From contig JAKSNY010000014.1 in assembly GCA_024399495.1 (NCBI GenBank), forward strand, positions 1 to 61,876: 61,876 nucleotides of DNA. The letters are read 5' to 3'. The position numbers and the translations under genes were made by a program. Origin of the DNA: Paludibacteraceae bacterium (lineage in GTDB: Bacteria; Bacteroidota; Bacteroidia; Bacteroidales; Paludibacteraceae). Under the pieces are notes generated by a model. That model was given only the letters and a program-made list of their open reading frames with translations, was not told where the DNA came from and ran no database searches. This document shows, piece by piece, positions 1 through 61,876 of the stretch; position 1 is the stretch's first letter; every line of letters starts with the position of its first letter.

Positions 1-768
1 GTCATAACATCAACAGACGGCAAAACAGCAGAATTGTCAACAACAAACAATAACGTGATTACGGCTGGGTACATCAGACCTATGCCTGAAAAAACCATAG
101 AGTTCAAAGCACAGGCAGTCCGTCCTGAATGCCAAAGTGCATTGGATGATAACGCCAACTGGGTTACAATAGGCACTCAGAAGTGGCTTAAGGTAAACAC
201 AAAGTGCATAGATTATGATACGGAGTCAGAGGCATACACTGCTGGTATTACAACTATATCTACATCAATAAGAGGTGGATATACCCCATACTACACAGAC
301 CCTACAACAACAACCATACCTGATTATTTGAAAGATCAGTCAGACAAATTGGGTATGTGGTACAACTGGGCTGCTGCGGTAGGTGTTGCAGACGGAGAAA
401 AACAGATTGAAGCATTCAGTGACAATCGTCAGGGAATCTGTCCTAACGGTTCTCATATTCCGTCAGTAACGGAGTGGAATGCTCTTAGAGATGAATTGGA
501 CGCGTCTGTCGCAGGCAAGAAGATGAAGACCTCCACTGGCTGGCAATCAGGCACAGGTGAGGGAAACGACGGTTTTGCGGCTCTGCCGGCAGGCTACGCT
601 TACGGAAGTCGTGTGAGCAGTGTTGGTAGGGGTGCCTACTATTGGTCATCGGATGCCAAAGATAGCGATAACGCTCACTACCGTAGTCTCTTTTACTACG
701 ATGACTATTTGAATGAGGACACCAACTTTAAGTACTACGCATATAGTGTGCGTTGCTTAAGGAATTAA
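1..768 (+). CDS. Surface lipoprotein, C-terminal FISUMP-type domain (5' end outside window)
   Basis: The reading frame is open from base 1, so the signal peptide and most of the fimbrillin-like N-terminal domain lie outside the window. What is visible is the end of that domain, then a FISUMP (Fibrobacter succinogenes major paralogous) domain: a YDTESEAY segment, YNWAAAVG, RQGICPNGSHIPS and FAALPAG, ending SVRCLRN. The last 60 residues resemble those of the gene at 48130-49632, but many codons differ at clustered positions while the framework words (GSRV, WSSDA, YAYSVRCLRN) stay constant. That is the pattern of a hypervariable C-type-lectin-like end. Predicted cell-surface protein by analogy with the complete paralogues. 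A terminator and an AAA-ATPase gene follow. Ligand unknown. Confidence 0.85.
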   Translation, partial: VITSTDGKTAELSTTNNNVITAGYIRPMPEKTIEFKAQAVRPECQSALDDNANWVTIGTQKWLKVNTKCIDYDTESEAYTAGITTISTSIRGGYTPYYTDPTTTTIPDYLKDQSDKLGMWYNWAAAVGVADGEKQIEAFSDNRQGICPNGSHIPSVTEWNALRDELDASVAGKKMKTSTGWQSGTGEGNDGFAALPAGYAYGSRVSSVGRGAYYWSSDAKDSDNAHYRSLFYYDDYLNEDTNFKYYAYSVRCLRN

Positions 769-903
769 GGAGCAAGCCGAATGCAGACAAACTTGTTTGT
801 ATGCTGAGGCGAAGCCCTTAATCACGACGAAGTTGTAATTAAGTCAGTGGACAGTGGATAGTGGACAGTTGACAATGCTGTCCCAAATGTCAAATAACTA
901 CAA

Positions 904-945
904 GGGGTCAAGGGAGAAGAAACGCTCCTTTGACCTTTGTTTTTG
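904..945 (+). terminator. Intrinsic terminator after the lipoprotein gene
   Basis: GGTCAAGGGAG pairs with CTCCTTTGACC (one G-T pair) across a short loop, followed by a T-rich run. Near-identical hairpins follow the lipoprotein genes that end at 17412 and 49632, with a looser one after 43059, so this terminator travels with the lipoprotein module. Confidence 0.8.
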
Positions 946-952
946 TTGTGAT

Positions 953-983
953 TTTGTGTTTTATAAAAAAAATCGTATTTTTG
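953..983 (+). promoter_or_regulatory. Bacteroidota-type promoter for the AAA-ATPase gene
   Basis: TTTG (953-956), 19 nt spacer, TATTTTTG (976-983), about 45 nt before the ATG at 1028. The paralogous gene at 49807 has a nearly identical promoter. Confidence 0.75.
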
Positions 984-1027
984 CAAAGTGAAGGTAATTT
1001 GTGATGTGTTTAGTAGGTAGTTGAATT

Positions 1028-2605
1028 ATGGAGACAAAACTAAAAAATTACCCGTTAGGGATATACACTTTCAGTGAGATAATTGAAAGGAATCTTTTCT
1101 ATATAGACAAGACTGGTTATGTACATGATATAGCCAATAAGTACAAGTATGTGTTCCTGAGCCGTCCACGCAGATTTGGAAAGTCTCTGCTTGTTGATAC
1201 ATTGCAGTGCTATTTTGAGGGCAGGAAGGAGTTGTTTGCTGGATTGAAGGCTGATGAACTTGAGAAGGATTGGGTAAAGTACCCTGTGCTAAGGTTTGAT
1301 ATGAGTTCTATAAAGTCAATGGATCCAAGAGAGGTTAAAGACTCAATTGATGCTATGCTTTGTGAATATGAAAAAGTTTACGGTGGGGAGGAGAAGCAGC
1401 GAACATTAGGTAAAAGATTTGAAGGCGTTATAAAGCGTGCCTACACTCAGACAGGTCAAAAAGTGGTGCTTCTCATAGACGAGTATGACTCCGCACTGCT
1501 TAAAGTTATGCACAACAAGCCTGTGTTTGAGGAACTGAGGGATATGCTCCGCAACTTTTACGGACCCATAAAAATATGTGACGCAATGCTGCGTTTCGGC
1601 TTCATAACAGGCATAACCAAGTTCTCACAGCTGAGCATATTCTCTGAGATAAACAACCTCACCAACATAAGTATGCTGCCCGATTATGACGGACTGTGCG
1701 GCATAACCAAGGATGAGTTGCTAACGCAGTGCAAGCCTGATATTCAGGCACTTGCAGATGAACTTGAAGTCAGTTTTGACGATGCAGTAGCAAAACTCAC
1801 GGAAAATTATGATGGCTATCATTTCTCAAAAGGGAAGAAAGAGGTAATGACAGAGGTATTCAACCCGTTCAGCCTTATAAACGCCTTCAGTGCAAAAAGC
1901 ATAGGTCAGTATTGGTTCAGTTCTGGTACGCCTACGTTCCTGTTTGAGCAGTTGAAGATGTTCAAAACTGGGCTTACAAGCATTGACGGTCAGAGGGTGA
2001 AGGAGGAGAGCTTTAATGTCTCTCCAGAGGTGGCACGCTCTCCGTTGCCCGTACTATATCAGGCAGGTTACCTTACAATAAAGAAATACGAGGATGATTT
2101 CCAAAAATACACCCTCGGCTTCCCTAACAGAGAGGTCAAGTTCGGATTTCTGAACTCATTCATTCCTGTGCTGACAAATGAGTCGGAGGTGCGTTGCAAT
2201 GATTTGCTTGAGGATATGACAATAGCACTCCGTGCCGACGACATAGACACCGCTCTCACCGCCCTAAAGGCATACATCGCCGGCATTCCCTACTATTATG
2301 AGAACAAAACTGAGCCAGCGTTCCAGACAATAATGTACCTTGTGCTATCACTTATGGGTCAATACATAAAGGTGGAGGTGAACAATGCCGTAGGCAGAAC
2401 AGATGCTGTTCTGGAGACCACAAACACAGTCTATATAATAGAATACAAGGTGGACAAGTCTGTAGAAGAGGCACTAAAACAGATAGACGATAAGCACTAC
2501 GCAGACCCATACCTTGCAGACCCGCGCCGCAAGTTGAAGGTGGGCATAAACTTCACCACAGAATCACGCACCATAGAGAGTTGGAAAGCGGTGGAAGTCA
2601 AATGA
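1028..2605 (+). CDS. AAA-ATPase-like protein with C-terminal PD-(D/E)XK nuclease domain
   Basis: The 525 aa protein has the architecture of the AAA-ATPase_like/PDDEXK_9 family (often annotated DUF1703). The N-terminal third carries a Walker A region within SRPRRFGKS and a Walker B strand VVLLIDEYDSAL. The last 100 residues hold a PD-(D/E)XK core (GRTDAVLETT followed by IIEYKVDK). This family is abundant and highly paralogous in gut Bacteroidales and its biological role is not established. It follows a FISUMP lipoprotein gene, exactly as its close paralogue at 49807 does; a more distant pair (31609, 55398) follows the reverse transcriptase loci. The start codon is supported by the promoter 45 nt upstream and by alignment with the paralogue. 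Confidence 0.85.
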   Translation: METKLKNYPLGIYTFSEIIERNLFYIDKTGYVHDIANKYKYVFLSRPRRFGKSLLVDTLQCYFEGRKELFAGLKADELEKDWVKYPVLRFDMSSIKSMDPREVKDSIDAMLCEYEKVYGGEEKQRTLGKRFEGVIKRAYTQTGQKVVLLIDEYDSALLKVMHNKPVFEELRDMLRNFYGPIKICDAMLRFGFITGITKFSQLSIFSEINNLTNISMLPDYDGLCGITKDELLTQCKPDIQALADELEVSFDDAVAKLTENYDGYHFSKGKKEVMTEVFNPFSLINAFSAKSIGQYWFSSGTPTFLFEQLKMFKTGLTSIDGQRVKEESFNVSPEVARSPLPVLYQAGYLTIKKYEDDFQKYTLGFPNREVKFGFLNSFIPVLTNESEVRCNDLLEDMTIALRADDIDTALTALKAYIAGIPYYYENKTEPAFQTIMYLVLSLMGQYIKVEVNNAVGRTDAVLETTNTVYIIEYKVDKSVEEALKQIDDKHYADPYLADPRRKLKVGINFTTESRTIESWKAVEVK

Positions 2606-2626
2606 CACGCAAAATCTTTTAATTTT

Positions 2627-2657
2627 TTTGCAGAATAAAAAATAATCTATAAATTTG
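2627..2657 (+). promoter_or_regulatory. Promoter of structured leader copy 1
   Basis: TTTG (2627-2630), 19 nt, TAAATTTG (2650-2657). The same promoter, with a 19 nt spacer, precedes leader copies 2, 3 and 4. Confidence 0.8.
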
Positions 2658-2681
2658 CAGTCGTTAATCAAACAGAATGTT

Positions 2682-2765
2682 AAGACATAGAAGCCAGAAA
2701 CGGCTTAAATATAAAGAAAGGTAGAAATTACTCTCCCCGAGGGCATCTAGGGAGGGTAATTTGCT
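2682..2765 (+). ncRNA. Repeated structured 5' leader element, copy 1
   Basis: Two stem-loops lie just downstream of a promoter. The first is AAGCC/GGCTT; most other copies have AAGCCG-GAAA-CGGCTT. The second is a long stem closed by AAATTAC/GTAATTT with a C-rich/G-rich inner part. The linker AAATATAAAG is conserved between them. No T-run follows, so it does not look like a simple terminator. Full copies occur at 15299, 28853 and 51460 and a partial one at 61760. Four of the five precede a small ORF and a lipoprotein gene by 200-400 nt. Function unknown. Confidence 0.6.
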
Positions 2766-2814
2766 TATTATCAATGACTTACGACATAGTTGTAAGTGAG
2801 GGTCAAGGTTAATG

Positions 2815-2940
2815 TGTGATGTATAATGTATGATGTATTAAACTCCTACGGAGTCATGTATAATGTATGATGTGTGATGTATGAAATCGATTCGCCGATT
2901 AACCGCATCACCGAAAAAAAACGAGATTAACAAAATATTT
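2815..2940. repeat. Intergenic TGTATGATGTAT-type repeats
   Basis: Runs of TGTATGATGTAT and TATAATGTATGATG with an ACTCCTACGGAGT palindrome fill the space between the leader element and the small ORF. They belong to the repeat family seen in most intergenic gaps of this window. No gene is seen in them. Confidence 0.7.
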
Positions 2941-2980
2941 ATTAACTAATTTTTTAATTTTCAATTTTCAACTTTCAACT

Positions 2981-3112
2981 ATGAAAAAGAATTATTCCGC
3001 TCCTAAGATGGAGCAAGTGAGAATGGAGGCAGAGATGCCCGTAATGGCTGGCTCTGTGACTCCTGGCGGCAAGAGTGTAGGAGCCACGCTAACCAGTATT
3101 GCAAACTGGTAA
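2981..3112 (+). CDS. Small conserved leader-like ORF (43 aa)
   Basis: One of six related small ORFs that precede lipoprotein genes. The conserved N-terminal part is MKKNYSAPxxEQVRMEAEMP followed by VM; the C-terminal half varies, here ending in TSIANW. It has no signal peptide or membrane segment and is polar and acidic. It lies 36 nt before the lipoprotein gene at 3149, downstream of promoter and leader copy 1, and is probably co-transcribed with both. Conservation of the first ~22 residues across copies with divergent tails argues for real translation. Function unknown. Confidence 0.65.
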   Translation: MKKNYSAPKMEQVRMEAEMPVMAGSVTPGGKSVGATLTSIANW

Positions 3113-3148
3113 CTGGAGTTATTAACAATTAAAAAAGTAAGAAAGCAA

Positions 3149-4693
3149 ATGAAGAAATTCACTTATTTGGCTGCTATGCTGTTGGTAATGGCTGGAGCCG
3201 TATCGTGCAAGAAGAATGCAGAAGTAAAAGACCCGAAGCAGCAGGAGCCTCAGGGAAAAATGATTCCGTTCTCAGTAACGGCTGGTTCAAGCAAAGAGAA
3301 GACGAGTATGGTAGATAAAGTGCTCTCATGGACAGAGGGAGATGTCATCAATGTGATGACACAAGATGGTCAGTATCCCACCAGTCTGACATTGAGCGGT
3401 GGAGCAGGTACCGCAACAGGAAGTTTTGAGGGTGAGATATCAGAGAATGTGGAGGACGGTGCTATACTGTGCGGAATGTATAATGTGAATTACAGCAATG
3501 GAGCCTATACGGTAAACATTCCAGCCACACAGACATATACAGAGGGCTCATTTCAGGAGGGTTTGTATCCGTCAATAGGTACAGGCACATACGTTAAGGA
3601 CGGGAAGACAAGCATAAACTTCTCAACAAACCCATTGGGCATATTGAGAGTCACCGTAAAGGGAGCCTCAGATGAGATACTGACAAAAGTGTCAATCAAA
3701 TCAAATAATGCAGATATAAAACTTGCAGGAGATTTTACACTTGAAAGTGGGACATGGGCTGTATCAGGCGGTACGGAAGATGAGATAGTGATGAACTGCC
3801 CAAATCTGCAACTCTCTGCAGCTGGCGTCCAAGTTAACTTTGTGGTGCCACCAGTAACATTTGCAAGCGGAGATTTGAAGGTTGTGTCAACAATAACAAA
3901 GGCTGGCGTGGCAGGCAAACTATACACAGAGACCAACTCAAGTGAGATTACCATAAACGCAAACGACGTTGCGAAAATAGAGCGTTCCGTTGTTCTTGTA
4001 AAGGATGTACAAGGTTATTGGTATAACGTGTGCAAGATAGGATCTCAGATATGGACGGCTGAGAATATGCGTTGCAACCAATATGACACAAATTCTGAGG
4101 CTTACAATGCAGATTGGCTTACCAATAACACAATACCTACATCATTAAGTGATGTAAATATTCCATACTACACAGACCCTACAACGGAGAGCAGACCTCC
4201 TTATATGGATGATGATCAGTGGGGCAGGTTGGGTATGCTGTACAACTGGGCAGCGGCGGTAGGTGTTGCAGACGGAGAAAAACAGACTGAAGCATTCAGT
4301 AACAATCGTCAGGGAATCTGTCCTAACGGTTGGCATGTTCCTTCAAGAGATGAATGGACCGCTCTTGTAAATCGTGTGGAGCAAACAGACGGCAAGGGAG
4401 CAGACACGGCTGGCAAGCACCTGAGAACCACCTCTGGTTGGAATGATGGTAGCAACCCACAAACCTACCCACAAGGATTGGATTCGTATGGTTTTGCGGC
4501 TTTACCAGCAGGTTTCGCAGGGGGAATCAGCTTGTTCAGTGTTGGCACCAGCACCTATTTCTGGACGGCTACTCCAAGTAAGAGCAAAATCGGTAACGCT
4601 TACGGTCACCGTCTCATTTATTCCGGAGACGAATTGAGCGAGGGCGACGGCGGTATGAACTACGGACAATCTGTGCGTTGTCTAAAGAATTAA
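3149..4693 (+). CDS. Fimbrillin-like/FISUMP surface lipoprotein
   Basis: The 514 aa protein starts with a lipoprotein signal peptide; lipobox GAVSC puts the lipidated cysteine at residue 20. Residues 35-290 resemble a fimbrillin/Mfa-like domain (KTSMVDKVLSWTEGD, then ATQTYTEG). From about residue 293 a FISUMP domain follows (WTAENMRCNQYDT, YNWAAAVG, RQGICPNGWHVPS, FAALPAGF), ending SVRCLKN. The N-terminal 310 codons are almost identical to those at 15889, whereas the C-terminal parts differ, a sign of recent duplication or gene conversion. The C-terminal 60 residues look hypervariable. Predicted to be surface-exposed, possibly a pilus or adhesin subunit (inference). Confidence 0.85.
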   Translation: MKKFTYLAAMLLVMAGAVSCKKNAEVKDPKQQEPQGKMIPFSVTAGSSKEKTSMVDKVLSWTEGDVINVMTQDGQYPTSLTLSGGAGTATGSFEGEISENVEDGAILCGMYNVNYSNGAYTVNIPATQTYTEGSFQEGLYPSIGTGTYVKDGKTSINFSTNPLGILRVTVKGASDEILTKVSIKSNNADIKLAGDFTLESGTWAVSGGTEDEIVMNCPNLQLSAAGVQVNFVVPPVTFASGDLKVVSTITKAGVAGKLYTETNSSEITINANDVAKIERSVVLVKDVQGYWYNVCKIGSQIWTAENMRCNQYDTNSEAYNADWLTNNTIPTSLSDVNIPYYTDPTTESRPPYMDDDQWGRLGMLYNWAAAVGVADGEKQTEAFSNNRQGICPNGWHVPSRDEWTALVNRVEQTDGKGADTAGKHLRTTSGWNDGSNPQTYPQGLDSYGFAALPAGFAGGISLFSVGTSTYFWTATPSKSKIGNAYGHRLIYSGDELSEGDGGMNYGQSVRCLKN

Positions 4694-4720
4694 GTACTTT
4701 TTGCCACACTAAATTTGACT

Positions 4721-4833
4721 ACCTTCACGAGTAAAACTCACCGTAGTTCGTTTTACTCGTGAAGGTAACTTGCGCTCTCGCTTGACTACCTTTACTCGTA
4801 AAACTCACCGTGGTTCGTTTTACTCGTGAAGGT
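4721..4833. repeat. Two tandem hairpin repeats
   Basis: The first is a perfect 17 bp inverted repeat (ACCTTCACGAGTAAAAC at 4721-4737 and its complement at 4750-4766). A second copy (4788-4804/4817-4833) has its middle six bases reversed. Both are preceded by CTTGACTACC-like sequence. They may serve as terminators for the lipoprotein gene, but no T-run follows. A related arrangement (AACTTTACTCG ... CTCGTGAAGTT) lies at 61808-61842. Confidence 0.65.
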
Positions 4834-4957
4834 GATTGTCGCTCGGCAAAAAACAAAAAGCGGAACGCTTTTTAAAATGTGCCCATATTTGTGAATATGT
4901 GTGCAAGCCCCCAATTCACAAAATGTCCACATTTTCAACAAAAAAATCTCTGATTTT

Positions 4958-4988
4958 TTTGTTTTTTGCTCTCGCTTGACTACCTTTG
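4958..4988 (+). promoter_or_regulatory. aspS promoter
   Basis: TTTG (4958-4961), 19 nt, TACCTTTG (4981-4988), about 24 nt before the aspS ATG. Confidence 0.75.
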
Positions 4989-5011
4989 TAACTTATTAAA
5001 AAAAGAGGACT

Positions 5012-6772
5012 ATGTACAGAACTGTAACTTGCGGTGAGCTGCGTATCGCCGATGTAAAGAAGAGTGTAACCTTGGCAGGATGGGTGCAAAGGGTTAGAAA
5101 AATGGGTGGAATGACCTTTGTTGATTTGCGTGACCGCTACGGCATAACCCAACTTGTGTTTTCTCAAGATACAAACAAAGATGTGTATGAGGTTGCAAAC
5201 ACCCTTGGTAGAGAGTATGTAATTCAGGCGGTTGGTACAGTATCGGAGCGTAGCAACCCCAATAAGAACATACCTACGGGCGATGTTGAAATCTTAGTTA
5301 ATAAACTTAATATCCTTAATACATCACTTGTTCCGCCATTCACCATAGAGGATAACACCGATGGCGGTGATGACCTGCGTATGGTATATCGTTACCTTGA
5401 CTTACGTCGCACAGCAGTCCGCAAGAACCTTGAGTTACGCCATAAAATGACAATGGAGGTACGCCGATACCTTGACAGCAAGGGTTTCTTAGAGGTTGAG
5501 ACCCCTATGCTTATAGGCTCCACACCTGAGGGTGCAAGAGACTTTGTGGTTCCAAGCCGTATGAATCCAGGGCAGTTCTATGCGTTGCCGCAATCGCCGC
5601 AAACCCTAAAGCAACTGCTTATGGTCAGTGGTTTTGACCGCTATTTCCAAATAGTCAAGTGTTTCCGTGATGAGGATTTGCGTGCAGACCGTCAGCCGGA
5701 GTTCACACAGATAGACTGTGAAATGTCATTTGTGGAGCAGGAGGATATAATAACACTGTTTGAGGGTATGGCAAAACATCTTTTCAAGGAGTTGAGAGGC
5801 GTTGAGTTCAAAGAGGATTTCCAGCGTATGACTTGGCACGATGCCATGAAATACTACGGTAGCGATAAACCCGATTTACGTTTCGGAATGCGTTTTGTGG
5901 AGTTGATGGACACCCTTAAAGGTTTTGGTTTCAGCGTGTTTGATAATGCCGCATACATCGGCGGTATCTGTGCAAAAGGTGCCGCAACCTATACCCGTAA
6001 GCAACTTGATGCCCTTACAGAGTATGTAAAGCGTCCGCAGATAGGTGCCAAAGGTTTGGTTTACGCCAGAGTGGAGGCAGATGGAACAGTAAAATCAAGC
6101 GTAGATAAGTTCTACACACAAGATACACTGCAAGCCTTAAAGGTTAAGATGGAGGCAGAGCCGGGCGACCTTATACTTATTCTCTGCGGCGATGACACTC
6201 AAAAGACTCAAAAGCAACTCAGTGAGCTAAGACTCAAGATGGGCGATGACCTTGGTCTGCGTGACCGCAATGTGTTTGCACCTCTTTGGGTAATAGATTT
6301 CCCGATGTTTGAGTGGAGCGATGAGGAGAACCGCCTTATGGCTATGCACCATCCGTTCACTCACCCTAAAGATGAAGATGTGCCACTACTTGACACTAAC
6401 CCTGCAGCAGTTCGTGCCGATGCCTACGATATGGTTATAAATGGAGTAGAGGTTGGCGGTGGTTCCATTCGTATCCACGACCCTAAACTTCAAGCCAAAA
6501 TGTTTGAGATTCTTGGTTTTACCCCAGAGAAAGCACAAGAGCAGTTCGGATTCCTGATGAACGCCTTCAAGTACGGTGCACCACCTCACGGCGGACTTGC
6601 ATACGGACTTGACCGTTGGGTAAGCCTCTTTGCAGGACTTGACAGCATACGTGACTGCATAGCATTCCCTAAAAACAACAGCGGACGTGATGTCATGCTT
6701 GATGCCCCCGCACCCCTTGACCAGAAACAACTTGATGAGTTGCAACTGAACGTAAAAGTTAAGAATGTATAA
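5012..6772 (+). CDS. aspS: Aspartyl-tRNA synthetase
   Basis: Charges tRNA-Asp with aspartate in the cytoplasm. The 586 aa protein is full length for the bacterial class IIb enzyme. It has an N-terminal anticodon-binding OB fold ([19 protein letters not shown]), motif 2 ([18 protein letters not shown]), a bacterial GAD insertion domain (about 290-410) and motif 3 (GLAYGLDRW). The start is set by the promoter 24 nt upstream and the typical MYRT opening. Its last codons (6721-6749) are repeated beside folE at 8804-8832, so DNA has entered just downstream of this gene. Confidence 0.97.
6721..6749 (+). repeat. Direct repeat at the aspS 3' end (left copy)
   Basis: The final aspS codons contain AACAACTTGATGAGTTGCAA, which recurs with few changes at 8804-8832 next to the folE stop codon. 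The core is itself an inverted repeat (CAACT-TGATG-AGTTG). The two copies bracket the 2 kb holding an IS remnant and broken genes, as an insertion footprint or attachment-like site would. Confidence 0.6.
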
Positions 6773-6784
6773 TTTGAAGGTGAG

Positions 6785-6945
6785 CCCCAAAATGAGCCCC
6801 AAAATGGTATTTATAATGAGGGTGTTATAAAAAATGTACCCCAAAATGTACCCCAAAAAATGACGCTATGGGAACAACCGATTTTCCAAAGAAGTTCCCA
6901 AAGAAGTTCCCAAAGGTATGCTTACGGTGTAAAATGATGGATTTT
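6785..6945 (+). repeat. Short direct repeats after aspS
   Basis: Repeats of AGCCCCAAAATG/TACCCCAAAATG (four or five copies) are followed by three AAGAAGTTCCCAA-type repeats. No gene is seen between aspS and the IS remnant. Confidence 0.55.
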
Positions 6946-6951
6946 TATATA

Positions 6952-7509
6952 TTATCATTAGTGTCCACTAAAAATTAAAATTTGTTCTTTGAAATTATTG
7001 AAAATCAGTTAGTTGTAAGGTTTTTTTTGGAGTGCGACGATTTGAATTGTATTTTTACGGAAATTTCAATCCGTATGAATAATGAGGAATACGTGTTCGT
7101 ATAATTGGTTCAGTTTCCGACTCACAGGCTTTTATCCGTCACAAAGGTATCCAGAGCAACTGAGAATCATTAGATATTGGGATGACGAACAAAAACGTGA
7201 GTTTATGTTCCTGACCAACGCCTTTGAACTCAGTGCATTGCAGATATACACCGCCATCATAACCTACTGCCTGGTAGCGATAGTACAACACGATATGAGG
7301 CTTGAACGCTCCACATACGAGGTGCTACAGATACTTAGCATATCCTTGACGAATAAAACTCCGCTGGCGGATCTCTTTGCTAAAACTAATTTCAATAATG
7401 TCAATGAACGCGATGGCTCCAAAGAGCCTTATATGTTAGATTTGTTTGAAAATTTTAAATATTAACCTTTTAAAATCGTGTCCAATTTTTTAGTGGACAC
7501 TAGTGATAA
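6952..7509. mobile_element. Degraded IS4-family insertion sequence
   Basis: A 558 bp unit is bounded by imperfect terminal inverted repeats of about 25 bp: TAGTGTCCACTAAAAA at the left end (6952-6976) and its complement at the right (7484-7509). It encloses a transposase remnant. It is much shorter than a full IS4-type element and must be non-autonomous. Confidence 0.7.
7082..7465 (+). pseudogene. IS4-family transposase remnant
   Basis: The segment RIIRYWDDEQKREFMFLTNA followed by FELSALQI is typical of the C-terminal half of IS4-type DDE transposases. It then jumps straight to IYTAIITYCLVAIVQHD. The stretch that normally lies between, with the YxxRWxIExFFKWIKQ signature and the catalytic Glu, is absent, as is the N-terminal half. 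The gene is therefore an internally deleted, inactive copy. Confidence 0.75.
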
Positions 7510-7523
7510 CTGGTACTCTCAAA

Positions 7524-8536
7524 TTATCTAAGTCCTTCATTCTCCTTACGCAGAAAATCTGTCATACATTCCTTTGAAGGTATGCTAAGTTCATATTTTG
7601 AAACAAATACAGTCTCATCTATATCAAGTAACGTGTATTCCGCCATCTCCTGACCTACTTCTGAACACAGTAGTATGCCAATAGGCGGATTGTCATCCGG
7701 CATCATTATGTTCTTGCGGTAGTAAGCAAGATACATTTTTAACTGTGCTGTGTCAGCATAGTCTAAGCGGTTGGCTTTGAGTTCTACAATGACGTGGCGC
7801 TTAAGAATTCTGTGATAGAACACCAAATCAGCCTTAAAGTATCGGTCGTCAATTAGAAGTTTCTTCTGACGTTCCTCAAAACAGAAGCCCATACCAAGTT
7901 CAAGCATAAAATCCTGCAAGTGGTCAATTAACGCTGTCTCAAGGTCAGACTCTTCAACCACATCCTTTTCTGCCGTTGCAATTCACGCACACTCCACGTG
8001 CCACGTATAGCCATTGTCTCATAGAAGGCACGCTGTAGTGGCTCTTTGCATGGAAGAATGGCTGCAAGATGGGTAAAAGAAAGGCGGTTGAAAAGCAGGT
8101 CGGGGTTAACACCATTGAATTGGCTAACAGGTGGTTTTGAATCAAATTGGGCAATCACTGATTGTCTAATTGTAACATTAAGATTATCAGTATCTTCTAA
8201 TTGGGCAATCGATGATTGCCCAATTGGTAACGTCTTTACAATGAATTCTTTGACAGGTATAGCCAATGTACTATATGTCATATAGAATAAACGGTATAAT
8301 TTGAGTGTTCTGTAACTAATACCTTTGCCTAACCGTTCCGCCAATTTCTGTAACAACTGCTCTCCGTACTGTGCTCTGTCGCTTCCATTCTGTTCATACT
8401 CCACAATATAATATCCTGTAAGCCATGCCTTGGCTGTGACATGACGATTGATAACGAGACGAGCATTGTTTTGCAACGCTTCATTGGTATGTTCTATCTG
8501 CTGAACTAGATTGTTGAAATTTATCTCTGGTTTCAT
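7524..8536 (-). pseudogene. DUF1016/YhcG-type PD-(D/E)XK nuclease, broken
   Basis: Two overlapping frames together make a DUF1016 protein. The upstream part (7928-8536) is the N-terminal winged-helix-like domain (KAWLTGYYIVEYEQNGSDRA through WSVRELQRQ). The downstream part (7524-7961) is the nuclease domain (SDLETALIDHLQDFMLELG, LVFYHRILKRHVIVELKANR). The join lacks the usual linker (in intact members roughly 60-80 residues with DPYVLEFLGL-like sequence) and is out of frame, so a deletion with frameshift is more likely than programmed frameshifting. Members often sit beside restriction genes. Sits within the aspS-folE insertion. Confidence 0.7.
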
Positions 8537-8551
8537 AATCTGTAGTCCTCC

Positions 8552-8752
8552 TTATTTCTTTATCAGGTTTTGCAAACCGCTGATAGCGAACTTGTCACCC
8601 GTAAGTTGGCCAATTAGAGTGGCAAGTTTTTGCTCTGACTCTATGATACCTTGTTCAATATCATTGTAGGTAACTGCATACTTCGCACTAAGTGTTGTAA
8701 TTGAGTCTGCAAGTGCCTGTATAATGGCATCAGGGTGATTTTCTATTTGCAA
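8552..8752 (-). CDS. Small helical protein of unknown function (66 aa)
   Basis: Begins MQIENHPDAIIQALADSI and ends GLQNLIKK; probably all-helical and acidic. It lies 16 bp upstream of the DUF1016 remnant in the same direction, so both may derive from one operon. Similar short helical proteins accompany type I restriction-modification genes in Bacteroidales, but that is recollection and not shown by the sequence. It may be a leftover of the degraded island. Confidence 0.45.
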   Translation of the reverse strand: MQIENHPDAIIQALADSITTLSAKYAVTYNDIEQGIIESEQKLATLIGQLTGDKFAISGLQNLIKK

Positions 8753-8803
8753 ATTTAATGATTTTATTACTAAAATAGCTGGAATTTGTCATTATAATTG
8801 GTT

Positions 8804-8832
8804 CCAAAAACAACTTGATGAGTTGCAATTAA
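8804..8832. repeat. Direct repeat copy of the aspS 3' end (right copy)
   Basis: CAACTTGATGAGTTGCAA with flanking bases matches 6721-6749. It abuts and slightly overlaps the folE stop codon, marking the right edge of the island inserted between aspS and folE. Confidence 0.6.
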
Positions 8833-9422
8833 GCGTTTGCGGCAGTAAACAGGGCTAATGCCTCACTGCGGGTGGTGGAGTCTGACTCAAAACAACCTTT
8901 GAATATGGTTGTAACAGTCTTGGAACCTTCTTTCTTGATTCCTCGGGCAGTCATGCAGCTATGCTCGCCCTCCACATATACAGCCACATCCTCACTGCCA
9001 GTGGCAAGTGTCATTATTTGGGCTATATCGGTGGCTATACGCTCTTGCAGTTGCAGACGGTGGCAGACCATCTCTGCTATACGTGCTATCTTGCTGAGCC
9101 CTATAACCTTATCTTTAGGCTTGTAGATTACGCTTACACGCATATTGTACATTAGGGCTATATGGTGTTCACAGTAACTGAATACAGGAATGTTCTTGAC
9201 AACCACATAGTTTCCACATCGGGGAACGCATATATCGTCTGCCTCAAATGTTTTGGAGTAATGCTCGGCAATCTGCTCATTAGTGTAGGCAATACCGCGG
9301 AACACCTCTTCACACATACGTGCCACACGCTCAGGAGTCTCTTTAAGCCCCTCTCTATCAGGGTTTTCCCCTAACGCCAATAAAAACTCTCTTGTCAGTT
9401 GCTTAATTTTTTCTGTATCCAT
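8829..9422 (-). CDS. folE: GTP cyclohydrolase I
   Basis: Converts GTP to 7,8-dihydroneopterin triphosphate, first step of both folate and queuosine-precursor synthesis. The 197 aa protein matches the usual length. Zinc ligands are visible: Cys84 in SYCEHH with the following His, and Cys156 in EHSCMTARG. The substrate-site segment VIGLSKIARI is present. It is followed upstream on the same strand by queE and queD, so queuosine supply is the likely main role here. Separate intergenic repeats lie between the three genes. Confidence 0.95.
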   Translation of the reverse strand: MDTEKIKQLTREFLLALGENPDREGLKETPERVARMCEEVFRGIAYTNEQIAEHYSKTFEADDICVPRCGNYVVVKNIPVFSYCEHHIALMYNMRVSVIYKPKDKVIGLSKIARIAEMVCHRLQLQERIATDIAQIMTLATGSEDVAVYVEGEHSCMTARGIKKEGSKTVTTIFKGCFESDSTTRSEALALFTAANA

Positions 9423-9620
9423 AATATCTTGTTTTTAACCTCGCCTACGGCTCCGAATTCATACATCATTTTAACCTCGCCTACGGCTCGTTAAAATATA
9501 TTTCCTTTTCTATTGGAACACATTTCCAAACCTTTGCGTGCTCCGCACGGCGTACTTTGTACGCTTGTCGCCTACGGCTCCTCATACATCATACATTATA
9601 CATCATACATTGCGATAGCA
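9423..9620. repeat. Composite intergenic repeat between folE and queE
   Basis: In order: TTTTAACCTCGCCTACGGCTC palindrome units, an ATTGGAACACATTTCCAA hairpin, GCGTGCTCCGCACG and GTACTTTGTAC hairpins, CGCCTACGGCTCC, then CATACATCATACATTATA repeats. A near-identical composite occurs at 20646-20802, so the palindromes move or are copied as a block. No gene is seen. Confidence 0.7.
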
Positions 9621-10268
9621 TCATACATTTCTCATATTGGGTTCCCAAATGTATTTATGTAGTTGCAACTGAATTTTTAGGCTGCAAAGTTTCTCTTTTT
9701 TCATTCTTTCCACCACTTTTGCAGGCTCCATTTTGCCAAAAACCGTACTAAGATATACCTGTGTGGTGGAGTCTAAATGGTATTTTCTTATAATCTCTAT
9801 GGCTCTGTCCAAGTCTCGCTCCGATGCTATTACAAATTTATATGCATCGTTGGCCCTTGCCGATGCCAAGTTAGGCAGGTGCATTCTATCCTCCATACCG
9901 CTATCGGGTAGTTTGTAGTCTATTACAAAGTGTATGTTCTTACCTATTCTGAACTGCTCTGTAGGTATGGAACCGTTAGTCTCTATATGAATCTCATAAT
10001 CAGCAAGTCTGGAGAGCAATCCTATAAGCCCCGATTGTAAAAGAGGCTCACCGCCTGTTATGGTTACATGCTCTATGCCTGTGGATTTTATATAATCTGT
10101 AATCTCTGCCGCTGTAAGTTCTTCATAACCCTGTGTGGTGTCCCAAGCGTAGCTGGTATCACACCAAGCACACCTTAGGTTGCACCCTGCAAACCTTATG
10201 AATACAGACAGAGCCCCCGCTGTAGGTCCCTCCCCATCAATTGATATGAATTTCTCTATAACTTTCAT
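9621..10268 (-). CDS. queE: 7-carboxy-7-deazaguanine synthase
   Basis: Radical-SAM enzyme that turns 6-carboxytetrahydropterin into 7-carboxy-7-deazaguanine on the route to preQ0 and queuosine. The 215 aa protein has the variant QueE cluster motif with cysteines at 29, 33 and 36 (FAGCNLRCAWCDT), GGEPLLQ at 72-78, and the typical QLHKYIW end. The last codon and stop (GTA TGA) come from the intergenic repeat. It sits between queD and folE, all minus strand. Confidence 0.95.
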   Translation of the reverse strand: MKVIEKFISIDGEGPTAGALSVFIRFAGCNLRCAWCDTSYAWDTTQGYEELTAAEITDYIKSTGIEHVTITGGEPLLQSGLIGLLSRLADYEIHIETNGSIPTEQFRIGKNIHFVIDYKLPDSGMEDRMHLPNLASARANDAYKFVIASERDLDRAIEIIRKYHLDSTTQVYLSTVFGKMEPAKVVERMKKEKLCSLKIQLQLHKYIWEPNMRNV

Positions 10269-10338
10269 TCGCCTACGGCTCCTTATACATCATTTTAACC
10301 TCGCCTACGGCTCATCCTCATACATCATACATTATACA

Positions 10339-10767
10339 TCATACATCATTATATACGCAACTGTTATTCGGAGTCTCAAACAGTTCCACCTCGCTAACAG
10401 GCAATCCTTTGGCTTTTAGAGAATTGAATATATATCGGCTCATTTCCTCGCAGGTGGGGCGGAAGGGTAGCATAACTATTTCAAACCCATTAGGCAGTGC
10501 CTTCAGACTCTCTGCCACACGTCTGCCGTCCGCATTGTCCTCTATAAGCAGTTTGTGGTCAAACATGGTCTCTATATCTTTAAGTGCATTCTTAATTACA
10601 CTAAAATCCTCAACCATGCCTCTGGCATGCCCATCGGGGCATAACTCTTCCTTACAAATAGAGGTTATAAGTTTATACCTGTGACCATGGATATTGGCAC
10701 ACTTACCGTTGTAATCGCTAAGGTAGTGAGCCATATCAAACTCTATCTTATTTTTAATCTTAAACAT
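10339..10767 (-). CDS. queD: 6-carboxytetrahydropterin synthase
   Basis: Converts dihydroneopterin triphosphate to 6-carboxytetrahydropterin. The 142 aa protein has the zinc histidines at 14, 27 and 29 (FDMAHYL, NIHGHRY), the catalytic Cys23 and an FDHKLL segment at 69-74. First gene of the folE-queE-queD group. Upstream are a good promoter, a candidate preQ1 riboswitch and a hairpin. QueC is not in the window. The last codons (YNDV, stop) are repeat-derived. Confidence 0.95.
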   Translation of the reverse strand: MFKIKNKIEFDMAHYLSDYNGKCANIHGHRYKLITSICKEELCPDGHARGMVEDFSVIKNALKDIETMFDHKLLIEDNADGRRVAESLKALPNGFEIVMLPFRPTCEEMSRYIFNSLKAKGLPVSEVELFETPNNSCVYNDV

Positions 10768-10781
10768 CTTATAAATTTAAA

Positions 10782-10823
10782 TACTTGTACATTAGAGGCT
10801 TAATAGCACTCTACGTACAAGTA
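10782..10823 (-). promoter_or_regulatory. Long hairpin 15 nt upstream of queD
   Basis: TACTTGTAC/GTACAAGTA outer stem, TAGAG/CTCTA inner stem and GCT/AGC tip enclose an ATTA loop. It lies between the candidate riboswitch and the queD start, in the position of an expression platform or ribosome-site-sequestering element. Confidence 0.6.
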
Positions 10824-10832
10824 CTCATTAGC

Positions 10833-10876
10833 CTGGTTTTGTTTAATGACAGGATGGTCTAAACGAACTGTCAGTG
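10833..10876 (-). promoter_or_regulatory. Candidate preQ1 class I riboswitch of the que operon
   Basis: Read on the minus strand, a CTGACAG stem is followed by a TTCGTTTAGACCATC loop, the closing CTGTCA strand, and an A-rich tail TTAAACAAAACCAGG. The loop GTTTAG could pair with TTAAAC of the tail as a pseudoknot. Layout (short P1, C-rich loop, A-rich tail) and even the tail wording resemble known preQ1-I aptamers such as the Thermoanaerobacter one, quoted from memory. It begins within about ten bases of the predicted transcript start and precedes queD. Recognition is by eye only. Confidence 0.5.
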
Positions 10877-10886
10877 TTTTGTGTTG

Positions 10887-10917
10887 CAAAGGTACGAATA
10901 AATGAGAGAAGTGCAAA
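10887..10917 (-). promoter_or_regulatory. Promoter of the queD-queE-folE genes
   Basis: On the minus strand: TTTG (10917-10914), 19 nt, TACCTTTG (10894-10887). Confidence 0.75.
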
Positions 10918-11033
10918 ATAAAATTTTGTACTTCCGAATGGGAGTACCTTCACTGAACGCAGTGAAGTAAATGTACGAATAAATGAGAGAAGTACAAAAT
11001 AAAATTTTGTACTTCCGAATGGGAGTACCTTTA
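10890..11033. repeat. 60-bp direct repeat of the que promoter region
   Basis: The stretch from GTACGAATAAATGAGAGAAG to GAATGGGAGTACCTT occurs twice (about 10892-10952 and 10975-11033), separated by a small hairpin (TTCACTGAACGCAGTGAA). Each copy holds the palindrome GTACAAAAT-AAA-ATTTTGTAC (exact in the second copy, 10992-11012; one mismatch in the first). Only the copy nearer queD keeps an intact TACCTTTG box. Confidence 0.75.
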
Positions 11034-11034
11034 A

Positions 11035-11637
11035 TCAGAGCACACCATTGGGAATTGCTACACTGAACTTTAGATTTTTTAGCGAGTATGTTGTATAGTT
11101 CCCATTTGGCTGGTGCAACTCCATATATACCAATGCGTTATTCTTTTTGCTGTATTTTAGCACCACCTTGTTATATCCTTTGGCTGCCTTCCCCTTGCTG
11201 GCAAATGTAAATTCATGAACATCTGCACCGCTCTTATACTCAGGGGTGGATTCAGTAAGTGTCTCCAACGCCTTAATATCGCCCTTCATACTGAATATAA
11301 GCAGGTCTCTAAGCATTTTGAAGGGTGAGTTTGCAGACAGTTTCTTGTTTATCTTGACCTTGCCAGCCACCATATTTATATTGGTGTCGGTAATTTTAAA
11401 GAACTCACCATCGGGTTTAGTGTAAATCATACTCATACACTCTCCCTGATAGTACAGTTTACCTGCAGTCTCCACGGCATTATCAGAAATCTTTATGTGC
11501 TTTACTTGGTCAAAATCACACACAATGTTCTTATAAGAGGCATTGTTTGCCTTCAATCCCTTAATTACGGCTTCATTTGCCGCATAACCCGATGCCATCA
11601 TCATAGCACCTAAAAACAATAATATTAGTTTTTTCAT
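11035..11637 (-). CDS. LolA-like periplasmic lipoprotein-carrier-type protein
   Basis: The 200 aa protein has a signal peptide (MKKLILLFLGAMMMASGYA) and a mature sequence of the LolA/outer-membrane lipoprotein carrier type (CDFDQVKHIKISD, GKLYYQGECMSMIYTKPDGE). I chose the ATG at 11637 over the in-frame ATG at 11658, because the longer form would put residues (MMYEISV) from the intergenic repeat ahead of the signal peptide. In aryl-polyene/flexirubin-type clusters a LolA-like protein is a regular member, thought to help move the lipid to the outer membrane. It follows fabG on the same strand. Confidence 0.8.
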   Translation of the reverse strand: MKKLILLFLGAMMMASGYAANEAVIKGLKANNASYKNIVCDFDQVKHIKISDNAVETAGKLYYQGECMSMIYTKPDGEFFKITDTNINMVAGKVKINKKLSANSPFKMLRDLLIFSMKGDIKALETLTESTPEYKSGADVHEFTFASKGKAAKGYNKVVLKYSKKNNALVYMELHQPNGNYTTYSLKNLKFSVAIPNGVL

Positions 11638-11700
11638 AACTGAAATTTCATACATCATACATTATACATCATACATAACACATAAACAGATTGCATCTGT

Positions 11701-12432
11701 TTATGTGTATAACGCTCCATTAACCGCAATAACCTCTCCGTTTACGTATGCCGCTTCAGGCGATGCCAGGAATGCCACTACGGCAGCCACCTCTTCAGGT
11801 GTACCGAATCGTCCGGCAGGAATCTGTGCTGACAATGCTTTCTCATCAAGTCCTTCCACCATATCGGTCTTAACAAAACCTGGTGCAACGGCATTAACCG
11901 TAACACGTTTCTTGGCAACCTCTTGTGCAAGAGCCTTGGTGGCGGCAATAAGTCCACCCTTTGCAGCGGCATAATTGGTTTGTCCGGGCAATCCTTTTTG
12001 TCCTGAGAGTGATGCCATATTTACTATTCTGCCATATTTCTTTACAACCATTGATTGAATAAGAGGCTTGGTTACATTGTAGAATGAGTTAAGGTTAGTG
12101 TTAAGAACCTTAAGCCAATCCTCGTTCTCCATCCATAAAAGCAGATTATCGCGGCGGATTCCTGCATTATTTACAAGCACCTCTATATAATCATCAGGGT
12201 GGGCTGCTTGCCAACCCTCTATGGCTGCTGCACACTGCTCTGCATTACTTACGTCAAATTTAAGTAATTCAGCGGCAGGGTAGCCGGCATCCTTGATAAG
12301 TGCCAATGTCTCATTTGCCGCAGCGTCATTACCTGCGTAGTTAATCACTACAGAATAGCCCATTGAGGCTAATTTTAGAGAAACGGCTCTGCCTATTCCT
12401 CTGCTTCCTCCTGTTACCAATGCGTATTTCAT
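11701..12432 (-). CDS. fabG: 3-oxoacyl-ACP reductase (SDR family)
   Basis: NADPH-dependent ketoreduction of 3-oxoacyl-ACP. The 243 aa protein has the TGGSRGIG nucleotide-binding motif at 7-14, NNAG at 88-91 and the catalytic set Ser141/143, Tyr154 and Lys158 (NYAAAKGG). Position between a LolA-like gene and a phytoene-desaturase-like gene points to the aryl-polyene-like pathway more than to housekeeping fatty-acid synthesis. Confidence 0.9.
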   Translation of the reverse strand: MKYALVTGGSRGIGRAVSLKLASMGYSVVINYAGNDAAANETLALIKDAGYPAAELLKFDVSNAEQCAAAIEGWQAAHPDDYIEVLVNNAGIRRDNLLLWMENEDWLKVLNTNLNSFYNVTKPLIQSMVVKKYGRIVNMASLSGQKGLPGQTNYAAAKGGLIAATKALAQEVAKKRVTVNAVAPGFVKTDMVEGLDEKALSAQIPAGRFGTPEEVAAVVAFLASPEAAYVNGEVIAVNGALYT

Positions 12433-12629
12433 ATTTTCCTTTTTATTATATGGTTACATTTATTCTCTGTCGCCTACGGCTCCTCCTCATACATCATTTT
12501 AACCTCGCCTACGGCTCGTTAAAATAAAAACCCTTTTTTATTGGGGCATATCCCCAAACCCCTACGCTTCGCGGAGAACTATCGTTCTCTGTCGCCTACG
12601 GCTCCTCCTCATACATCATACATTATACA
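12433..12629. repeat. Composite intergenic repeat
   Basis: CGCCTACGGCTCC, TTTTAACCTCGCC...GTTAAAA palindrome, ATTGGGGCATATCCCCAA hairpin, CTACGCTTCGCGGAGAAC, ACTATCGTTCTCTGTCGCC, then CATACATCATACATTATA repeats. A diverged copy of its middle part lies inside the neighbouring coding sequence at 13050-13160. No gene is seen. Confidence 0.7.
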
Positions 12630-14198
12630 TCATACATCAGTTAGTGGCATGATTTCCCTACAAGTGAACAGTGCCGTCATACTGACTCCCAAAACCCCAT
12701 GAAGGTTTAAATTCTGCCCTGTAAGCAGAAGATTTTTTATTGGGGTGCGTGGCGTAAGGACTGTTGTCATAGGTGACTCAAAATCCTTGCGTATACCGTA
12801 TGAACTGCCGTCTATTGTATTTGTATAAAGTTTATATGTAAGCGGTGTGCTTGTAAAAATGCGGTCAATGGCATCGGCTGTAAGTCCTGGAACCCATTTT
12901 TCCGCCATTCTTAGGCACTCCTCAGTCTTTTTGTTTTTAAACTCTACATAATCTTCACCTCTTTTACCCATAGGTTTATCCGCCCACTTCTCAACCTCTT
13001 CCCAAGCCATCGGTGTAATTATATCTATGTTTCCAACATAGATATAATTACCTTCTCTATTGGGGGATACCCCCAAGCCCCTACGTGCTTCGCACGGAGA
13101 ACTGTCGTTCTCTGTCGCTTCGCTCCTAAACTCCTGAACTCCTGAACTCCTAAACTCATTAGGGTAGTAATGAACCAGCATCCTGTCCGTCTTCCCCGGT
13201 GTATAGTTCCACATATCGGCATTCTCATACACATACAGGTTCTTGTTCAGGTATGGCACAACATCGGGTTTTAGCCTTATGTTTGCTGTAAAAGTGCCTA
13301 CGGTGTTTTTCAGGTTCTGAATGCGTGTGCGATACACCTTCTTTATATATGGGGTGTCCTCTATAATGGATACTGTGTAAGACGGGTGTGCATTGCTTAT
13401 TACCCATTTGCTCTTTACAAACTCATCGCCGTCTATGATAACTCCATCTACAGCACCGTCAGAATCCACCTTAATAGAGGTGACACTCCTGCCCTTTATA
13501 ATGGTGCCGCCCATAGCCTCTATATCGGCAGCCAAATGCTCTGCTATAAGAGAGCCGCCACCGTCAAGCCTATAGGCACCCCTTATAAAAGAGTCATTTA
13601 TTTGGGCAAAAGTGTATAGTGGCAGATTTGGCGACAACTCCATCTTAATGGACGCTCCGCACAGTACATCGCGGAGACGACTGTCTGTTATAGTGTCAGT
13701 TAAAAACTTATAGGCACTTTGGCTAAATAGTGAGGTGGAGTAGAACTCAGTGTCCTCTCTTGGGTTAAGGCTGTCAAAAATGTGGTCTCCTACACTTTTA
13801 AGCGTATCCACGTATTGCTTTATGTTATCCTTTTGGTTAGGGAAACGCTCTGTAAGAGCGGCGGCAAACTCTTTATGCCCACCCATAAAAGGGTAACTCT
13901 CTCCATCTATGATTATGGTGTCAAACTCATCGTCAAGTTTTTTCCAAGGCAGTTCCAATAGGTTAAAATAACTGAACAAGCGGTTCAGACTCTCCCCATC
14001 GTTCATTGCCCCCACATAATGGAATCCTGTGTCAAATGTAGCGGTGCCACGCTTAAAAGTCTGAAGGCAGCCTCCAAGTACGGTGTTCTTCTCCACAATG
14101 CAGACGTTCATTCCGTTTTTAGACAGAATGTATCCACACTCCAGACCTCCAAGTCCCGCACCTATTATAACTACATCAAATTCCATAATATTCTGCAA
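12630..14198 (-). CDS. Phytoene-desaturase-like FAD oxidoreductase carrying an in-frame repeat insertion
   Basis: The 522 aa protein begins with an FAD-binding Rossmann motif (FDVVIIGAGLGGLECGY) and ends with the NLLLTGQNLNLHGVLGVSMT segment typical of phytoene dehydrogenase/CrtI-type oxidoreductases. Such a protein is found in many Bacteroidota aryl-polyene/flexirubin clusters. About 35 residues between HYYPNE and YIYVGNIDII are encoded by an intergenic-type repeat (13050-13160) that keeps the frame open. Whether the enlarged protein is active cannot be judged. The stop region borders CATACATC repeats. Confidence 0.75.
   Translation of the reverse strand: MQNIMEFDVVIIGAGLGGLECGYILSKNGMNVCIVEKNTVLGGCLQTFKRGTATFDTGFHYVGAMNDGESLNRLFSYFNLLELPWKKLDDEFDTIIIDGESYPFMGGHKEFAAALTERFPNQKDNIKQYVDTLKSVGDHIFDSLNPREDTEFYSTSLFSQSAYKFLTDTITDSRLRDVLCGASIKMELSPNLPLYTFAQINDSFIRGAYRLDGGGSLIAEHLAADIEAMGGTIIKGRSVTSIKVDSDGAVDGVIIDGDEFVKSKWVISNAHPSYTVSIIEDTPYIKKVYRTRIQNLKNTVGTFTANIRLKPDVVPYLNKNLYVYENADMWNYTPGKTDRMLVHYYPNEFRSSGVQEFRSEATENDSSPCEARRGLGVSPNREGNYIYVGNIDIITPMAWEEVEKWADKPMGKRGEDYVEFKNKKTEECLRMAEKWVPGLTADAIDRIFTSTPLTYKLYTNTIDGSSYGIRKDFESPMTTVLTPRTPIKNLLLTGQNLNLHGVLGVSMTALFTCREIMPLTDV
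13050..13160. repeat. Intergenic repeat element inside a coding sequence
   Basis: ATTGGGGGATACCCCCAA hairpin, CTACGTGCTTCGCACGGAG, ACTGTCGTTCTCTGTCGC and four octamers (CTAAACTC/CTGAACTC) match the composite at 12520-12605 and the octamer array at 21500-21538. Its length preserves the reading frame of the oxidoreductase gene. Confidence 0.75.
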
Positions 14199-14248
14199 AA
14201 GTAGTCAAATATTTTGACAACTCAAATATTTTGACTGCTTCAATATCT

Positions 14249-15136
14249 TCAATATTTTACCCTAAAGTAATCAAGAGATAACTTGTATTGGTCTTGAGCC
14301 GTAAGGCAAGTGTCAGTCAAATATCCATTAACGCGATTCCACTCCTGAAGCCCTCTATAGTAGTACATTTTCAACTCATCAGTTATTATAAAAGGAACTA
14401 TGCCGTTTGCAAGACACTCCTTAAACATAATAAGCCTTCCTACTCTGCCATTACCATCTTGGAAAGGGTGTATCTTCTCTAACTTTACATGAAAGTCCAG
14501 TATATTATCAAGTGATTTCTGCTTTATTGAGTTGTATTGCAGAATCAGAGTGTTCATCTCTTTATGCACATCTTCAGGTAGGGTGGTCTCTATGCCTCCA
14601 ACCTCATTCGGCAGCCTCTTATAGTCACCTACGGCAAACCAATCTTTCTGACTGTCAGCAGTATTCTCTTTCAGCATTGCGTGCAGTCTTTTAATGTAAG
14701 GCTCGCTTAGTTTGTCGCCTGAATGTTCTATTATGTAATCTATGCATCTAAAGTGGTTTACAGTCTCAATTATATCATCTACTCTCAGTGTCTCTGTGGT
14801 TGCTCCAATAGTGTGTGTCTCAAATATATATCGGGTTTGTTCTTTTGTCAGCCTACTTCCCTCTATATGATTTGAGTTATATGTCAGTTCTATTTGCGTT
14901 TTATGGTAGATGCCGCCTTTTACTCTATTTTGTAATTCTCTTTTTAATGTGTTTAGTAATGGGTAATCCTTAACCCCGATGTAACCCTTTTTAGGCAAAT
15001 TGGCATCAGCAGGTATATTCCATGTTTTCCCGATTAAAAAGGCACCTTCTATTTTACCTGTGGCACAATAATTACGTATGGTACGTTCAGGAACACCGGT
15101 CTTTTCTGCAAATTGTTTTACTGAAATACTGTTCAT
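14249..15136 (-). CDS. Fic-family AMP-transferase with N-terminal HTH
   Basis: The 295 aa protein has a MerR/excisionase-like helix-turn-helix at residues 1-45 (SVKQFAEKTGVPERTIRNY) and a Fic domain with the complete HPFQDGNGRVGR active-site motif (about 223-234). Before it lies SNHIEG, which fits the (S/T)xxxE(G/N) inhibitory helix of class II Fic proteins, so activity is probably self-restrained. Fic enzymes transfer AMP from ATP to hydroxyl groups of target proteins; the target here is unknown. I prefer ATG 15136 to 15157 because the HTH begins directly after it. The promoter contains a palindrome (15184-15205) that the HTH may bind. Confidence 0.88.
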   Translation of the reverse strand: MNSISVKQFAEKTGVPERTIRNYCATGKIEGAFLIGKTWNIPADANLPKKGYIGVKDYPLLNTLKRELQNRVKGGIYHKTQIELTYNSNHIEGSRLTKEQTRYIFETHTIGATTETLRVDDIIETVNHFRCIDYIIEHSGDKLSEPYIKRLHAMLKENTADSQKDWFAVGDYKRLPNEVGGIETTLPEDVHKEMNTLILQYNSIKQKSLDNILDFHVKLEKIHPFQDGNGRVGRLIMFKECLANGIVPFIITDELKMYYYRGLQEWNRVNGYLTDTCLTAQDQYKLSLDYFRVKY

Positions 15137-15183
15137 AATCTTATCGGCAAAAAACACTTTGAATTTCTATGCAAATATAGTTA

Positions 15184-15205
15184 TTTTTGCCGATATCGGC
15201 AAAAA
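15184..15205 (-). promoter_or_regulatory. Palindromic operator in the fic promoter
   Basis: A perfect 22 bp palindrome: five T, GCCGATATCGGC, five A. On the minus strand it overlaps the TTTG box and lies in the 20 nt spacer before TATATTTG. A further half site (ATCGGCAAAAAA) lies near 15143-15154. A repressor bound here would block the promoter; the HTH of the Fic protein is the obvious candidate. Confidence 0.65.
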
Positions 15206-15242
15206 ATAAATATTTTTTTTGGCTTTTTTGTTCATAAAAAAT

Positions 15243-15273
15243 TTTGCAAAACAAAAAATAGCGTGTAACTTTG
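15243..15273 (+). promoter_or_regulatory. Promoter of structured leader copy 2
   Basis: TTTG (15243-15246), 19 nt, TAACTTTG (15266-15273). Confidence 0.8.
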
Positions 15274-15298
15274 CAGTTGTTAATCAAACGAAATGTTA

Positions 15299-15380
15299 AG
15301 ACATAGAAGCCGGAAACGGCTTAAATATAAAGGTTGGTAGAAATTACCCTCCCCGAGTGCATCGGGGGGGGTAATTTGCT
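15299..15380 (+). ncRNA. Repeated structured 5' leader element, copy 2
   Basis: Hairpin AAGCCG-GAAA-CGGCTT, linker AAATATAAAGGTTGGTAGA, then a 16 bp stem (AAATTACC...CCCCGA, loop GTGCA, TCGGGG...GGTAATTT) ending in TTGCTT. It belongs to the same family as the elements at 2682, 28853 and 51460. Confidence 0.65.
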
Positions 15381-15399
15381 TAATATCAGATAGTTACAA

Positions 15400-15700
15400 T
15401 AAACTCCTACGGAGTTATGTATGATGTATAATGTATGATGTATGATTCGCATCACCGAATTAACGTGCAAGCCGAACACAGACAAACTTGTTTGTCTGTT
15501 GAGGCGAAGCCGTTAATCACGAGCGAAGCGAGTAATCACCGCATCACCGAAAAAGAACGAGATTAACAAAATATTTATTAACTAATTTTCAATTTTCAAC
15601 TTTGTTAAGGCTGCACCTTAACCATATTTCGTCTTCGCTCGGCATAGTTCAAATAAATTTGACTCTGCCCTTGCTCATAGAAATAGTCAACTTTTATTAA
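15400..15700. repeat. Intergenic repeats upstream of the small ORF
   Basis: ACTCCTACGGAGT, TGTATGATGTATAATG repeats, a GACAAACTTGTTTGTC palindrome, GGCGAAGCCGTTAATCACGA, and part of the GTTAAGGCTGCACCTTAAC block also found near 20140 and 59570. No gene is seen. Confidence 0.65.
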
Positions 15701-15717
15701 CTAAATATCTTAAAATT

Positions 15718-15852
15718 ATGAAGAAACAAATTTATTCCGCTCCCTTATTGGAGCAAGTGAGAATGGAGGCAGAGATGCCCGTAATGGCTGGCTCTGTGAC
15801 TCCTGGCGGCAAGAGTGTAGGAGCCACGCTAACCAGTATTGCAAACTGGTAA
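15718..15852 (+). CDS. Small conserved leader-like ORF (44 aa)
   Basis: Starts MKKQIYSAPLLEQVRMEAEM and ends SIANW. From residue 12 on it is identical to the small ORF at 2981, and like it lies 36 nt before a lipoprotein gene. Function unknown. Confidence 0.65.
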   Translation: MKKQIYSAPLLEQVRMEAEMPVMAGSVTPGGKSVGATLTSIANW

Positions 15853-15888
15853 CTGGAGTTATTAACAATTAAAAAAGTAAGAAAGCAA

Positions 15889-17412
15889 ATGAAGAAATTC
15901 ACTTATTTGGCTGCTATGCTGTTGGTAATGGCTGGAGCCGTATCGTGCAAGAAGAATGCAGAAGTAAAAGACCCGAAGCAGCAGGAGCCTCAGGGAAAAA
16001 TGATTCCGTTCTCAGTAACGGCTGGTTCAAGCAAAGAGAAGACGAGTATGGTAGATAAAGTGCTCTCATGGACAGAGGGAGATGTCATCAATGTGATGAC
16101 ACAAGATGGTCAGTATCCCACCAGTCTGACATTGAGCGGTGGAGCAGGTACCGCAACAGGAAGTTTTGAGGGTGAGATATCAGAGAATGTGGAGGACGGT
16201 GCTATACTGTGCGGAATGTATAATGTGAATTACAGCAATGGAGCCTATACGGTAAACATTCCAGCCACACAGACATATACAGAGGGCTCATTTCAGGAGG
16301 GTTTGTATCCGTCAATAGGTACAGGCACATACGTTAAGGACGGGAAGACAAGCATAAACTTCTCAACAAACCCATTGGGCATATTGAGAGTCACCGTAAA
16401 GGGAGCCTCAGATGAGATACTGACAAAAGTGTCAATCAAATCAAATAATGCAGATATAAAACTTGCAGGAGATTTTACACTTGAAAGTGGGACATGGGCT
16501 GTATCAGGCGGTACGGAAGATGAGATAGTGATGAACTGCCCAAATCTGCAACTCTCTGCAGCTGGCGTCCAAGTTAACTTTGTGGTGCCACCAGTAACAT
16601 TTGCAAGCGGAGATTTGAAGGTTGTGTCAACAATAACAAAGGCTGGCGTGGCAGGCAAACTATACACAGAGACCAACTCAAGTGAGATTACCATAAACGC
16701 AAACGACGTTGCGAAAATAGAGCGTTCCGTTGTTCTTGTAAAGGATGTACAAGGTTATTGGTATAACGTGTGCAAGATAGGCTCTCAGATATGGATGGCT
16801 GAGAATATGCGTTGCAACCAATATGACACAAATTCTAAAGCATACAACGCTGAATGGCTTGACAATAACACCATTCCTACATCAGATAATGCTGTATATA
16901 CTCCATATTATACTAATACATCGGATAGGAGCAAGTGGGAATTCCCAGACTATGATACAGATACTTCTGTCAATCTTACAGATGAGCAAGTGTCAAAGTT
17001 TGGCTATCTTTATAATTGGGCTGCCGCAGTAGGTGTGGATAAGGGAGCTTATATTGAATTCAGTGGTAATTGTCAGGGAATCTGCCCCAACGGCTGGCAT
17101 GTGCCGTCATCTGATGAGATTGATTATATTGTTTCTTATACTGATAATGAGGGCGGTTGCCTTAAAACAACATCGGGTTGGTATGAAATAAACAATAGCA
17201 AAGACGATTATGGCTTTGCGGCTTTGCCGGTGGCTGAAGAAGCCGCTGGGAGTATATTATACAATACAGGTACCATGACCCGCTATTGGTCATCACTCTC
17301 TGCCGAGGATCAATACTCAGTTGTTTTTGAATTGAAATACAGTGAAATTAACGTAAATATTGAATACCCAGATTCGCAAAGATGTGTATCTGTACGTTGT
17401 ATAAAAGATTAA
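15889..17412 (+). CDS. Fimbrillin-like/FISUMP surface lipoprotein
   Basis: The 507 aa lipoprotein has its lipobox cysteine at residue 20. The first ~310 residues are essentially identical to those of the gene at 3149; identity continues upstream into the small ORF. The FISUMP domain then diverges (WMAENMRCNQYDTNSKAY, YLYNWAAAVG, CQGICPNGWHVPS, FAALPV) and ends SVRCIKD. Its C-terminus reads as an ordinary diverged sequence with few signs of adenine-directed diversity. The whole cassette sits between two genes of the aryl-polyene-like cluster. Predicted surface-exposed. Confidence 0.85.
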   Translation: MKKFTYLAAMLLVMAGAVSCKKNAEVKDPKQQEPQGKMIPFSVTAGSSKEKTSMVDKVLSWTEGDVINVMTQDGQYPTSLTLSGGAGTATGSFEGEISENVEDGAILCGMYNVNYSNGAYTVNIPATQTYTEGSFQEGLYPSIGTGTYVKDGKTSINFSTNPLGILRVTVKGASDEILTKVSIKSNNADIKLAGDFTLESGTWAVSGGTEDEIVMNCPNLQLSAAGVQVNFVVPPVTFASGDLKVVSTITKAGVAGKLYTETNSSEITINANDVAKIERSVVLVKDVQGYWYNVCKIGSQIWMAENMRCNQYDTNSKAYNAEWLDNNTIPTSDNAVYTPYYTNTSDRSKWEFPDYDTDTSVNLTDEQVSKFGYLYNWAAAVGVDKGAYIEFSGNCQGICPNGWHVPSSDEIDYIVSYTDNEGGCLKTTSGWYEINNSKDDYGFAALPVAEEAAGSILYNTGTMTRYWSSLSAEDQYSVVFELKYSEINVNIEYPDSQRCVSVRCIKD

Positions 17413-17446
17413 TTGAGTGGCGAGAGCAAGGACAAGAATCAATGAA

Positions 17447-17484
17447 CAAGGGTCAAGGGAGAATAAACGCTCCTTTGACCCTTG
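17447..17484 (+). terminator. Terminator hairpin after the lipoprotein gene
   Basis: CAAGGGTCAAGGGAG pairs with CTCCTTTGACCCTTG (15 bp, one G-T pair) across an 8 nt loop. Same family as 904-945 and 49677-49715. Confidence 0.75.
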
Positions 17485-17557
17485 TGTTGTGAATTCTCTG
17501 CTCTCGTTTGCACGAAAATTCGCTACGCTCAACATGATGGGCGGAAAACAATTCAGG

Positions 17558-17587
17558 CGGGTCAAGGTTTCCTAAAATCTTGACCCG
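17558..17587. terminator. Hairpin between convergent genes
   Basis: CGGGTCAAG (17558-17566) pairs with CTTGACCCG (17579-17587), just past the end of the MMPL gene on the minus strand. It may serve both converging genes. Confidence 0.6.
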
Positions 17588-17594
17588 TTTGCCG

Positions 17595-20048
17595 TTATTT
17601 CAAACTTTGACCCTTACTTCTTGCATCTATCTTGTAAAAGATATATGGTTGCAGTGTGTAGGTAATAAGCAGTGTGGCTGTCATGCCTATCAGGGTGGAG
17701 AACCCGATGGACGATATAGCAGGGTGTACCGCAAAAATAAGCGAGGCAATGCTTATAATAAGCACTACAGCAGAGAAGAATATGGCAGTCTTATGATATG
17801 TGAGCAGTTGGGTCTCACCACGTGTGCCTGCAAGCAGACCGTCCATTACAAATATGCTGTAATCCACACCTACGCCAAATATAAAGGTGGATATTATTAT
17901 GTTTATAAGGTTGAATTGCAGACCAAATATTCCCATAATGCCTAACACTATGTACCAACTTAGCACCATAGGTATAAAGGCAATAATACCAAACTTGAAA
18001 CTGCGGAAAGAGACTAACAGCACCACAAGCACAAACAGAGACGATATTGCAAGCACCTTGTTAAAATCGTTGTTAAGTACATTAACCATATCTTCTGTAT
18101 AGAAGAACGGGTCAATAACCACAGTGTGAGGAGATTTGACTATCAACTCACTTGCATGGCGGCGGTTTGCACGCGGTATCTGCACAGGGGTGAACACCAT
18201 ATATGTGGAGTCTGTATATTCTATCCAGTTGCTCATTAGCCCATCTGGCAGAATGCCGTCATCGTAGATGGATGTTGGCTCAAACTCTCCGTCAAGCAGG
18301 GCAAAGAACGGCTCATAACTATCCTCCTTAAATCCGTATTTCTTTCCCGATGCTACAATATCTGCCTTAACTTGTCTCTTTTTGCTCTCTGTCCAATAGT
18401 TATACCAATTCTGTATGCGTTCACGCTGTGTATCTGAATCAAGCAGCAGAGACGATGTGCATGCAAAACCCTTAATTTCACCTGAATCCTTTAGTACTGC
18501 TAATCTATTGTCTAACAATTTATTATAAACCAATGCACTGTCAAGATTGTGGCTTGTTACTGCAAAATATCCTGTAAAGTTGCCACCGGCTGTCTTTTCA
18601 GACAGAATCATGCCTGAGCGTGCCACATCGGGGTCTGTATAACCTATATTCTTAAGGTCGCTATCAAAGGTTACATCGCCCGATTTATAAATGCATACAC
18701 CCGATATTACAATAAGCGTAACCACTAACCATGTATGTTTATGCAGTGGATATGAGTTTATTTTTTCCAAAAACTTGAACGCCTTTTCTGAGCGTTTGTT
18801 CTTATCGGGATTAAGGAAATGGGGTAGGAATATAAGGCAGAAAACAGTTGTTCCTACCATTCCAAGCGATGCAAACAGTCCAAAATCCTTTAGTAGGGCT
18901 GATTCTGTAAACAGAAGCCCTATAAACGCACCTATGGTGGTAAGGCTTCCAAGTATTACAGGCTTGGTCTGTTCCTTTATAACCACCTCAGGGTCTGATA
19001 CATACTTATAGTGTGTAAGTATATGCAGACAGTAACTTAACGCCACGCCCAGCACTATAGCCCCTATGCCCAATGCCATAAGCGACATTGTACCCTGTAT
19101 AAGATACATAATGCCAAGTGCAAAGAATGCTCCGTAAATTACAGGGCATAACAGCAGCGGTAGGGTAGATACATTCTTGAAACACAGAGTTATAATAAGG
19201 CATACAAGAAATATGGATATGCCAAGTGTCATGGCCAAATCCTTTTTTATTTGCCTTGAGTTAAAGACACTCTGTATTGGTGCTCCGTGGAAAAGTACCT
19301 CTACATCGGGGTAATCTGCACTCACAGAATCAATGGTAGCCTCTATCTGCTCTGTAAGGTGTATGCCTGTCTTGGAGTCAAACGCCTTAAAATTAGGGGT
19401 CAGAAACGCAATGCAAACTGTGCTATCGGGGGTGAAGAAATGGGAATCCATTATCTTGTAGCTTCCGCCCATAGCATCGGCAGCCTCTTTAGCCTTGTAT
19501 TTAATGGCATAGCGAAGCCCGGCAGGGTCATACTGTATAAGCGTAGCAGCCATATCTGCATCAAGTGATTCCAAACTCTCTGCATTGGCAGCCATACGGG
19601 CATCTATATTGTCTTTTGTAAGTACGGAATCAAATGCGGCATAGTCTGTTTTCTGAAGAAAAACGGGCAGATTTCCGTATAGGTATTCAGCACCCGATAA
19701 CATCATATCCTCGTCCAGTGAGTAGAGTATGTTGCTTATGGTTGAATCCTTGTCATTCTCAGTAAGTTTTTCACAGAACATATCACAACTCTCAGCCAAC
19801 CGTTCAGGCTCTACTGCAGAATCCTTGGCGGTAAAGAGTATGAAAATCTTGTCCTTAACCTTAAGGTTGTCAAAAACCAGCTGTTCAGAGTCTCCTATTG
19901 TGTTAGATGGTAGCAGTTTGGAAATATCCTCTTCATACTTGATTTTCAGACCAAGCCACGCAAACAGCAGGAAACTGCCTATCATAAGTATATACAACAG
20001 TGCCTTGTGCTTGTGTAAGAATCTATATATTGAAAGAGTTATCTTCAT
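17595..20048 (-). CDS. MMPL/RND-family exporter
   Basis: The 817 aa protein is an inner-membrane transporter with the two-fold MMPL/RND layout: one N-terminal helix, a periplasmic loop, five helices (about 250-420), a second single helix near 440-460, a second periplasmic loop and five more helices (about 655-800). Aryl-polyene and flexirubin clusters normally include such a permease, taken to move the lipid product out of the inner membrane. It is transcribed with the two dehydratase genes upstream. Its operon partners 12630, 11701 and 11035 are now separated from it by the Fic/FISUMP cassette. Confidence 0.85.
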   Translation of the reverse strand: MKITLSIYRFLHKHKALLYILMIGSFLLFAWLGLKIKYEEDISKLLPSNTIGDSEQLVFDNLKVKDKIFILFTAKDSAVEPERLAESCDMFCEKLTENDKDSTISNILYSLDEDMMLSGAEYLYGNLPVFLQKTDYAAFDSVLTKDNIDARMAANAESLESLDADMAATLIQYDPAGLRYAIKYKAKEAADAMGGSYKIMDSHFFTPDSTVCIAFLTPNFKAFDSKTGIHLTEQIEATIDSVSADYPDVEVLFHGAPIQSVFNSRQIKKDLAMTLGISIFLVCLIITLCFKNVSTLPLLLCPVIYGAFFALGIMYLIQGTMSLMALGIGAIVLGVALSYCLHILTHYKYVSDPEVVIKEQTKPVILGSLTTIGAFIGLLFTESALLKDFGLFASLGMVGTTVFCLIFLPHFLNPDKNKRSEKAFKFLEKINSYPLHKHTWLVVTLIVISGVCIYKSGDVTFDSDLKNIGYTDPDVARSGMILSEKTAGGNFTGYFAVTSHNLDSALVYNKLLDNRLAVLKDSGEIKGFACTSSLLLDSDTQRERIQNWYNYWTESKKRQVKADIVASGKKYGFKEDSYEPFFALLDGEFEPTSIYDDGILPDGLMSNWIEYTDSTYMVFTPVQIPRANRRHASELIVKSPHTVVIDPFFYTEDMVNVLNNDFNKVLAISSLFVLVVLLVSFRSFKFGIIAFIPMVLSWYIVLGIMGIFGLQFNLINIIISTFIFGVGVDYSIFVMDGLLAGTRGETQLLTYHKTAIFFSAVVLIISIASLIFAVHPAISSIGFSTLIGMTATLLITYTLQPYIFYKIDARSKGQSLK

Positions 20049-20247
20049 ACATCATACATTATACATCATTTTAACCTCGCCTTCCGGCTCGTTAAAATAT
20101 AATTCCTTTTTTATTGGGGCGTATCCCCAAACCTTTTAAGCGTTGTTAAGGCTCTGCCTTAACCATGTTCCGTCTTCGCTCAGCATAACCCAAGTAAACT
20201 TGGCTCTGCACTCGCTCATAGGAACAGTCTCTGTCGCCTATGGCTCC
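20049..20247. repeat. Composite intergenic repeat with an inverted copy at 59478
   Basis: Contains TTTTAACCTCGCC palindrome, ATTGGGGCGTATCCCCAA hairpin, GTTAAGGCTCTGCCTTAAC palindrome, CAAGTAAACTTGG palindrome and CACTCGCTCATAGGAACAG. The same block, inverted, occupies 59478-59640 about 39 kb away. No gene is seen. Confidence 0.75.
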
Positions 20248-20625
20248 TCATACATCATACATCATACATTTTATCTCTATAAAACTCTCCTTCTCATCAA
20301 ATACACTGCCTTGTACATTGTATCCGCTCTCCGTCTCTGTAATTACTGCTTTAAGATTAAGTATGCTTTGCTTAATAGGGGTGATAAGGGCGGTGAATCT
20401 GCATTGTTTTATGTCAGAAATAATAAGTTTCTTGTTTGTGTAATGCTCAATGCACCTGCGTATCATATTTATATTGCATACGCCAGGGCATACAGGATTA
20501 CCTGGAAAATGCCCTTGATATACACTACAATCGGGGTTAAGTTTTACTGTAAATAAAACAGCCCCGTCATCGCAAACCTTCTGCTCTAATAAATCAAAAT
20601 AATCGTAATTATCGTAGTTATTCAT
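20248..20625 (-). CDS. Hotdog-fold 3-hydroxyacyl-ACP dehydratase (FabZ-like)
   Basis: The 125 aa protein contains YQGHFPGNPVCPGV, the FabZ/FabA active-site segment (GHFPGxPVxPGV) with its catalytic His. It probably dehydrates 3-hydroxyacyl-ACP intermediates of the polyene chain. A second hotdog protein follows upstream at 20803. The C-terminus (MMYDV, stop) is supplied by the intergenic repeat. Confidence 0.8.
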   Translation of the reverse strand: MNNYDNYDYFDLLEQKVCDDGAVLFTVKLNPDCSVYQGHFPGNPVCPGVCNINMIRRCIEHYTNKKLIISDIKQCRFTALITPIKQSILNLKAVITETESGYNVQGSVFDEKESFIEIKCMMYDV

Positions 20626-20802
20626 ACATCATACATTATACATCATTTTAACCTCGCCTATCGGCTCGTTAAAATATAATTCCTTTTTTATTGGAACACA
20701 TTTCCAAACCTTTGCGTGCTTCGCACGGCGTACTTTGTACGCTTGTCGCCTATCGGCTCCGTATCATTCATACATCATACATTATACATTATACATCATA
20801 CA
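20626..20802. repeat. Composite intergenic repeat
   Basis: CATACATCATACATTATA repeats, TTTTAACCTCGCC palindrome, ATTGGAACACATTTCCAA hairpin, GCGTGCTTCGCACG and GTACTTTGTAC hairpins. Near-identical to 9423-9620. No gene is seen. Confidence 0.7.
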
Positions 20803-21234
20803 TTACTCTATGGCAATCTTCATTCCCACAGTGCATACAGTGTCATCTTCCACTTTAGTCTCTGCTTGTAGTAGAGATATATTGCCAACCACACTTATTA
20901 TATTCAAGTGTGTTGTAAGGGTGTCGCCAGCCGAAGGAAATTTCACTAAATGGAATTTCTTAACCTCACCTATAAAGCCTACAGGTGCAGGCTTGCCTAT
21001 AAGTCTTGCTGAATATCCCGCAAGAGCCGAGGCTGATTGTGCAATGTGCTCAATCAGTCCCGGCTCTGTGAATTTGTCCTCAATACAAAACAGATTATCC
21101 TTTGCTATGGTCAGTCCTGTTACAGCCTCTGTTTCGGTAGCACTGTAAAGGGTGTCAACCATCATAATAGGACTCCTTTGCGGAATAAGCTCTTTAATTT
21201 GCTCGTTTACAAACAGAGCCTCTGATTTTGTCAT
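20803..21234 (-). CDS. 3-hydroxyacyl-ACP dehydratase-like hotdog protein
   Basis: The 143 aa protein has an N-terminal LIPQRSPIMMVDTL segment and an EPGLIEHIAQSASALAGY helix, the arrangement of ApeI/ApeP-type and FabZ-like dehydratases of aryl-polyene clusters. It lies 9 bp downstream of the acyl carrier protein gene on the same strand, so the two are co-transcribed. Which dehydration step it serves, relative to 20248-20625, cannot be told. Confidence 0.75.
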   Translation of the reverse strand: MTKSEALFVNEQIKELIPQRSPIMMVDTLYSATETEAVTGLTIAKDNLFCIEDKFTEPGLIEHIAQSASALAGYSARLIGKPAPVGFIGEVKKFHLVKFPSAGDTLTTHLNIISVVGNISLLQAETKVEDDTVCTVGMKIAIE

Positions 21235-21243
21235 GCTGTGAAA

Positions 21244-21489
21244 TTAACCTTCGTAATGTTCGTAAATATAGTCGTAAAGTAATTGGAAAGTTGTAAGTTT
21301 AGATACCTCAGATGCCTTAATCTTAACTTTAAACTCACCCTCAATAAGAGCAACCATATCCACAATGCTAAGGCTGTCAAGTTGAAGAGCCTGCTTAATG
21401 TTAGCATCGGGTGTTATAACTTCAGGTTCCACCTCAAATTCATCAACCAAAATTTGGTTTACTTTCTCAATAAGTTCTGTCTTTTCCAT
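21244..21489 (-). CDS. Acyl carrier protein
   Basis: The 81 aa acidic helical protein has the phosphopantetheine attachment site DSLSIVDM, Ser39. It carries growing acyl chains. The tight spacing to the dehydratase gene and the ketosynthase upstream mark it as the dedicated carrier of this cluster and not the housekeeping AcpP. Confidence 0.9.
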   Translation of the reverse strand: MEKTELIEKVNQILVDEFEVEPEVITPDANIKQALQLDSLSIVDMVALIEGEFKVKIKASEVSKLTTFQLLYDYIYEHYEG

Positions 21490-21847
21490 AATAATATAAA
21501 AGTTTAGGAGTTTAGGAGTTTAGGAGTTTAGGAGTTTACCTAATTTCCAAAATCCGTAACTCATTGTTAAATTTCAATATATGTTCCTTTTGTTAAGTCG
21601 CTACGCTCCTCATACATCATTTTAATCTCGCCTATCGGCTCGTTAAAATATAATTCCTTTTTTATTGGGGCGTATCCCCAATTTTCTGCTACGCAGAACA
21701 TGTTTGTCGTGACTCGGCATAGCCCGCAAGCGGCTCTGCCCTCGCTACTCCAAACAGCCCCTACGCTACGCGGAGAACTATCGTTCTCTGTCGCCTTACG
21801 GCTCCGTATCATTCATACATCATACATCATACTTGATTATAAAAAAT
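21490..21847. repeat. Octamer array and composite intergenic repeats
   Basis: Four to five tandem copies of AGTTTAGG (about 21500-21538) precede the usual TTTTAATCTCGCC palindrome, ATTGGGGCGTATCCCCAA hairpin, a CTGCTACGCAG hairpin, a CTACGCTACGCGGAG unit and CATACATCATACAT repeats. The open frame that can be drawn through it (21567-21812) is made of repeats and is not a gene. Confidence 0.7.
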
Positions 21848-23065
21848 TTATAAATTTTTTATAATCAACGTGCTATTCGTACCGCCAAAGCCAAATGAGT
21901 TAGACAGGAATATGTCAAAATGCTTGTTTACACGCTTTGCAGGTATGTTAAGCTTCTCTGAATCCTCATCGGGGTTCTCAAAGTTAATGTTAGGAGCAAT
22001 AAAGTCATTTTTCATCATAAGGGTGGAGTAAATCACCTCACTTGCACCAGCCATCCACATTTCGTGTCCTGTCTGTGATTTTGTAGATGTTACCTCAACC
22101 TTATAATCTCCAAACACATTGTAAAGTGCTTTAGCCTCATTACGGTCACCAACAGGAGTTGATGTGGCATGAGCGTTTACATAGCCTATCTCTCTTATGT
22201 CTATTCCTGCATCCTTAATAGCCATCATTAGTGAACGGCTTGGGCCATCTACGTTAGGTACAGAGATATGGTCTCCGTTAGATGAGAATCCGTATCCTAA
22301 AACCTCTGCCAGAATAGGTGCACCACGGCGTACGGCAGACTCATAACTCTCAAGAATAACCGTAGCGGCACCGCCACCTGGAACAAGACCATCGCGGTCA
22401 CGGTCAAACGGACGTGAAGCCTTAGTTGGGTCGTTCTCTCTTGTGGAGAATGCACTAATGCCGTCAAAACTGCCTACTGCGTAAGGATTAACCTCTTGAG
22501 CACCACCGCAAACTACTGTGTCTTGTAACCCATTGCGGATTAGCAATGCTCCAAGACCTATAGCGTGAGAGCCACTTGCACATGCCCCTGAAACTGTAAG
22601 GTTCATACCCCTTAGTTTGAATATACATGCAAGGTTCATTGTTACAGTAGAGTTCATTGATTGGAATATGCCGCCTGAACCTACAAGTGTGGTGTCGTGT
22701 TTCTCAAGCATAGTATTTATACTACGATATACAGCCTCTGCTGTGCTGTCATTGCCATACATAAGTCCAACCTCATTCTTCTCTAAGAAATCCATATCTA
22801 TACCGGCATTCTTTAGAGCCTCTACTGTGGCAACGTATGCGTATTTGGCCTGTTCCGGCATATATACACGTTGGCTACGGCTTAACTCTTTCTTTAGGTC
22901 CGGAACTTCCAAATAAGATGTAAGTGCCGAGCGGAATCCCATATCCTTACGGGCTTGGTCAAACACTATACCTGATTTTCCGTCATACAAGGATTGTCTT
23001 ACAGCGTCCAATCCGTTACCAAGGCAAGAATATATGCCCATTCCTGTTATTACTACTCTTTTCAT
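21848..23065 (-). CDS. Beta-ketoacyl-ACP synthase (KAS II-like)
   Basis: Condenses malonyl-ACP with an acyl-ACP. The 405 aa protein has the active-site Cys162 (SGACASGSHAIG), NAHATSTPVGD and KSQTGHEMWMAGASE with the two catalytic histidines, and the usual end NSFGFGGTNSTLI. It heads the minus-strand aryl-polyene-like cluster, with a TACATTTG box about 25-35 nt before its start. Other ketosynthases common in such clusters are not in the window. Confidence 0.88.
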   Translation of the reverse strand: MKRVVITGMGIYSCLGNGLDAVRQSLYDGKSGIVFDQARKDMGFRSALTSYLEVPDLKKELSRSQRVYMPEQAKYAYVATVEALKNAGIDMDFLEKNEVGLMYGNDSTAEAVYRSINTMLEKHDTTLVGSGGIFQSMNSTVTMNLACIFKLRGMNLTVSGACASGSHAIGLGALLIRNGLQDTVVCGGAQEVNPYAVGSFDGISAFSTRENDPTKASRPFDRDRDGLVPGGGAATVILESYESAVRRGAPILAEVLGYGFSSNGDHISVPNVDGPSRSLMMAIKDAGIDIREIGYVNAHATSTPVGDRNEAKALYNVFGDYKVEVTSTKSQTGHEMWMAGASEVIYSTLMMKNDFIAPNINFENPDEDSEKLNIPAKRVNKHFDIFLSNSFGFGGTNSTLIIKNL

Positions 23066-23234
23066 TATGTAAGTGATGATTTTTCAATGTGCAAATGTAA
23101 CAATTTTTTACTAAATATAAAAATTTTTAACATTTCGTGTCATATCGTAGAAATATTATTTGTTTTTTTGTGATGTTTAATTTAATTTTGCAACCACTTT
23201 GTAATAACAACAAGATTTGTATTGACAATAAGAA

Positions 23235-23951
23235 ATGAAAAAGTACGTTTTTATATTAACAACACTGACTATTATTATGAGTACATTTGATTTATCAGCT
23301 AAAAAAGTGACAAACAAAGAGGTTAGGCAAGAAGAGCCACAGGTGGAGTTAAAAACCAAAGTGGATACGGCAAGTTATTCATTTGGAATTTGCGTTGGCT
23401 CTCAAATGAAAACATACGTAGAGCAGATGGAGTTTGATAAAGGGTTGTTTGCCAAAGCATTGTGTGATTATATTTTTGATAATCCCACGGCGATGACTCT
23501 TGATCAGGCTAAAAAATTTGCTTTTGACTATGAGAACGAGGTCAGAGAGCAGGCTGTAAAGAAAAGCAAAGAGCAGGAGAGTCAGTTCTTAGAGGCAAAT
23601 AAGAAGCGTGAGGGCGTAAAGGTTACACCATCTGGTCTTCAATATCAAGTAGTTAAGATGGGAGACGGAGCCAAGCCTACTGCCACTAATACTGTAAGGG
23701 TGCATTATGAGGGTTTCCTTACAGACGGCACTAAATTTGACAGTTCTGTTGACCGTGGCAAACCTACTGAATTTCCGTTAAATGGAGTTATTAAGGGTTG
23801 GACAGAGGGTTTGCAGCTTATGCCTGTAGGCAGTAAATTTACATTCTACATACCTTCTGAATTGGGATATGGTGCCAATGGTGCTGGTAATGCCGTACCG
23901 CCATACGCCACCCTTATTTTTGAGGTTGAGTTATTGGATATTGTTAAATAA
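23235..23951 (+). CDS. FKBP-type peptidyl-prolyl isomerase, exported
   Basis: The 238 aa protein has a signal peptide (to about residue 22), a helical dimerisation domain (about 45-120) and a C-terminal FKBP domain (VRVHYEGFLTDGTKFDSS, GVIKGWTEGLQLM, GYGANGAGNAVPP). This is the FkpA/Mip layout: periplasmic proline isomerase and chaperone. A second FKBP gene follows 78 bp downstream. Confidence 0.9.
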   Translation: MKKYVFILTTLTIIMSTFDLSAKKVTNKEVRQEEPQVELKTKVDTASYSFGICVGSQMKTYVEQMEFDKGLFAKALCDYIFDNPTAMTLDQAKKFAFDYENEVREQAVKKSKEQESQFLEANKKREGVKVTPSGLQYQVVKMGDGAKPTATNTVRVHYEGFLTDGTKFDSSVDRGKPTEFPLNGVIKGWTEGLQLMPVGSKFTFYIPSELGYGANGAGNAVPPYATLIFEVELLDIVK

Positions 23952-24029
23952 TCCCAGCGTGGACGCTACGTCATCTTGAGCGAAGCGAAAGATATGTGTA
24001 AGAATCATTATTAACTAAATTTATAAATC

Positions 24030-24893
24030 ATGAAAAAACTATTTTTCTTTGGTGCTACAGTCGCTATTGCGGCATTGTCACTCATCAGTTGTAAAAACAC
24101 ATCGGCAAAAGTTGAGAACAGAATAGATTCCATCTCATACGCCACAGGAGTTATGTATTCTGAAGGTCTTTTAGACTATCAGTACCAAGTTGGACTTGAT
24201 TCCGCTTACGTTAAAGAGTTTATTAAGGGAATTGAAGACGGAGCCAAAGAGAAGAGTGAAAAAGAGAAAGCCTATTTTATGGGTATGCAAATAGGAGACC
24301 AGATTGCCACACGCATATTCCCTATGGTAAATGAGCAGATTATAGGCGGTGATTCTACAGAGGTTGTTAACCAAGATGTTTTCTTTGATACATTCTTTAA
24401 ATCAATGCAAGGAGCCATTATGGATATGACTACAGAGCAGGCTCAGCAATATGTCAGAGCGTGTCAAGAGGCTGTAAACGAGAAAGCGATGGAAGAAAAA
24501 TATGGTGATAACAAGGCCGCAGGTATCGCTTGGCTTGAGAATAACAAGACAGCAGAAGGCGTACAAGTTACAGAAAGCGGTCTTCAATATAAGGTTATCA
24601 CACTTGGTACAGGAGAGAAGCCTACAGCCGACAGCAGAGTTAAGTGCAACTACCGTGGCACCCTTATTGACGGCACAGAGTTTGATTCGTCATACAAGCG
24701 TAACGAGCCTACCACATTCTCCTTGAGTTCTGTAATTCCAGGTTGGACAGAAGGTTTCCAACTTATGCCTGCAGGTTCAAAATTTGAGTTGTATGTTCCT
24801 TATCAGCTTGCTTACAAATCACAAGACAGAGGTACTATCAAACCTTTCTCTACTCTTATATTTGAGGTTGAGTTTATTAGTATTGAGAAATAA
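24030..24893 (+). CDS. FKBP-type peptidyl-prolyl isomerase lipoprotein
   Basis: The 287 aa protein has a lipobox LISC (Cys21), a long helical N-terminal domain (about 30-180) and a C-terminal FKBP domain (VKCNYRGTLIDGTEFDSS, VIPGWTEGFQLM). It is a membrane-anchored paralogue of 23235-23951 and probably shares its transcript. In the region corresponding to GYG of the first protein it has AYK, so its isomerase activity may differ. Confidence 0.88.
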   Translation: MKKLFFFGATVAIAALSLISCKNTSAKVENRIDSISYATGVMYSEGLLDYQYQVGLDSAYVKEFIKGIEDGAKEKSEKEKAYFMGMQIGDQIATRIFPMVNEQIIGGDSTEVVNQDVFFDTFFKSMQGAIMDMTTEQAQQYVRACQEAVNEKAMEEKYGDNKAAGIAWLENNKTAEGVQVTESGLQYKVITLGTGEKPTADSRVKCNYRGTLIDGTEFDSSYKRNEPTTFSLSSVIPGWTEGFQLMPAGSKFELYVPYQLAYKSQDRGTIKPFSTLIFEVEFISIEK

Positions 24894-24909
24894 AATGCCA
24901 TTTGGCAAT

Positions 24910-24946
24910 AAAAAAGTGGTCTGCAAAAAACGCAGACCACTTTTTT
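24910..24946. terminator. Bidirectional terminator
   Basis: A-run, GTGGTCTGC, 7 nt loop, GCAGACCAC, T-run. It serves the FKBP gene (+) and efp (-), which converge here. Confidence 0.92.
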
Positions 24947-24962
24947 TATATGTAAGTTAAAG

Positions 24963-25526
24963 TCAATTTGCTCTTTCAAGATATTTACCGTCCGCAGTGT
25001 TGATTTTAATCTTATCACCAGTGTTGATGAATAAAGGAACCTTAACTGTAGCTCCAGTTTCCACTGTGGCAGGTTTAAGTGCATTGGTTGCGGTATCGCC
25101 CTTAAGACCAGGTTCTGTATATGTAACTTCAAGAACTGTGGCAATAGGCAATTCTGCAAACAGAATATTCTCTGTATCAGCGTGAACAGTTACATCAACT
25201 GTATCGCCCTCTTTCAGAAAATCAACTCCGTTAATAAGGTCTTTTTGGATTGAAACCTGTTCAAATGTCTCGTTGTTCATAAAATTGTAGCCCATATCAT
25301 CTTTGTAAAGATATTGGTATTGGCGTTTTTCAATTCTAACGACGTCAAGTTTTACACCCGATGAGAAAGTGTTCTCAATTGTTCTTCCTGTCTCTACGTT
25401 TTTAAGTTTTGTACGTACAAAAGCAGGACCTTTGCCTGGTTTTACGTGAAGAAACTCAACAATAGTGTAAAGTCCGTTATTGAACTTTATACACATTCCG
25501 TTTTTAATGTCTGCAGTAGTAGCCAT
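24963..25526 (-). CDS. efp: Elongation factor P
   Basis: Relieves ribosome stalling at proline runs. The 187 aa protein has the three-barrel layout, with [15 protein letters not shown] at 29-43 (Lys32 in the tip loop) and [19 protein letters not shown] in the last domain. A clean promoter lies about 45 nt upstream. Confidence 0.96.
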
Positions 25527-25568
25527 AAATGTATATTTATAAAGTTATATGATATTTGTTTTCCGCTG

Positions 25569-25600
25569 CAAAGGTAAGAATTTTTAATATAACCGCCAAA
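25569..25600 (-). promoter_or_regulatory. efp promoter
   Basis: Minus strand: TTTG (25600-25597), 20 nt, TACCTTTG (25576-25569). Confidence 0.75.
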
Positions 25601-25648
25601 TATCAAAAAATATTGTAACTTTGCACACTGAAATAAATATGAAAATAA

Positions 25649-27652
25649 ATGAGCAAGAAAGTCCTTTTTAACCTGATATTATTAGTTGCCATATATTTCC
25701 CGATGTCTGCTTCAGAAGGAATGTGGATATTGCCCAATATCCCCGATTCTGTGGTGGAACGTATGGAAGAGAATGGATTGGATGTTGAGATTAGCCGCAT
25801 ATATAAAGACAGAACCTCAAGCATAAAAGATGCGGTGGTATATCTTACAAGCGGTTACACAGGTACTATAATTTCAGAAAAGGGATTGCTTATCGCTCCA
25901 ATAAAGGCGGTAGAGAACCGTTTGCCAGACACCATTTCGTATGCAAAAGGTTATAAAAGTCCCTCCATATATAAAGAGGTTTCACTCAATAAATTAGGGG
26001 CTTGGATATTGCAAAGCACCCAAGATGTGACATACAGGATAATAAGGCATACATCGGGTATAGAGAGTGAGAGCAGAATAAAACAAGTGGTGGATTCAGT
26101 GTCACGCGTTATATGCAGGGGTGAAGTGTTGCCACAGGGCTATATTGCACAAGTAGAGGGTACAAGCACAGGAAAATATTATTTGTATGTATATAAATGT
26201 TACAATGATGTGAGACTTGCATACTTGCCACCTGCGTCTATTGCCAACGACAGCCTTAAAACAGATAGACATAGTGCTGATTTTGTTATTTTACGTATTT
26301 ACAGCAATCGTGATAACGAGCCCTCATACTATGACCAGAGCAATATGGCATACCAATCTCATAAAGTATCGTTATCTGATGATGATTACAAAGAGGGTGA
26401 TTTTGTGTTCTCGTTAGGGTTTCCTAACAAAACCAATCGTAGTATCCTTAGTTCCGCATTGCAGGAGAATATTGCTAAATTAGAGGCTCAAAATGTTGTG
26501 TGTCAGCTTTTTGATTCAATTGGATATGCAAACCTCAAGGGTAAAATAGAGGATAATCAAAAGCAAATAGATGTTGCTGTTAAAAGCGGTGTTGTAGAAG
26601 ATAAGAAAAATAAGGAGTATGAGTTTCTGATTTGGGCGGCAAACCATCCCGATTTTCAAACCTGTCTGAGATATGGAAATGTGATTCCGTTTATTGATAC
26701 GCTATATGCCACAAGACTTAACACAGTGCGTGAGCATGAGAGCATTACAGAAATTCTGCAAAAAACAAACACCTTGATGGCGGCAAATGTGGCACTTGAT
26801 ATAAACGATGACAACGCAGAGGAACTGTTTAACGTCTTAAATACATATTTTGTTGAGTACGATGATGCTAAAGAACGTAAGGCATTTAAAGAGGTTTTGA
26901 ATTTCATAGAAAAGAATTTCCCAACCAAACTTACAGACAGGGTTTTTGAGATTGAGAGGACTAAATATAAAGGTGATAGAGAAAAGTATATAGAAGATAT
27001 TTTTGAAAAATCCATAATAACAGATGAAAAACGGTTTGTAAAATATCTTGACAAGCCTACGGAATTGCAGTTAAAAGAGGATATATTAGTAAGTTTTGTA
27101 ATGAAACTCAATGATATGCAAGAACTTTTGTATTCCGTTATAAATAGTTGCAATATTAAGGTGGCTCACCTTACACGCCTTTATATGGAGGGTATGACAC
27201 TTGTAAATCCATCGGCAGAGGGTATGCCTGATGCTAATTACACGTTTAGAATGAGTAGTGGCTCTATTAAAGGATATGCCCCCGATGATATTACACACAT
27301 TAACGCCACATCTAATTTAAGCGGAATGTTCAATTATGGCTACACAAGTGTCAAATGCAGTGCAGATTCTGTATTGACAACGCTATATAAAGTGTTGCCA
27401 GCCGCTAAAAAACAGCGTATTACATTTCTTGCAGATTGCGATATGGCAATAGGCAGAACAGGTTACGGAGTATATGATTATAATGGTGATTTATTGGGTA
27501 TGGTCATTGGTTGGAATAGAGAAGCAGAGAATAATGCATTTGTATATAACCCTGAATATCACAGGTTTATAGTACTTGATATTAAGTATGTGATGTTTAT
27601 TCTAAACGCATACGCCTCACTTAACTATGTGGTTAAGGAAATTTCCCGATGA
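25649..27652 (+). CDS. S46 (DPP7/DPP11)-like protein lacking catalytic residues
   Basis: The 667 aa exported protein has a signal peptide, then EGMWILPNIP and SSIKDAVVYLTSGYTGTIIS, as in S46 dipeptidyl-peptidases, plus the KEGDFVFSLGFPNKTNR segment and a C-terminal DYNGDLLGMVIGWNREA. The place of the catalytic TNHHCG reads APIKAV, and the GNSGSP serine motif reads GRTGYG, so His and Ser are both missing. The Asp-bearing SADF segment is kept. Length is close to active family members. Probably a non-proteolytic homologue. Its stop codon overlaps the pdxB start (ATGA). Confidence 0.75.
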   Translation: MSKKVLFNLILLVAIYFPMSASEGMWILPNIPDSVVERMEENGLDVEISRIYKDRTSSIKDAVVYLTSGYTGTIISEKGLLIAPIKAVENRLPDTISYAKGYKSPSIYKEVSLNKLGAWILQSTQDVTYRIIRHTSGIESESRIKQVVDSVSRVICRGEVLPQGYIAQVEGTSTGKYYLYVYKCYNDVRLAYLPPASIANDSLKTDRHSADFVILRIYSNRDNEPSYYDQSNMAYQSHKVSLSDDDYKEGDFVFSLGFPNKTNRSILSSALQENIAKLEAQNVVCQLFDSIGYANLKGKIEDNQKQIDVAVKSGVVEDKKNKEYEFLIWAANHPDFQTCLRYGNVIPFIDTLYATRLNTVREHESITEILQKTNTLMAANVALDINDDNAEELFNVLNTYFVEYDDAKERKAFKEVLNFIEKNFPTKLTDRVFEIERTKYKGDREKYIEDIFEKSIITDEKRFVKYLDKPTELQLKEDILVSFVMKLNDMQELLYSVINSCNIKVAHLTRLYMEGMTLVNPSAEGMPDANYTFRMSSGSIKGYAPDDITHINATSNLSGMFNYGYTSVKCSADSVLTTLYKVLPAAKKQRITFLADCDMAIGRTGYGVYDYNGDLLGMVIGWNREAENNAFVYNPEYHRFIVLDIKYVMFILNAYASLNYVVKEISR

Positions 27653-28608
27653 GAGTTCTCATAGATAAAAACATACCGTTTATAAAAGGTTTGATAGACG
27701 GAGTGGCAGAGGTTGTATATTTAGAGCCATCTGCTTTTACCCCCGATACAGTAAAAAACGCCGATGTACTTATAATCCGTACCCGCACCCGATGTGATGA
27801 GGCTTTGCTATCAGGTTCCGCTGTAAAATTCATAGCCACCGCCACCATTGGATATGACCATATAGACACCGATTATTGTAAGAAAGCAGGAATAGCGTGG
27901 ACAAACGCTCCAGGTTGCAACGCAGATTCAGTGTGCAACTACATAGATGCAGCCATAAGATATGTGCTGCCTGATTTTGAGGGTAAGACCATAGGCATAG
28001 TGGGCGTAGGCAATGTAGGCTCCAGAGTCTATAAAAATGCATTGGCAATGGGCATGAAACCGCTTCTTAACGACCCTCCGTTACAACAGTCAGGTTGTAT
28101 GCAATTTAAATTCACACCTTTGGAATCCATTGCCGCTGAGGCGGATATAATTACATTCCACGTACCGTTAAACGCAGATACATACCATATTATAAATGCT
28201 GAATTTCTTTCTGTGTGCAGACCTGGTGCCATAATAATAAACTCATCAAGAGGTGAGATTCTTTCTACTGATGACGCACTTAAAGCCACACAAAAGTTTG
28301 TAATAGATTGTTGGGAGAACGAGCCTTCCCCTAACCTGCAACTGCTCAGCAAGGCATTGCTTGCAACGCCGCATATAGCAGGCTACAGCATAGATGGAAA
28401 AGCAAATGGAACAGTGGCATCTGTTAATGCTGTGTCAGATTTTTTTGGACTTGGCATAAAAGTTAGTGTTAATGATTTAGGACTGCCACCAAAAGACTAT
28501 ACAGCCAAATACAATATAGAGGCTGACAGTATAGCCCTTAAACGTGAACCTCATAAATTTGAGTGGTTCCGCAACCACTATCCTGTACGCAGAGACCTGA
28601 TATCATAG
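27649..28608 (+). CDS. pdxB: 4-phosphoerythronate dehydrogenase
   Basis: Pyridoxal-5'-phosphate pathway enzyme of the D-2-hydroxyacid dehydrogenase family. The 319 aa protein has the NAD-binding motif GIVGVGNVGSRV, the substrate-site segment TATIGYDHIDTD, NSSRGE and the catalytic His in ATPHIAGYS. It is a little shorter than the E. coli enzyme and lacks much of the C-terminal dimerisation domain, as is usual in Bacteroidota (from memory). It overlaps the preceding gene by 4 nt, so the two are translationally coupled. Confidence 0.9.
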   Translation: MRVLIDKNIPFIKGLIDGVAEVVYLEPSAFTPDTVKNADVLIIRTRTRCDEALLSGSAVKFIATATIGYDHIDTDYCKKAGIAWTNAPGCNADSVCNYIDAAIRYVLPDFEGKTIGIVGVGNVGSRVYKNALAMGMKPLLNDPPLQQSGCMQFKFTPLESIAAEADIITFHVPLNADTYHIINAEFLSVCRPGAIIINSSRGEILSTDDALKATQKFVIDCWENEPSPNLQLLSKALLATPHIAGYSIDGKANGTVASVNAVSDFFGLGIKVSVNDLGLPPKDYTAKYNIEADSIALKREPHKFEWFRNHYPVRRDLIS

Positions 28609-28797
28609 CTCTCTTGGAGCGATGATAATGTATGAGGTATGATGTATGATGTATGATGTAAGAGGTTTAGTTGACAGTGAGGGTAACCCCTCCCCGTTAT
28701 GCTGAGTGAAGCGTAGCGTAACGAAGCATCTCCCATCCCGTCATTTCGACCAACGGGAGACTGTTTACAGACCGAAGGTAAATCTTTTAAAAAAAAA
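28609..28797. repeat. Intergenic repeats after pdxB
   Basis: TGTATGATGTATG repeats, then GAGTGAAGCGTAGCGTAACGAAG and CCGTCATTTCGACC-type sequence. No gene is seen. Confidence 0.55.
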
Positions 28798-28827
28798 TTG
28801 CAGAATCAAAAATAATATGTATCTTTG
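28797..28827 (+). promoter_or_regulatory. Promoter of structured leader copy 3
   Basis: ATTG (28797-28800), 19 nt, TATCTTTG (28820-28827). Confidence 0.7.
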
Positions 28828-28852
28828 TCGCCGATAAAAAGCAAAAATGACA

Positions 28853-28934
28853 AGACATAGAAGCCGGGAACGGCTTACATATAAAGGTTGGTAGAAATTA
28901 CCCTCCCCGAGTGCATCGGGGGGGTAATTTGCTT
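28853..28934 (+). ncRNA. Repeated structured 5' leader element, copy 3
   Basis: AAGCCG-GGAA-CGGCTT hairpin with a changed but still GNRA-type tetraloop, linker CATATAAAGGTTGGTAGA, and the C-rich/G-rich second stem closed by AAATTACC/GGTAATTT. About 180 nt of repeats separate it from the small ORF. Confidence 0.65.
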
Positions 28935-29116
28935 TTATTCAGATAGTTGCAACTCTGTTGTAACTGTGAGGGTCAAGGAACAAGGATTGATGTATGATGT
29001 ATTAAACTCCTACGGAGTTATGTATGATGTATAATGTATGATGTATGATTCGCATCACCGAAAAAGAACGAGATTAACTAACATAATTATTAACTTTCAA
29101 CTTTCAACTTTCAACT

Positions 29117-29248
29117 ATGAAACAAAATTATTCCGCTCCCGTGTTGGAGCAAGTTAGAATGGAGGCAGAAATGCCCGTAATGGCAGGTTCTGCGACCCCA
29201 GGTGACAAGAGCGTAGGTGGAACACTAAGCGCCATTGCAAACTGGTAA
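29117..29248 (+). CDS. Small conserved leader-like ORF (43 aa)
   Basis: Starts MKQNYSAPVLEQVRMEAEMP and ends SAIANW; 37 nt before the lipoprotein gene at 29286. It differs from the ORF at 2981 mostly in the second half. Function unknown. Confidence 0.65.
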   Translation: MKQNYSAPVLEQVRMEAEMPVMAGSATPGDKSVGGTLSAIANW

Positions 29249-29285
29249 CTGGAGTTATTAACAATTAAAAAAGTAAGAAAAGAAA

Positions 29286-30719
29286 ATGAAGAAATTTACT
29301 TATTTGGCTGTCACGCTGTTGGTAATGGCGGGAGCCGTATCGTGCAAGAAGAATGCAGACGTTAAAGAGCCAACACCGCAACCTACAGGCGTAATGCGTC
29401 ACGTCACAGTGTCTGCGGCAGGTCAGGGAACAGCCAAGACCAGCGTAATATCAGGCGGAACACTCATTTGGTCAAATGATGACCATCTGAGCATAGTGCC
29501 TACAGCAGGCGGATTTGATGCCGTGGCACTTGATATAAAAGATGGTGCAGGCACATCATCAGGTACATTTGAAGGGGATATAGACTCCGGCATAAAGGAT
29601 GACACACAACTCTACGGCTGGGCAGGCGGTAATTGGGCGTACGACAGCGGTGCATTCACCGTCAATATGCCAACCACACAGACATACGCAGGTGACGGAC
29701 TTGCAGAGAACGCATATCCGTCGATAGGTACAGGTACAATAAGCGGAGGAATAACACTCAGCAATCCGTTTGGCGTGCTGTGCCTTATAGTTAAAGGAGA
29801 GACCACAGACGCAGTAAAGAGCATAACCTTGACATCAGCGGCAAAAAACCTTGCAGGTGAGTTTACTGTAAATCCAAGTTCAACACCTGTTACAGTAACA
29901 GAAGGTTCGTCAAAAACAATAACACTTAACTGCACAACAGCCGTTGCATTGGCTACAGACGGCGTAAACTTCCGCATAGTGATACCAGCGGCAAGTTATG
30001 CAGACAAGGACCTTACGGTAAAAGTAACAAAATCAGACGACACATCATTCAATGTTACATTGGGTGCCACAACCGTTACGGCAAGCAATGTTACAAAAGT
30101 GGAAGTGGAGGATGTACCGGCAACCACAGGAGAGGCTGAAGTTAAAGCCGAGGCTGGTGTTCCTGGTAATAAAGTTAAGTGGGTGCAATTATGGAAAGAT
30201 GGTCCTAAGTTTGCTGAGTTCAACGTAGGTGCCACAACTGCAACTGGCGAAAGTAGCTACGGTGGCTACTATACTTGGGGTAGCAGTTACAAGAATGGAA
30301 ATAATATAACTTGGAAAGATGACCACAACACAGGCTCAGGCTCACTTACAGGCGACACTGACACAGCCACCAAGTTGTGGGGCAGTAACTGGCGTATGCC
30401 ATCAGATGCTGAATTTAAGGCTCTTTGGGAAAACTGCACTGTAGCGTGGAAATCTGCATCAGAAAGCGGACATGGTGTTGCTGGCAGAGTATATACAGGC
30501 AAGACAGAAGGCTACACAGGTAACTCCGTATTTTTCCCCGCTGCGGGCTACTGCCACAATGGCAAAGTCAACAACGCAGGCAGTAACGGCGTCTATTGGA
30601 GTTCCACTCCTAACGGCAGCAACGCCTTCTTCTTGCACTTCCTCTCGAGCAATCAGAGCGTGGACTACCACGGCCGCTACTACGGGCAGTCTGTGCGTGC
30701 GGTTTTCAGCACTTACTAA
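29286..30719 (+). CDS. DGR-variable surface lipoprotein (collapsed locus)
   Basis: The 477 aa lipoprotein has its lipobox Cys at residue 20. Residues 30-275 are fimbrillin-like (TKTSVISGG-type opening: KTSVISGGTLIWSNDDHL). From about residue 290 there is a lectin-like domain of the kind found in DGR targets (KWVQLWKDGPKFAEFNVGAT, KLWGSNWRMPSDAEF, NSVFFPAAGY), ending SVRAVFSTY. Codons 440-474 form a variable repeat that matches the template at 53963 except mainly at template adenines. Downstream, instead of an accessory gene and template, it runs directly into the 5' flank of a broken reverse transcriptase. Confidence 0.88.
   Translation: MKKFTYLAVTLLVMAGAVSCKKNADVKEPTPQPTGVMRHVTVSAAGQGTAKTSVISGGTLIWSNDDHLSIVPTAGGFDAVALDIKDGAGTSSGTFEGDIDSGIKDDTQLYGWAGGNWAYDSGAFTVNMPTTQTYAGDGLAENAYPSIGTGTISGGITLSNPFGVLCLIVKGETTDAVKSITLTSAAKNLAGEFTVNPSSTPVTVTEGSSKTITLNCTTAVALATDGVNFRIVIPAASYADKDLTVKVTKSDDTSFNVTLGATTVTASNVTKVEVEDVPATTGEAEVKAEAGVPGNKVKWVQLWKDGPKFAEFNVGATTATGESSYGGYYTWGSSYKNGNNITWKDDHNTGSGSLTGDTDTATKLWGSNWRMPSDAEFKALWENCTVAWKSASESGHGVAGRVYTGKTEGYTGNSVFFPAAGYCHNGKVNNAGSNGVYWSSTPNGSNAFFLHFLSSNQSVDYHGRYYGQSVRAVFSTY
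30603..30706 (+). repeat. DGR variable repeat A (VR-A)
   Basis: Hand alignment with the template at 53963-54069 gives one 3 nt gap and 18 substitutions, of which 17 are at template adenines (AAC becoming TAC, CAC, GAC, GGC, AGC, TTC or CTC). The identical GTCTGTGCGTGCGGTTTTC end is followed by further homology up to the reverse transcriptase start. Confidence 0.88.
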
Positions 30720-30757
30720 TTTTATGCTTTACTTGGTATGGTGCATATCTCATTAAT

Positions 30758-30777
30758 GGGGAGGTCAGGGCCTCCCC
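30758..30777 (+). promoter_or_regulatory. Hairpin before the reverse transcriptase remnant
   Basis: GGGGAGG pairs with CCTCCCC; TTTTC follows. The equivalent hairpin at 54121-54142 has different base pairs but still pairs. Confidence 0.6.
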
Positions 30778-30796
30778 TTTTCATTTACAAGTAAAT

Positions 30797-31579
30797 ATGC
30801 AAGCATATACTTTAGACCGTCAGCAACTCTACAAAGACCTTCACAAGGCTTATCTGGCGGCTCGTCGCCACAAACGTAACAAAAGGTACCAACAACAGTT
30901 TGAGGTTGATATGTATTGGCAGTTGAAAAATCTCTGTGATGAGTTGTATGAACGCAGGTACAAACCCCGTCCAACCACGTGCTTCACTATATCAGATCCA
31001 AAGAAACGTGAAATTGTAGCGGCTGAGTTCCGTGACCGTATAGTGCATCATCTGTATTACAACTACACTTATCCGTTATTTGTACGCACATTCATACAAG
31101 ATTCATATTCTTGCATCAATGGCAGAGGTACGCTGTACGGCATAAGACGGCTGGAGATGCATATACGCAAGGAGAGTCTTAACTATACACGCAGATGTTA
31201 TGTGTTGAAAATGGATATTAAAGGTTATTTTATGAGTATCAGTATATTATGCACAATCCGTTGGAGGGTTGCAGATGCATAGGATGGCCGGAGGATTGGT
31301 TGGGTTTGCCGGAGAGCAAAAGTCTGTTCTATTCAAAACCTGGTCACGGACTACCCATTGGTAATCTCACTTCTCAGCTGTACAGTAATGTTTATATGAA
31401 TGTGTTTGACCAGTGGATTAAGCGGGTTATGGGTGTGAAGCATTATGGGCATTATGCGCCATCATAGAAGTTGGAATATGCGAAACAGAATGCTATCCAA
31501 CCGTCTAAATGTGTTTTGTGAGTATGGTTCATTTAATGAGGAATTGACCAAATTTTCAACTTTCAATTATTTTTATTAA
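30797..31579 (+). pseudogene. DGR reverse transcriptase, catalytically deleted copy
   Basis: Residues 1-149 are nearly the same as in the intact enzyme at 54160 (ending KMDIKGYFMSIS). About 45 residues are then deleted with a frameshift. The reading resumes at HNPLEGCRCIGW through GLPIGNLTSQLYSN and IKRVMGVKHYG, and a second deletion removes everything from the YVDD motif to near the C-terminus. The tail (RNRMLSNRL-like to the stop before 31579) is still recognisable. The second deletion joins copies of GCATTATG. Without YVDD it cannot be active. Confidence 0.85.
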
Positions 31580-31605
31580 ATTTGCAAGTGCAAATTTAAT
31601 AAAAA
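31574..31605. repeat. Palindrome between RT remnant and AAA gene
   Basis: TTTATTAAATTTGC, loop AAGT, GCAAATTTAATAAA. The same 14 bp inverted repeat is found at 55361-55392. Confidence 0.7.
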
Positions 31606-31608
31606 ACT

Positions 31609-33207
31609 ATGGGCTTATACTTGAATCCGGGAAATGAGCAGTTAAGACAGGACTTAAGGTCAAAGATTTACATAGATAAATCTATGTTAATATCCAAACT
31701 TAATGAGTTGATAGGTACATCAGATAAGTATCTGTGCATATCGCGTCCACGCCGTTTTGGAAAGAGTATGGCTGGCAATATGATAGCGGCATACTACAGC
31801 AAGGGTTGTGATTCGCGTGAACTTTTCAAAGACCTTAAAATAGCGGGGGACCCAAGTTTTGAGAGCAATCTTAACAATACTAACGTTATTAAGATAGACC
31901 TTAATGCGGAGTATAATAACCTAAGGGATAAGAGTACGCTAATATATGCCTTTTCAGAGGAGGTAAAGAGTGAGTTGCGTGCCGAGTTTCCTACCGTAAC
32001 TATAAAAGAAGAGGACACATTGCCTACTGCACTGACAAGGGTCTATGGTGCCACAGGAGCAAAGTTTGTTATAATAATAGATGAGTACGATGTGCTTGTA
32101 AGGGAGAAGGAAGACGCTCTTCTTAAAGAGTATCTTACATTCCTTAACGGTATGTTCAAGAACTCCACACTTGCACCAGCCATACAACTTGCTTACCTTA
32201 CAGGAATTTTGCCTATTGTAAGGGATAAAATTCAGTCTAAACTTAATTTGTTCAGAGAGTACTCTATGGTTACGCCGTATAACCTTACAGAGTTCATAGG
32301 TTTTACGGCAGAAGAGACCAAGGGTTTATGTGAGAAGTATGGAATGGACTATGCGGAGTGCTGCCGTTGGTATGACGGCTACAGCCTTAAGGAGGTGAAG
32401 GAGATATTCAGCCCTAAATCAGTGGTGGAGGCAATGCTGAATCAGGAGTTCTGCAGTTATTGGACACAGACAGGCTCATTTGATGCACTCAGGCTCTACA
32501 TCTTGATGAACTTCAAGGGCATAAAAGATGATGTAATTACAATGATAGGAGGCGGTAAGGTTGAGGTCAATATCCGCACCTTTGTCAACACAATGGACTC
32601 TTTTGAAACTAAGGATGATGTATTCACCTACCTTATACACCTTGGCTACCTTGCATACGAGATACCCGATTACAGAACTGAGATAAACGGAAAATGTTAT
32701 ATACCAAACCGTGAAATCCGTGAGCAGTGGGTGGATGCTGTGCGTAACGATGAGAGATATAGTGAGGTTATAGAGCAGATACGAGCCTCCAGACAACTTG
32801 TAGAGGAGACCATAAACTGCAATGAAAAGGTGGTGGCGGCTGCATTGGACAAGGCACACCAGAGAGCCACAAATCCACTGACCTACAATAATGAGGCATC
32901 GTTCCAGAGTGCCATAGGCTTGGCATATTTCTATGCCAATCTAAAATATACTGTAATAAAGGAGTTGCCTACAGGTAAGGGTTATGCTGATTTGGCACTG
33001 ATACCATATATCCCTAACATACCTGCTCTAATAATAGAATTAAAGTGCAGCGATAGTGCAGGCAGTGCCATAAACCAAATAAAGAATAAGGAGTATGATG
33101 ACCTTCTGCAACACTACCGTGGAGATATGCTGTTTGTAGGAGTAAGTTATAATAAGAAGAGTAAGAAGCATACTTGCAAAATTGAAAAGTTGACAGTTGA
33201 CAATTGA
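31609..33207 (+). CDS. AAA-ATPase-like protein with C-terminal PD-(D/E)XK domain
   Basis: The 532 aa protein is close to 55398-56999 and more distantly related to 1028 and 49807. Walker A lies in SRPRRFGKSMAGNM, Walker B in FVIIIDEYDVLV; the C-terminal nuclease-like core is GYADLALIPY followed by IIELKC. It directly follows the reverse transcriptase remnant, as its twin follows the intact enzyme, so the pair RT + this gene was duplicated together. Role unknown. Confidence 0.85.
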   Translation: MGLYLNPGNEQLRQDLRSKIYIDKSMLISKLNELIGTSDKYLCISRPRRFGKSMAGNMIAAYYSKGCDSRELFKDLKIAGDPSFESNLNNTNVIKIDLNAEYNNLRDKSTLIYAFSEEVKSELRAEFPTVTIKEEDTLPTALTRVYGATGAKFVIIIDEYDVLVREKEDALLKEYLTFLNGMFKNSTLAPAIQLAYLTGILPIVRDKIQSKLNLFREYSMVTPYNLTEFIGFTAEETKGLCEKYGMDYAECCRWYDGYSLKEVKEIFSPKSVVEAMLNQEFCSYWTQTGSFDALRLYILMNFKGIKDDVITMIGGGKVEVNIRTFVNTMDSFETKDDVFTYLIHLGYLAYEIPDYRTEINGKCYIPNREIREQWVDAVRNDERYSEVIEQIRASRQLVEETINCNEKVVAAALDKAHQRATNPLTYNNEASFQSAIGLAYFYANLKYTVIKELPTGKGYADLALIPYIPNIPALIIELKCSDSAGSAINQIKNKEYDDLLQHYRGDMLFVGVSYNKKSKKHTCKIEKLTVDN

Positions 33208-33256
33208 CAGTGGACAGTGAGGTCTCTCTATTTACGTCACTTTGGGTAAGTAAGGC

Positions 33257-34183
33257 TTACTTCCCGTAGAACATCTTTAGCGGCAGTTCCATGCGGCTTG
33301 CCCAATCTTTTTCACAGTGTCCTTGACCTTGGAAGAACTGTGACTGGAAGTGTGCCGAGTCATACCACAATGAATCTACAAGAGTAACCAATGTGTTAAA
33401 GTAAGGGATATAGTTGTAATCCACATCTTGGTCTCCGTTATCAATATAGAGTTTTCTGCCGTCTTGTTTTGGCATATTTTCTTTAAGGTAGCGGAATATG
33501 GCTTCTGCGTATGCAGGGCGGTCTTGCGTTATTCCTAAGTGAGTGGATATGCAGCCTGCCATTCTGAATACATCGGGTTGCTCACAGAATGCGTAAAGTG
33601 ATACTATGCCACCCATACTTGAACCCATTATGGCTGTTTTTTCTGCCGCAGGGTTTGTTGCAAACAGAGAATCTGTAAATGGTTTTACGGTGTTTGCTAT
33701 GGCAGATACATACTCATCGCCGCGGTAACGCCAACCACTGATAGTGTCTGTAAAAGCACGCTCTAAAGAGTCTGCAATGTATGGAATTGCCTTTTCAGGC
33801 ATCATATCGCCTATACGGGTGAACCCTAAACAATGGATGCCCACTATTATAATAGGCTCAATATCACCGTTCTTAATAAGCACACCTGCGGTGCGGTCCA
33901 TATCCCAACTTTGATGATTCCAAGTGGCAACGGTGTCAAAAATGTTCTGCCCATCATGCATATAAAGTACAGGATAAGCCCCCGTGCCGTCATATCCATC
34001 GGGAGTCCACACATCAAGGGTAAGAGTATCGGCAAATGTGGAATCATATACAGCAAAACGGAACAGGTTCCCGCAATCCACACTATACGGCGATACAGGG
34101 TAGTTTGCAGTATCTTTACCTTTATTGCTACAAGCGGCTAATGTAAAAAGTGCAACCGCAAATACAAAGAGTGCCTTTTTCAT
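33257..34183 (-). CDS. Alpha/beta-hydrolase esterase lipoprotein (esterase D-like)
   Basis: The 308 aa protein has a lipobox LAAC (Cys18) and an alpha/beta-hydrolase fold of the Fes/esterase D type: VLYMHDGQNIFD, nucleophile Ser189 in GSSMGG, an acid in NGDQDVD and His in GQGHCEKDW. Likely hydrolyses esters (for example acetyl or feruloyl groups, or a siderophore) outside the inner membrane; substrate not predictable. Confidence 0.8.
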   Translation of the reverse strand: MKKALFVFAVALFTLAACSNKGKDTANYPVSPYSVDCGNLFRFAVYDSTFADTLTLDVWTPDGYDGTGAYPVLYMHDGQNIFDTVATWNHQSWDMDRTAGVLIKNGDIEPIIIVGIHCLGFTRIGDMMPEKAIPYIADSLERAFTDTISGWRYRGDEYVSAIANTVKPFTDSLFATNPAAEKTAIMGSSMGGIVSLYAFCEQPDVFRMAGCISTHLGITQDRPAYAEAIFRYLKENMPKQDGRKLYIDNGDQDVDYNYIPYFNTLVTLVDSLWYDSAHFQSQFFQGQGHCEKDWASRMELPLKMFYGK

Positions 34184-34196
34184 TTGGATTCAGTCG

Positions 34197-34496
34197 TTAT
34201 GCCTCGCCGCCAAATCCCATAGGGTAAGATATGGTGCGTTCAGGGAACTTGATTTGACCGTATTGTCTTTCATATTTTGCAATATTGTCTTGCAATGCAT
34301 TAAGCAATCTTTTGGCATGTTCAGGAGTCATAATGATACGTGATTTAACCTTTGCTTTAGGTACATTTGGCATAACACGTGCAAAATCCAGAATAACCTC
34401 ACTTGGAGAGTGAGCTATAATTGCAAGATTGGCGTATGTGCCGTCTGCCACATCTTGAGGCAGCTCAATGTTCAGTTGGTTTTCTTTTTGTTCCAT
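34197..34496 (-). CDS. DUF3467-family protein
   Basis: A 99 aa protein containing DGTYANLAIIAHSPSEVILDF, FARVMPN and the TPEHAKRLLNALQDNIAKYE segment, typical of DUF3467, a small family widespread in Bacteroidota with no known function. In Bacteroides it often lies near RNA polymerase beta-subunit genes (from memory), which is not the case here. Confidence 0.85.
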   Translation of the reverse strand: MEQKENQLNIELPQDVADGTYANLAIIAHSPSEVILDFARVMPNVPKAKVKSRIIMTPEHAKRLLNALQDNIAKYERQYGQIKFPERTISYPMGFGGEA

Positions 34497-34625
34497 AATT
34501 CAACTACTGTTTAGTGCTTGTATGTGTTGTTTAAAATTTATTTTGCAAAGTTATTGATTTTTCTTTGAATCTTTAACTTTTTAATATTTTTATTGCTAAC
34601 TTTGTACTTTAAAAGGTTTCATTTT

Positions 34626-35897
34626 ATGAAAAATTCTTGGTCGTGGATACCCACCCTCTATTTTGCAGAGGGATTGCCATACGTTCTTGTTATGACCGTA
34701 TCGGTAGTTATGTATAAGAACTTAGGTTTGAGCAATACGGACATAGCCTACTACACAAGTTGGCTATATTTGCCTTGGGTAATCAAGCCACTTTGGAGTC
34801 CTTTTGTAGATTTAATAAAGACAAAACGCTGGTGGATTACAACCACTCAGTTTCTGATAGGTGCAGGTATGGCAGGAATTGCCTTTTCACTGCCCGCTCC
34901 GCTATTCTTTCAGGCATCACTTGCCTTTTTCTGGCTTATGGCATTCAGCTCAGCCACTCACGATATAGCCGCCGACGGTTTCTATATGATTGCCCTTCCG
35001 GAGAGTGAGCAATCACTTTTTGTAGGCATAAGGAGTGTGTTCTATAAGATTGCCACCATATTTGGACAAGGTCTGTTGGTATTTCTTGCAGGTATTCTTA
35101 TTGAAAAAGGACTTGGAGTTACAAATGCGTGGCAAATCATATTCTTTGCCACAGCGGTGTTGTTTGTGCTAATTGCATTGTGGCATAAGTTTGTGTTGCC
35201 TAAACCGGCAAATGACTCAAACAAGTCCATTCAAAAGTTTGGAGACTTATTCTATACATTCTTTACAAAGAAAGGTATTGAGCTTGCCATTGCATTTATT
35301 CTGCTATACAGATTAGGTGAGTCCCAACTTGCTAAGATAGCCTCTCCGTTCCTACTCGATGATAGGGCGGTAGGCGGTCTTGGCGTAAGTACAAGTATGG
35401 TTGGTGTGTTGTATGGAACAGTTGGTGTGTTGGCACTGCTTGTAGGAGGTATATTAGGTGGTTGGCTTGTTTCCAGAAATGGTCTGAAATATTGGCTTTG
35501 GCCTATGATTATATTTATGAATGTTCCTAATGTGGTATATGTATATCTTGCACTATGCCAGCCGGAGAACATATATATTATAGGTAGTTGCATAGCACTT
35601 GAGCAATTTGGGTATGGTGTGGGCTTTACAGCATTTATGCTATACCTTATATACGTATCGCAGGGTCCGTACCAGACGGCACATTATGCTCTGTGTACAG
35701 GATTTATGGCACTTGGTATGATGCTTCCTGGTATGGTTGCAGGTTGGGTGCAGGAGAATATAGCATCGCTTGTAAGTACTCATTTAGCCTCTCTTGGTAA
35801 TTATACGCTGTTCTTTATTTGGGTTTGCCTCTGCACAATTCCGGGCTTTATTATAGCGGCATTCCTTAAAATTCCGGCTGAATTTGGCAGAAAATAA
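34626..35897 (+). CDS. MFS permease (AmpG-like)
   Basis: The 423 aa protein has about 12 predicted membrane segments and opens NSWSWIPTLYFAEGLPYVLV, typical of AmpG-type/PAT-family transporters; anhydro-muropeptide uptake is a possibility. I start it at ATG 34626. A longer frame starting at TTG 34593 would begin within the TAACTTTG promoter box. Its stop codon is directly followed by the next gene's ATG. Confidence 0.85.
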   Translation: MKNSWSWIPTLYFAEGLPYVLVMTVSVVMYKNLGLSNTDIAYYTSWLYLPWVIKPLWSPFVDLIKTKRWWITTTQFLIGAGMAGIAFSLPAPLFFQASLAFFWLMAFSSATHDIAADGFYMIALPESEQSLFVGIRSVFYKIATIFGQGLLVFLAGILIEKGLGVTNAWQIIFFATAVLFVLIALWHKFVLPKPANDSNKSIQKFGDLFYTFFTKKGIELAIAFILLYRLGESQLAKIASPFLLDDRAVGGLGVSTSMVGVLYGTVGVLALLVGGILGGWLVSRNGLKYWLWPMIIFMNVPNVVYVYLALCQPENIYIIGSCIALEQFGYGVGFTAFMLYLIYVSQGPYQTAHYALCTGFMALGMMLPGMVAGWVQENIASLVSTHLASLGNYTLFFIWVCLCTIPGFIIAAFLKIPAEFGRK

Positions 35898-37412
35898 ATG
35901 ATAAAACCAATTGTCAAATATATTGTTTTTGTAGCGGTAGTTGCAATTGCTGTTACTTTGATGTTTGACTATGTTGATTTTTTTGACAACCCGGTAAACG
36001 GATTAAAAGGCTATTTGGAAATAGGGACGTTCTGTTGTGTGGTGTGTGTGGCTAATTTTTTCCTGATAGCCGCTATGGCTTCATACAAGTGGCTGTTTGC
36101 CATATTGTTTCCTCTATTCTCATTCATGGGTGCCACACTGGCGTATTTCAGAATATCAAGCAGTGCGGTAATAACACCTATGCTGATAGATGTTGTTTTG
36201 AACCACGATACTCATGAAGGATTAGAACTTATAACTTGGCCTCTTATTTTATTTGTTGGTGTTGCAGTGTTGCTCTCCGCCTTTGCTGTATGGTATAGAT
36301 TCCACCATATCAATATTGAACATAGTTGGGCGTACTGCCTTGTAGGAGTTGTATTGATGCTCTGTTATTTGAATTGCTATTCAAGGGTGTCTATAGGCTG
36401 TAGGAACCGTTATCCGTACAACGCTTGTGTTGCTGTTTCAGAGTATGTGAGAGAATATAAATTCCCCGATTCCAGGGTCTCTCCGTTTACACTATTAGAC
36501 AAAGTGGAACGGACAGATTCCCTTACCGTCGTACTTGTTTTAGGAGAGGCGTTAAGAGCAGACCATTTATCACTTAACGGCTATGCACGTAACACAACAC
36601 CTCATTTGTCGGTAGAAGAAAATCTTATCTCTTTTCCATGTATTTATTCAGAATACACTCACACAAATCGCAGTTTGCCTCATATTCTTACAAGGGCTGA
36701 TAGTGTGAATGAAGAACTGGCATTCAGTGAGACATCATTTATTCCTGCATTTTCAGAGAGTGGATTCAAAACAATATGGATTTCAAATCAAGAACTCGCC
36801 AATACTTATGCTGATTTTATTCAGGAGTGTGATACTTCAATATATGCTCACCCGGAGAAATCACCTTATGTGTATTCTGACTTTTATGATTTGGAACTGC
36901 TCCCATACATATCAGAAAGATTGTCGGAGCAAAATGCCAGGGATTTGATTATAATCCATACAATTGGAAGCCATTGGTACTACAACTTGCATTGCCCTGA
37001 TTCTTTGGCAATGTTTAAACCGATAACAAACAACAGAAATGTCAAATTCAACACTCTTAACCAAGTTGTGAACTCTTATGACAATACAATTGTTGCTACA
37101 GATTGTTTTCTGAATGAGGTCATTGATGAGTTGAGAGAAAGCAACTCACTGCTTATATTCCTATCAGACCATGGTGAAGCATTAGGAGAGGATGGTATGT
37201 ATCTTCACGCAAATGATGCTGAGAGTGTCAAGCATCCGGCTTGTTTTGTTTGGATGTCAGATAAATACAAGACTCAACACCCTGAAAAGTTTGCAAAAGT
37301 ACGCTTGAATGCCAAAAAACATTACAGAACAGATTTCCTGTTTCCGTCAATCCTTGATGTGGCGCTTATTCGTACAGAAGCCGCTGATACTACCATCTCT
37401 ATATTCCGTTAA
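35898..37412 (+). CDS. Phosphoethanolamine-transferase-like membrane sulfatase-fold protein
   Basis: The 504 aa protein has four to five N-terminal membrane helices (to about 175) and a periplasmic alkaline-phosphatase-superfamily domain (VVLVLGEALRADHLSLNGY, THTNRSLPHIL, HTIGSHWYYN, FLSDHGEALGEDGMYLH). This is the EptA/CptA layout, enzymes that decorate lipid A or core sugars with phosphoethanolamine. The position after the metal-binding Glu, usually Thr, is Ala here, so activity is uncertain. The start abuts the stop of the permease gene, suggesting one operon. Confidence 0.78.
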   Translation: MIKPIVKYIVFVAVVAIAVTLMFDYVDFFDNPVNGLKGYLEIGTFCCVVCVANFFLIAAMASYKWLFAILFPLFSFMGATLAYFRISSSAVITPMLIDVVLNHDTHEGLELITWPLILFVGVAVLLSAFAVWYRFHHINIEHSWAYCLVGVVLMLCYLNCYSRVSIGCRNRYPYNACVAVSEYVREYKFPDSRVSPFTLLDKVERTDSLTVVLVLGEALRADHLSLNGYARNTTPHLSVEENLISFPCIYSEYTHTNRSLPHILTRADSVNEELAFSETSFIPAFSESGFKTIWISNQELANTYADFIQECDTSIYAHPEKSPYVYSDFYDLELLPYISERLSEQNARDLIIIHTIGSHWYYNLHCPDSLAMFKPITNNRNVKFNTLNQVVNSYDNTIVATDCFLNEVIDELRESNSLLIFLSDHGEALGEDGMYLHANDAESVKHPACFVWMSDKYKTQHPEKFAKVRLNAKKHYRTDFLFPSILDVALIRTEAADTTISIFR

Positions 37413-37424
37413 GATGTTGTTTTT

Positions 37425-38282
37425 CTATAGAGACACCTGTTTGTAAACGTCTGTCAGAATATCTTTTGTAATTTTCTCAAAGTCCTCCTCCCTTGCCACT
37501 ATAAGGTGACCTGTCATATCTATGGCACCTGGACTAATCATTATCTTTGTCTCATCTTCAGCAAAAAATTGGCGTGGACGGTGGCATACTCTTGGAAACA
37601 CTGTAGTCATAAAACCGCCGTTCTTGCACTCACAAAACAGGTTTATCTGTGGTTCAAATGCATCTTCAAGGGTAGTGGCATCGGGATTCCACTTGCCGTC
37701 AGATAGTGTGTTCAGAGTCTCTTTCAGTTTTGCGATAGACTCACTTTTGGTTTTGCAAAAGAAACTTATTTTATTGATAAGCCCTGGCATCGGGGTTTCA
37801 ACGGGATATGTAAAGTACTCTGTACAACCAAGTTGAAAATGAAAATGGTCTGGTGCGGAGGCTCCTGATTTGGCTCCGTTATATAGAACCACCCAACCTT
37901 TAAAAGTCTCTGCCAAATCAAAGAAATCTTCAATTTTACCAGAACTCAGCTTTTGAGGCTCATGGATTTTTGAAATTACGGTAAAATGCTCTGTGCAGAT
38001 GGGGAACGGATTTACACAGATATCATATCTGCTATTAAAATCTATGCTGCCTTGCTCTGCGGGGCGGTTCTTCACACAAAGAAAACAAGGCCTCTCCGCT
38101 ATGCTTTTGGCGTCAAGTTTTGCCAACGACGACACCGCTCTTGCAGGATTAAAGTGTACAAAAACCTTAAAGTCTCCAAAATCAAACTCTTTGGTTTTTA
38201 CTTGTTTTAATTTACTGTAATTTTCAGCCGCTTTAGGATATACAAGCAACTGCTCCTGTAAATATTTATGTAAGTCTGTCAT
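37425..38282 (-). CDS. DUF4922 HIT-like phosphorylase family protein
   Basis: The 285 aa protein has ERPCFLCVKNRPAEQ and APDHFHFQLG, the His-x-His-x-Gln arrangement of the histidine-triad superfamily. DUF4922 proteins are related to GDP-galactose/ADP-sugar phosphorylases; the substrate is unknown. I start at ATG 38282, since the upstream TTG lies in a TAAATTTG promoter box. Confidence 0.75.
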   Translation of the reverse strand: MTDLHKYLQEQLLVYPKAAENYSKLKQVKTKEFDFGDFKVFVHFNPARAVSSLAKLDAKSIAERPCFLCVKNRPAEQGSIDFNSRYDICVNPFPICTEHFTVISKIHEPQKLSSGKIEDFFDLAETFKGWVVLYNGAKSGASAPDHFHFQLGCTEYFTYPVETPMPGLINKISFFCKTKSESIAKLKETLNTLSDGKWNPDATTLEDAFEPQINLFCECKNGGFMTTVFPRVCHRPRQFFAEDETKIMISPGAIDMTGHLIVAREEDFEKITKDILTDVYKQVSL

Positions 38283-38325
38283 AATTGTCTGCAAATTTAA
38301 TCATTTTTTTATTACCTTTGCCAAA

Positions 38326-38352
38326 AAATTATGCACAAGGCAGAATTTGTAA
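38326..38352 (+). repeat. Copy of the era start region, left edge of the lipoprotein array
   Basis: AAAAATTATGCACAAGGCAG and the next 8 bases match 46985-47011 (the era start codon and first codons) with a single change. A TACCTTTG box lies just upstream, so this is probably the original era promoter with the 8.6 kb array inserted after it. Confidence 0.75.
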
Positions 38353-38371
38353 CAGATAACTCTAAAAAAGT

Positions 38372-39895
38372 ATGAAAAAGTTTGTTTGTATCTTAGAAGG
38401 CATGTTAATGATGTTTGCTTTTGTATCATGTAAAAAGAATGATACAGTAAAGAATGATGAAAAATCGTCTGTAAAAAGGGTTGATATGGAGTTTTTCGCC
38501 ACTTCAGAGGGTGCATTGAAAACCACGGTAAAACCGGACGGTACCACAGTGGTGTGGTCAGAGGGTGATGTCATAAAGGTATTTGCCGCCAACGATGAAC
38601 AAGGCAGTGAGTTGCCTCTAAAAAGCGGAGATGGAAAATCAACGGCGGTATTTAGCGGACAGTGCGGAGAAACAGGACCTTGGACTGCTGTATATCCTTC
38701 GTCAATAGTGGAGTTTTTTATGATCAGAGGAGCTAATAAAGGTATTGTGGTCATTACTACTCCCTCAGTACAGACATATAATAGTGCTACGTTTGCACCA
38801 AATACAATGCCCAGTGTCGCTTATTCTACAACAACTGATTTGAATTTCAAACACCTGTTTGGAGTGCTTAAATTAAGTTTGCAGTTAAAGGAGGGTACTG
38901 AGGCTGCTGTTAAAAGTCTGACAATAACAGATAATGATGGGAAGGCTCTTAGTGGGACGTTTTGGGTATCGCCTTTTGAAAAAGAGATGCCAGTAACTCC
39001 TGATTCTCATTATGGGAATTTGGCTCTTGATATTGATTGTGGTGATGGTGTCGCCCTTAGCGCAAATGCAGCCACTGATTTTTGGATAGTGGTACCCCCT
39101 GGGGTTTTTGAAAACGGATTTGATGTGGTTGTAAAGACAACAGATAGTAGAAAAATTGTATTATCAACCACAAAAAGCAATATAATTGAAGCAGGGGTGA
39201 TAAAACCAATGCCAGTGCAAATATTGGATTTTGGCAGTCAAATACCACCTGCAATTGATGCCTGTGGTAATGAATATAATGTTGTTAAAATAGGTGAACA
39301 ATATTGGATGACTGAAAATATGCATTGTAATAAATATTCTTCTGATAGTGAGGCGTATAAATCCGGGCTTGAAACAGTGAGTGTTTTTAGTGAAGAAGAA
39401 AATAAATATTTGCCATATTACTTAATCAATGGTGGCAGTTATTATTACAACTGGGCTGCGGCTGTTGGGTTGGGAACTTATGATGAAATTATAAATGCAA
39501 TGGATCCATTTGAGAGTGACCGTCAAGGTATATGCCCAAGCGGATTCCATTTGCCTGATGAAAAAGAGGTGGAAGACCTTAAAAAATATATAGAGGAGAC
39601 AGAAGAAAAAGGGGGTGACACAGTTGGCAAGTATCTTAAAAGTACAACGGGTTGGTACTTTAATGGTAATGGAGTTGATTCCTATGGATTTACTGCATTG
39701 CCGGCAGGTAAGTTTGATTCTGACGAATTAAAAATAAAACACAACGGATATACTGCCTTTTTCTGGCATTCAACACCATATTTTAAGCATTGTGATTATG
39801 CGAACTATTATAGTTTTGAATTTAATGATAATAAGTTGCACTCTATTTATGATGAGAAATATAATGGTCTTAGTGTACGTTGCGTTAAGGATTGA
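38372..39895 (+). CDS. Fimbrillin-like/FISUMP surface lipoprotein
   Basis: The 507 aa lipoprotein has lipobox Cys20. The N-terminal domain (VDMEFFATSEGALKTTVKPD, VWSEGDVIKVF) is shared with its neighbour at 39930 but not with the other lipoproteins. FISUMP part: YWMTENMHCNKYSSDSEAY, YNWAAAVG, RQGICPSGFHLPD, FTALPAG, ending SVRCVKD. Codons are more AT-rich than in the lipoproteins at 48130 or 51951. Its C-terminus shows ordinary divergence. First gene of a five-lipoprotein array in front of era. Confidence 0.82.
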   Translation: MKKFVCILEGMLMMFAFVSCKKNDTVKNDEKSSVKRVDMEFFATSEGALKTTVKPDGTTVVWSEGDVIKVFAANDEQGSELPLKSGDGKSTAVFSGQCGETGPWTAVYPSSIVEFFMIRGANKGIVVITTPSVQTYNSATFAPNTMPSVAYSTTTDLNFKHLFGVLKLSLQLKEGTEAAVKSLTITDNDGKALSGTFWVSPFEKEMPVTPDSHYGNLALDIDCGDGVALSANAATDFWIVVPPGVFENGFDVVVKTTDSRKIVLSTTKSNIIEAGVIKPMPVQILDFGSQIPPAIDACGNEYNVVKIGEQYWMTENMHCNKYSSDSEAYKSGLETVSVFSEEENKYLPYYLINGGSYYYNWAAAVGLGTYDEIINAMDPFESDRQGICPSGFHLPDEKEVEDLKKYIEETEEKGGDTVGKYLKSTTGWYFNGNGVDSYGFTALPAGKFDSDELKIKHNGYTAFFWHSTPYFKHCDYANYYSFEFNDNKLHSIYDEKYNGLSVRCVKD

Positions 39896-39929
39896 CAAAT
39901 CAAATTTATTAACTATCTAAAAAGTCATA

Positions 39930-41444
39930 ATGCAAATGAAAAAATGTATTTATTTGGTTCTTGTGCTGTTGGTAATGTTGGCTTCCGTATCATGCAAGAA
40001 AAGTGATGCTATAAAAGGTGAAGAGCAATCAACTGGAAAAAAGGTTGATATGGAGTTTACCGCTACATCGGAGGGAACGTTGAAAACCACGGTAAAATCT
40101 GATGGCACTACAGTGGTATGGTCAGAGGGCGATGCCATAAAAGTGTTCTCTAACTACGATTATCAAGGCGGTGAGTTAACTCTGACAAGTGGAGCAGGTA
40201 AAACAACAGCAAAGTTTAGCGGACGTTGCAGTGAATCGGGACCATGGTATGCTGTGTATCCGTCTTCATCAGTAAATAGTTTTAATGATGGAGAAATAGA
40301 TTTTACAGTACCTGCCGTACAAACATACGCTGGTGCCACTTTTGCTAAAGGTATGATGCCGTGTGTCGCTTATTCTGCAACAACGGATTTGAATTTTAAG
40401 CATTCATTTGGAGTCTTGAAACTGAATTTAACGGGTGAAGGTTTGGTAAAAAGTATAAAGGTTAAGGACAACGATAATGAAGTGAAATTAAATGGAACTT
40501 TTACAGTGTATCCGGCTTCAGACGAGGTGGCTGTAAAGTTGTGGAATAATGGCACAAATTCCATAACACTTGATTGTGGAAATGGCGTTGCGTTAGACTC
40601 GAATAAAGATACTGAATTCTGGATTGTAGTTCCGCAAGGGGCGTTCAAACAAGGATTTGAGGTGTTTATTACATCAACAGACGGTAAGGTTGCGGAATTT
40701 TCAACAGCAAACGACAATAGTATTTTTGCGGGTCAAATTAAACCGATGCCGACAAAAGAGGTTGTGTTCAGTGCCACGATTCCGGAGAGGTGTTCGGCTT
40801 CAGATTATGAGCAGGTAACCATTGACACTCAAGTTTGGATGGCGGAAAATTATCGTTGTTCAAAGTATGACACAGAGAGTGAGGCGTATAAAGAGGGTGT
40901 ATATACGGTCAATTATATAGATGCGTCAGATAAGAGTCTTTGGCATTCAAAAAAGTGGGCAGGTAATCTGACAGATGAGCAAATTGAAAAGTTTGGTTAT
41001 TTGTATAGTTGGGATGCGGCAGTAGGTCTTGTGGGTAAAACAAGTCAGACAGCGGTATTTAGCGGAAACCGTCAGGGCGTTTGCCCTAATGAGTGGCATG
41101 TTCCGTCAAAGGAGGAGTGGCAGACGCTTGTGAAATACATAGAGGAGACAGATGGCAAAGGAACAGGCACTGCCGGTAAATATCTTAAAACAGATTCAGG
41201 GTGGTATGATAGTGGTAATGGTAATGATGCATATAATTTTTCTGCTTTACCTACAGGTTCATACGCAGGATTATTTGAGGGTGGGGATATTGACTATATT
41301 GGCTATCGTGCCAGTTTTTGGTCTGCTGACATAGCGGATAATGGATACGCATATTTAAGGTCAATTCACTACAACTGTGATGATTTGAGTGATGGTAGTA
41401 ATTTAAGAATCAATGGATATAGCGTGCGTTGTTTGAAGAACTGA
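39930..41444 (+). CDS. Fimbrillin-like/FISUMP surface lipoprotein
   Basis: A 504 aa lipoprotein (lipobox SVSC, Cys22; an internal ATG two codons on is an equal start). N-terminal domain as in 38372; FISUMP domain with VWMAENYRCSKYDTESEAY, YLYSWDAAVG, RQGVCPNEWHVPS, ending SVRCLKN. The signal peptide is nearly identical to that at 43236 although the mature domains differ, evidence of exchange between genes. The gene starts 35 nt after the preceding stop. Confidence 0.82.
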   Translation: MQMKKCIYLVLVLLVMLASVSCKKSDAIKGEEQSTGKKVDMEFTATSEGTLKTTVKSDGTTVVWSEGDAIKVFSNYDYQGGELTLTSGAGKTTAKFSGRCSESGPWYAVYPSSSVNSFNDGEIDFTVPAVQTYAGATFAKGMMPCVAYSATTDLNFKHSFGVLKLNLTGEGLVKSIKVKDNDNEVKLNGTFTVYPASDEVAVKLWNNGTNSITLDCGNGVALDSNKDTEFWIVVPQGAFKQGFEVFITSTDGKVAEFSTANDNSIFAGQIKPMPTKEVVFSATIPERCSASDYEQVTIDTQVWMAENYRCSKYDTESEAYKEGVYTVNYIDASDKSLWHSKKWAGNLTDEQIEKFGYLYSWDAAVGLVGKTSQTAVFSGNRQGVCPNEWHVPSKEEWQTLVKYIEETDGKGTGTAGKYLKTDSGWYDSGNGNDAYNFSALPTGSYAGLFEGGDIDYIGYRASFWSADIADNGYAYLRSIHYNCDDLSDGSNLRINGYSVRCLKN

Positions 41445-41492
41445 TACTCCTACGGAGTAATGTATAATGTATAATGTATAATAAAACTAACT

Positions 41493-41630
41493 ATGAAAAA
41501 GAATTATTCAGCTCCGGCATTGGAGCAAGTGAGAATGGAGGCGGAGATGCCCGTAATGCAGACATCAGCCGGTTCGTTAACATCAGGCAATATTTCGTCT
41601 ATGAAAATGGGGTCTATGGGCACATGGTAA
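41493..41630 (+). CDS. Small conserved leader-like ORF (45 aa)
   Basis: Starts MKKNYSAPALEQVRMEAEMP, then VMQTS, and ends MGSMGTW. The lipoprotein gene at 41653 follows 23 nt later. This copy has no structured leader element upstream, so the small ORF and not the leader is the constant partner here. Function unknown. Confidence 0.65.
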   Translation: MKKNYSAPALEQVRMEAEMPVMQTSAGSLTSGNISSMKMGSMGTW

Positions 41631-41652
41631 TTAACTAAAAAACAGAAAAGAG

Positions 41653-43059
41653 ATGAAAAAAATTATCTATACAATGGGAGTGGCATTGGTAATGTTGGCT
41701 TCCGTATCGTGTAAGAAGAATTCAATTGTGAATGAACCGGAAAAAGAGGCACAGCCAACAGGCGTGATGCGTTCTGTAACAATAACGGCGAGTCAGGGAG
41801 AAACCAAAATCAGTGTGTCAGGCGGAAAGCACATTTGGTCAAAAGGAGAGAAAATCAATATAATGCCTGCATCGGGAGGTTTTGGTGTCGCCTCACTTGA
41901 CATTGTCGATGGTATAGGTTCGGCTTCAGGTACTTTTGACGGGAAAATGGATTCTGGTATAAAAGAAGACACTCCGTTGTATGCTTGGATTGATGAGGAT
42001 AATTGGATATACGAGGATGGAGAATTTAAGTATTTGATGTCGCCATATCAGGTTTATGCTGAAAATGTAGATGATGTCAAAATTCCTTTAATGGGTGCTG
42101 GTTCAATAAAAGACGGAATATCATTTAAAAAACTGTTTGGTATTCTGTGTCTTGATGTAAAGAGTGACCCAGAGTATGTTCTGGAAAGATTAGAGGTGAG
42201 GTCTGAATCTCACAATATTTCAGGCTTGTTTAGTGTGAATCCAAGCAAATTTACAACGGGTGGTTATGAGGGTAAATATTTGATGGTGGATTGCAGGCGT
42301 GGTGTCTCATTGCCTAAGAGTGGCACTAAAATCTATGTTGTGATTCCGGCAAGAACATACAGAACTAATGATCTTACGGTAAAACTGAATATGAGTGATT
42401 ATTCAGAATTTGAGTTTAAATTGGACGCTGTTACTATTACTGCAGGTAGTGTTACAACGGTGATTATGGATGAGATGACACCAACTTCAGGTGTAGAGAG
42501 AAGGACAGGCGGAGAATTGGTTAATTGGGTTAGGTTATGGAGGGGCGGACCTAAATGGGCTGAATACAATATAGGTGCCACGTCTGTTGGTGAGTATGGT
42601 GGTCATTACTGCTGGAGTGGAATAACAGATAAAGACCCTCTTGGTGAATATTATTGGAATGAAGAAGATATTCAGCATGGTGATAATGACACCGCAAAAA
42701 AATTATGGGGATCTGACTGGCAGATGCCTACAAAGGCGGATTATGATGCTCTGCTTTCTAATTGCGAAGCAGAGTGGACAGACAACTATAAGGGTCTTGG
42801 TGTAGCAGGTGTTGTATATACAGGCAAAGGCGTCTATAGTGAAAATAGCGTTTTCTTCCCCGCTGCCGGTTTATATGATCCATTGAACAGGGAAGAGGTG
42901 TTTGGATCCTTTGGAGACTATTGGTGTTCTACTCCTGACGGAGAGAGAATTGCTTTCTATATGTCTTTCAGTTATAATGATTTTCAGGGTTATTATCAGG
43001 GAATAAACAATTTCTACCGTTATTACGGAAGATCTGTTCGTGCGATTTTAGCAGAATAA
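41653..43059 (+). CDS. Fimbrillin-like surface lipoprotein with SVRA-type lectin-like domain
   Basis: The 468 aa lipoprotein (Cys20) has an N-terminal domain related to 29286 (VMRSVTITASQGETKISVSG). Its C-terminal domain is of the DGR-target kind (VNWVRLWRGGPKWAEYNIGAT, KLWGSDWQMPTKADY, NSVFFPAAGL), ending YYGRSVRAILAE. The last 35 codons do not align base by base with the template at 53963, so it is a relative of the DGR targets and not an active one on present evidence. Confidence 0.82.
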   Translation: MKKIIYTMGVALVMLASVSCKKNSIVNEPEKEAQPTGVMRSVTITASQGETKISVSGGKHIWSKGEKINIMPASGGFGVASLDIVDGIGSASGTFDGKMDSGIKEDTPLYAWIDEDNWIYEDGEFKYLMSPYQVYAENVDDVKIPLMGAGSIKDGISFKKLFGILCLDVKSDPEYVLERLEVRSESHNISGLFSVNPSKFTTGGYEGKYLMVDCRRGVSLPKSGTKIYVVIPARTYRTNDLTVKLNMSDYSEFEFKLDAVTITAGSVTTVIMDEMTPTSGVERRTGGELVNWVRLWRGGPKWAEYNIGATSVGEYGGHYCWSGITDKDPLGEYYWNEEDIQHGDNDTAKKLWGSDWQMPTKADYDALLSNCEAEWTDNYKGLGVAGVVYTGKGVYSENSVFFPAAGLYDPLNREEVFGSFGDYWCSTPDGERIAFYMSFSYNDFQGYYQGINNFYRYYGRSVRAILAE

Positions 43060-43110
43060 TTTGTTTCTGAGATCCTTCGTTTCACTCAGGATGACGAAGA
43101 GAAATAAAAC

Positions 43111-43150
43111 AAAAAGGTCAGGGGAGAAACAAAACTCCCTTGACTTTTTG
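43111..43150 (+). terminator. Terminator hairpin
   Basis: AAAAAGGTCAGGGGAG pairs, with one bulge, with CTCCCTTGACTTTTT, followed by GTTTTG. A looser member of the family at 904, 17447 and 49677. Confidence 0.7.
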
Positions 43151-43161
43151 TTTTGAACTTT

Positions 43162-43193
43162 TTTGTAATTTTATAAATTTTATTGTAATTTTG
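43162..43193 (+). promoter_or_regulatory. Promoter of the two-domain lipoprotein gene
   Basis: TTTG (43162-43165), 20 nt, TAATTTTG (43186-43193), 43 nt before the ATG at 43236. Confidence 0.7.
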
Positions 43194-43235
43194 CGCCCCG
43201 AAAAAGCATTAATTTTAAACTATCTGAAAATCAAA

Positions 43236-45335
43236 ATGCAAATGAAAAAATGTATTTATTTGGTTCTCGTGCTGTTGGTAATGGCAGGGATTGTATCGTG
43301 TAAAAAGAATGCAGAAGTAAATGAGCCTGCACCTCAACCTACGGGCATAATGCGTCACGTCACAGTGTCAGCGGCAGGTCATGGAACAACCAAGACCAGC
43401 GTAATATCTGGTGGAGCACTCGTTTGGTCAAATGATGACCATCTGAACATAGTTCCCACGTTAGGCGATTTTGATGCTGTGGCACTTGATATTACAGAGG
43501 GCGTAGGTTCAGCAAGCGGAACATTTGAGGGAGATATAGACTCCGGCATAAAGGATGACACGCAACTGTACGGCTGGACTGGCGGTGCATGGTCATATAG
43601 CAGCGGTACATTCTCCATTGATATGCCGGCAGAGCAGACATACGTAGAGGATGGACTTGCAGAAAACGAATATCCGTCAATAGGCACTGGTTCTATAAAA
43701 AACGGCATACAATTACAAAATCCGTTTGGTGTTCTTTGTCTTAATGTAAAAGGTTTGTCCACCGATGCGGTTGAGAGTATAACTCTTATGTCTTACTCTA
43801 AAAATCTTTCCGGTACGTTTTCTGTAAATCCAAAAACGTTTGTTTCAACGGCGGTTAGTGGAGAAAAGAGCATTCGTTTAGTTTGTAATGCTTCTGCAGT
43901 AGCATTATCATCAGAAGGTACTAAGTTCCGCATTGTGGTACCATCTTTGCAATATAATGGGAATGACCTCGTCGTTAGGGTTCATTTGAAAGACTCTGAT
44001 TTTGATGTGCCGTTGAAAAAAACGGTGACGGTCACTCCTGGTAGTGCTATAACAGTGAATGTTGAAAAACCGATTCCGCGCCCTTTGTGCCAAAAGGCGT
44101 TGGATTCCGGTGCCAACTGGGTGGAGATAGGTAAGCAACGTTGGTTAAGCAATAACACAAGATGTACGGAATATGACACAGAAAGTGAGGCGTATGGAAT
44201 TGTCACGCTCAAAGAGCGGACTAAGGACAGTGATAACGCTAACTATATAGTAAATTCCAATTCTGAATATGGTAACTTTTATAACTGGGCTGCTGCAATG
44301 GGTGTTGAGAACGGTAGTGATTATTCATTTGATCAAGACGAACCCCGTCAAGGTATCTGCCCTAATGGCTCACATGTTCCGTCGGATGAGGAGTGGGAGG
44401 AATTAAAAGAATTTATAAAATTAAACTACAATACCTCTGCTTCTTCAGTGGGTAATTATTTGAAATCAACTGATGGGTGGATTGGAAGTGGCAATGGTGA
44501 TAATAACACCGGATTTTCAGCTAAGCCGGCTGGTAGTCATGGTAAAAATGTTGGGGAAGTTGCAGAATTTTGGACAACGGTAACCTCCGAAGATAAATCC
44601 TATGCTATTCGGAGGAGTCTCAGATACGACAGTAATGAGTTGAGTTCTAATGAATACTCTAAATATTTTTGTCTGAGTGTGCGCTGTATAAAACATAGGG
44701 AAGATACCCCGGAACCTCCTAAGCCAGTAGATGTTAACAGAGGAGTGGCGGAAAGAGACCATGGCTATATGGTTAATTGGGTCAGACTTTGGGATAACGG
44801 GCCTAAATGGGCAGAGTACAATGTAGGTGCTTCCTCCATTAGTAATTTTGATGGGTACTACTGTTGGGGATGGCATGTAAACAAGGAAAAGGATTTTGGA
44901 GAATACTGCAAATCAGAAGAAGATATTCAATATACTAAAAATGATATTGCAAAGAAAATATGGGGGGATAACTGGCAAATGCCCACAAAAGATGATTTCA
45001 GTAATCTTCTGAAATATTGCAATGTTGTTTGGAAAACTGCAGAAGAGAGCGGTTATGGAGTGGCTGGTATATTATGTAAAGGAAAGGGGAGTTATAGTGA
45101 TAAATCAATCTTTTTACCCGCAATAGGTTACTTTGATCCTGAAGAAGGTGATTGGGGAAGTGTCAAAAAGAGTGGTGAATTTATACGCTATTGGAGTTCC
45201 AGTCCAACTGGAAAACCTAATGATGCTGATTATGCCAAATTCTTGAGTGCCAGTGCTAACTCATCTCCTGTAGCTAAGGTTGGAGAAGGCACACGTAAAT
45301 TCGGTTACTCTGTTCGTGCAATTTTAAGAGAGTGA
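43236..45335 (+). CDS. Surface lipoprotein with both FISUMP and SVRA-type C-terminal domains
   Basis: The 699 aa lipoprotein (Cys22) has a fimbrillin-like N-terminal domain nearly identical over about 330 bp to that of 45425. A FISUMP domain follows (RWLSNNTRCTEYDTESEAY, YNWAAAMG, ending SVRCIKH). A short proline-rich linker (EDTPEPPKPVD) then leads to a second lectin-like domain (VNWVRLWDNGPKWAEYNVGA, KIWGDNWQMPTKDDF) ending SVRAILRE. It is the only gene in the window with both domain types in tandem. The signal peptide matches 39930, the mature part 45425. I start it after the promoter and not at the earlier in-frame TTG at 43140. Confidence 0.85.
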   Translation: MQMKKCIYLVLVLLVMAGIVSCKKNAEVNEPAPQPTGIMRHVTVSAAGHGTTKTSVISGGALVWSNDDHLNIVPTLGDFDAVALDITEGVGSASGTFEGDIDSGIKDDTQLYGWTGGAWSYSSGTFSIDMPAEQTYVEDGLAENEYPSIGTGSIKNGIQLQNPFGVLCLNVKGLSTDAVESITLMSYSKNLSGTFSVNPKTFVSTAVSGEKSIRLVCNASAVALSSEGTKFRIVVPSLQYNGNDLVVRVHLKDSDFDVPLKKTVTVTPGSAITVNVEKPIPRPLCQKALDSGANWVEIGKQRWLSNNTRCTEYDTESEAYGIVTLKERTKDSDNANYIVNSNSEYGNFYNWAAAMGVENGSDYSFDQDEPRQGICPNGSHVPSDEEWEELKEFIKLNYNTSASSVGNYLKSTDGWIGSGNGDNNTGFSAKPAGSHGKNVGEVAEFWTTVTSEDKSYAIRRSLRYDSNELSSNEYSKYFCLSVRCIKHREDTPEPPKPVDVNRGVAERDHGYMVNWVRLWDNGPKWAEYNVGASSISNFDGYYCWGWHVNKEKDFGEYCKSEEDIQYTKNDIAKKIWGDNWQMPTKDDFSNLLKYCNVVWKTAEESGYGVAGILCKGKGSYSDKSIFLPAIGYFDPEEGDWGSVKKSGEFIRYWSSSPTGKPNDADYAKFLSASANSSPVAKVGEGTRKFGYSVRAILRE

Positions 45336-45367
45336 AATATTTATTTGCTCTTCTTTAGCCAGTTGCG

Positions 45368-45400
45368 TCTATGAAGGCAGGTGACTTAGGTGTATGGTAA
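45368..45400 (+). pseudogene. Remnant of a small leader-like ORF
   Basis: TCTATGAAGGCAGGTGACTT and the following GTATGGTAA match the 3' end of the small ORF at 41493; the 5' part is missing. It shows that the gene at 45425 once had its own small ORF. Confidence 0.55.
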
Positions 45401-45424
45401 TTAACTATATAAAATAGAAAAGAG

Positions 45425-46972
45425 ATGAAAAAGATTATCTATACAATGGGAGTGGCATTGGTAATGTTGGCTTCCGTATCATGCAAAAAGAATGCAGAAG
45501 TAAATGAGCCTGCACCTCAACCTACGGGCATAATGCGTCACGTCACAGTGTCAGCGGCAGGTCATGGAACAACCAAGACCAGCGTAATATCTGGTGGAGC
45601 ACTCGTTTGGTCAAATGATGACCATCTGAACATAGTTCCCACGTTAGGCGATTTTGATGCTGTGGCACTTGATATTACAGAGGGCGTAGGTTCAGCAAGC
45701 GGAACATTTGAGGGAGATATAGACTCCGGCATAAAGGATGACACGCAACTGTACGGCTGGGCAGGCGGTGCATGGTCATATAGCAGTGGTACATTCTCCA
45801 TTGATATGCCAGTCACACAGACATACGCCGGGGACGAACTTGCAGAGAACGCATATCCGTCAATAGGTAAGGGAACAATAGGGGGCGGAATATCACTTGG
45901 CAATCCGTTTGGTGTGCTGTGCCTTATAGTCAAGGGAAAGGACACAGATAAGGTAAAGAGCATAACCTTGACATCAGCGACAAAAAAACTTGCGGGTGTG
46001 TTTACAGTTGACCCAAGCAAAACACCTGCATTGGTAACAAGTGGTGAGTCTTGTAAAAATATGCTGGTGTTGTTATGTTCAGAATTTGTTTTGTCATCAG
46101 ATGGTGTAAACTTCCGCATAGTGGTACCTGCGGCAAGTTATGCAAATAAGGACCTCACGGTAACCGTAACAAAATCAGACGGCACATCATTTGATGTTAA
46201 ATTGAGTGATACAACCATTACCGCTAACAACGTAACAAAAGTAAATGTTGTTGAACCTGTACGTCCTGAATGTCAGAAGACATTGGATGAAGCCTCCAAT
46301 TGGGTTAAGATAGGTGAACAATACTGGCTCAAGGAAAACACAAGGTGCATAGAGTATGACACGGAGTCAGAGGCTTGCAATGCCATTTGGCTTATCAACA
46401 ACACAATACCTACATCAGAGACTGCTGAATATACCCCATACTACATAGACCCTACAACTAAAGTGAACAAACCTGATTGTATGACTGAAGACCAGTATGG
46501 TAAGTTGGGTGTGCTATACAACTGGGCTGCGGCTGTAGGTATTGAAAATGGTGGAACTCGACGTGACGCATTTACAGATAAGAGACAAGGCATCTGCCCT
46601 AACGGATCTCATATTCCGACTGTAGAGGAGTGGCAGACTTTGTATGATTACATATACAATGATAAGAGTCTCTCATCAAATACTGTTGGTGAATATTTGA
46701 AGACAACCTCTGGCTGGTACGATGAGGGAAAACCACAAACATACCCACAAGGATTGGATACGTATGGTTTTGCTGCTTTGCCTGCAGGCGGTGCACTTGG
46801 GAAAGATGTGAACCTTGTTGGCAAAGAAGCCTTTTTTTTGACGGCTGTTCCAAAGGAGGACGATATCAACTGCGCTTACTTTAGCAACCTCTATTACAAA
46901 CAAAACTACTTCTTGTACAACCGCGATGGTGGTAAGGGCTACGCACAGTCTGTGCGTTGCCTAAAGGACTGA
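45425..46972 (+). CDS. Fimbrillin-like/FISUMP surface lipoprotein, possibly variable
   Basis: The 515 aa lipoprotein has its lipobox Cys at 20 and a signal peptide like 41653, an N-terminal domain like 29286 and 43236, and a FISUMP domain (YWLKENTRCIEYDTESEAC, YNWAAAVG, RQGICPNGSHIPT, FAALPAGGALG) ending QSVRCLKD. The C-terminal 60 codons contain AAC, AAA and GAC codons at the places where 3149 and 48130 vary, and the end CACAGTCTGTGCGT equals part of the DGR template end. It is the last gene before era (18 nt gap). Confidence 0.83.
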   Translation: MKKIIYTMGVALVMLASVSCKKNAEVNEPAPQPTGIMRHVTVSAAGHGTTKTSVISGGALVWSNDDHLNIVPTLGDFDAVALDITEGVGSASGTFEGDIDSGIKDDTQLYGWAGGAWSYSSGTFSIDMPVTQTYAGDELAENAYPSIGKGTIGGGISLGNPFGVLCLIVKGKDTDKVKSITLTSATKKLAGVFTVDPSKTPALVTSGESCKNMLVLLCSEFVLSSDGVNFRIVVPAASYANKDLTVTVTKSDGTSFDVKLSDTTITANNVTKVNVVEPVRPECQKTLDEASNWVKIGEQYWLKENTRCIEYDTESEACNAIWLINNTIPTSETAEYTPYYIDPTTKVNKPDCMTEDQYGKLGVLYNWAAAVGIENGGTRRDAFTDKRQGICPNGSHIPTVEEWQTLYDYIYNDKSLSSNTVGEYLKTTSGWYDEGKPQTYPQGLDTYGFAALPAGGALGKDVNLVGKEAFFLTAVPKEDDINCAYFSNLYYKQNYFLYNRDGGKGYAQSVRCLKD

Positions 46973-46984
46973 TATTCCTCAACA

Positions 46985-47011
46985 AAAATTATGCACAAGG
47001 CAGGATTTGTA
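46985..47011 (+). repeat. Right copy of the era-start direct repeat
   Basis: Matches 38326-38352 with a single change. The pair brackets the lipoprotein array. Confidence 0.75.
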
Positions 47012-47875
47012 AATATAATAGGTAACCCCAATGTTGGTAAGTCAACGCTAATGAACGCATTGGTGGGGGAGCGGATTTCCATAATAACATCCAAATCACA
47101 GACTACAAGGCATAGGATTATGGGTATTGTTAACGGAGATGATTTCCAAATTGTATATTCAGATACACCGGGGGTGCTAAAGCCTAATTACAGATTGCAG
47201 GAGTCAATGCTTGAGGCATCGGAGTCTGCCCTTACAGATGCAGACATTCTCCTGTACGTTACAGACACCATAGAGACATACGATAAGAACATCGGGTTCT
47301 TAGAAAAAGCAAAAAAATCAGGCATCCCCACATTCCTTATAATAAACAAGATAGATTTGCTTCCAGACCAAAAGGCACTTGAAGAGTTGGTGGATAAGTG
47401 GCACACCATACTACCCGATGCACGCATAGTGCCGGCTTGTGCCAAAGAGAAATTTGGAGTTGACACCCTGCTGTCACAGATTAAGGAGCTGCTTCCTGAA
47501 AATCCGCCGTATTTTGATAAAGATGCCCTTACAGACCGCCCCGCAAGGTTTTTTGTAACAGAAATAATAAGAGAAAAGATATTGGAGTTGTATGATAAAG
47601 AGATTCCTTATTCATCAGAGGTGGTGGTAGAGAAATTTAAGGAGGAACCGTCAATAATCCGTATAAACGCAGTTATCTACGTGGAGCGTGATTCCCAAAA
47701 GGGCATAATAATAGGCAAGGGAGGCTCAATGCTCAAAAAAGTGGGCATGGCTGCCAGAAAAGATATAGAGGCGTTTTTTGAGAAAAAGGTTTTTCTTGAA
47801 CTCTTTGTACGTGTGGAGAAGGATTGGCGAAACCGAGATAAACAACTAAAGAGTTTTGGATACCAACTGAATTGA
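46991..47875 (+). CDS. era: GTPase Era
   Basis: GTP-binding protein needed for 30S ribosome maturation. The 294 aa protein is full length: G1 GNPNVGKST, G3 DTPG, G4 NKID and a C-terminal KH domain with GIIIGKGGSMLKKVG. The region just around its ATG is repeated at 38326, where the likely original promoter lies. Transcription may now depend on read-through from the lipoprotein gene 18 nt upstream. Confidence 0.97.
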   Translation: MHKAGFVNIIGNPNVGKSTLMNALVGERISIITSKSQTTRHRIMGIVNGDDFQIVYSDTPGVLKPNYRLQESMLEASESALTDADILLYVTDTIETYDKNIGFLEKAKKSGIPTFLIINKIDLLPDQKALEELVDKWHTILPDARIVPACAKEKFGVDTLLSQIKELLPENPPYFDKDALTDRPARFFVTEIIREKILELYDKEIPYSSEVVVEKFKEEPSIIRINAVIYVERDSQKGIIIGKGGSMLKKVGMAARKDIEAFFEKKVFLELFVRVEKDWRNRDKQLKSFGYQLN

Positions 47876-47984
47876 TGTATGATGTATGGTTCAAATCACC
47901 GAATCACCAAATCACCGCATCACCAAATCACCGATATAGAAAACGAGATTAACTAACATAATTATTAACTTTCAACTTTCAACT

Positions 47985-48107
47985 ATGAAAAAGAATTATT
48001 CCTCTCCGCAGTTGGAGCAAGTCAGAATGGAGGCAGAGATGCCCGTAATGCAGACATCTACTCCAAGTGTACCAACAGTCAGTGCTCAAGGATGGATCAG
48101 AAGCTGA
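47985..48107 (+). CDS. Small conserved leader-like ORF (40 aa)
   Basis: Starts MKKNYSSPQLEQVRMEAEMP, then VMQTS, ending GWIRS. It lies 22 nt before the lipoprotein gene at 48130. No structured leader is found between era and this ORF, only TGTATGATG repeats and GAATCACC-type repeats. Function unknown. Confidence 0.62.
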   Translation: MKKNYSSPQLEQVRMEAEMPVMQTSTPSVPTVSAQGWIRS

Positions 48108-48129
48108 TTAGTGTTTAACAATTAAGAAA

Positions 48130-49632
48130 ATGAAAAAGAGTACATTTATTTTAGCGGTGGCTGCAGTGTTATTCGCATTTGTCAGCTGCGAGAAGAAAGG
48201 TTCTGTAGAGCAACAGGCATCAGAAGAACTTATAGAAAAAACATTCTACGCCATACAGGGCGGTAAGGAGAAAACTACCCTAAACCCGTCAACATTGGCA
48301 ACCCTGTGGACGGCAGGAGACGCCATTAAGGTGTATCCTGAAGCAGGTGGTGCAGGCACTAACTTTACGTTGGCAGATGGTGCTGGAGAAAGCGAAGCCA
48401 CATTCACAGGTCTTACAACCCTAAGTAACGTATATGTTGCATTCTACCCTGCGGGAAACGCAAAATCAATAAGCGGTTCCATAGTAAAGTTCAACATACC
48501 TGCCACACAGACTGTAACAAAAGCAGGCTCATTTGACACCAACACAGTTCCAATGGTGGGCTACACCACAGACAACTCACTTGCAATGCTGAATGTAGGC
48601 TCACTGTTTGAACTTGGACTTAAAGCCAAGACCGGCACACCAACGGTTGTGAAGATAGAACTTATTGGCAATAACGGAGAGAACCTTGCAGGAGACTTTA
48701 CAGTAGATGCAAGCGTAAGTGGACAGCCTACTGCTGCATATTCAGCAAACGGAGCAACCACGCTGACAATCAACTGTGGAGAGTATAGCAGTGGCAAATA
48801 TCAAGGTATAGCACTTAACGCTTCAAGTTACACCTATTTCTATATCTCAATACCTGCAGGCGTGTTTACAAGTGGTTTCACCGCTGTCCTAACAGCTACA
48901 GATGGTAAGACAGCCGAGGTTACTACAACTGCTGACATACACAAGGATGCAGCCAAAATTACAGCATTTGAGGATGCTGATATTGAGTTCAAACCATACT
49001 GCAAAAAGTGCAAATATACAGAAACTGTAACAGACATTTGCGGAAACACATACAATCTTGTTACCATAGGCACACAGACTTGGATGGCTGAGAATATGCG
49101 TTGCGACAAGTATGACACTGACAGTGAGAAATCAGGAACTACACTTTCCACATCAGCAAGTGCTGTGTATGACCCATACTACACGCCAACAGGTAGCGGA
49201 GACCCTGCGGCATACGGATACTATTACAACTGGGCTGCCGCTATGGGCTACACAAAGACAGAAGCACAAGGACAAAAAGGAGCATACAGCGGAACCCGTC
49301 AGGGTATATGTCCAAACGGTTTTCATATACCAAGCAGTACGGAGCTCGGTACATTGGCTACAGCCGCTGGTAGTGACCCAGGCAAACACCTTAAAGTATG
49401 TGATGGTTGGAACAACAGAAACGGAGACAACGAAACCTGTTTTGCGGCTCTGCCGGCAGGCCGCGCTTATGGGAGTAGGGTGAGCAATGTTGGTGCCAGC
49501 GCCTACGCTTGGTCATCGGACGCCAACGGTAATAGTGCCTACGGCCGCGCCCTCGATTACAGCAATGCCAACTTTTACGAGTACAGCAACGATAAGAGCT
49601 ACGCATATAGCGTGCGTTGTCTAAGGAACTGA
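48130..49632 (+). CDS. Fimbrillin-like/FISUMP surface lipoprotein, variable C-terminus
   Basis: The 500 aa lipoprotein (Cys20) has an N-terminal domain of a third kind (KTTLNPSTLATLWTAGDAI) related to 51951, and a FISUMP domain (TWMAENMRCDKYDTDSEK, YNWAAAMG, RQGICPNGFHIPS, FAALPAG) ending YAYSVRCLRN. The last 60 codons share framework but not variable codons with the gene at 1-768; positions differ as TAC/CGC, AGT/AAT, AGG/GCC. This looks like a hypervariable lectin-like end fed by a template that is not in the window. Terminator and AAA gene follow. Confidence 0.85.
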   Translation: MKKSTFILAVAAVLFAFVSCEKKGSVEQQASEELIEKTFYAIQGGKEKTTLNPSTLATLWTAGDAIKVYPEAGGAGTNFTLADGAGESEATFTGLTTLSNVYVAFYPAGNAKSISGSIVKFNIPATQTVTKAGSFDTNTVPMVGYTTDNSLAMLNVGSLFELGLKAKTGTPTVVKIELIGNNGENLAGDFTVDASVSGQPTAAYSANGATTLTINCGEYSSGKYQGIALNASSYTYFYISIPAGVFTSGFTAVLTATDGKTAEVTTTADIHKDAAKITAFEDADIEFKPYCKKCKYTETVTDICGNTYNLVTIGTQTWMAENMRCDKYDTDSEKSGTTLSTSASAVYDPYYTPTGSGDPAAYGYYYNWAAAMGYTKTEAQGQKGAYSGTRQGICPNGFHIPSSTELGTLATAAGSDPGKHLKVCDGWNNRNGDNETCFAALPAGRAYGSRVSNVGASAYAWSSDANGNSAYGRALDYSNANFYEYSNDKSYAYSVRCLRN

Positions 49633-49676
49633 TACTCCTTCGGAGTTATGTATGATGTATAATGTATGATGTATGA

Positions 49677-49715
49677 GGGTCAAGGGAGAGGAAACGCTCC
49701 TTTGACCCTTGTTTT
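49677..49715 (+). terminator. Terminator hairpin after the lipoprotein gene
   Basis: GGGTCAAGGGAG pairs with CTCCTTTGACCC (one G-T pair), followed by TTGTTTTTATTG. Confidence 0.82.
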
Positions 49716-49724
49716 TATTGTGAT

Positions 49725-49756
49725 TTTGTGTTTTATAAAAAAAAATTGTATTTTTG
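49725..49756 (+). promoter_or_regulatory. Promoter of the second AAA gene
   Basis: TTTG (49725-49728), 20 nt, TATTTTTG (49749-49756). Close copy of 953-983. Confidence 0.75.
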
Positions 49757-49806
49757 CAGAGTTAAGGTAATAAATAGAACCTACCTTAAAATATTGGCAG
49801 TTGTAT

Positions 49807-51384
49807 ATGGATACAAAACTAAAAAACTACCCGTTAGGGGTATATACATTTGAGAAGATACGTAATGGCAACTATTTCTATGTTGACAAAACAGGTTATG
49901 TGTATGAAATAGCCAATAAGTATAACTATGTGTTCCTTAGCCGTCCTCGCAGGTTTGGAAAATCCCTGCTTGTAGATACTTTGCAGTGCTATTTTGAGGG
50001 CAGAAAGGAGTTGTTTGCAGGCTTGAAAGCGGATGAACTTGAGAAGGATTGGGTAAAGTACCCAGTGCTCAGGTTTGATATGAGCTCTATTAAATCAATG
50101 AACCCACAAGAGGTGAAAAGCAGCCTCAGCCTAATGATTGGCGAGTATGAAAAGGTTTATGGGAGAAATGAAATGGAGGTCACTTTAGGCAACAGACTTG
50201 AAGGTGTTATAAAGCGTGCCTACACTCAGACAGGTCAAAAGGTGGTATTGCTCATAGACGAGTATGACTCCGCACTGCTTAAGGTTATGCACAACAAGCC
50301 TGTGTTTGAGGAATTAAGAGATATGCTCCGCAACTTCTACGGACCTATAAAAATATGTGACTCAATGTTGCGTTTCGGGTTCATAACGGGCATAACCAAA
50401 TTCTCACAGCTAAGCATATTCTCTGAGATAAACAACCTTACCAACATAAGTATGCTGCCCGATTATGACGGACTGTGCGGCATAACCAAGGATGAATTAC
50501 TCACTCAGTGCAAACCTGATATACAGGCATTGGCTGATAAATTAAGATGCAGTTATGATGATGCTGTGTCAAAACTCACTGAGAATTATGACGGCTATCA
50601 TTTCTCAAAAGGCGATGACGGAGTAATGACAGATGTGTTTAATCCGTTCAGTCTTATAAACGCATTCAGTGCCAGGGATATAGGTCAGTACTGGTACAGT
50701 TCAGGCACGCCTACGTTCCTGTTTGGTGAAATGCGCAAGCACAAAGAGGAACTGCAGGACATAGAGGGCAGACGTCTGAATGAAGATGGTTTCAATATCT
50801 CCCCTGAGACCGCAGAATCCGCCCTCCCTGTGCTGTATCAGAGCGGATACCTGACCATAAAGGCATACAACACCATCTCAGGCATATATACATTGGGATT
50901 CCCAAACAAAGAGGTTAAAAATGGTTTTCTGAAAGGTTTTCTTCCGCAAGTGTCAAACCTCCCGTCACAGATGGGCAGTAATATGCTCATTAAAGTGGTT
51001 GATGCACTCTACGCCGATGATATAGACACCGCACTCACAGAGATAAAGGCGTACATAGCCGCCATTCCGTACTACTATGAGAACAAGACGGAGCCTGCGT
51101 TCCAGACCATAATGTACCTGATACTAACGCTTTTAGGTCAGAACATGAGGGTTGAGGTTCCCTTTGCCGTAGGCAGAACAGATGCCATACTTGAGACCAC
51201 AAACACAGTCTATATAATAGAGTACAAGGTGGATAAGTCTGTGGAAGAGTCGTTGAAACAGATAGACGACATGCACTACGCAGACCCCTATCTTGCCGAC
51301 CCACGCCGCAAGCTGAAGGTGGGCATAAACTTCACCACAGAGAGCCGCACCATAGAGAGTTGGAAGAGTGTGGAAGTCAAGTGA
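49807..51384 (+). CDS. AAA-ATPase-like protein with C-terminal PD-(D/E)XK domain
   Basis: The 525 aa close paralogue of 1028-2605 (same length, long identical stretches in the middle, more divergence at 95-115 and 320-400). Walker A in SRPRRFGKS, Walker B in VVLLIDEYDSAL, nuclease core GRTDAILETT and IIEYKVDK. Start placed at ATG 49807, matching the paralogue. As there, it follows a FISUMP lipoprotein gene and is followed by promoter and structured leader. Role unknown. Confidence 0.85.
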   Translation: MDTKLKNYPLGVYTFEKIRNGNYFYVDKTGYVYEIANKYNYVFLSRPRRFGKSLLVDTLQCYFEGRKELFAGLKADELEKDWVKYPVLRFDMSSIKSMNPQEVKSSLSLMIGEYEKVYGRNEMEVTLGNRLEGVIKRAYTQTGQKVVLLIDEYDSALLKVMHNKPVFEELRDMLRNFYGPIKICDSMLRFGFITGITKFSQLSIFSEINNLTNISMLPDYDGLCGITKDELLTQCKPDIQALADKLRCSYDDAVSKLTENYDGYHFSKGDDGVMTDVFNPFSLINAFSARDIGQYWYSSGTPTFLFGEMRKHKEELQDIEGRRLNEDGFNISPETAESALPVLYQSGYLTIKAYNTISGIYTLGFPNKEVKNGFLKGFLPQVSNLPSQMGSNMLIKVVDALYADDIDTALTEIKAYIAAIPYYYENKTEPAFQTIMYLILTLLGQNMRVEVPFAVGRTDAILETTNTVYIIEYKVDKSVEESLKQIDDMHYADPYLADPRRKLKVGINFTTESRTIESWKSVEVK

Positions 51385-51405
51385 AACGAAAAATCTCAAA
51401 AAAAA

Positions 51406-51436
51406 TTTGCAGAATAAAAAATAATATCTAAATTTG
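51406..51436 (+). promoter_or_regulatory. Promoter of structured leader copy 4 (DGR target operon)
   Basis: TTTG (51406-51409), 19 nt, TAAATTTG (51429-51436). Confidence 0.8.
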
Positions 51437-51459
51437 CAGTTGTTAATCAAAAGAAATGT

Positions 51460-51543
51460 TAAGACATAGAAGCCGGAGACGGCTTAAATATAAAGGTTGG
51501 TAGAAATTACCCTCCCCGAGTGCATCGGGGGGGGTAATTTGCT
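51460..51543 (+). ncRNA. Repeated structured 5' leader element, copy 4
   Basis: AAGCCG-GAGA-CGGCTT hairpin (GNRA-type loop), linker AAATATAAAGGTTGGTAGA, 16 bp second stem with GTGCA loop. It heads the transcript of the DGR target gene at 51951. Confidence 0.65.
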
Positions 51544-51549
51544 TAATAT

Positions 51550-51780
51550 CAAACAGTTACAACAGAGTTGTAACTGTAAGGGTCAAGGAACAAGGTTTAT
51601 GTATGATGTATGATGTATGATGTATGAGGGCAACCCCCCTCGTCATTTTGAGCGAAACGTAGTGTAGCGAAAAATCTTTACTTGAACATTGCACAATATG
51701 AACCAAAAGATATCTCACTTCGTTCGATATGACGAAATAGCAAAAAACGAGATTAACTAACATATTTATTAACTTTCAAC
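51550..51780. repeat. Intergenic repeats ahead of the DGR operon
   Basis: GTTACAACAGAGTTGTAAC palindrome, TGTATGATGTATG runs and CGTCATTTTGAGCGAAACG-type sequence. No gene is seen. Confidence 0.55.
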
Positions 51781-51802
51781 TTTCAATTTTCAACTTTCAA
51801 TT

Positions 51803-51922
51803 ATGAAAAAGATTTATTCCGCTCCGCAATTGGAGCAAGTGAGAATGGAGGCAGAAATGCTCGTAATGGCTGGGTCAGCCACAGTGCCAAGTTTCACAAC
51901 AGAGAGTGTAAACTGGCTGTAG
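51803..51922 (+). CDS. Small conserved leader-like ORF (39 aa)
   Basis: Starts MKKIYSAPQLEQVRMEAEML, then VMAGS, ending SVNWL. It lies 28 nt before the DGR target lipoprotein. Function unknown. Confidence 0.65.
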   Translation: MKKIYSAPQLEQVRMEAEMLVMAGSATVPSFTTESVNWL

Positions 51923-51950
51923 TATTAACCTTAAAAACAAGAAGAAAGAG

Positions 51951-53333
51951 ATGAAAAAACTTATTTACTTAGCAGGAGCCGCATTGGTAATGATGGCTTC
52001 AGCATCATGTGAGAAGAAAGCAGATGTGCAGAACCCAGAGAGCAAGGAGGGTATGGTAAAAACTGAGTTCAGTGCCGTATCAAAAGAGAGCAAAGAAAAG
52101 ACCGCAATAGATGGCTCTGATATTCTATGGTCAACAGGAGACCAAGTTAAAATCTACGCAGGTACATCAACGGAAGGCAATCCATTCACCCTTACAGATG
52201 GTGCTGGCACCACATCTGCAATATTTGAAGGTTGGATAGCAGAGACAGCCACAGCACCTTACTATGCAGTATATCCATCATCAGCGGCACAGGGCATAGA
52301 CGGCAGTACCATCAAGTACAGCATACCTGCTAATCAAGCGTATGTAGAGAACTCATTTGCCACAAGCACAGTTCCAATGGTTGCATACAGTGAGGCAGAC
52401 AAGTCACTTGCTTTCAAGAACCAGACAGCGTTCATAAAACTGCAACTGACAGGTGCTGGCACAATAAAGACAATGGAGATAGCATCTGCCGCAAACAACA
52501 TCTGCGGAACGTTCAGCGTAAGCAAGACTGACCCCACAGCCGCATCAACGGCAGTTACAGGTGCAAAGAAGATAACAGTCACAAACATAGAAGGTACAGA
52601 ACTTGACGCATCAGAAGCCATAAATGTTATAATAGCATTAGCACCTGCTAATTTTGCTGCAAATGACCTCACTCTCTCAATGACGGCAACTGATGGCAAG
52701 GCGTTCTCAACAAAGTTAGGTGGCTTTACCGTAGGACGTTCACAAGGTAAGGCTGTTGCGATTAATGTGGAGTTTGTGACACAAACCACAGGCGAGGCTG
52801 AGACAAAAGACGGAACTATGGTTAAGTGGGTTCAGCTGTGGGAGAATGGTCCTAAGTGGGCTGAGTACAACGTAGGTGCAACATCTGTAGGAGAGTACGG
52901 TGGCTACTATGCTTGGGGTGGCAGTCAAAGCAAGGTTGACGACCACAATACAGGTTCAGACCCTCTTACAGGCGACAGTGATACAGCCACCAAGTTGTGG
53001 GGCAGTAACTGGCGTATGCCATCAGAAGCTGAATTAGATGCTCTTCTTGACAACTGTACTGTAGCGTGGAAATCAGCATCAGAGAGCGGATATAATGTTG
53101 CAGGCAAATTATATAGAGGCAATGGAGACTACTCGGGCAACTCCGTATTTTTCCCTGCTGCGGGCTACTGCAGCGGTGGCGAAGTCTACTACGCAGGCAG
53201 TGACGGCTTCTATTGGACTTCCATTCCTAATGGCATCAACGCCTACACCTTGGACTTCACCTCAAGCTATCAGAGCGTGGGCAGCTACTACAGCCGCGAC
53301 GGCGGGTATTCTGTGCGTGCGGTTTTGAAGTAA
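51951..53333 (+). CDS. DGR target surface lipoprotein (intact DGR locus)
   Basis: The 460 aa lipoprotein has lipobox ASASC (Cys20). Residues 30-275 are fimbrillin-like (KTAIDGSDILWSTGDQVKIY). From about 283 there is a lectin-like domain: VKWVQLWENGPKWAEYNVGAT, KLWGSNWRMPSEAEL, NSVFFPAAGY, ending GYSVRAVLK. Codons 424-459 form the variable repeat VR-B. In DGRs such codons are rewritten by adenine-mutated cDNA of the template repeat, giving ligand-binding diversity on a constant scaffold. The accessory gene, template and reverse transcriptase follow within 0.9 kb. Confidence 0.92.
   Translation: MKKLIYLAGAALVMMASASCEKKADVQNPESKEGMVKTEFSAVSKESKEKTAIDGSDILWSTGDQVKIYAGTSTEGNPFTLTDGAGTTSAIFEGWIAETATAPYYAVYPSSAAQGIDGSTIKYSIPANQAYVENSFATSTVPMVAYSEADKSLAFKNQTAFIKLQLTGAGTIKTMEIASAANNICGTFSVSKTDPTAASTAVTGAKKITVTNIEGTELDASEAINVIIALAPANFAANDLTLSMTATDGKAFSTKLGGFTVGRSQGKAVAINVEFVTQTTGEAETKDGTMVKWVQLWENGPKWAEYNVGATSVGEYGGYYAWGGSQSKVDDHNTGSDPLTGDSDTATKLWGSNWRMPSEAELDALLDNCTVAWKSASESGYNVAGKLYRGNGDYSGNSVFFPAAGYCSGGEVYYAGSDGFYWTSIPNGINAYTLDFTSSYQSVGSYYSRDGGYSVRAVLK
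53220..53326 (+). repeat. DGR variable repeat B (VR-B)
   Basis: Same length (107 nt) as the template at 53963-54069, but aligned with one AAC-type codon missing near the start and one extra codon between GTG and CGC. Of 18 hand-counted substitutions, 15 are at template adenines. It ends with TCTGTGCGTGCGGTTTT shared with the template. Confidence 0.9.
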
Positions 53334-53351
53334 CTTGAATACTGCACATCC

Positions 53352-53374
53352 CGCCCACCACCCAGGCGGGAGTG
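53352..53374 (+). other. GC-rich hairpin just after VR-B
   Basis: TCCCGCC, 9 nt loop, GGCGGGA, beginning 15-20 nt after the target gene's stop codon and not followed by a T-run. In studied DGRs a hairpin or cruciform at this place promotes retrohoming. Confidence 0.65.
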
Positions 53375-53383
53375 AGATAACCA

Positions 53384-53461
53384 AACGTTTCCAATTGGGG
53401 TGGTAAGGGCACAGCCTCCCCGAGAAAAGGCTGTGCAAGACCCACTCCAAATGGAAACGTT
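53384..53461 (+). other. Large composite hairpin between VR-B and accessory gene
   Basis: The outer stem is 20 bp (AACGTTTCCAATTGGGGTGG against a complement with two mismatches at 53442-53461). An inner 9 bp perfect stem GCACAGCCT/AGGCTGTGC (53409-53417/53428-53436) encloses CCCCGAGAAA. It is too symmetrical to be chance and probably acts as a cruciform or structured RNA of the DGR. Confidence 0.7.
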
Positions 53462-53474
53462 CAATTTAAGAGAA

Positions 53475-53999
53475 ATGGAAAAAATAGATGAGGTTTTCAA
53501 GGTGGAGGGCAACCGCTCCGTGCAGGAGCAGTGGTTGCGGATACACTTGTTTAAAGAGGGTAACTTCTACCGTGCATACGAGCAGAGTGCGTGGCTTATG
53601 TCCCATTACGCAGGGTCTGATTTGCAAGCCAAAAAACATAAGACCAAGCAGAGTCCGGATGGGAGTTTTGTTTTTGTTGGATTCCCGGTGTCAAGTCTTG
53701 ACAAGTTCCGTCCTAAGGAGAGTGGAGAGACGGAGACAGATTCAAATCACATTGTATTGGTACTGCCGTCGCAGACATTTCCAGAGGAGGCATCGGTTGA
53801 GGTTCTGACAGATGATTTTTCAAAATGGAAGAGAGAGATGGCATATACAGATGCAAAGGCTGATAATGATGAGAGGAAAGACAAAAGCAATTTGAACGGG
53901 GAGTTTGGTAAATCAGTTGGCGGAATACGAATGACAGGCATATTGCAAGAGTTGCTATCATATCCACTCCTAATGGCAACAACAACGCCTACAACTTGA
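53475..53999 (+). CDS. DGR accessory protein, MutS-like (MSL type)
   Basis: A 174 aa protein from ATG 53475 (an upstream ATG at 53451 lies inside the large hairpin). Residues 15-60 (LRIHLFKEGNFYRAYEQSAW, then FVFVGFPVSSLDKF) resemble the mismatch-recognition domain I of MutS (GDFYELF ... AGVPYHSL). MutS-like accessory ORFs have been described in DGRs in place of Avd. It lies between target gene and template. Its last dozen codons run into the template repeat in another frame. Likely assists cDNA synthesis or mutagenic integration (inference). Confidence 0.6.
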   Translation: MEKIDEVFKVEGNRSVQEQWLRIHLFKEGNFYRAYEQSAWLMSHYAGSDLQAKKHKTKQSPDGSFVFVGFPVSSLDKFRPKESGETETDSNHIVLVLPSQTFPEEASVEVLTDDFSKWKREMAYTDAKADNDERKDKSNLNGEFGKSVGGIRMTGILQELLSYPLLMATTTPTT

Positions 54000-54069
54000 A
54001 CTTCAACTCAAGCAATCAGAACGTGAACAACAACAACCGCAACAACGGACAGTCTGTGCGTGCGGTTTT
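53963..54069 (+). repeat. DGR template repeat (TR)
   Basis: In the frame of the target gene it reads almost only AAC/AAT codons at the variable sites (GGC AAC AAC AAC GCC, then GTG AAC AAC AAC AAC CGC AAC AAC), with a framework of TTC, TCA AGC and CAG. It aligns to VR-A and VR-B with substitutions at adenines, and is followed by the shared end GTCTGTGCGTGCGGTTTT. It lies 90 nt before the reverse transcriptase, the normal DGR arrangement. Confidence 0.93.
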
Positions 54070-54120
54070 CAGCACTTGCTAATTTTAATGCTTTACTTGG
54101 TATGGTGCATATCTCATTAA

Positions 54121-54142
54121 AGGGGAGGTTGAGACCTCCTCT
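54121..54142 (+). promoter_or_regulatory. Hairpin between template and reverse transcriptase
   Basis: AGGGGAGGT pairs with ACCTCCTCT (one G-T pair) around TGAG, then TTTC. The collapsed locus has the equivalent hairpin at 30758-30777 with different bases but intact pairing. Confidence 0.65.
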
Positions 54143-54159
54143 TTTCATTTACAAAAAAT

Positions 54160-55368
54160 ATGAAAGCATATACTTTAGACCGTCAGCAACTCTACAAAGA
54201 CCTTCACAAGGCTTATCTGGCGGCTCGCAAGCACAAACGCGGCAAAAGATATCAGCAGCAGTTTGAGGCTGATATGTATTGGCAGTTGAAAAATCTTTGT
54301 GATGAGTTGTATGAACGCAGGTACAAGCCTCGTCCAACCACGTGCTTTACCATTTCAGATCCAAAGAAGCGTGAAATTGTGGCGGCTGAGTTCCGTGACC
54401 GCATAGTGCATCATCTGTATTACAACTACACGTATCCGTTGTTTGTACGCACATTCATACAAGATTCATATTCTTGTATTAATGGCAGAGGTACACTGTA
54501 CGGCATAAGACGGCTGGAGATGCATATACGCAAGGAGAGCTTTAACTACACACACAGGTGCTATGTGTTGAAAATGGATATCAAGGGATATTTTATGAGT
54601 ATCAGTAGGGATAAACTTCTTACAATATGCCGCAGTTCTTTAGAAAAAATGATGTATCACAGGGTTCATAACAATACTGCTGTGTGCTGGGCTGATATAC
54701 TGGATTTTGATTTTATAGATTATCTGTCAGAATTGATTATTACGCACAATCCGTTAGATGGTTGCAGATGTATAGGATGGCCAGAGGATTGGAATGGTTT
54801 GCCTGAGAGTAAAAGCCTGTTCCATTCAAAACAAGGTTACGGGCTGCCCATTGGTAATCTTACCTCTCAATTGTACAGCAATGTTTATATGAATGTGTTT
54901 GACCAATGGATTAAACGTGTTATGGGGGTAAGGCATTATGGAAGATATGTTGATGATTTTTACATAGTTTCAGACAACAGAGATTTGTTGAGAATGCTGA
55001 TACCGCAGATAGGGTCTTTTTTACATAGAGAGTTGTCATTGGAGATAAATCAAGGGAAAACAATGATATGTGACGTGATGTATGGAGTGGAGTATTTAGG
55101 TGCGTACATTAAGCCGTGGCGAACATACGTGGCAAACAAGACTATGTGTAGAGTGAATAAGAGTCTTAATAAGTTGGAAAATGAGTTGCCGCACGTTACT
55201 GTTGAACATTTAAGGTCATCACTTAGCAGCGTTATGGGCATTATGCGCCATCATAGAAGTTGGAATCTGCGTAACAGTATGTTATCCAAGCGTCTAAAAG
55301 TGTTTTATAGGTACGGCTCATTTAATGAGGAATTGACCAAATTTTCAACTTTCAATTATTTTTATTAA
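54160..55368 (+). CDS. Reverse transcriptase of the diversity-generating retroelement
   Basis: The 402 aa enzyme makes adenine-mutagenised cDNA from the template RNA. Visible RT motifs: KMDIKGYF with Asp140, QGYGLPIGNLTSQLYSN at 225-241 (the DGR-typical GNLTSQ in place of the QGxxxSP of most RTs), catalytic YVDD at 263-266, SLEINQGKT and YLGAYIKPW. It has no maturase or integrase domain. N-terminal residues 1-90 (RRYKPRPTTCFTISDPKKRE, IVAAEFRDRIVHH) are as in other DGR enzymes. A broken copy lies at 30797. The stop codon lies in a palindrome shared with that copy. Confidence 0.95.
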   Translation: MKAYTLDRQQLYKDLHKAYLAARKHKRGKRYQQQFEADMYWQLKNLCDELYERRYKPRPTTCFTISDPKKREIVAAEFRDRIVHHLYYNYTYPLFVRTFIQDSYSCINGRGTLYGIRRLEMHIRKESFNYTHRCYVLKMDIKGYFMSISRDKLLTICRSSLEKMMYHRVHNNTAVCWADILDFDFIDYLSELIITHNPLDGCRCIGWPEDWNGLPESKSLFHSKQGYGLPIGNLTSQLYSNVYMNVFDQWIKRVMGVRHYGRYVDDFYIVSDNRDLLRMLIPQIGSFLHRELSLEINQGKTMICDVMYGVEYLGAYIKPWRTYVANKTMCRVNKSLNKLENELPHVTVEHLRSSLSSVMGIMRHHRSWNLRNSMLSKRLKVFYRYGSFNEELTKFSTFNYFY

Positions 55369-55392
55369 ATTTGCAAGTGCAAATTTAATAAA
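55361..55392. repeat. Palindrome between RT and AAA genes
   Basis: TTTATTAAATTTGC, AAGT, GCAAATTTAATAAA: a perfect 14 bp inverted repeat containing TAAATTTG on both strands and the RT stop codon. It is duplicated at 31574-31605. Confidence 0.75.
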
Positions 55393-55397
55393 AAACT

Positions 55398-56999
55398 ATG
55401 GGCTTATACTTGAATCCGGGAAATGACCAGTTAAGGCAGGACTTAAGGTCGCAGATATACATTGATAAGTCAATGATTATATCAAAAATGAACAAGTTGT
55501 TTGACACGGCAGACAGATTTGTGTGTCTCTCACGTCCTCGCCGTTTTGGAAAGAGTATGGCTGGCAATATGATAGCGGCGTACTACAGCAAAGGTTGTGA
55601 TTCCAGAGAACTTTTTAAAGACCTTAAAATAGCCCAAGACCCAAGTTTTGAGAGCAACCTTAACAATACTAACGTAATTAAGATAGACCTTAATGCAATG
55701 TACAACAAGGCAACAGATAAAAATAACCTTGTTAAATTTTTTACAGGTCTGGTTAGAGATGAGTTTGTGGAGGCATTCCCAGATGTTGGAATTAAGGACG
55801 ATGACACTATGCCATTGGTGCTTGAGAGGGTATATGCAAAGAAAGGAGAGAAGTTTGTAGTCATAATAGATGAGTATGACGTATTGGTGCGTGAAAGAGC
55901 AGATAAGGAGTTATTTGAAGAGTATCTCCGTTTTCTTAACGGAATGTTCAAGAACGCTGACCTTGCCCCAGCCATCCAACTTGCATACCTTACAGGAATT
56001 TTACCCATTGTAAGAGATAAAATCCAGTCAAAACTTAATCTGTTTACAGAGTACTCTATGGTGGACCCATACAACCTTACAGAGTTTGTTGGTTTTACTG
56101 CTGATGAGACCAAAGGCTTATGCGAGAAGTATGGAATGGACTACGATGAGTGCAGAAGATGGTATGACGGCTATAGCCTTAACGATATAAAAGAGATATT
56201 CAACCCAAAGTCGGTGGTGGAGGCTATGAATCGCCGTAAATTTGGCAGTTACTGGACACAGACAGGCTCATTTGACGCTCTCAGACTCTATATACTGATG
56301 AACTTCAAGGGTATAAAGGATGATGTTATTACAATGATAGGTGGTGGCAAAGTAGAGGTAAATATCCGCACATTTGTGAATACAATGGACTCATTTGAGA
56401 CCAAGGACGATGTATTCACTTACCTTATACACCTTGGCTACCTTGCATACGAGATACCCGATTACAGAACAGAGGTGTCAGGAAAGTGCTATATACCAAA
56501 TCACGAAATCCGTGAGCAGTGGATGGATGCTGTGCGTAATGATGAAAGATACAGTGAGATTATAGAGCAGGTACAAGCCTCCAGACAACTTATAGAGGAG
56601 ACCATAAACTGCAATGAAAGGGCAGTTGCTGCGGCATTGGACAAGGCACACCAGAGAGCCACAAATCCGCTTACCTACAATAATGAGGCATCGTTCCAGA
56701 GTGCCATAGGCTTGGCATATTTCTATGCAAACCTAAAATACACAGTGATAAAGGAGTTGCCTACAGGTAAGGGTTATGCTGATTTGGCACTGATACCGTA
56801 TGTTCCAAATATTCCAGCACTAATAATAGAATTAAAATGCAGCGATAGTGCAGAAAGTGCCATAAACCAAATAAAGAATAAAGAGTACGATGACCTTCTG
56901 CAACACTACCGTGGAGATATGCTGTTTGTGGGGGTAAGTTACAATAAGAAGAGCAAGAAGCATACGTGCAAGATAGAAAAAATTATGTATGATGTATGA
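55398..56999 (+). CDS. AAA-ATPase-like protein with C-terminal PD-(D/E)XK domain
   Basis: The 533 aa close paralogue of 31609-33207. Walker A in SRPRRFGKSMAGNM, Walker B FVVIIDEYDVLV, nuclease core GYADLALIPY and IIELKC. It starts 29 nt after the RT stop. The C-terminal IMYDV and stop codon come from the TGTATGATGTATGA intergenic repeat, while the twin at 31609 ends in a different tail, so the ends were re-made by repeats. Role unknown; a link to DGR function is not established. Confidence 0.85.
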   Translation: MGLYLNPGNDQLRQDLRSQIYIDKSMIISKMNKLFDTADRFVCLSRPRRFGKSMAGNMIAAYYSKGCDSRELFKDLKIAQDPSFESNLNNTNVIKIDLNAMYNKATDKNNLVKFFTGLVRDEFVEAFPDVGIKDDDTMPLVLERVYAKKGEKFVVIIDEYDVLVRERADKELFEEYLRFLNGMFKNADLAPAIQLAYLTGILPIVRDKIQSKLNLFTEYSMVDPYNLTEFVGFTADETKGLCEKYGMDYDECRRWYDGYSLNDIKEIFNPKSVVEAMNRRKFGSYWTQTGSFDALRLYILMNFKGIKDDVITMIGGGKVEVNIRTFVNTMDSFETKDDVFTYLIHLGYLAYEIPDYRTEVSGKCYIPNHEIREQWMDAVRNDERYSEIIEQVQASRQLIEETINCNERAVAAALDKAHQRATNPLTYNNEASFQSAIGLAYFYANLKYTVIKELPTGKGYADLALIPYVPNIPALIIELKCSDSAESAINQIKNKEYDDLLQHYRGDMLFVGVSYNKKSKKHTCKIEKIMYDV

Positions 57000-57064
57000 T
57001 GTATGATGTATGTTTCGCATCACCGAATCACCGAATCACCGCATCACCAAATCACCAATAAAAT

Positions 57065-58381
57065 ATGAGTATAGTAGCAATAGTAGGTCGCCCAAATGTA
57101 GGTAAGTCAACACTGTTTAACAGGCTTACAGAAACACGCCGTGCCATAGTTAGCGATGAGGCAGGCACTACACGTGACCGTCAGTACGGCAAGGCGGAGT
57201 GGGGCAAGAGAGAGTTTTCTTTGATAGACACGGGAGGTCTTGTAGCCGGCAGCGATGATGTTTTTGAAGGCGAGATAAACAAGCAGGTGCAGATAGCCAT
57301 TAAGGAGGCTGATGTAATACTCTTTATGGTTGATGTTCAGGACGGTATTCATAGCCTTGACTCAGAGGTGGCTAAGGTGCTTAGAGGCACTAAAAAGCCT
57401 GTAATTCTTGTAGCCAATAAAACAGATAACAACGATTTACAGTACGATAGTGCTGAATTTTACAAATTGGGTATAGGAGACCCGATGTGCATATCTGCGG
57501 CAAGCGGTTTCGGTACAGGCGATTTGCTTGATAAAATAATAACTTTGCTGCCCAAAGAAGATGTGCAGGTGTATGAGGACACACTGCCACGTGTTGCCAT
57601 AGTGGGCAGACCTAACGCAGGCAAGTCATCACTGCTTAACGCCCTTATGGACGAGGACCGCAATATAGTTACAGATATAGCAGGCACCACCAGAGACAGT
57701 ATATATACAAGGTATAACAAGTTTGGTAAGGATTTCTATTTGGTGGATACCGCAGGAATCCGCAAAAAGGCAAAAGTTACAGAAGATATAGAGTTCTACT
57801 CTGTTATGCGTGCCATACGTACCATAGAGAATTCAGATGTGTGCATACTGATGATAGATGCCACACGTGGAATAGAGGCACAAGACCAAAACATATTCTC
57901 ACTTATACAAAAGAACAAGAAAGGTTTGGTTGTGTGCGTAAACAAGTGGGATTTGGTGGAGAACAAGGAGCAGAAGGCTATAACCACATTTGAGAATGCC
58001 ATACGTGACAGGTTTGCACCGTTTACAGACTTTCCTATAATATTTACATCGGCGGTAACAAAACAGAGAATCTTTAAAGCCATAGAGACCGCCATAAATG
58101 TGTATGAGAGCAAGCAAATGCATATAGGGGCAGGTCAGTTGAATGAGTTTCTGCTGCCGCTTATTGAGAACTATCCGCCACCTGCGTGGAAGGGCAAATA
58201 TGTGAAAATAAAATATGTAACGCAGTTACCCGATACTTACGTGCCTACGTTCATTTTCTTTGCCAATCTGCCCCAATATATAAAAGAGCCTTACAAGCGT
58301 TTCCTTGAGAACAAGATTCGTGAGAGGTGGAATTTTTCAGGGGTGCAGTTGCAGTTGTTCTTCAGGGCAAAAAGCAAGTAA
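57065..58381 (+). CDS. der: GTPase Der (EngA)
   Basis: Double GTPase needed for 50S ribosome assembly. The 438 aa protein has two G domains (GRPNVGKST at 8-16 and GRPNAGKSS near 180), two DTxG motifs and a C-terminal KH-like domain. era and der are often neighbours in Bacteroidales, so the 9 kb DGR island probably separates a former pair. Confidence 0.97.
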
Positions 58382-58404
58382 GAATCACTTTTAAATAGCG
58401 GTAA

Positions 58405-58686
58405 ATGATGTCTCCGGATTTTAGGAATCAAATAAGTGCTTTGCTTGGTGGTGGTAACACCGATGATGCGATACAGGCGTTGGAGGCTTACTTGCAGACA
58501 TCGGGTAATGACGATGAGGCATATCTGCTTTTAGGCAATGCATACCGCAAGTGCGAGAATTGGGAACAGGCTATGAATGCGTATGCCAAAGCCTTTGAGA
58601 TTAACCCCGATTCTCCTGCCAAGGATGCGTACAATATGATTCTTCAGATTCTTAATTTTTACGACACTGATAGGTATAATGTTTGA
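58405..58686 (+). CDS. Small TPR-repeat protein
   Basis: A 93 aa protein with about two TPR units (DEAYLLLGNAYRKCENWEQA, MNAYAKAFEINPD), cytoplasmic, probably a protein-interaction module. It overlaps the next gene by 8 nt, so the two are translationally coupled. Confidence 0.75.
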   Translation: MMSPDFRNQISALLGGGNTDDAIQALEAYLQTSGNDDEAYLLLGNAYRKCENWEQAMNAYAKAFEINPDSPAKDAYNMILQILNFYDTDRYNV

Positions 58687-59401
58687 CTTTGCTGAACGTA
58701 CACAACTGCTGATAGGCGATGAGGGCGTAAAAAGGCTTTCAGAGGCACGTGTATTGGTGGTGGGTGTAGGTGGCGTGGGAGCATATGCGGCTGAAATGAT
58801 ATGCAGGGCAGGAGTGGGGCATATAACGTTGGTTGATTCAGATACAGTAAAACCAAGTAATATAAACCGTCAGTTGCCGGCACTTCATAGTACAATAGGT
58901 GAATACAAAGTTGATTTATTAGCGGAAAGGTTCAAAGATATTAACCCCGATGCAGAAATAGTTGCAATAAAGGAGTTTTTAGATGACTCAAATTTGGAGC
59001 AGATAGTATCTGAAGGTTTTGATTACGTTATTGATGCCATAGATTCCATAACCCCCAAAGTACACCTTATAGAATACTGTTTGAAAAATAAGGTTAGGAT
59101 AATATCATCAATGGGTGCCGGTGGCAGATTAGACCCTTCAAAGGTGCAAGTTACTGACATTTCCAAAACATACCAATGCACACTTGCCCGTACAGTGCGT
59201 GAACGCCTTAAAAAAGACGGTATCACTAAGGGGCTGAGGGTTGTATTCAGTTCAGAGGCGGTGCGTAAGGAGTCTGTAATTGAAGTTAAGGATGAAAAGT
59301 GTAAACGCTCCACTACAGGAACCATAAGTTATATACCTGCGGTGTTTGGGTGCTACCTTGCGTCAGAAGTAATATGTGCTGTCGCAATGTATGATGTATG
59401 A
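58679..59401 (+). CDS. tcdA: tRNA threonylcarbamoyladenosine dehydratase
   Basis: E1-like ThiF/MoeB-family enzyme that cyclises t6A37 of tRNA to ct6A with ATP. The 240 aa protein has GVGGVGAYAAEMI at 29-41, DSDTVKPSNINRQ and the GRLDPSKVQVTDISKT segment typical of TcdA. The end AMYDV and stop are supplied by the intergenic repeat. Confidence 0.9.
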   Translation: MFDFAERTQLLIGDEGVKRLSEARVLVVGVGGVGAYAAEMICRAGVGHITLVDSDTVKPSNINRQLPALHSTIGEYKVDLLAERFKDINPDAEIVAIKEFLDDSNLEQIVSEGFDYVIDAIDSITPKVHLIEYCLKNKVRIISSMGAGGRLDPSKVQVTDISKTYQCTLARTVRERLKKDGITKGLRVVFSSEAVRKESVIEVKDEKCKRSTTGTISYIPAVFGCYLASEVICAVAMYDV

Positions 59402-59673
59402 AACTCCTACGGAGTTATGTATGATGTATGAAACTCCTACGGAGTTATGTATGATGTATAATGTATGATGTATGATGTATAAGGAGCCGTAGGCGACAGA
59501 GACTGTTCCTATGAGCGAGTGCAGAACCAAGTTTACTTGGGTTATGCTGAGCGAAGACGGAACATGGTTAAGGCAGAGCCTTAACAACGCTTAAAAGGTT
59601 TGGGGATACGCCCCAATAAAAAAGGATAATAATTTTAACGAGCCGTAGGCGAGATTAAAATAATGTATGATGT
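59388..59673. repeat. Intergenic repeats with inverted copy of 20049-20247
   Basis: Three TGTATGATGTATG blocks alternate with AACTCCTACGGAGTT palindromes, followed by the block GACAGAGACTGTTCCTATGA, CCAAGTTTACTTGG, GTTAAGGCAGAGCCTTAAC and TTGGGGATACGCCCCAA, which is 20049-20247 read on the other strand. Confidence 0.78.
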
Positions 59674-60324
59674 ATGATAAAAGCAACAGGAATTAAAAAG
59701 AGTTTTGGTGATATTGAGGTTCTCAAGGGTATAGACCTCAATATTGAGAAAGAGGAGTTTGTAAGCATAGTGGGTGCAAGCGGAGCGGGCAAGACCACAC
59801 TGCTACAGATACTTGGCACACTTGACAAGGCAGACAGCGGAAGCCTTATAGTTGATGGTATTGATGTAAACACCCTTAACGCCAATGCACTTGCCGATTT
59901 CCGTTGCCATCATATAGGCTTTGTGTTCCAATTCCATCAGTTGTTGCCTGAATTTACAGCATTAGAGAATGTTACAATACCTGCACTTATAGCACACAGA
60001 AAGAGTGGTGAGGCTGAGGCTGAAGCCAAGAGACTGCTTGATTATCTTGGACTTGGCGATAGGCTTAACCATAAACCTAACCAGTTATCAGGTGGTGAGA
60101 AACAGAGAGTTGCAGTGGCAAGGGCTCTGATTAACAAACCTAAACTTATATTGGCTGATGAGCCATCGGGTAGTCTTGACTCACAAAACAAAGAGGAACT
60201 TAACAAACTTCTGCTAAATCTTAAACAAGAGTTCCACCTTACGCTCCTTGTTGTAACCCACGATGCCGCTATGGCAAGTGTAAGTGACCGCACCATAACT
60301 ATGAAGGATGGGGCTGTCAGGTGA
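59674..60324 (+). CDS. lolD: Lipoprotein-releasing ABC transporter ATPase (LolD-like)
   Basis: The 216 aa ATPase of the LolD/MacB type: Walker [10 protein letters not shown], signature LSGGEKQR, Walker [11 protein letters not shown]-loop VVTHD. It would drive release of lipoproteins from the inner membrane, relevant to the many lipoproteins here. The membrane partner is not adjacent. Its ATG lies inside a TGTATGATGTATGAT repeat. It ends directly against the stop of the convergent gene. Confidence 0.85.
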
Positions 60325-61626
60325 TTATATGCCCAACATCCACTTGTAGGCAGGTATTATGTGGATGGTCTGTTCATTTATGGTTATTCTCTCTTCTGTA
60401 GAGTGTGTAATTATGTAAAGGTTGTTACAATCTGTTACCTTTGCCGCTTCCAATATGCCATCTAATTCTCTTTTCTTTGTGTCAGCATCGGAAATGTCCC
60501 AACACACTTGTATCAACTCTTTTATTGAGTCTTCACTTTGGACAACAAAATCACACTCTTTGCTACCTTGGTAATAGAATATTTTTTCATTTGTCTTGCT
60601 TTTTCTTGCTAAATGTAGCAATACAGAGTTCTCCAACAACTTGCCATTGTCATTGCTTTGGGGCAGTAATACGCATTGTCTCATACCATTATCAATAAAA
60701 TAGTATTTTGCCAGTGTCCTCTGCTCTTCTGATAGGGAATGTGTGTATTTAGGTACTTTTATAAACATAAAGCACTCACAGACATAATCAGCCCAATCAT
60801 ATAAAACATCCTTTGTAATTTTTACGCCAAGAGAATGCATATCATTATAAATTGCATTTATTGATGTAGGCTTGGATATGTTATTCATTAGCCGCTTTAT
60901 GAAATATCTTAACGCTTTGGTGTTTGATATGCTATGCCTTTCTGCCAAATCTCTAAGTAGCATTGCGTTATAGTAACCTTGCAATCTCTTTTCCTTTATC
61001 TCTTTGGTTTCGGTCAAGGCAATTTCAGGAAATGCCCCATCGCTGTTATATTGTTCCCACAATTTTTTTAATTTGGCATTTTGTGGTTCTGTAATACATT
61101 GTGTATCAAGATTATTAAATGCACAATATTCTTTAAAACTCAATGGAAATGTAGTGTATTCCAATCCCCATCCTCTGAGTTCTGTGGCTATTTCACTGCT
61201 TAATAATTTTGCATTGCTGCCGCTTATGAATATATGTGAGCAATAGTTTTTGAATACCCTTATTATAAACAATTCCCAATTTTTTATATTCTGAATTTCA
61301 TCAAAGAACATTTGTACATTTTTTAATTCCGTTTCAGGATACAACTCCCTGTAGGCATCCAACACTTCCTCCAAATCAGATACTTGCATATCAAACAAAC
61401 GCTCATCATCAAATCCTACCCAAAGGATAAGACTTTTGTCCAAACCATTTTGAACCAAGGAGTTTATGACCAATTTCATTTTTGAGGTCTTGCCACAACG
61501 TCTGACACCAGGCACTGTTACTATAGAGCCGCAGTTTATAGGCAGACTGTCTTCTCTTGATATTAAATTAAATGGAATCTCGTTTTGTTTGTCAAGAATG
61601 ATTTTTTTAAGAACTTCTTTATACAT
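60325..61626 (-). CDS. AAA_14/DUF4143-type ATPase
   Basis: The 433 aa protein has Walker A GVRRCGKTS, Walker B VQMFFDEIQN, a sensor FISGSNAKLLSSEI, and a C-terminal DUF4143 region (FIKVPKYTHSL, YYFIDNGMR, FYYQGSKECDFVV). Such ATPases are common as lone accessory genes in gut bacteria; function unknown. I start at ATG 61626, because the longer frame opens with a TTG downstream of the TATATTTG promoter box and adds only eight residues. Confidence 0.82.
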   Translation of the reverse strand: MYKEVLKKIILDKQNEIPFNLISREDSLPINCGSIVTVPGVRRCGKTSKMKLVINSLVQNGLDKSLILWVGFDDERLFDMQVSDLEEVLDAYRELYPETELKNVQMFFDEIQNIKNWELFIIRVFKNYCSHIFISGSNAKLLSSEIATELRGWGLEYTTFPLSFKEYCAFNNLDTQCITEPQNAKLKKLWEQYNSDGAFPEIALTETKEIKEKRLQGYYNAMLLRDLAERHSISNTKALRYFIKRLMNNISKPTSINAIYNDMHSLGVKITKDVLYDWADYVCECFMFIKVPKYTHSLSEEQRTLAKYYFIDNGMRQCVLLPQSNDNGKLLENSVLLHLARKSKTNEKIFYYQGSKECDFVVQSEDSIKELIQVCWDISDADTKKRELDGILEAAKVTDCNNLYIITHSTEERITINEQTIHIIPAYKWMLGI

Positions 61627-61759
61627 ATCCTTTTTGTTATTAGGGTGCAAATTTTATTATTACGATGCAAATATAGTAAACTTTACTTAAAAAAAGGAAA
61701 TATTTGTATGTTTTTTCATTTATTTAAGGAAAGTTGGTGTGTGTTCATTCAAAAAAAGA

Positions 61760-61803
61760 TAAGACATAAAAGCCGTTTATGGCTTAAATATAAAGGTAAT
61801 TTT
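61760..61803 (+). ncRNA. Partial structured 5' leader element, copy 5
   Basis: AAGACATAAAAGCC, loop GTTTAT, GGCTTAAATATAAAGG: the first hairpin and linker are kept with altered loop, but the second stem is missing and is replaced by ATTTTCACTAAC. Confidence 0.5.
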
Positions 61804-61807
61804 CACT

Positions 61808-61842
61808 AACTTTACTCGCACACTGCGTGTGCTCGTGAAGTT
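61808..61842. repeat. Hairpin at the window end
   Basis: AACTT ... GCACAC-TGC-GTGTGC ... AAGTT with ACTCG/CTCGTG between, resembling the hairpins at 4721-4833. TTTCACTAACTTTACTCGCA begins to repeat again at the window end. Confidence 0.5.
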
Positions 61843-61876
61843 AAAAACTTCGTTTTTCACTAACTTTACTCGCATA

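Follow-up and report, generated by a model that had tools for sequence, protein, structure and literature searches.

A multi-target diversity-generating retroelement of a Paludibacteraceae bacterium appears to have lost half of its template

We analysed a 61,876-nt stretch of DNA from a gut bacterium of the Paludibacteraceae (the window) and found that it carries a genuine diversity-generating retroelement (DGR) of the multi-target MSL type with pilin-like targets, a kind already known. As judged from sequence comparisons, half of the template repeat (TR) appears to have been deleted, so that the adhesins retain old variation for which no template was found in the assembled genome. We consider it probable that a once-working multi-target DGR lost part of its machinery by deletion. 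By analogy with the DGR family, the mechanism would have been mutagenic retrohoming: the reverse transcriptase (RT) and an accessory protein of the MSL (MutS-domain-I-like) kind would have made error-prone copies, mutated at A, of an A-rich TR RNA some 200 nt long, and this cDNA would then have taken the place of the 3′ end in each of at least seven genes that encode surface proteins with C-type-lectin tails. Now, rewriting would at best reach only the final ~107 nt of each target, and an idle state seems more likely.

The target, accessory and RT genes were found on the forward strand, in canonical order and where the first-pass annotation had placed them. The cis target gene (51951..53333) encodes 460 aa with a lipobox N-terminus, a fimbrillin-like module and a C-type-lectin-like end, as assigned from the ORF, a structure model and fold matches. 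The annotated TR/VR pair was also recovered: TR-VR comparison showed that the part of the variable repeat (VR) to which the TR still corresponds lies at 53220..53326 and finishes 7 nt before the end of the ORF, stop included, while the 5′-truncated TR lies at 53963..54069. Just upstream, positions 53163..53216 form a 5′ part of the variable region that has no counterpart in the local TR. The accessory gene (53451..53999) lacks its C-terminus and reads into the TR, and the RT gene (54160..55368) has an intact frame. Of the hairpins proposed 3′ of the VR, two are present, a GC-rich one with a 9-nt loop at 53345..53374 (z −3.5 to −3.7) and a large imperfect inverted repeat at 53384..53461 (z −7.6) overlapping the accessory start. 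An Rfam search of 51400-55500 returned nothing at E ≤ 0.1. We dropped the idea that the hairpin marks a live VR, because a strong hairpin accompanies just one of the seven own VRs, the cis VR (z −3.7; L017 −2.0, the rest weaker), and among 25 relatives the best three reach −3.6, −2.3 and −2.1.

The RT carries the motifs IGNLTSQ and YVDD, and [ILV]GxxxSQ is a motif of DGR RTs. In line with this annotation, the RT grouped with DGR RTs and apart from those of group II introns, Drt2 and the Cas1-linked kind (support 100/99), in a tree of 80 DGR-type and 6 outgroup rows whose long outgroup branches were flagged by the tool. Related RTs were identified on 23 IMG/VR contigs at 30-56% identity in the best segment, and the exact TR 3′-end string had 0 matches in IMG/VR. 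A phage origin was rejected, as the window RT branches outside the group containing the 20 IMG/VR RTs placed in the tree.

Substitutions had been noted almost only at template adenines, and an enrichment there was confirmed. In a codon-aware comparison, the TR and the cis VR differed at 14 of 35 template A sites versus 4 of 70 non-A sites (Fisher p=2.9e-5); in addition, AAC runs account for the loss of one codon and the gain of another. The genome holds seven VRs, two in the window and five on other contigs, and all seven were enriched for differences at template adenines (Fisher p 4e-9 to 0.0057). In L017, only one of 70 non-A sites within the last 36 codons departs from the TR. No A bias was detected in the ~320 nt just upstream of the VR when the cis target was paired with each of the six others (p 0.17-0.74). 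Five further lectin paralogues fitted the TR poorly, with non-A differences at 0.34-0.43 of sites; in one of them, L025, change at A still exceeded change at non-A (p 0.00046).

The first-pass annotation had called the DGR complete, and this does not hold. The TR measures 107 nt, whereas the same method gave 175-221 nt for 33 of the 35 related loci in which a TR-VR pair was obtained; these come from a set of 57, the other 22 having too short an upstream region or no distinct pair. The TRs detected in the remaining two relatives are also short (149 and 127 nt), an observation that speaks against decay. The accessory matches those of 38 relatives (38 of 42 ORFs in the alignment, 4 left out) up to a Tyr-Pro; the C-terminal ~23 residues that follow in them are missing here, and the stop falls within the TR. 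In 25 of the 35 relatives, taken for spacer measurement, the accessory stop is followed by the TR start after a median of 164 nt. Since one deletion explains both the short TR and the cut accessory, we infer a single event: a deletion of ~330 nt, as estimated from the relatives, would have joined the accessory 3′ end to mid-TR. Lost with it would be the final ~23 residues of the accessory, the spacer between accessory and TR, and some 90 nt from the 5′ end of the TR. The relatives' aligned accessories (n=38) and TRs place the probable junction at 53960..53970 on the forward strand.

The targets still carry the trace of the missing template half. Within the untemplated VR part, variation among the own VRs affects 15 of the 17 positions at which the relatives' TRs have A (24 of the 25 relatives were used), versus 8 of 37 other sites (p=5e-6). 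Therefore, a longer template once existed. No copy of a template for 53163-53216 was found in the assembly, which is 82.5% complete.

A second cassette on the forward strand of the window (29286-31576) is broken. Its target gene (29286..30719, VR 30603-30706) runs straight into what, in the first cassette, comes after the TR; accessory and TR are gone, most simply through VR x TR recombination, and the RT remnant (30797..31576) has two large internal deletions. The divergence between the window RT and this remnant was mostly under purifying selection (dN 0.055, dS 0.51), which, together with the intact RT frame, speaks against decay of the first cassette. A-biased VRs persist in other genomes of the genus: six VR matches were obtained, of which four were analysed and showed the bias, while one ORF was not found and one row repeated another VR. 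RT matches are weak in G013, and none was found in G012 (95% complete) or G011 (80%).

The annotation had also proposed that this cell diversifies its adhesin at present. The reading closest to that view is a working DGR with a short template, in which the 3′ ~107 nt of the targets evolve and the binding face no longer changes in its 5′ half. It would account for the intact RT with its catalytic motif, the retained TR 3′ end, the A bias over the templated part of all seven VRs and the single non-A difference of L017, which could come from a recently active template and in this respect argues against decay. However, the templated VR half is not cleaner than the untemplated one (28 of 355 versus 8 of 244 fixed sites differing), a comparison whose 5′ site classes were picked after seeing the data, with the effect of a lower 5′ count. 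Moreover, five of the seven VRs carry TAT or TAC in place of the TR's CAG, and the conserved accessory end is lost, while in phage BPP-1 the sequence at the 3′ end of avd is described as stopping reverse transcription (PMC12875486). We regard continued work on a short template as unlikely, and the claim of present diversification is not upheld, given the missing half of the template and accessory end and a templated half that is no cleaner under these post hoc classes.

Alternatively, the truncation might be an assembly artefact or a minority variant, the DGR being really complete. The assembly is fragmented (26 contigs), and at its level of completeness the unassembled portion may harbour a full TR; assemblers cope badly with near-repeats such as TR and VRs, and the fossil variation is proof of a formerly longer template. 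On the other hand, the two junction ends have at most 7-8 bases in common by eye, and usual assembly word sizes exceed this; the accessory frame is open across the junction, and neither another TR nor another accessory turned up when the assembly was searched by pattern and by protein. We therefore hold a hidden complete DGR to be quite unlikely. That no DGR ever acted on these genes, and that ordinary selection and gene conversion among paralogues made the lectin ends diverge, could draw on N-modules that are identical while the lectin ends diverge (over ~600 nt in L015/L018 and ~900 nt in 3149/15889) and on the poorly fitting paralogues with L025 still A-biased among them, but is extremely improbable in view of an A bias present in the VRs and absent just upstream of them, the prediction of untemplated variable sites by adenines of other species' TRs, and the adjacent TR and DGR-clade RT.

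We further studied the accessory family. The MSL class corresponds to PF01624 (Wu et al. 2018, as cited in PMC10053308), and by sequence and fold of MutS domain I the accessory belongs to it: 15 of 36 family members have a MutS_I match, and there is a fold match to MutS domain I. Unlike the class as described there, the window copy is without its C-terminal end and scores 18.8 in Pfam, below the cut-off of 20.6. A search of PDB sequences with the accessory profile gave one row, unrelated (E 0.98); 8 of 17 non-own accessory matches in the family were examined, and 7 of 42 accessory ORFs were left out of the alignment (A3). The Phe aligned with the mismatch-reading wedge Phe of MutS domain I is kept in 35 of 36 members, and the position of the MutS Glu is basic (Arg in 30, Lys in 3 and His in 2 of 36). 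With this combination, the ligand of the MSL protein could be a mispaired hybrid of TR RNA and cDNA, or else the cDNA:VR heteroduplex, and its binding could shield A-site errors from repair. A period on half a template would leave lectins of which one half had stopped changing and the other still evolved; that the accessory is a re-purposed mismatch reader and that the system also ran on in this way here is a joint reading to which we give little credence.

We then compared the locus with known systems. Bacteroides DGRs that act on type V tip pilins (Macadangdang et al. 2024, as cited in PMC12632263) share with this locus a Bacteroidales chromosome, pilin-like or fimbrillin-fold targets and the TR/VR logic; set against their description in that source, the present locus differs in its truncated TR and accessory and in one TR that fits seven dispersed targets. 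The Treponema denticola DGR likewise combines a single RT and TR with dispersed lipoprotein-like targets of lectin fold, up to seven in number, and isolates without RT or TR retain leftover targets (PMC4891356); its accessory is HRDC rather than MSL, and a truncated TR is not among the features described in the portion of that article drawn on here. Bordetella phage BPP-1 has the same order of target-VR, accessory, TR and RT and a hairpin 3′ of the VR, with a 4-nt GRNA loop instead of the 9-nt loop here, according to extracts of PMC3240598 and PMC12875486. Its accessory is Avd, not MSL, and in the annotated record its TR begins right after avd, whereas the 164-nt median spacer is the rule in the present clade. 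In the open-access literature searched, we found nothing on point on DGR decay, truncation or loss. The value of the locus lies in its record of decay and in an accessory family that keeps the MutS-like Phe but not the Glu, a residue pattern that offers a concrete, testable idea of accessory function. It would display one route of DGR decay, in which a lost template can still be read from the fossil that persists in the targets, so that the last activity could in principle be dated, and in which the target family can outlive the DGR across species.

Finally, the proposal of a fimbrillin-like lipoprotein agrees with the target's structure model (pLDDT 84), which supports a fimbrillin fold. Foldseek matched the model to Bacteroides fimbrial proteins (best E 2.8e-8) and to P. 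gingivalis Mfa3 (5e-5) and Mfa4 (9.4e-5), with FimA lower down; target-normalised TM was 0.33-0.54 across the ten best rows, except 4eps (0.22). The lipobox is visible in the N-terminal sequence. Mfa_like_1 was detected in two of seven window paralogues and not in the target itself, and the N-module profile had no match among PDB sequences. On the target's VR end, Lcl_C (23.7 bits, cut-off 34.9) and FISUMP (22.7, cut-off 41.65) fell in the right place, below their cut-offs. Among the seven targets, five are fimbrillin-like lipoproteins and two are short, probably secreted proteins; the targets would act in surface adhesion. The lectin lipoprotein at 48130-49632, considered as another VR of this TR, was rejected: it has a FISUMP end, and no TR match was found there in the asymmetric scan of the window. 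Module swapping is evident among the lectin-tailed paralogues.

The window element is a new, decaying diversity-generating retroelement (DGR) of the already known kind that has several variable repeats (VRs), remote targets and pilin-like substrates. Several VRs for one template repeat (TR) are described as common (PMC6642488), DGRs with remote targets are reported from Treponema (PMC4891356) and cyanobacteria (PMC7517822), and tip pilins are named as targets of Bacteroides DGRs (PMC12632263). We found that the target gene (51951-53333), VR (53220-53326), TR (53963-54069) and reverse transcriptase (RT, 54160-55368) of the first cassette are all present in the order proposed by the first-pass annotation, and an asymmetric alignment allowing template A to vary recovered its TR and VR coordinates exactly. 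Codon alignment confirmed that the cis VR changes mainly at template A (14/35 A versus 4/70 non-A positions), and identified one codon gained and one lost, both at AAC runs; slippage by codon lengths at AAC repeats is presented for DGRs as a proposal in PMC12875486. In a tree of 86 RTs with long outgroup branches (tool warning), the window RT fell with 80 DGR-type RTs (BPP-1 and VHML among them); 100/99 support divides these from six group II intron, Drt2 and Cas1-linked RTs. It forms a lone branch beside 56 RTs, chiefly from herbivore-gut Bacteroidales and IMG/VR contigs.

The assembly (2.08 Mb, 26 contigs, 82.5% complete; the window is contig C6) holds one intact RT, one RT remnant and one accessory gene. 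Seven of its 12 lectin-end matches carry VRs of this TR, six detected by DNA and the seventh by protein, with differences biased to template A (p = 2.9e-5, 4.3e-6, 4e-9, 4.6e-6, 5.7e-5, 0.0057 and 2.5e-4). Four of the other five showed no significant A bias (p 0.06-0.56); the fifth (L025) was A-biased (p 0.00046), but 43% of its non-A sites had changed too and 21 positions were gapped. Directly upstream of the VRs, none of six comparisons against the cis target gave significant A bias. Five of the seven targets have lipoprotein-like N-termini; the remaining two, both short, start with a signal-like sequence.

The element had also been called complete, a description that did not hold. TR-VR pairs were obtained from 35 of 57 related loci by the method used for the window, with 0-6 non-A mismatches each; the window TR is shorter than the 175-221 nt of 33 of these TRs, the other two being 149 and 127 nt. 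The spacer from accessory stop to TR start had a median of 164 nt (25 of the 35), and the window accessory ORF (53451-53999), of the MutS-domain-I-like (MSL) kind, ends within the TR. Compared with 38 relatives, its product is family-like as far as Tyr-Pro, after which the ~23 conserved residues of the C-terminus are missing. Given the relatives' longer TRs and accessory C-terminus, a single deletion of ~330 nt (estimated as roughly 70 + 164 + 90) would explain both losses; its ends possibly share 7-8 bases, as judged by eye.

At 53163-53216 and its counterparts, 5′ of the surviving TR, the seven VRs are still hypervariable, mostly in codons with a fixed third base. In an independent test, sites were classed by the relatives' TRs (segment covered in 24 of 25; A class, A in at least half), and the seven VRs varied at 15/17 relatives'-A sites versus 8/37 of the remaining sites (odds ratio 27, p 5e-6). 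When the assembly was searched for part of this segment as a pattern (up to 3 mismatches), no template was recognised: the matches were the seven VRs and two 3-mismatch sequences unlike one, and controls gave counts of 3 and 3. A template may sit in the unassembled part of the genome.

If the short TR had continued rewriting, fewer differences at fixed sites would be expected in the templated VR half. No such deficit was seen: 28/355 fixed sites differed there versus 8/244 in the untemplated half (p 0.02), the latter figure being lowered by choosing the 5′ site classes after data inspection, and the targets L015-L018 alone showed no difference (8/202 versus 3/140, p 0.54). Moreover, five of the seven VRs carry TAT or TAC in place of a TR CAG codon. 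From these sequence comparisons we read the element as probably stopped or crippled, which falls short of proving inactivity.

In the second cassette (29286-31576), the target VR runs straight into sequence that lies 3′ of the TR in the first; accessory and TR are missing, and the RT carries two large internal deletions. Comparison of the two RTs across 223 collinear codons gave dN 0.055, inflated by misalignment of the final few codons of the second block, and dS 0.51, so that both evolved mostly under purifying selection before the break. The AAA-ATPase-like genes downstream of both cassettes also have similar starts.

The cis target model (mean pLDDT 84, pTM 0.64) supports a fimbrillin-like protein: its matches include fimbrial and cell-adhesion proteins of Bacteroides, at E values down to 2.8e-8, as well as Mfa3 (5e-5), Mfa4 (9.4e-5) and FimA (1.1e-3) of P. 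gingivalis, with superpositions loose overall (rmsd about 7-12 Å for most top rows). Mfa_like_1 was found in 2/7 window paralogues and not in the cis target, whose lectin end scores under both the Lcl_C and FISUMP cut-offs. Lipoproteins with FISUMP- or Lcl_C-like ends are encoded by at least nine genes of the window (3149, 15889, 29286, 39936, 41653, 43239, 45425, 48130 and 51951); among these, VRs of this TR occur only in 29286 and 51951. The N-modules of 3149-4693 and 15889-17412 show 100% identity across some 900 nt, and those of targets L015 and L018 across some 600 nt, with divergent lectin ends in both pairs, an apparent case of module swapping or gene conversion.

Among 16 genus genomes, its own included, the window RT was found in this one only; other matches were at 40% identity (G002) or weak (23-31%; G005, G013). 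Six matches to the window TR occur in G011, G012 and G013, and the four VRs analysed were A-biased (p 6.6e-4 to 2.5e-5); no RT match was found in G012 (95% complete) or G011 (80% complete). In Treponema, targets left over without an RT are described (PMC4891356). The accessory is present in 15/358 family genomes. Four of eight such loci examined have full TR-VR pairs (184-222 nt), one of them (L146) yet with a stop codon within the accessory match; three of these pairs have lengths and counts equal to those of loci labelled Paludibacteraceae, which makes this the probable family. The other four gave no full pair, with stop codons in two and a short locus for one. The two with internal stops, L150 (G059) and L151 (G042), are perhaps additional decayed MSL DGRs.

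A family of genes encoding small peptides of about 39-45 aa with the pattern MKK.YSAP..EQVRMEAE. is represented in the window at 2981, 15718, 41493, 47985 and 51803 (all +), some 125-175 nt 5′ of fimbrillin-like lectin lipoprotein genes, and in three other genome stretches (L008:6588, +; L009:5373, +; L010:10059, -). Of the four AAA-ATPase-like genes (1028-2605, 31609-33207, 49801-51384 and 55398-56999), two lie 3′ of the RT and the RT remnant and two shortly 5′ of lectin lipoprotein genes; all three scanned (1028, 49801, 55398) carry Pfam AAA-ATPase_like and PDDEXK_9, and the 55398 protein has a match in only 1/58 related loci.
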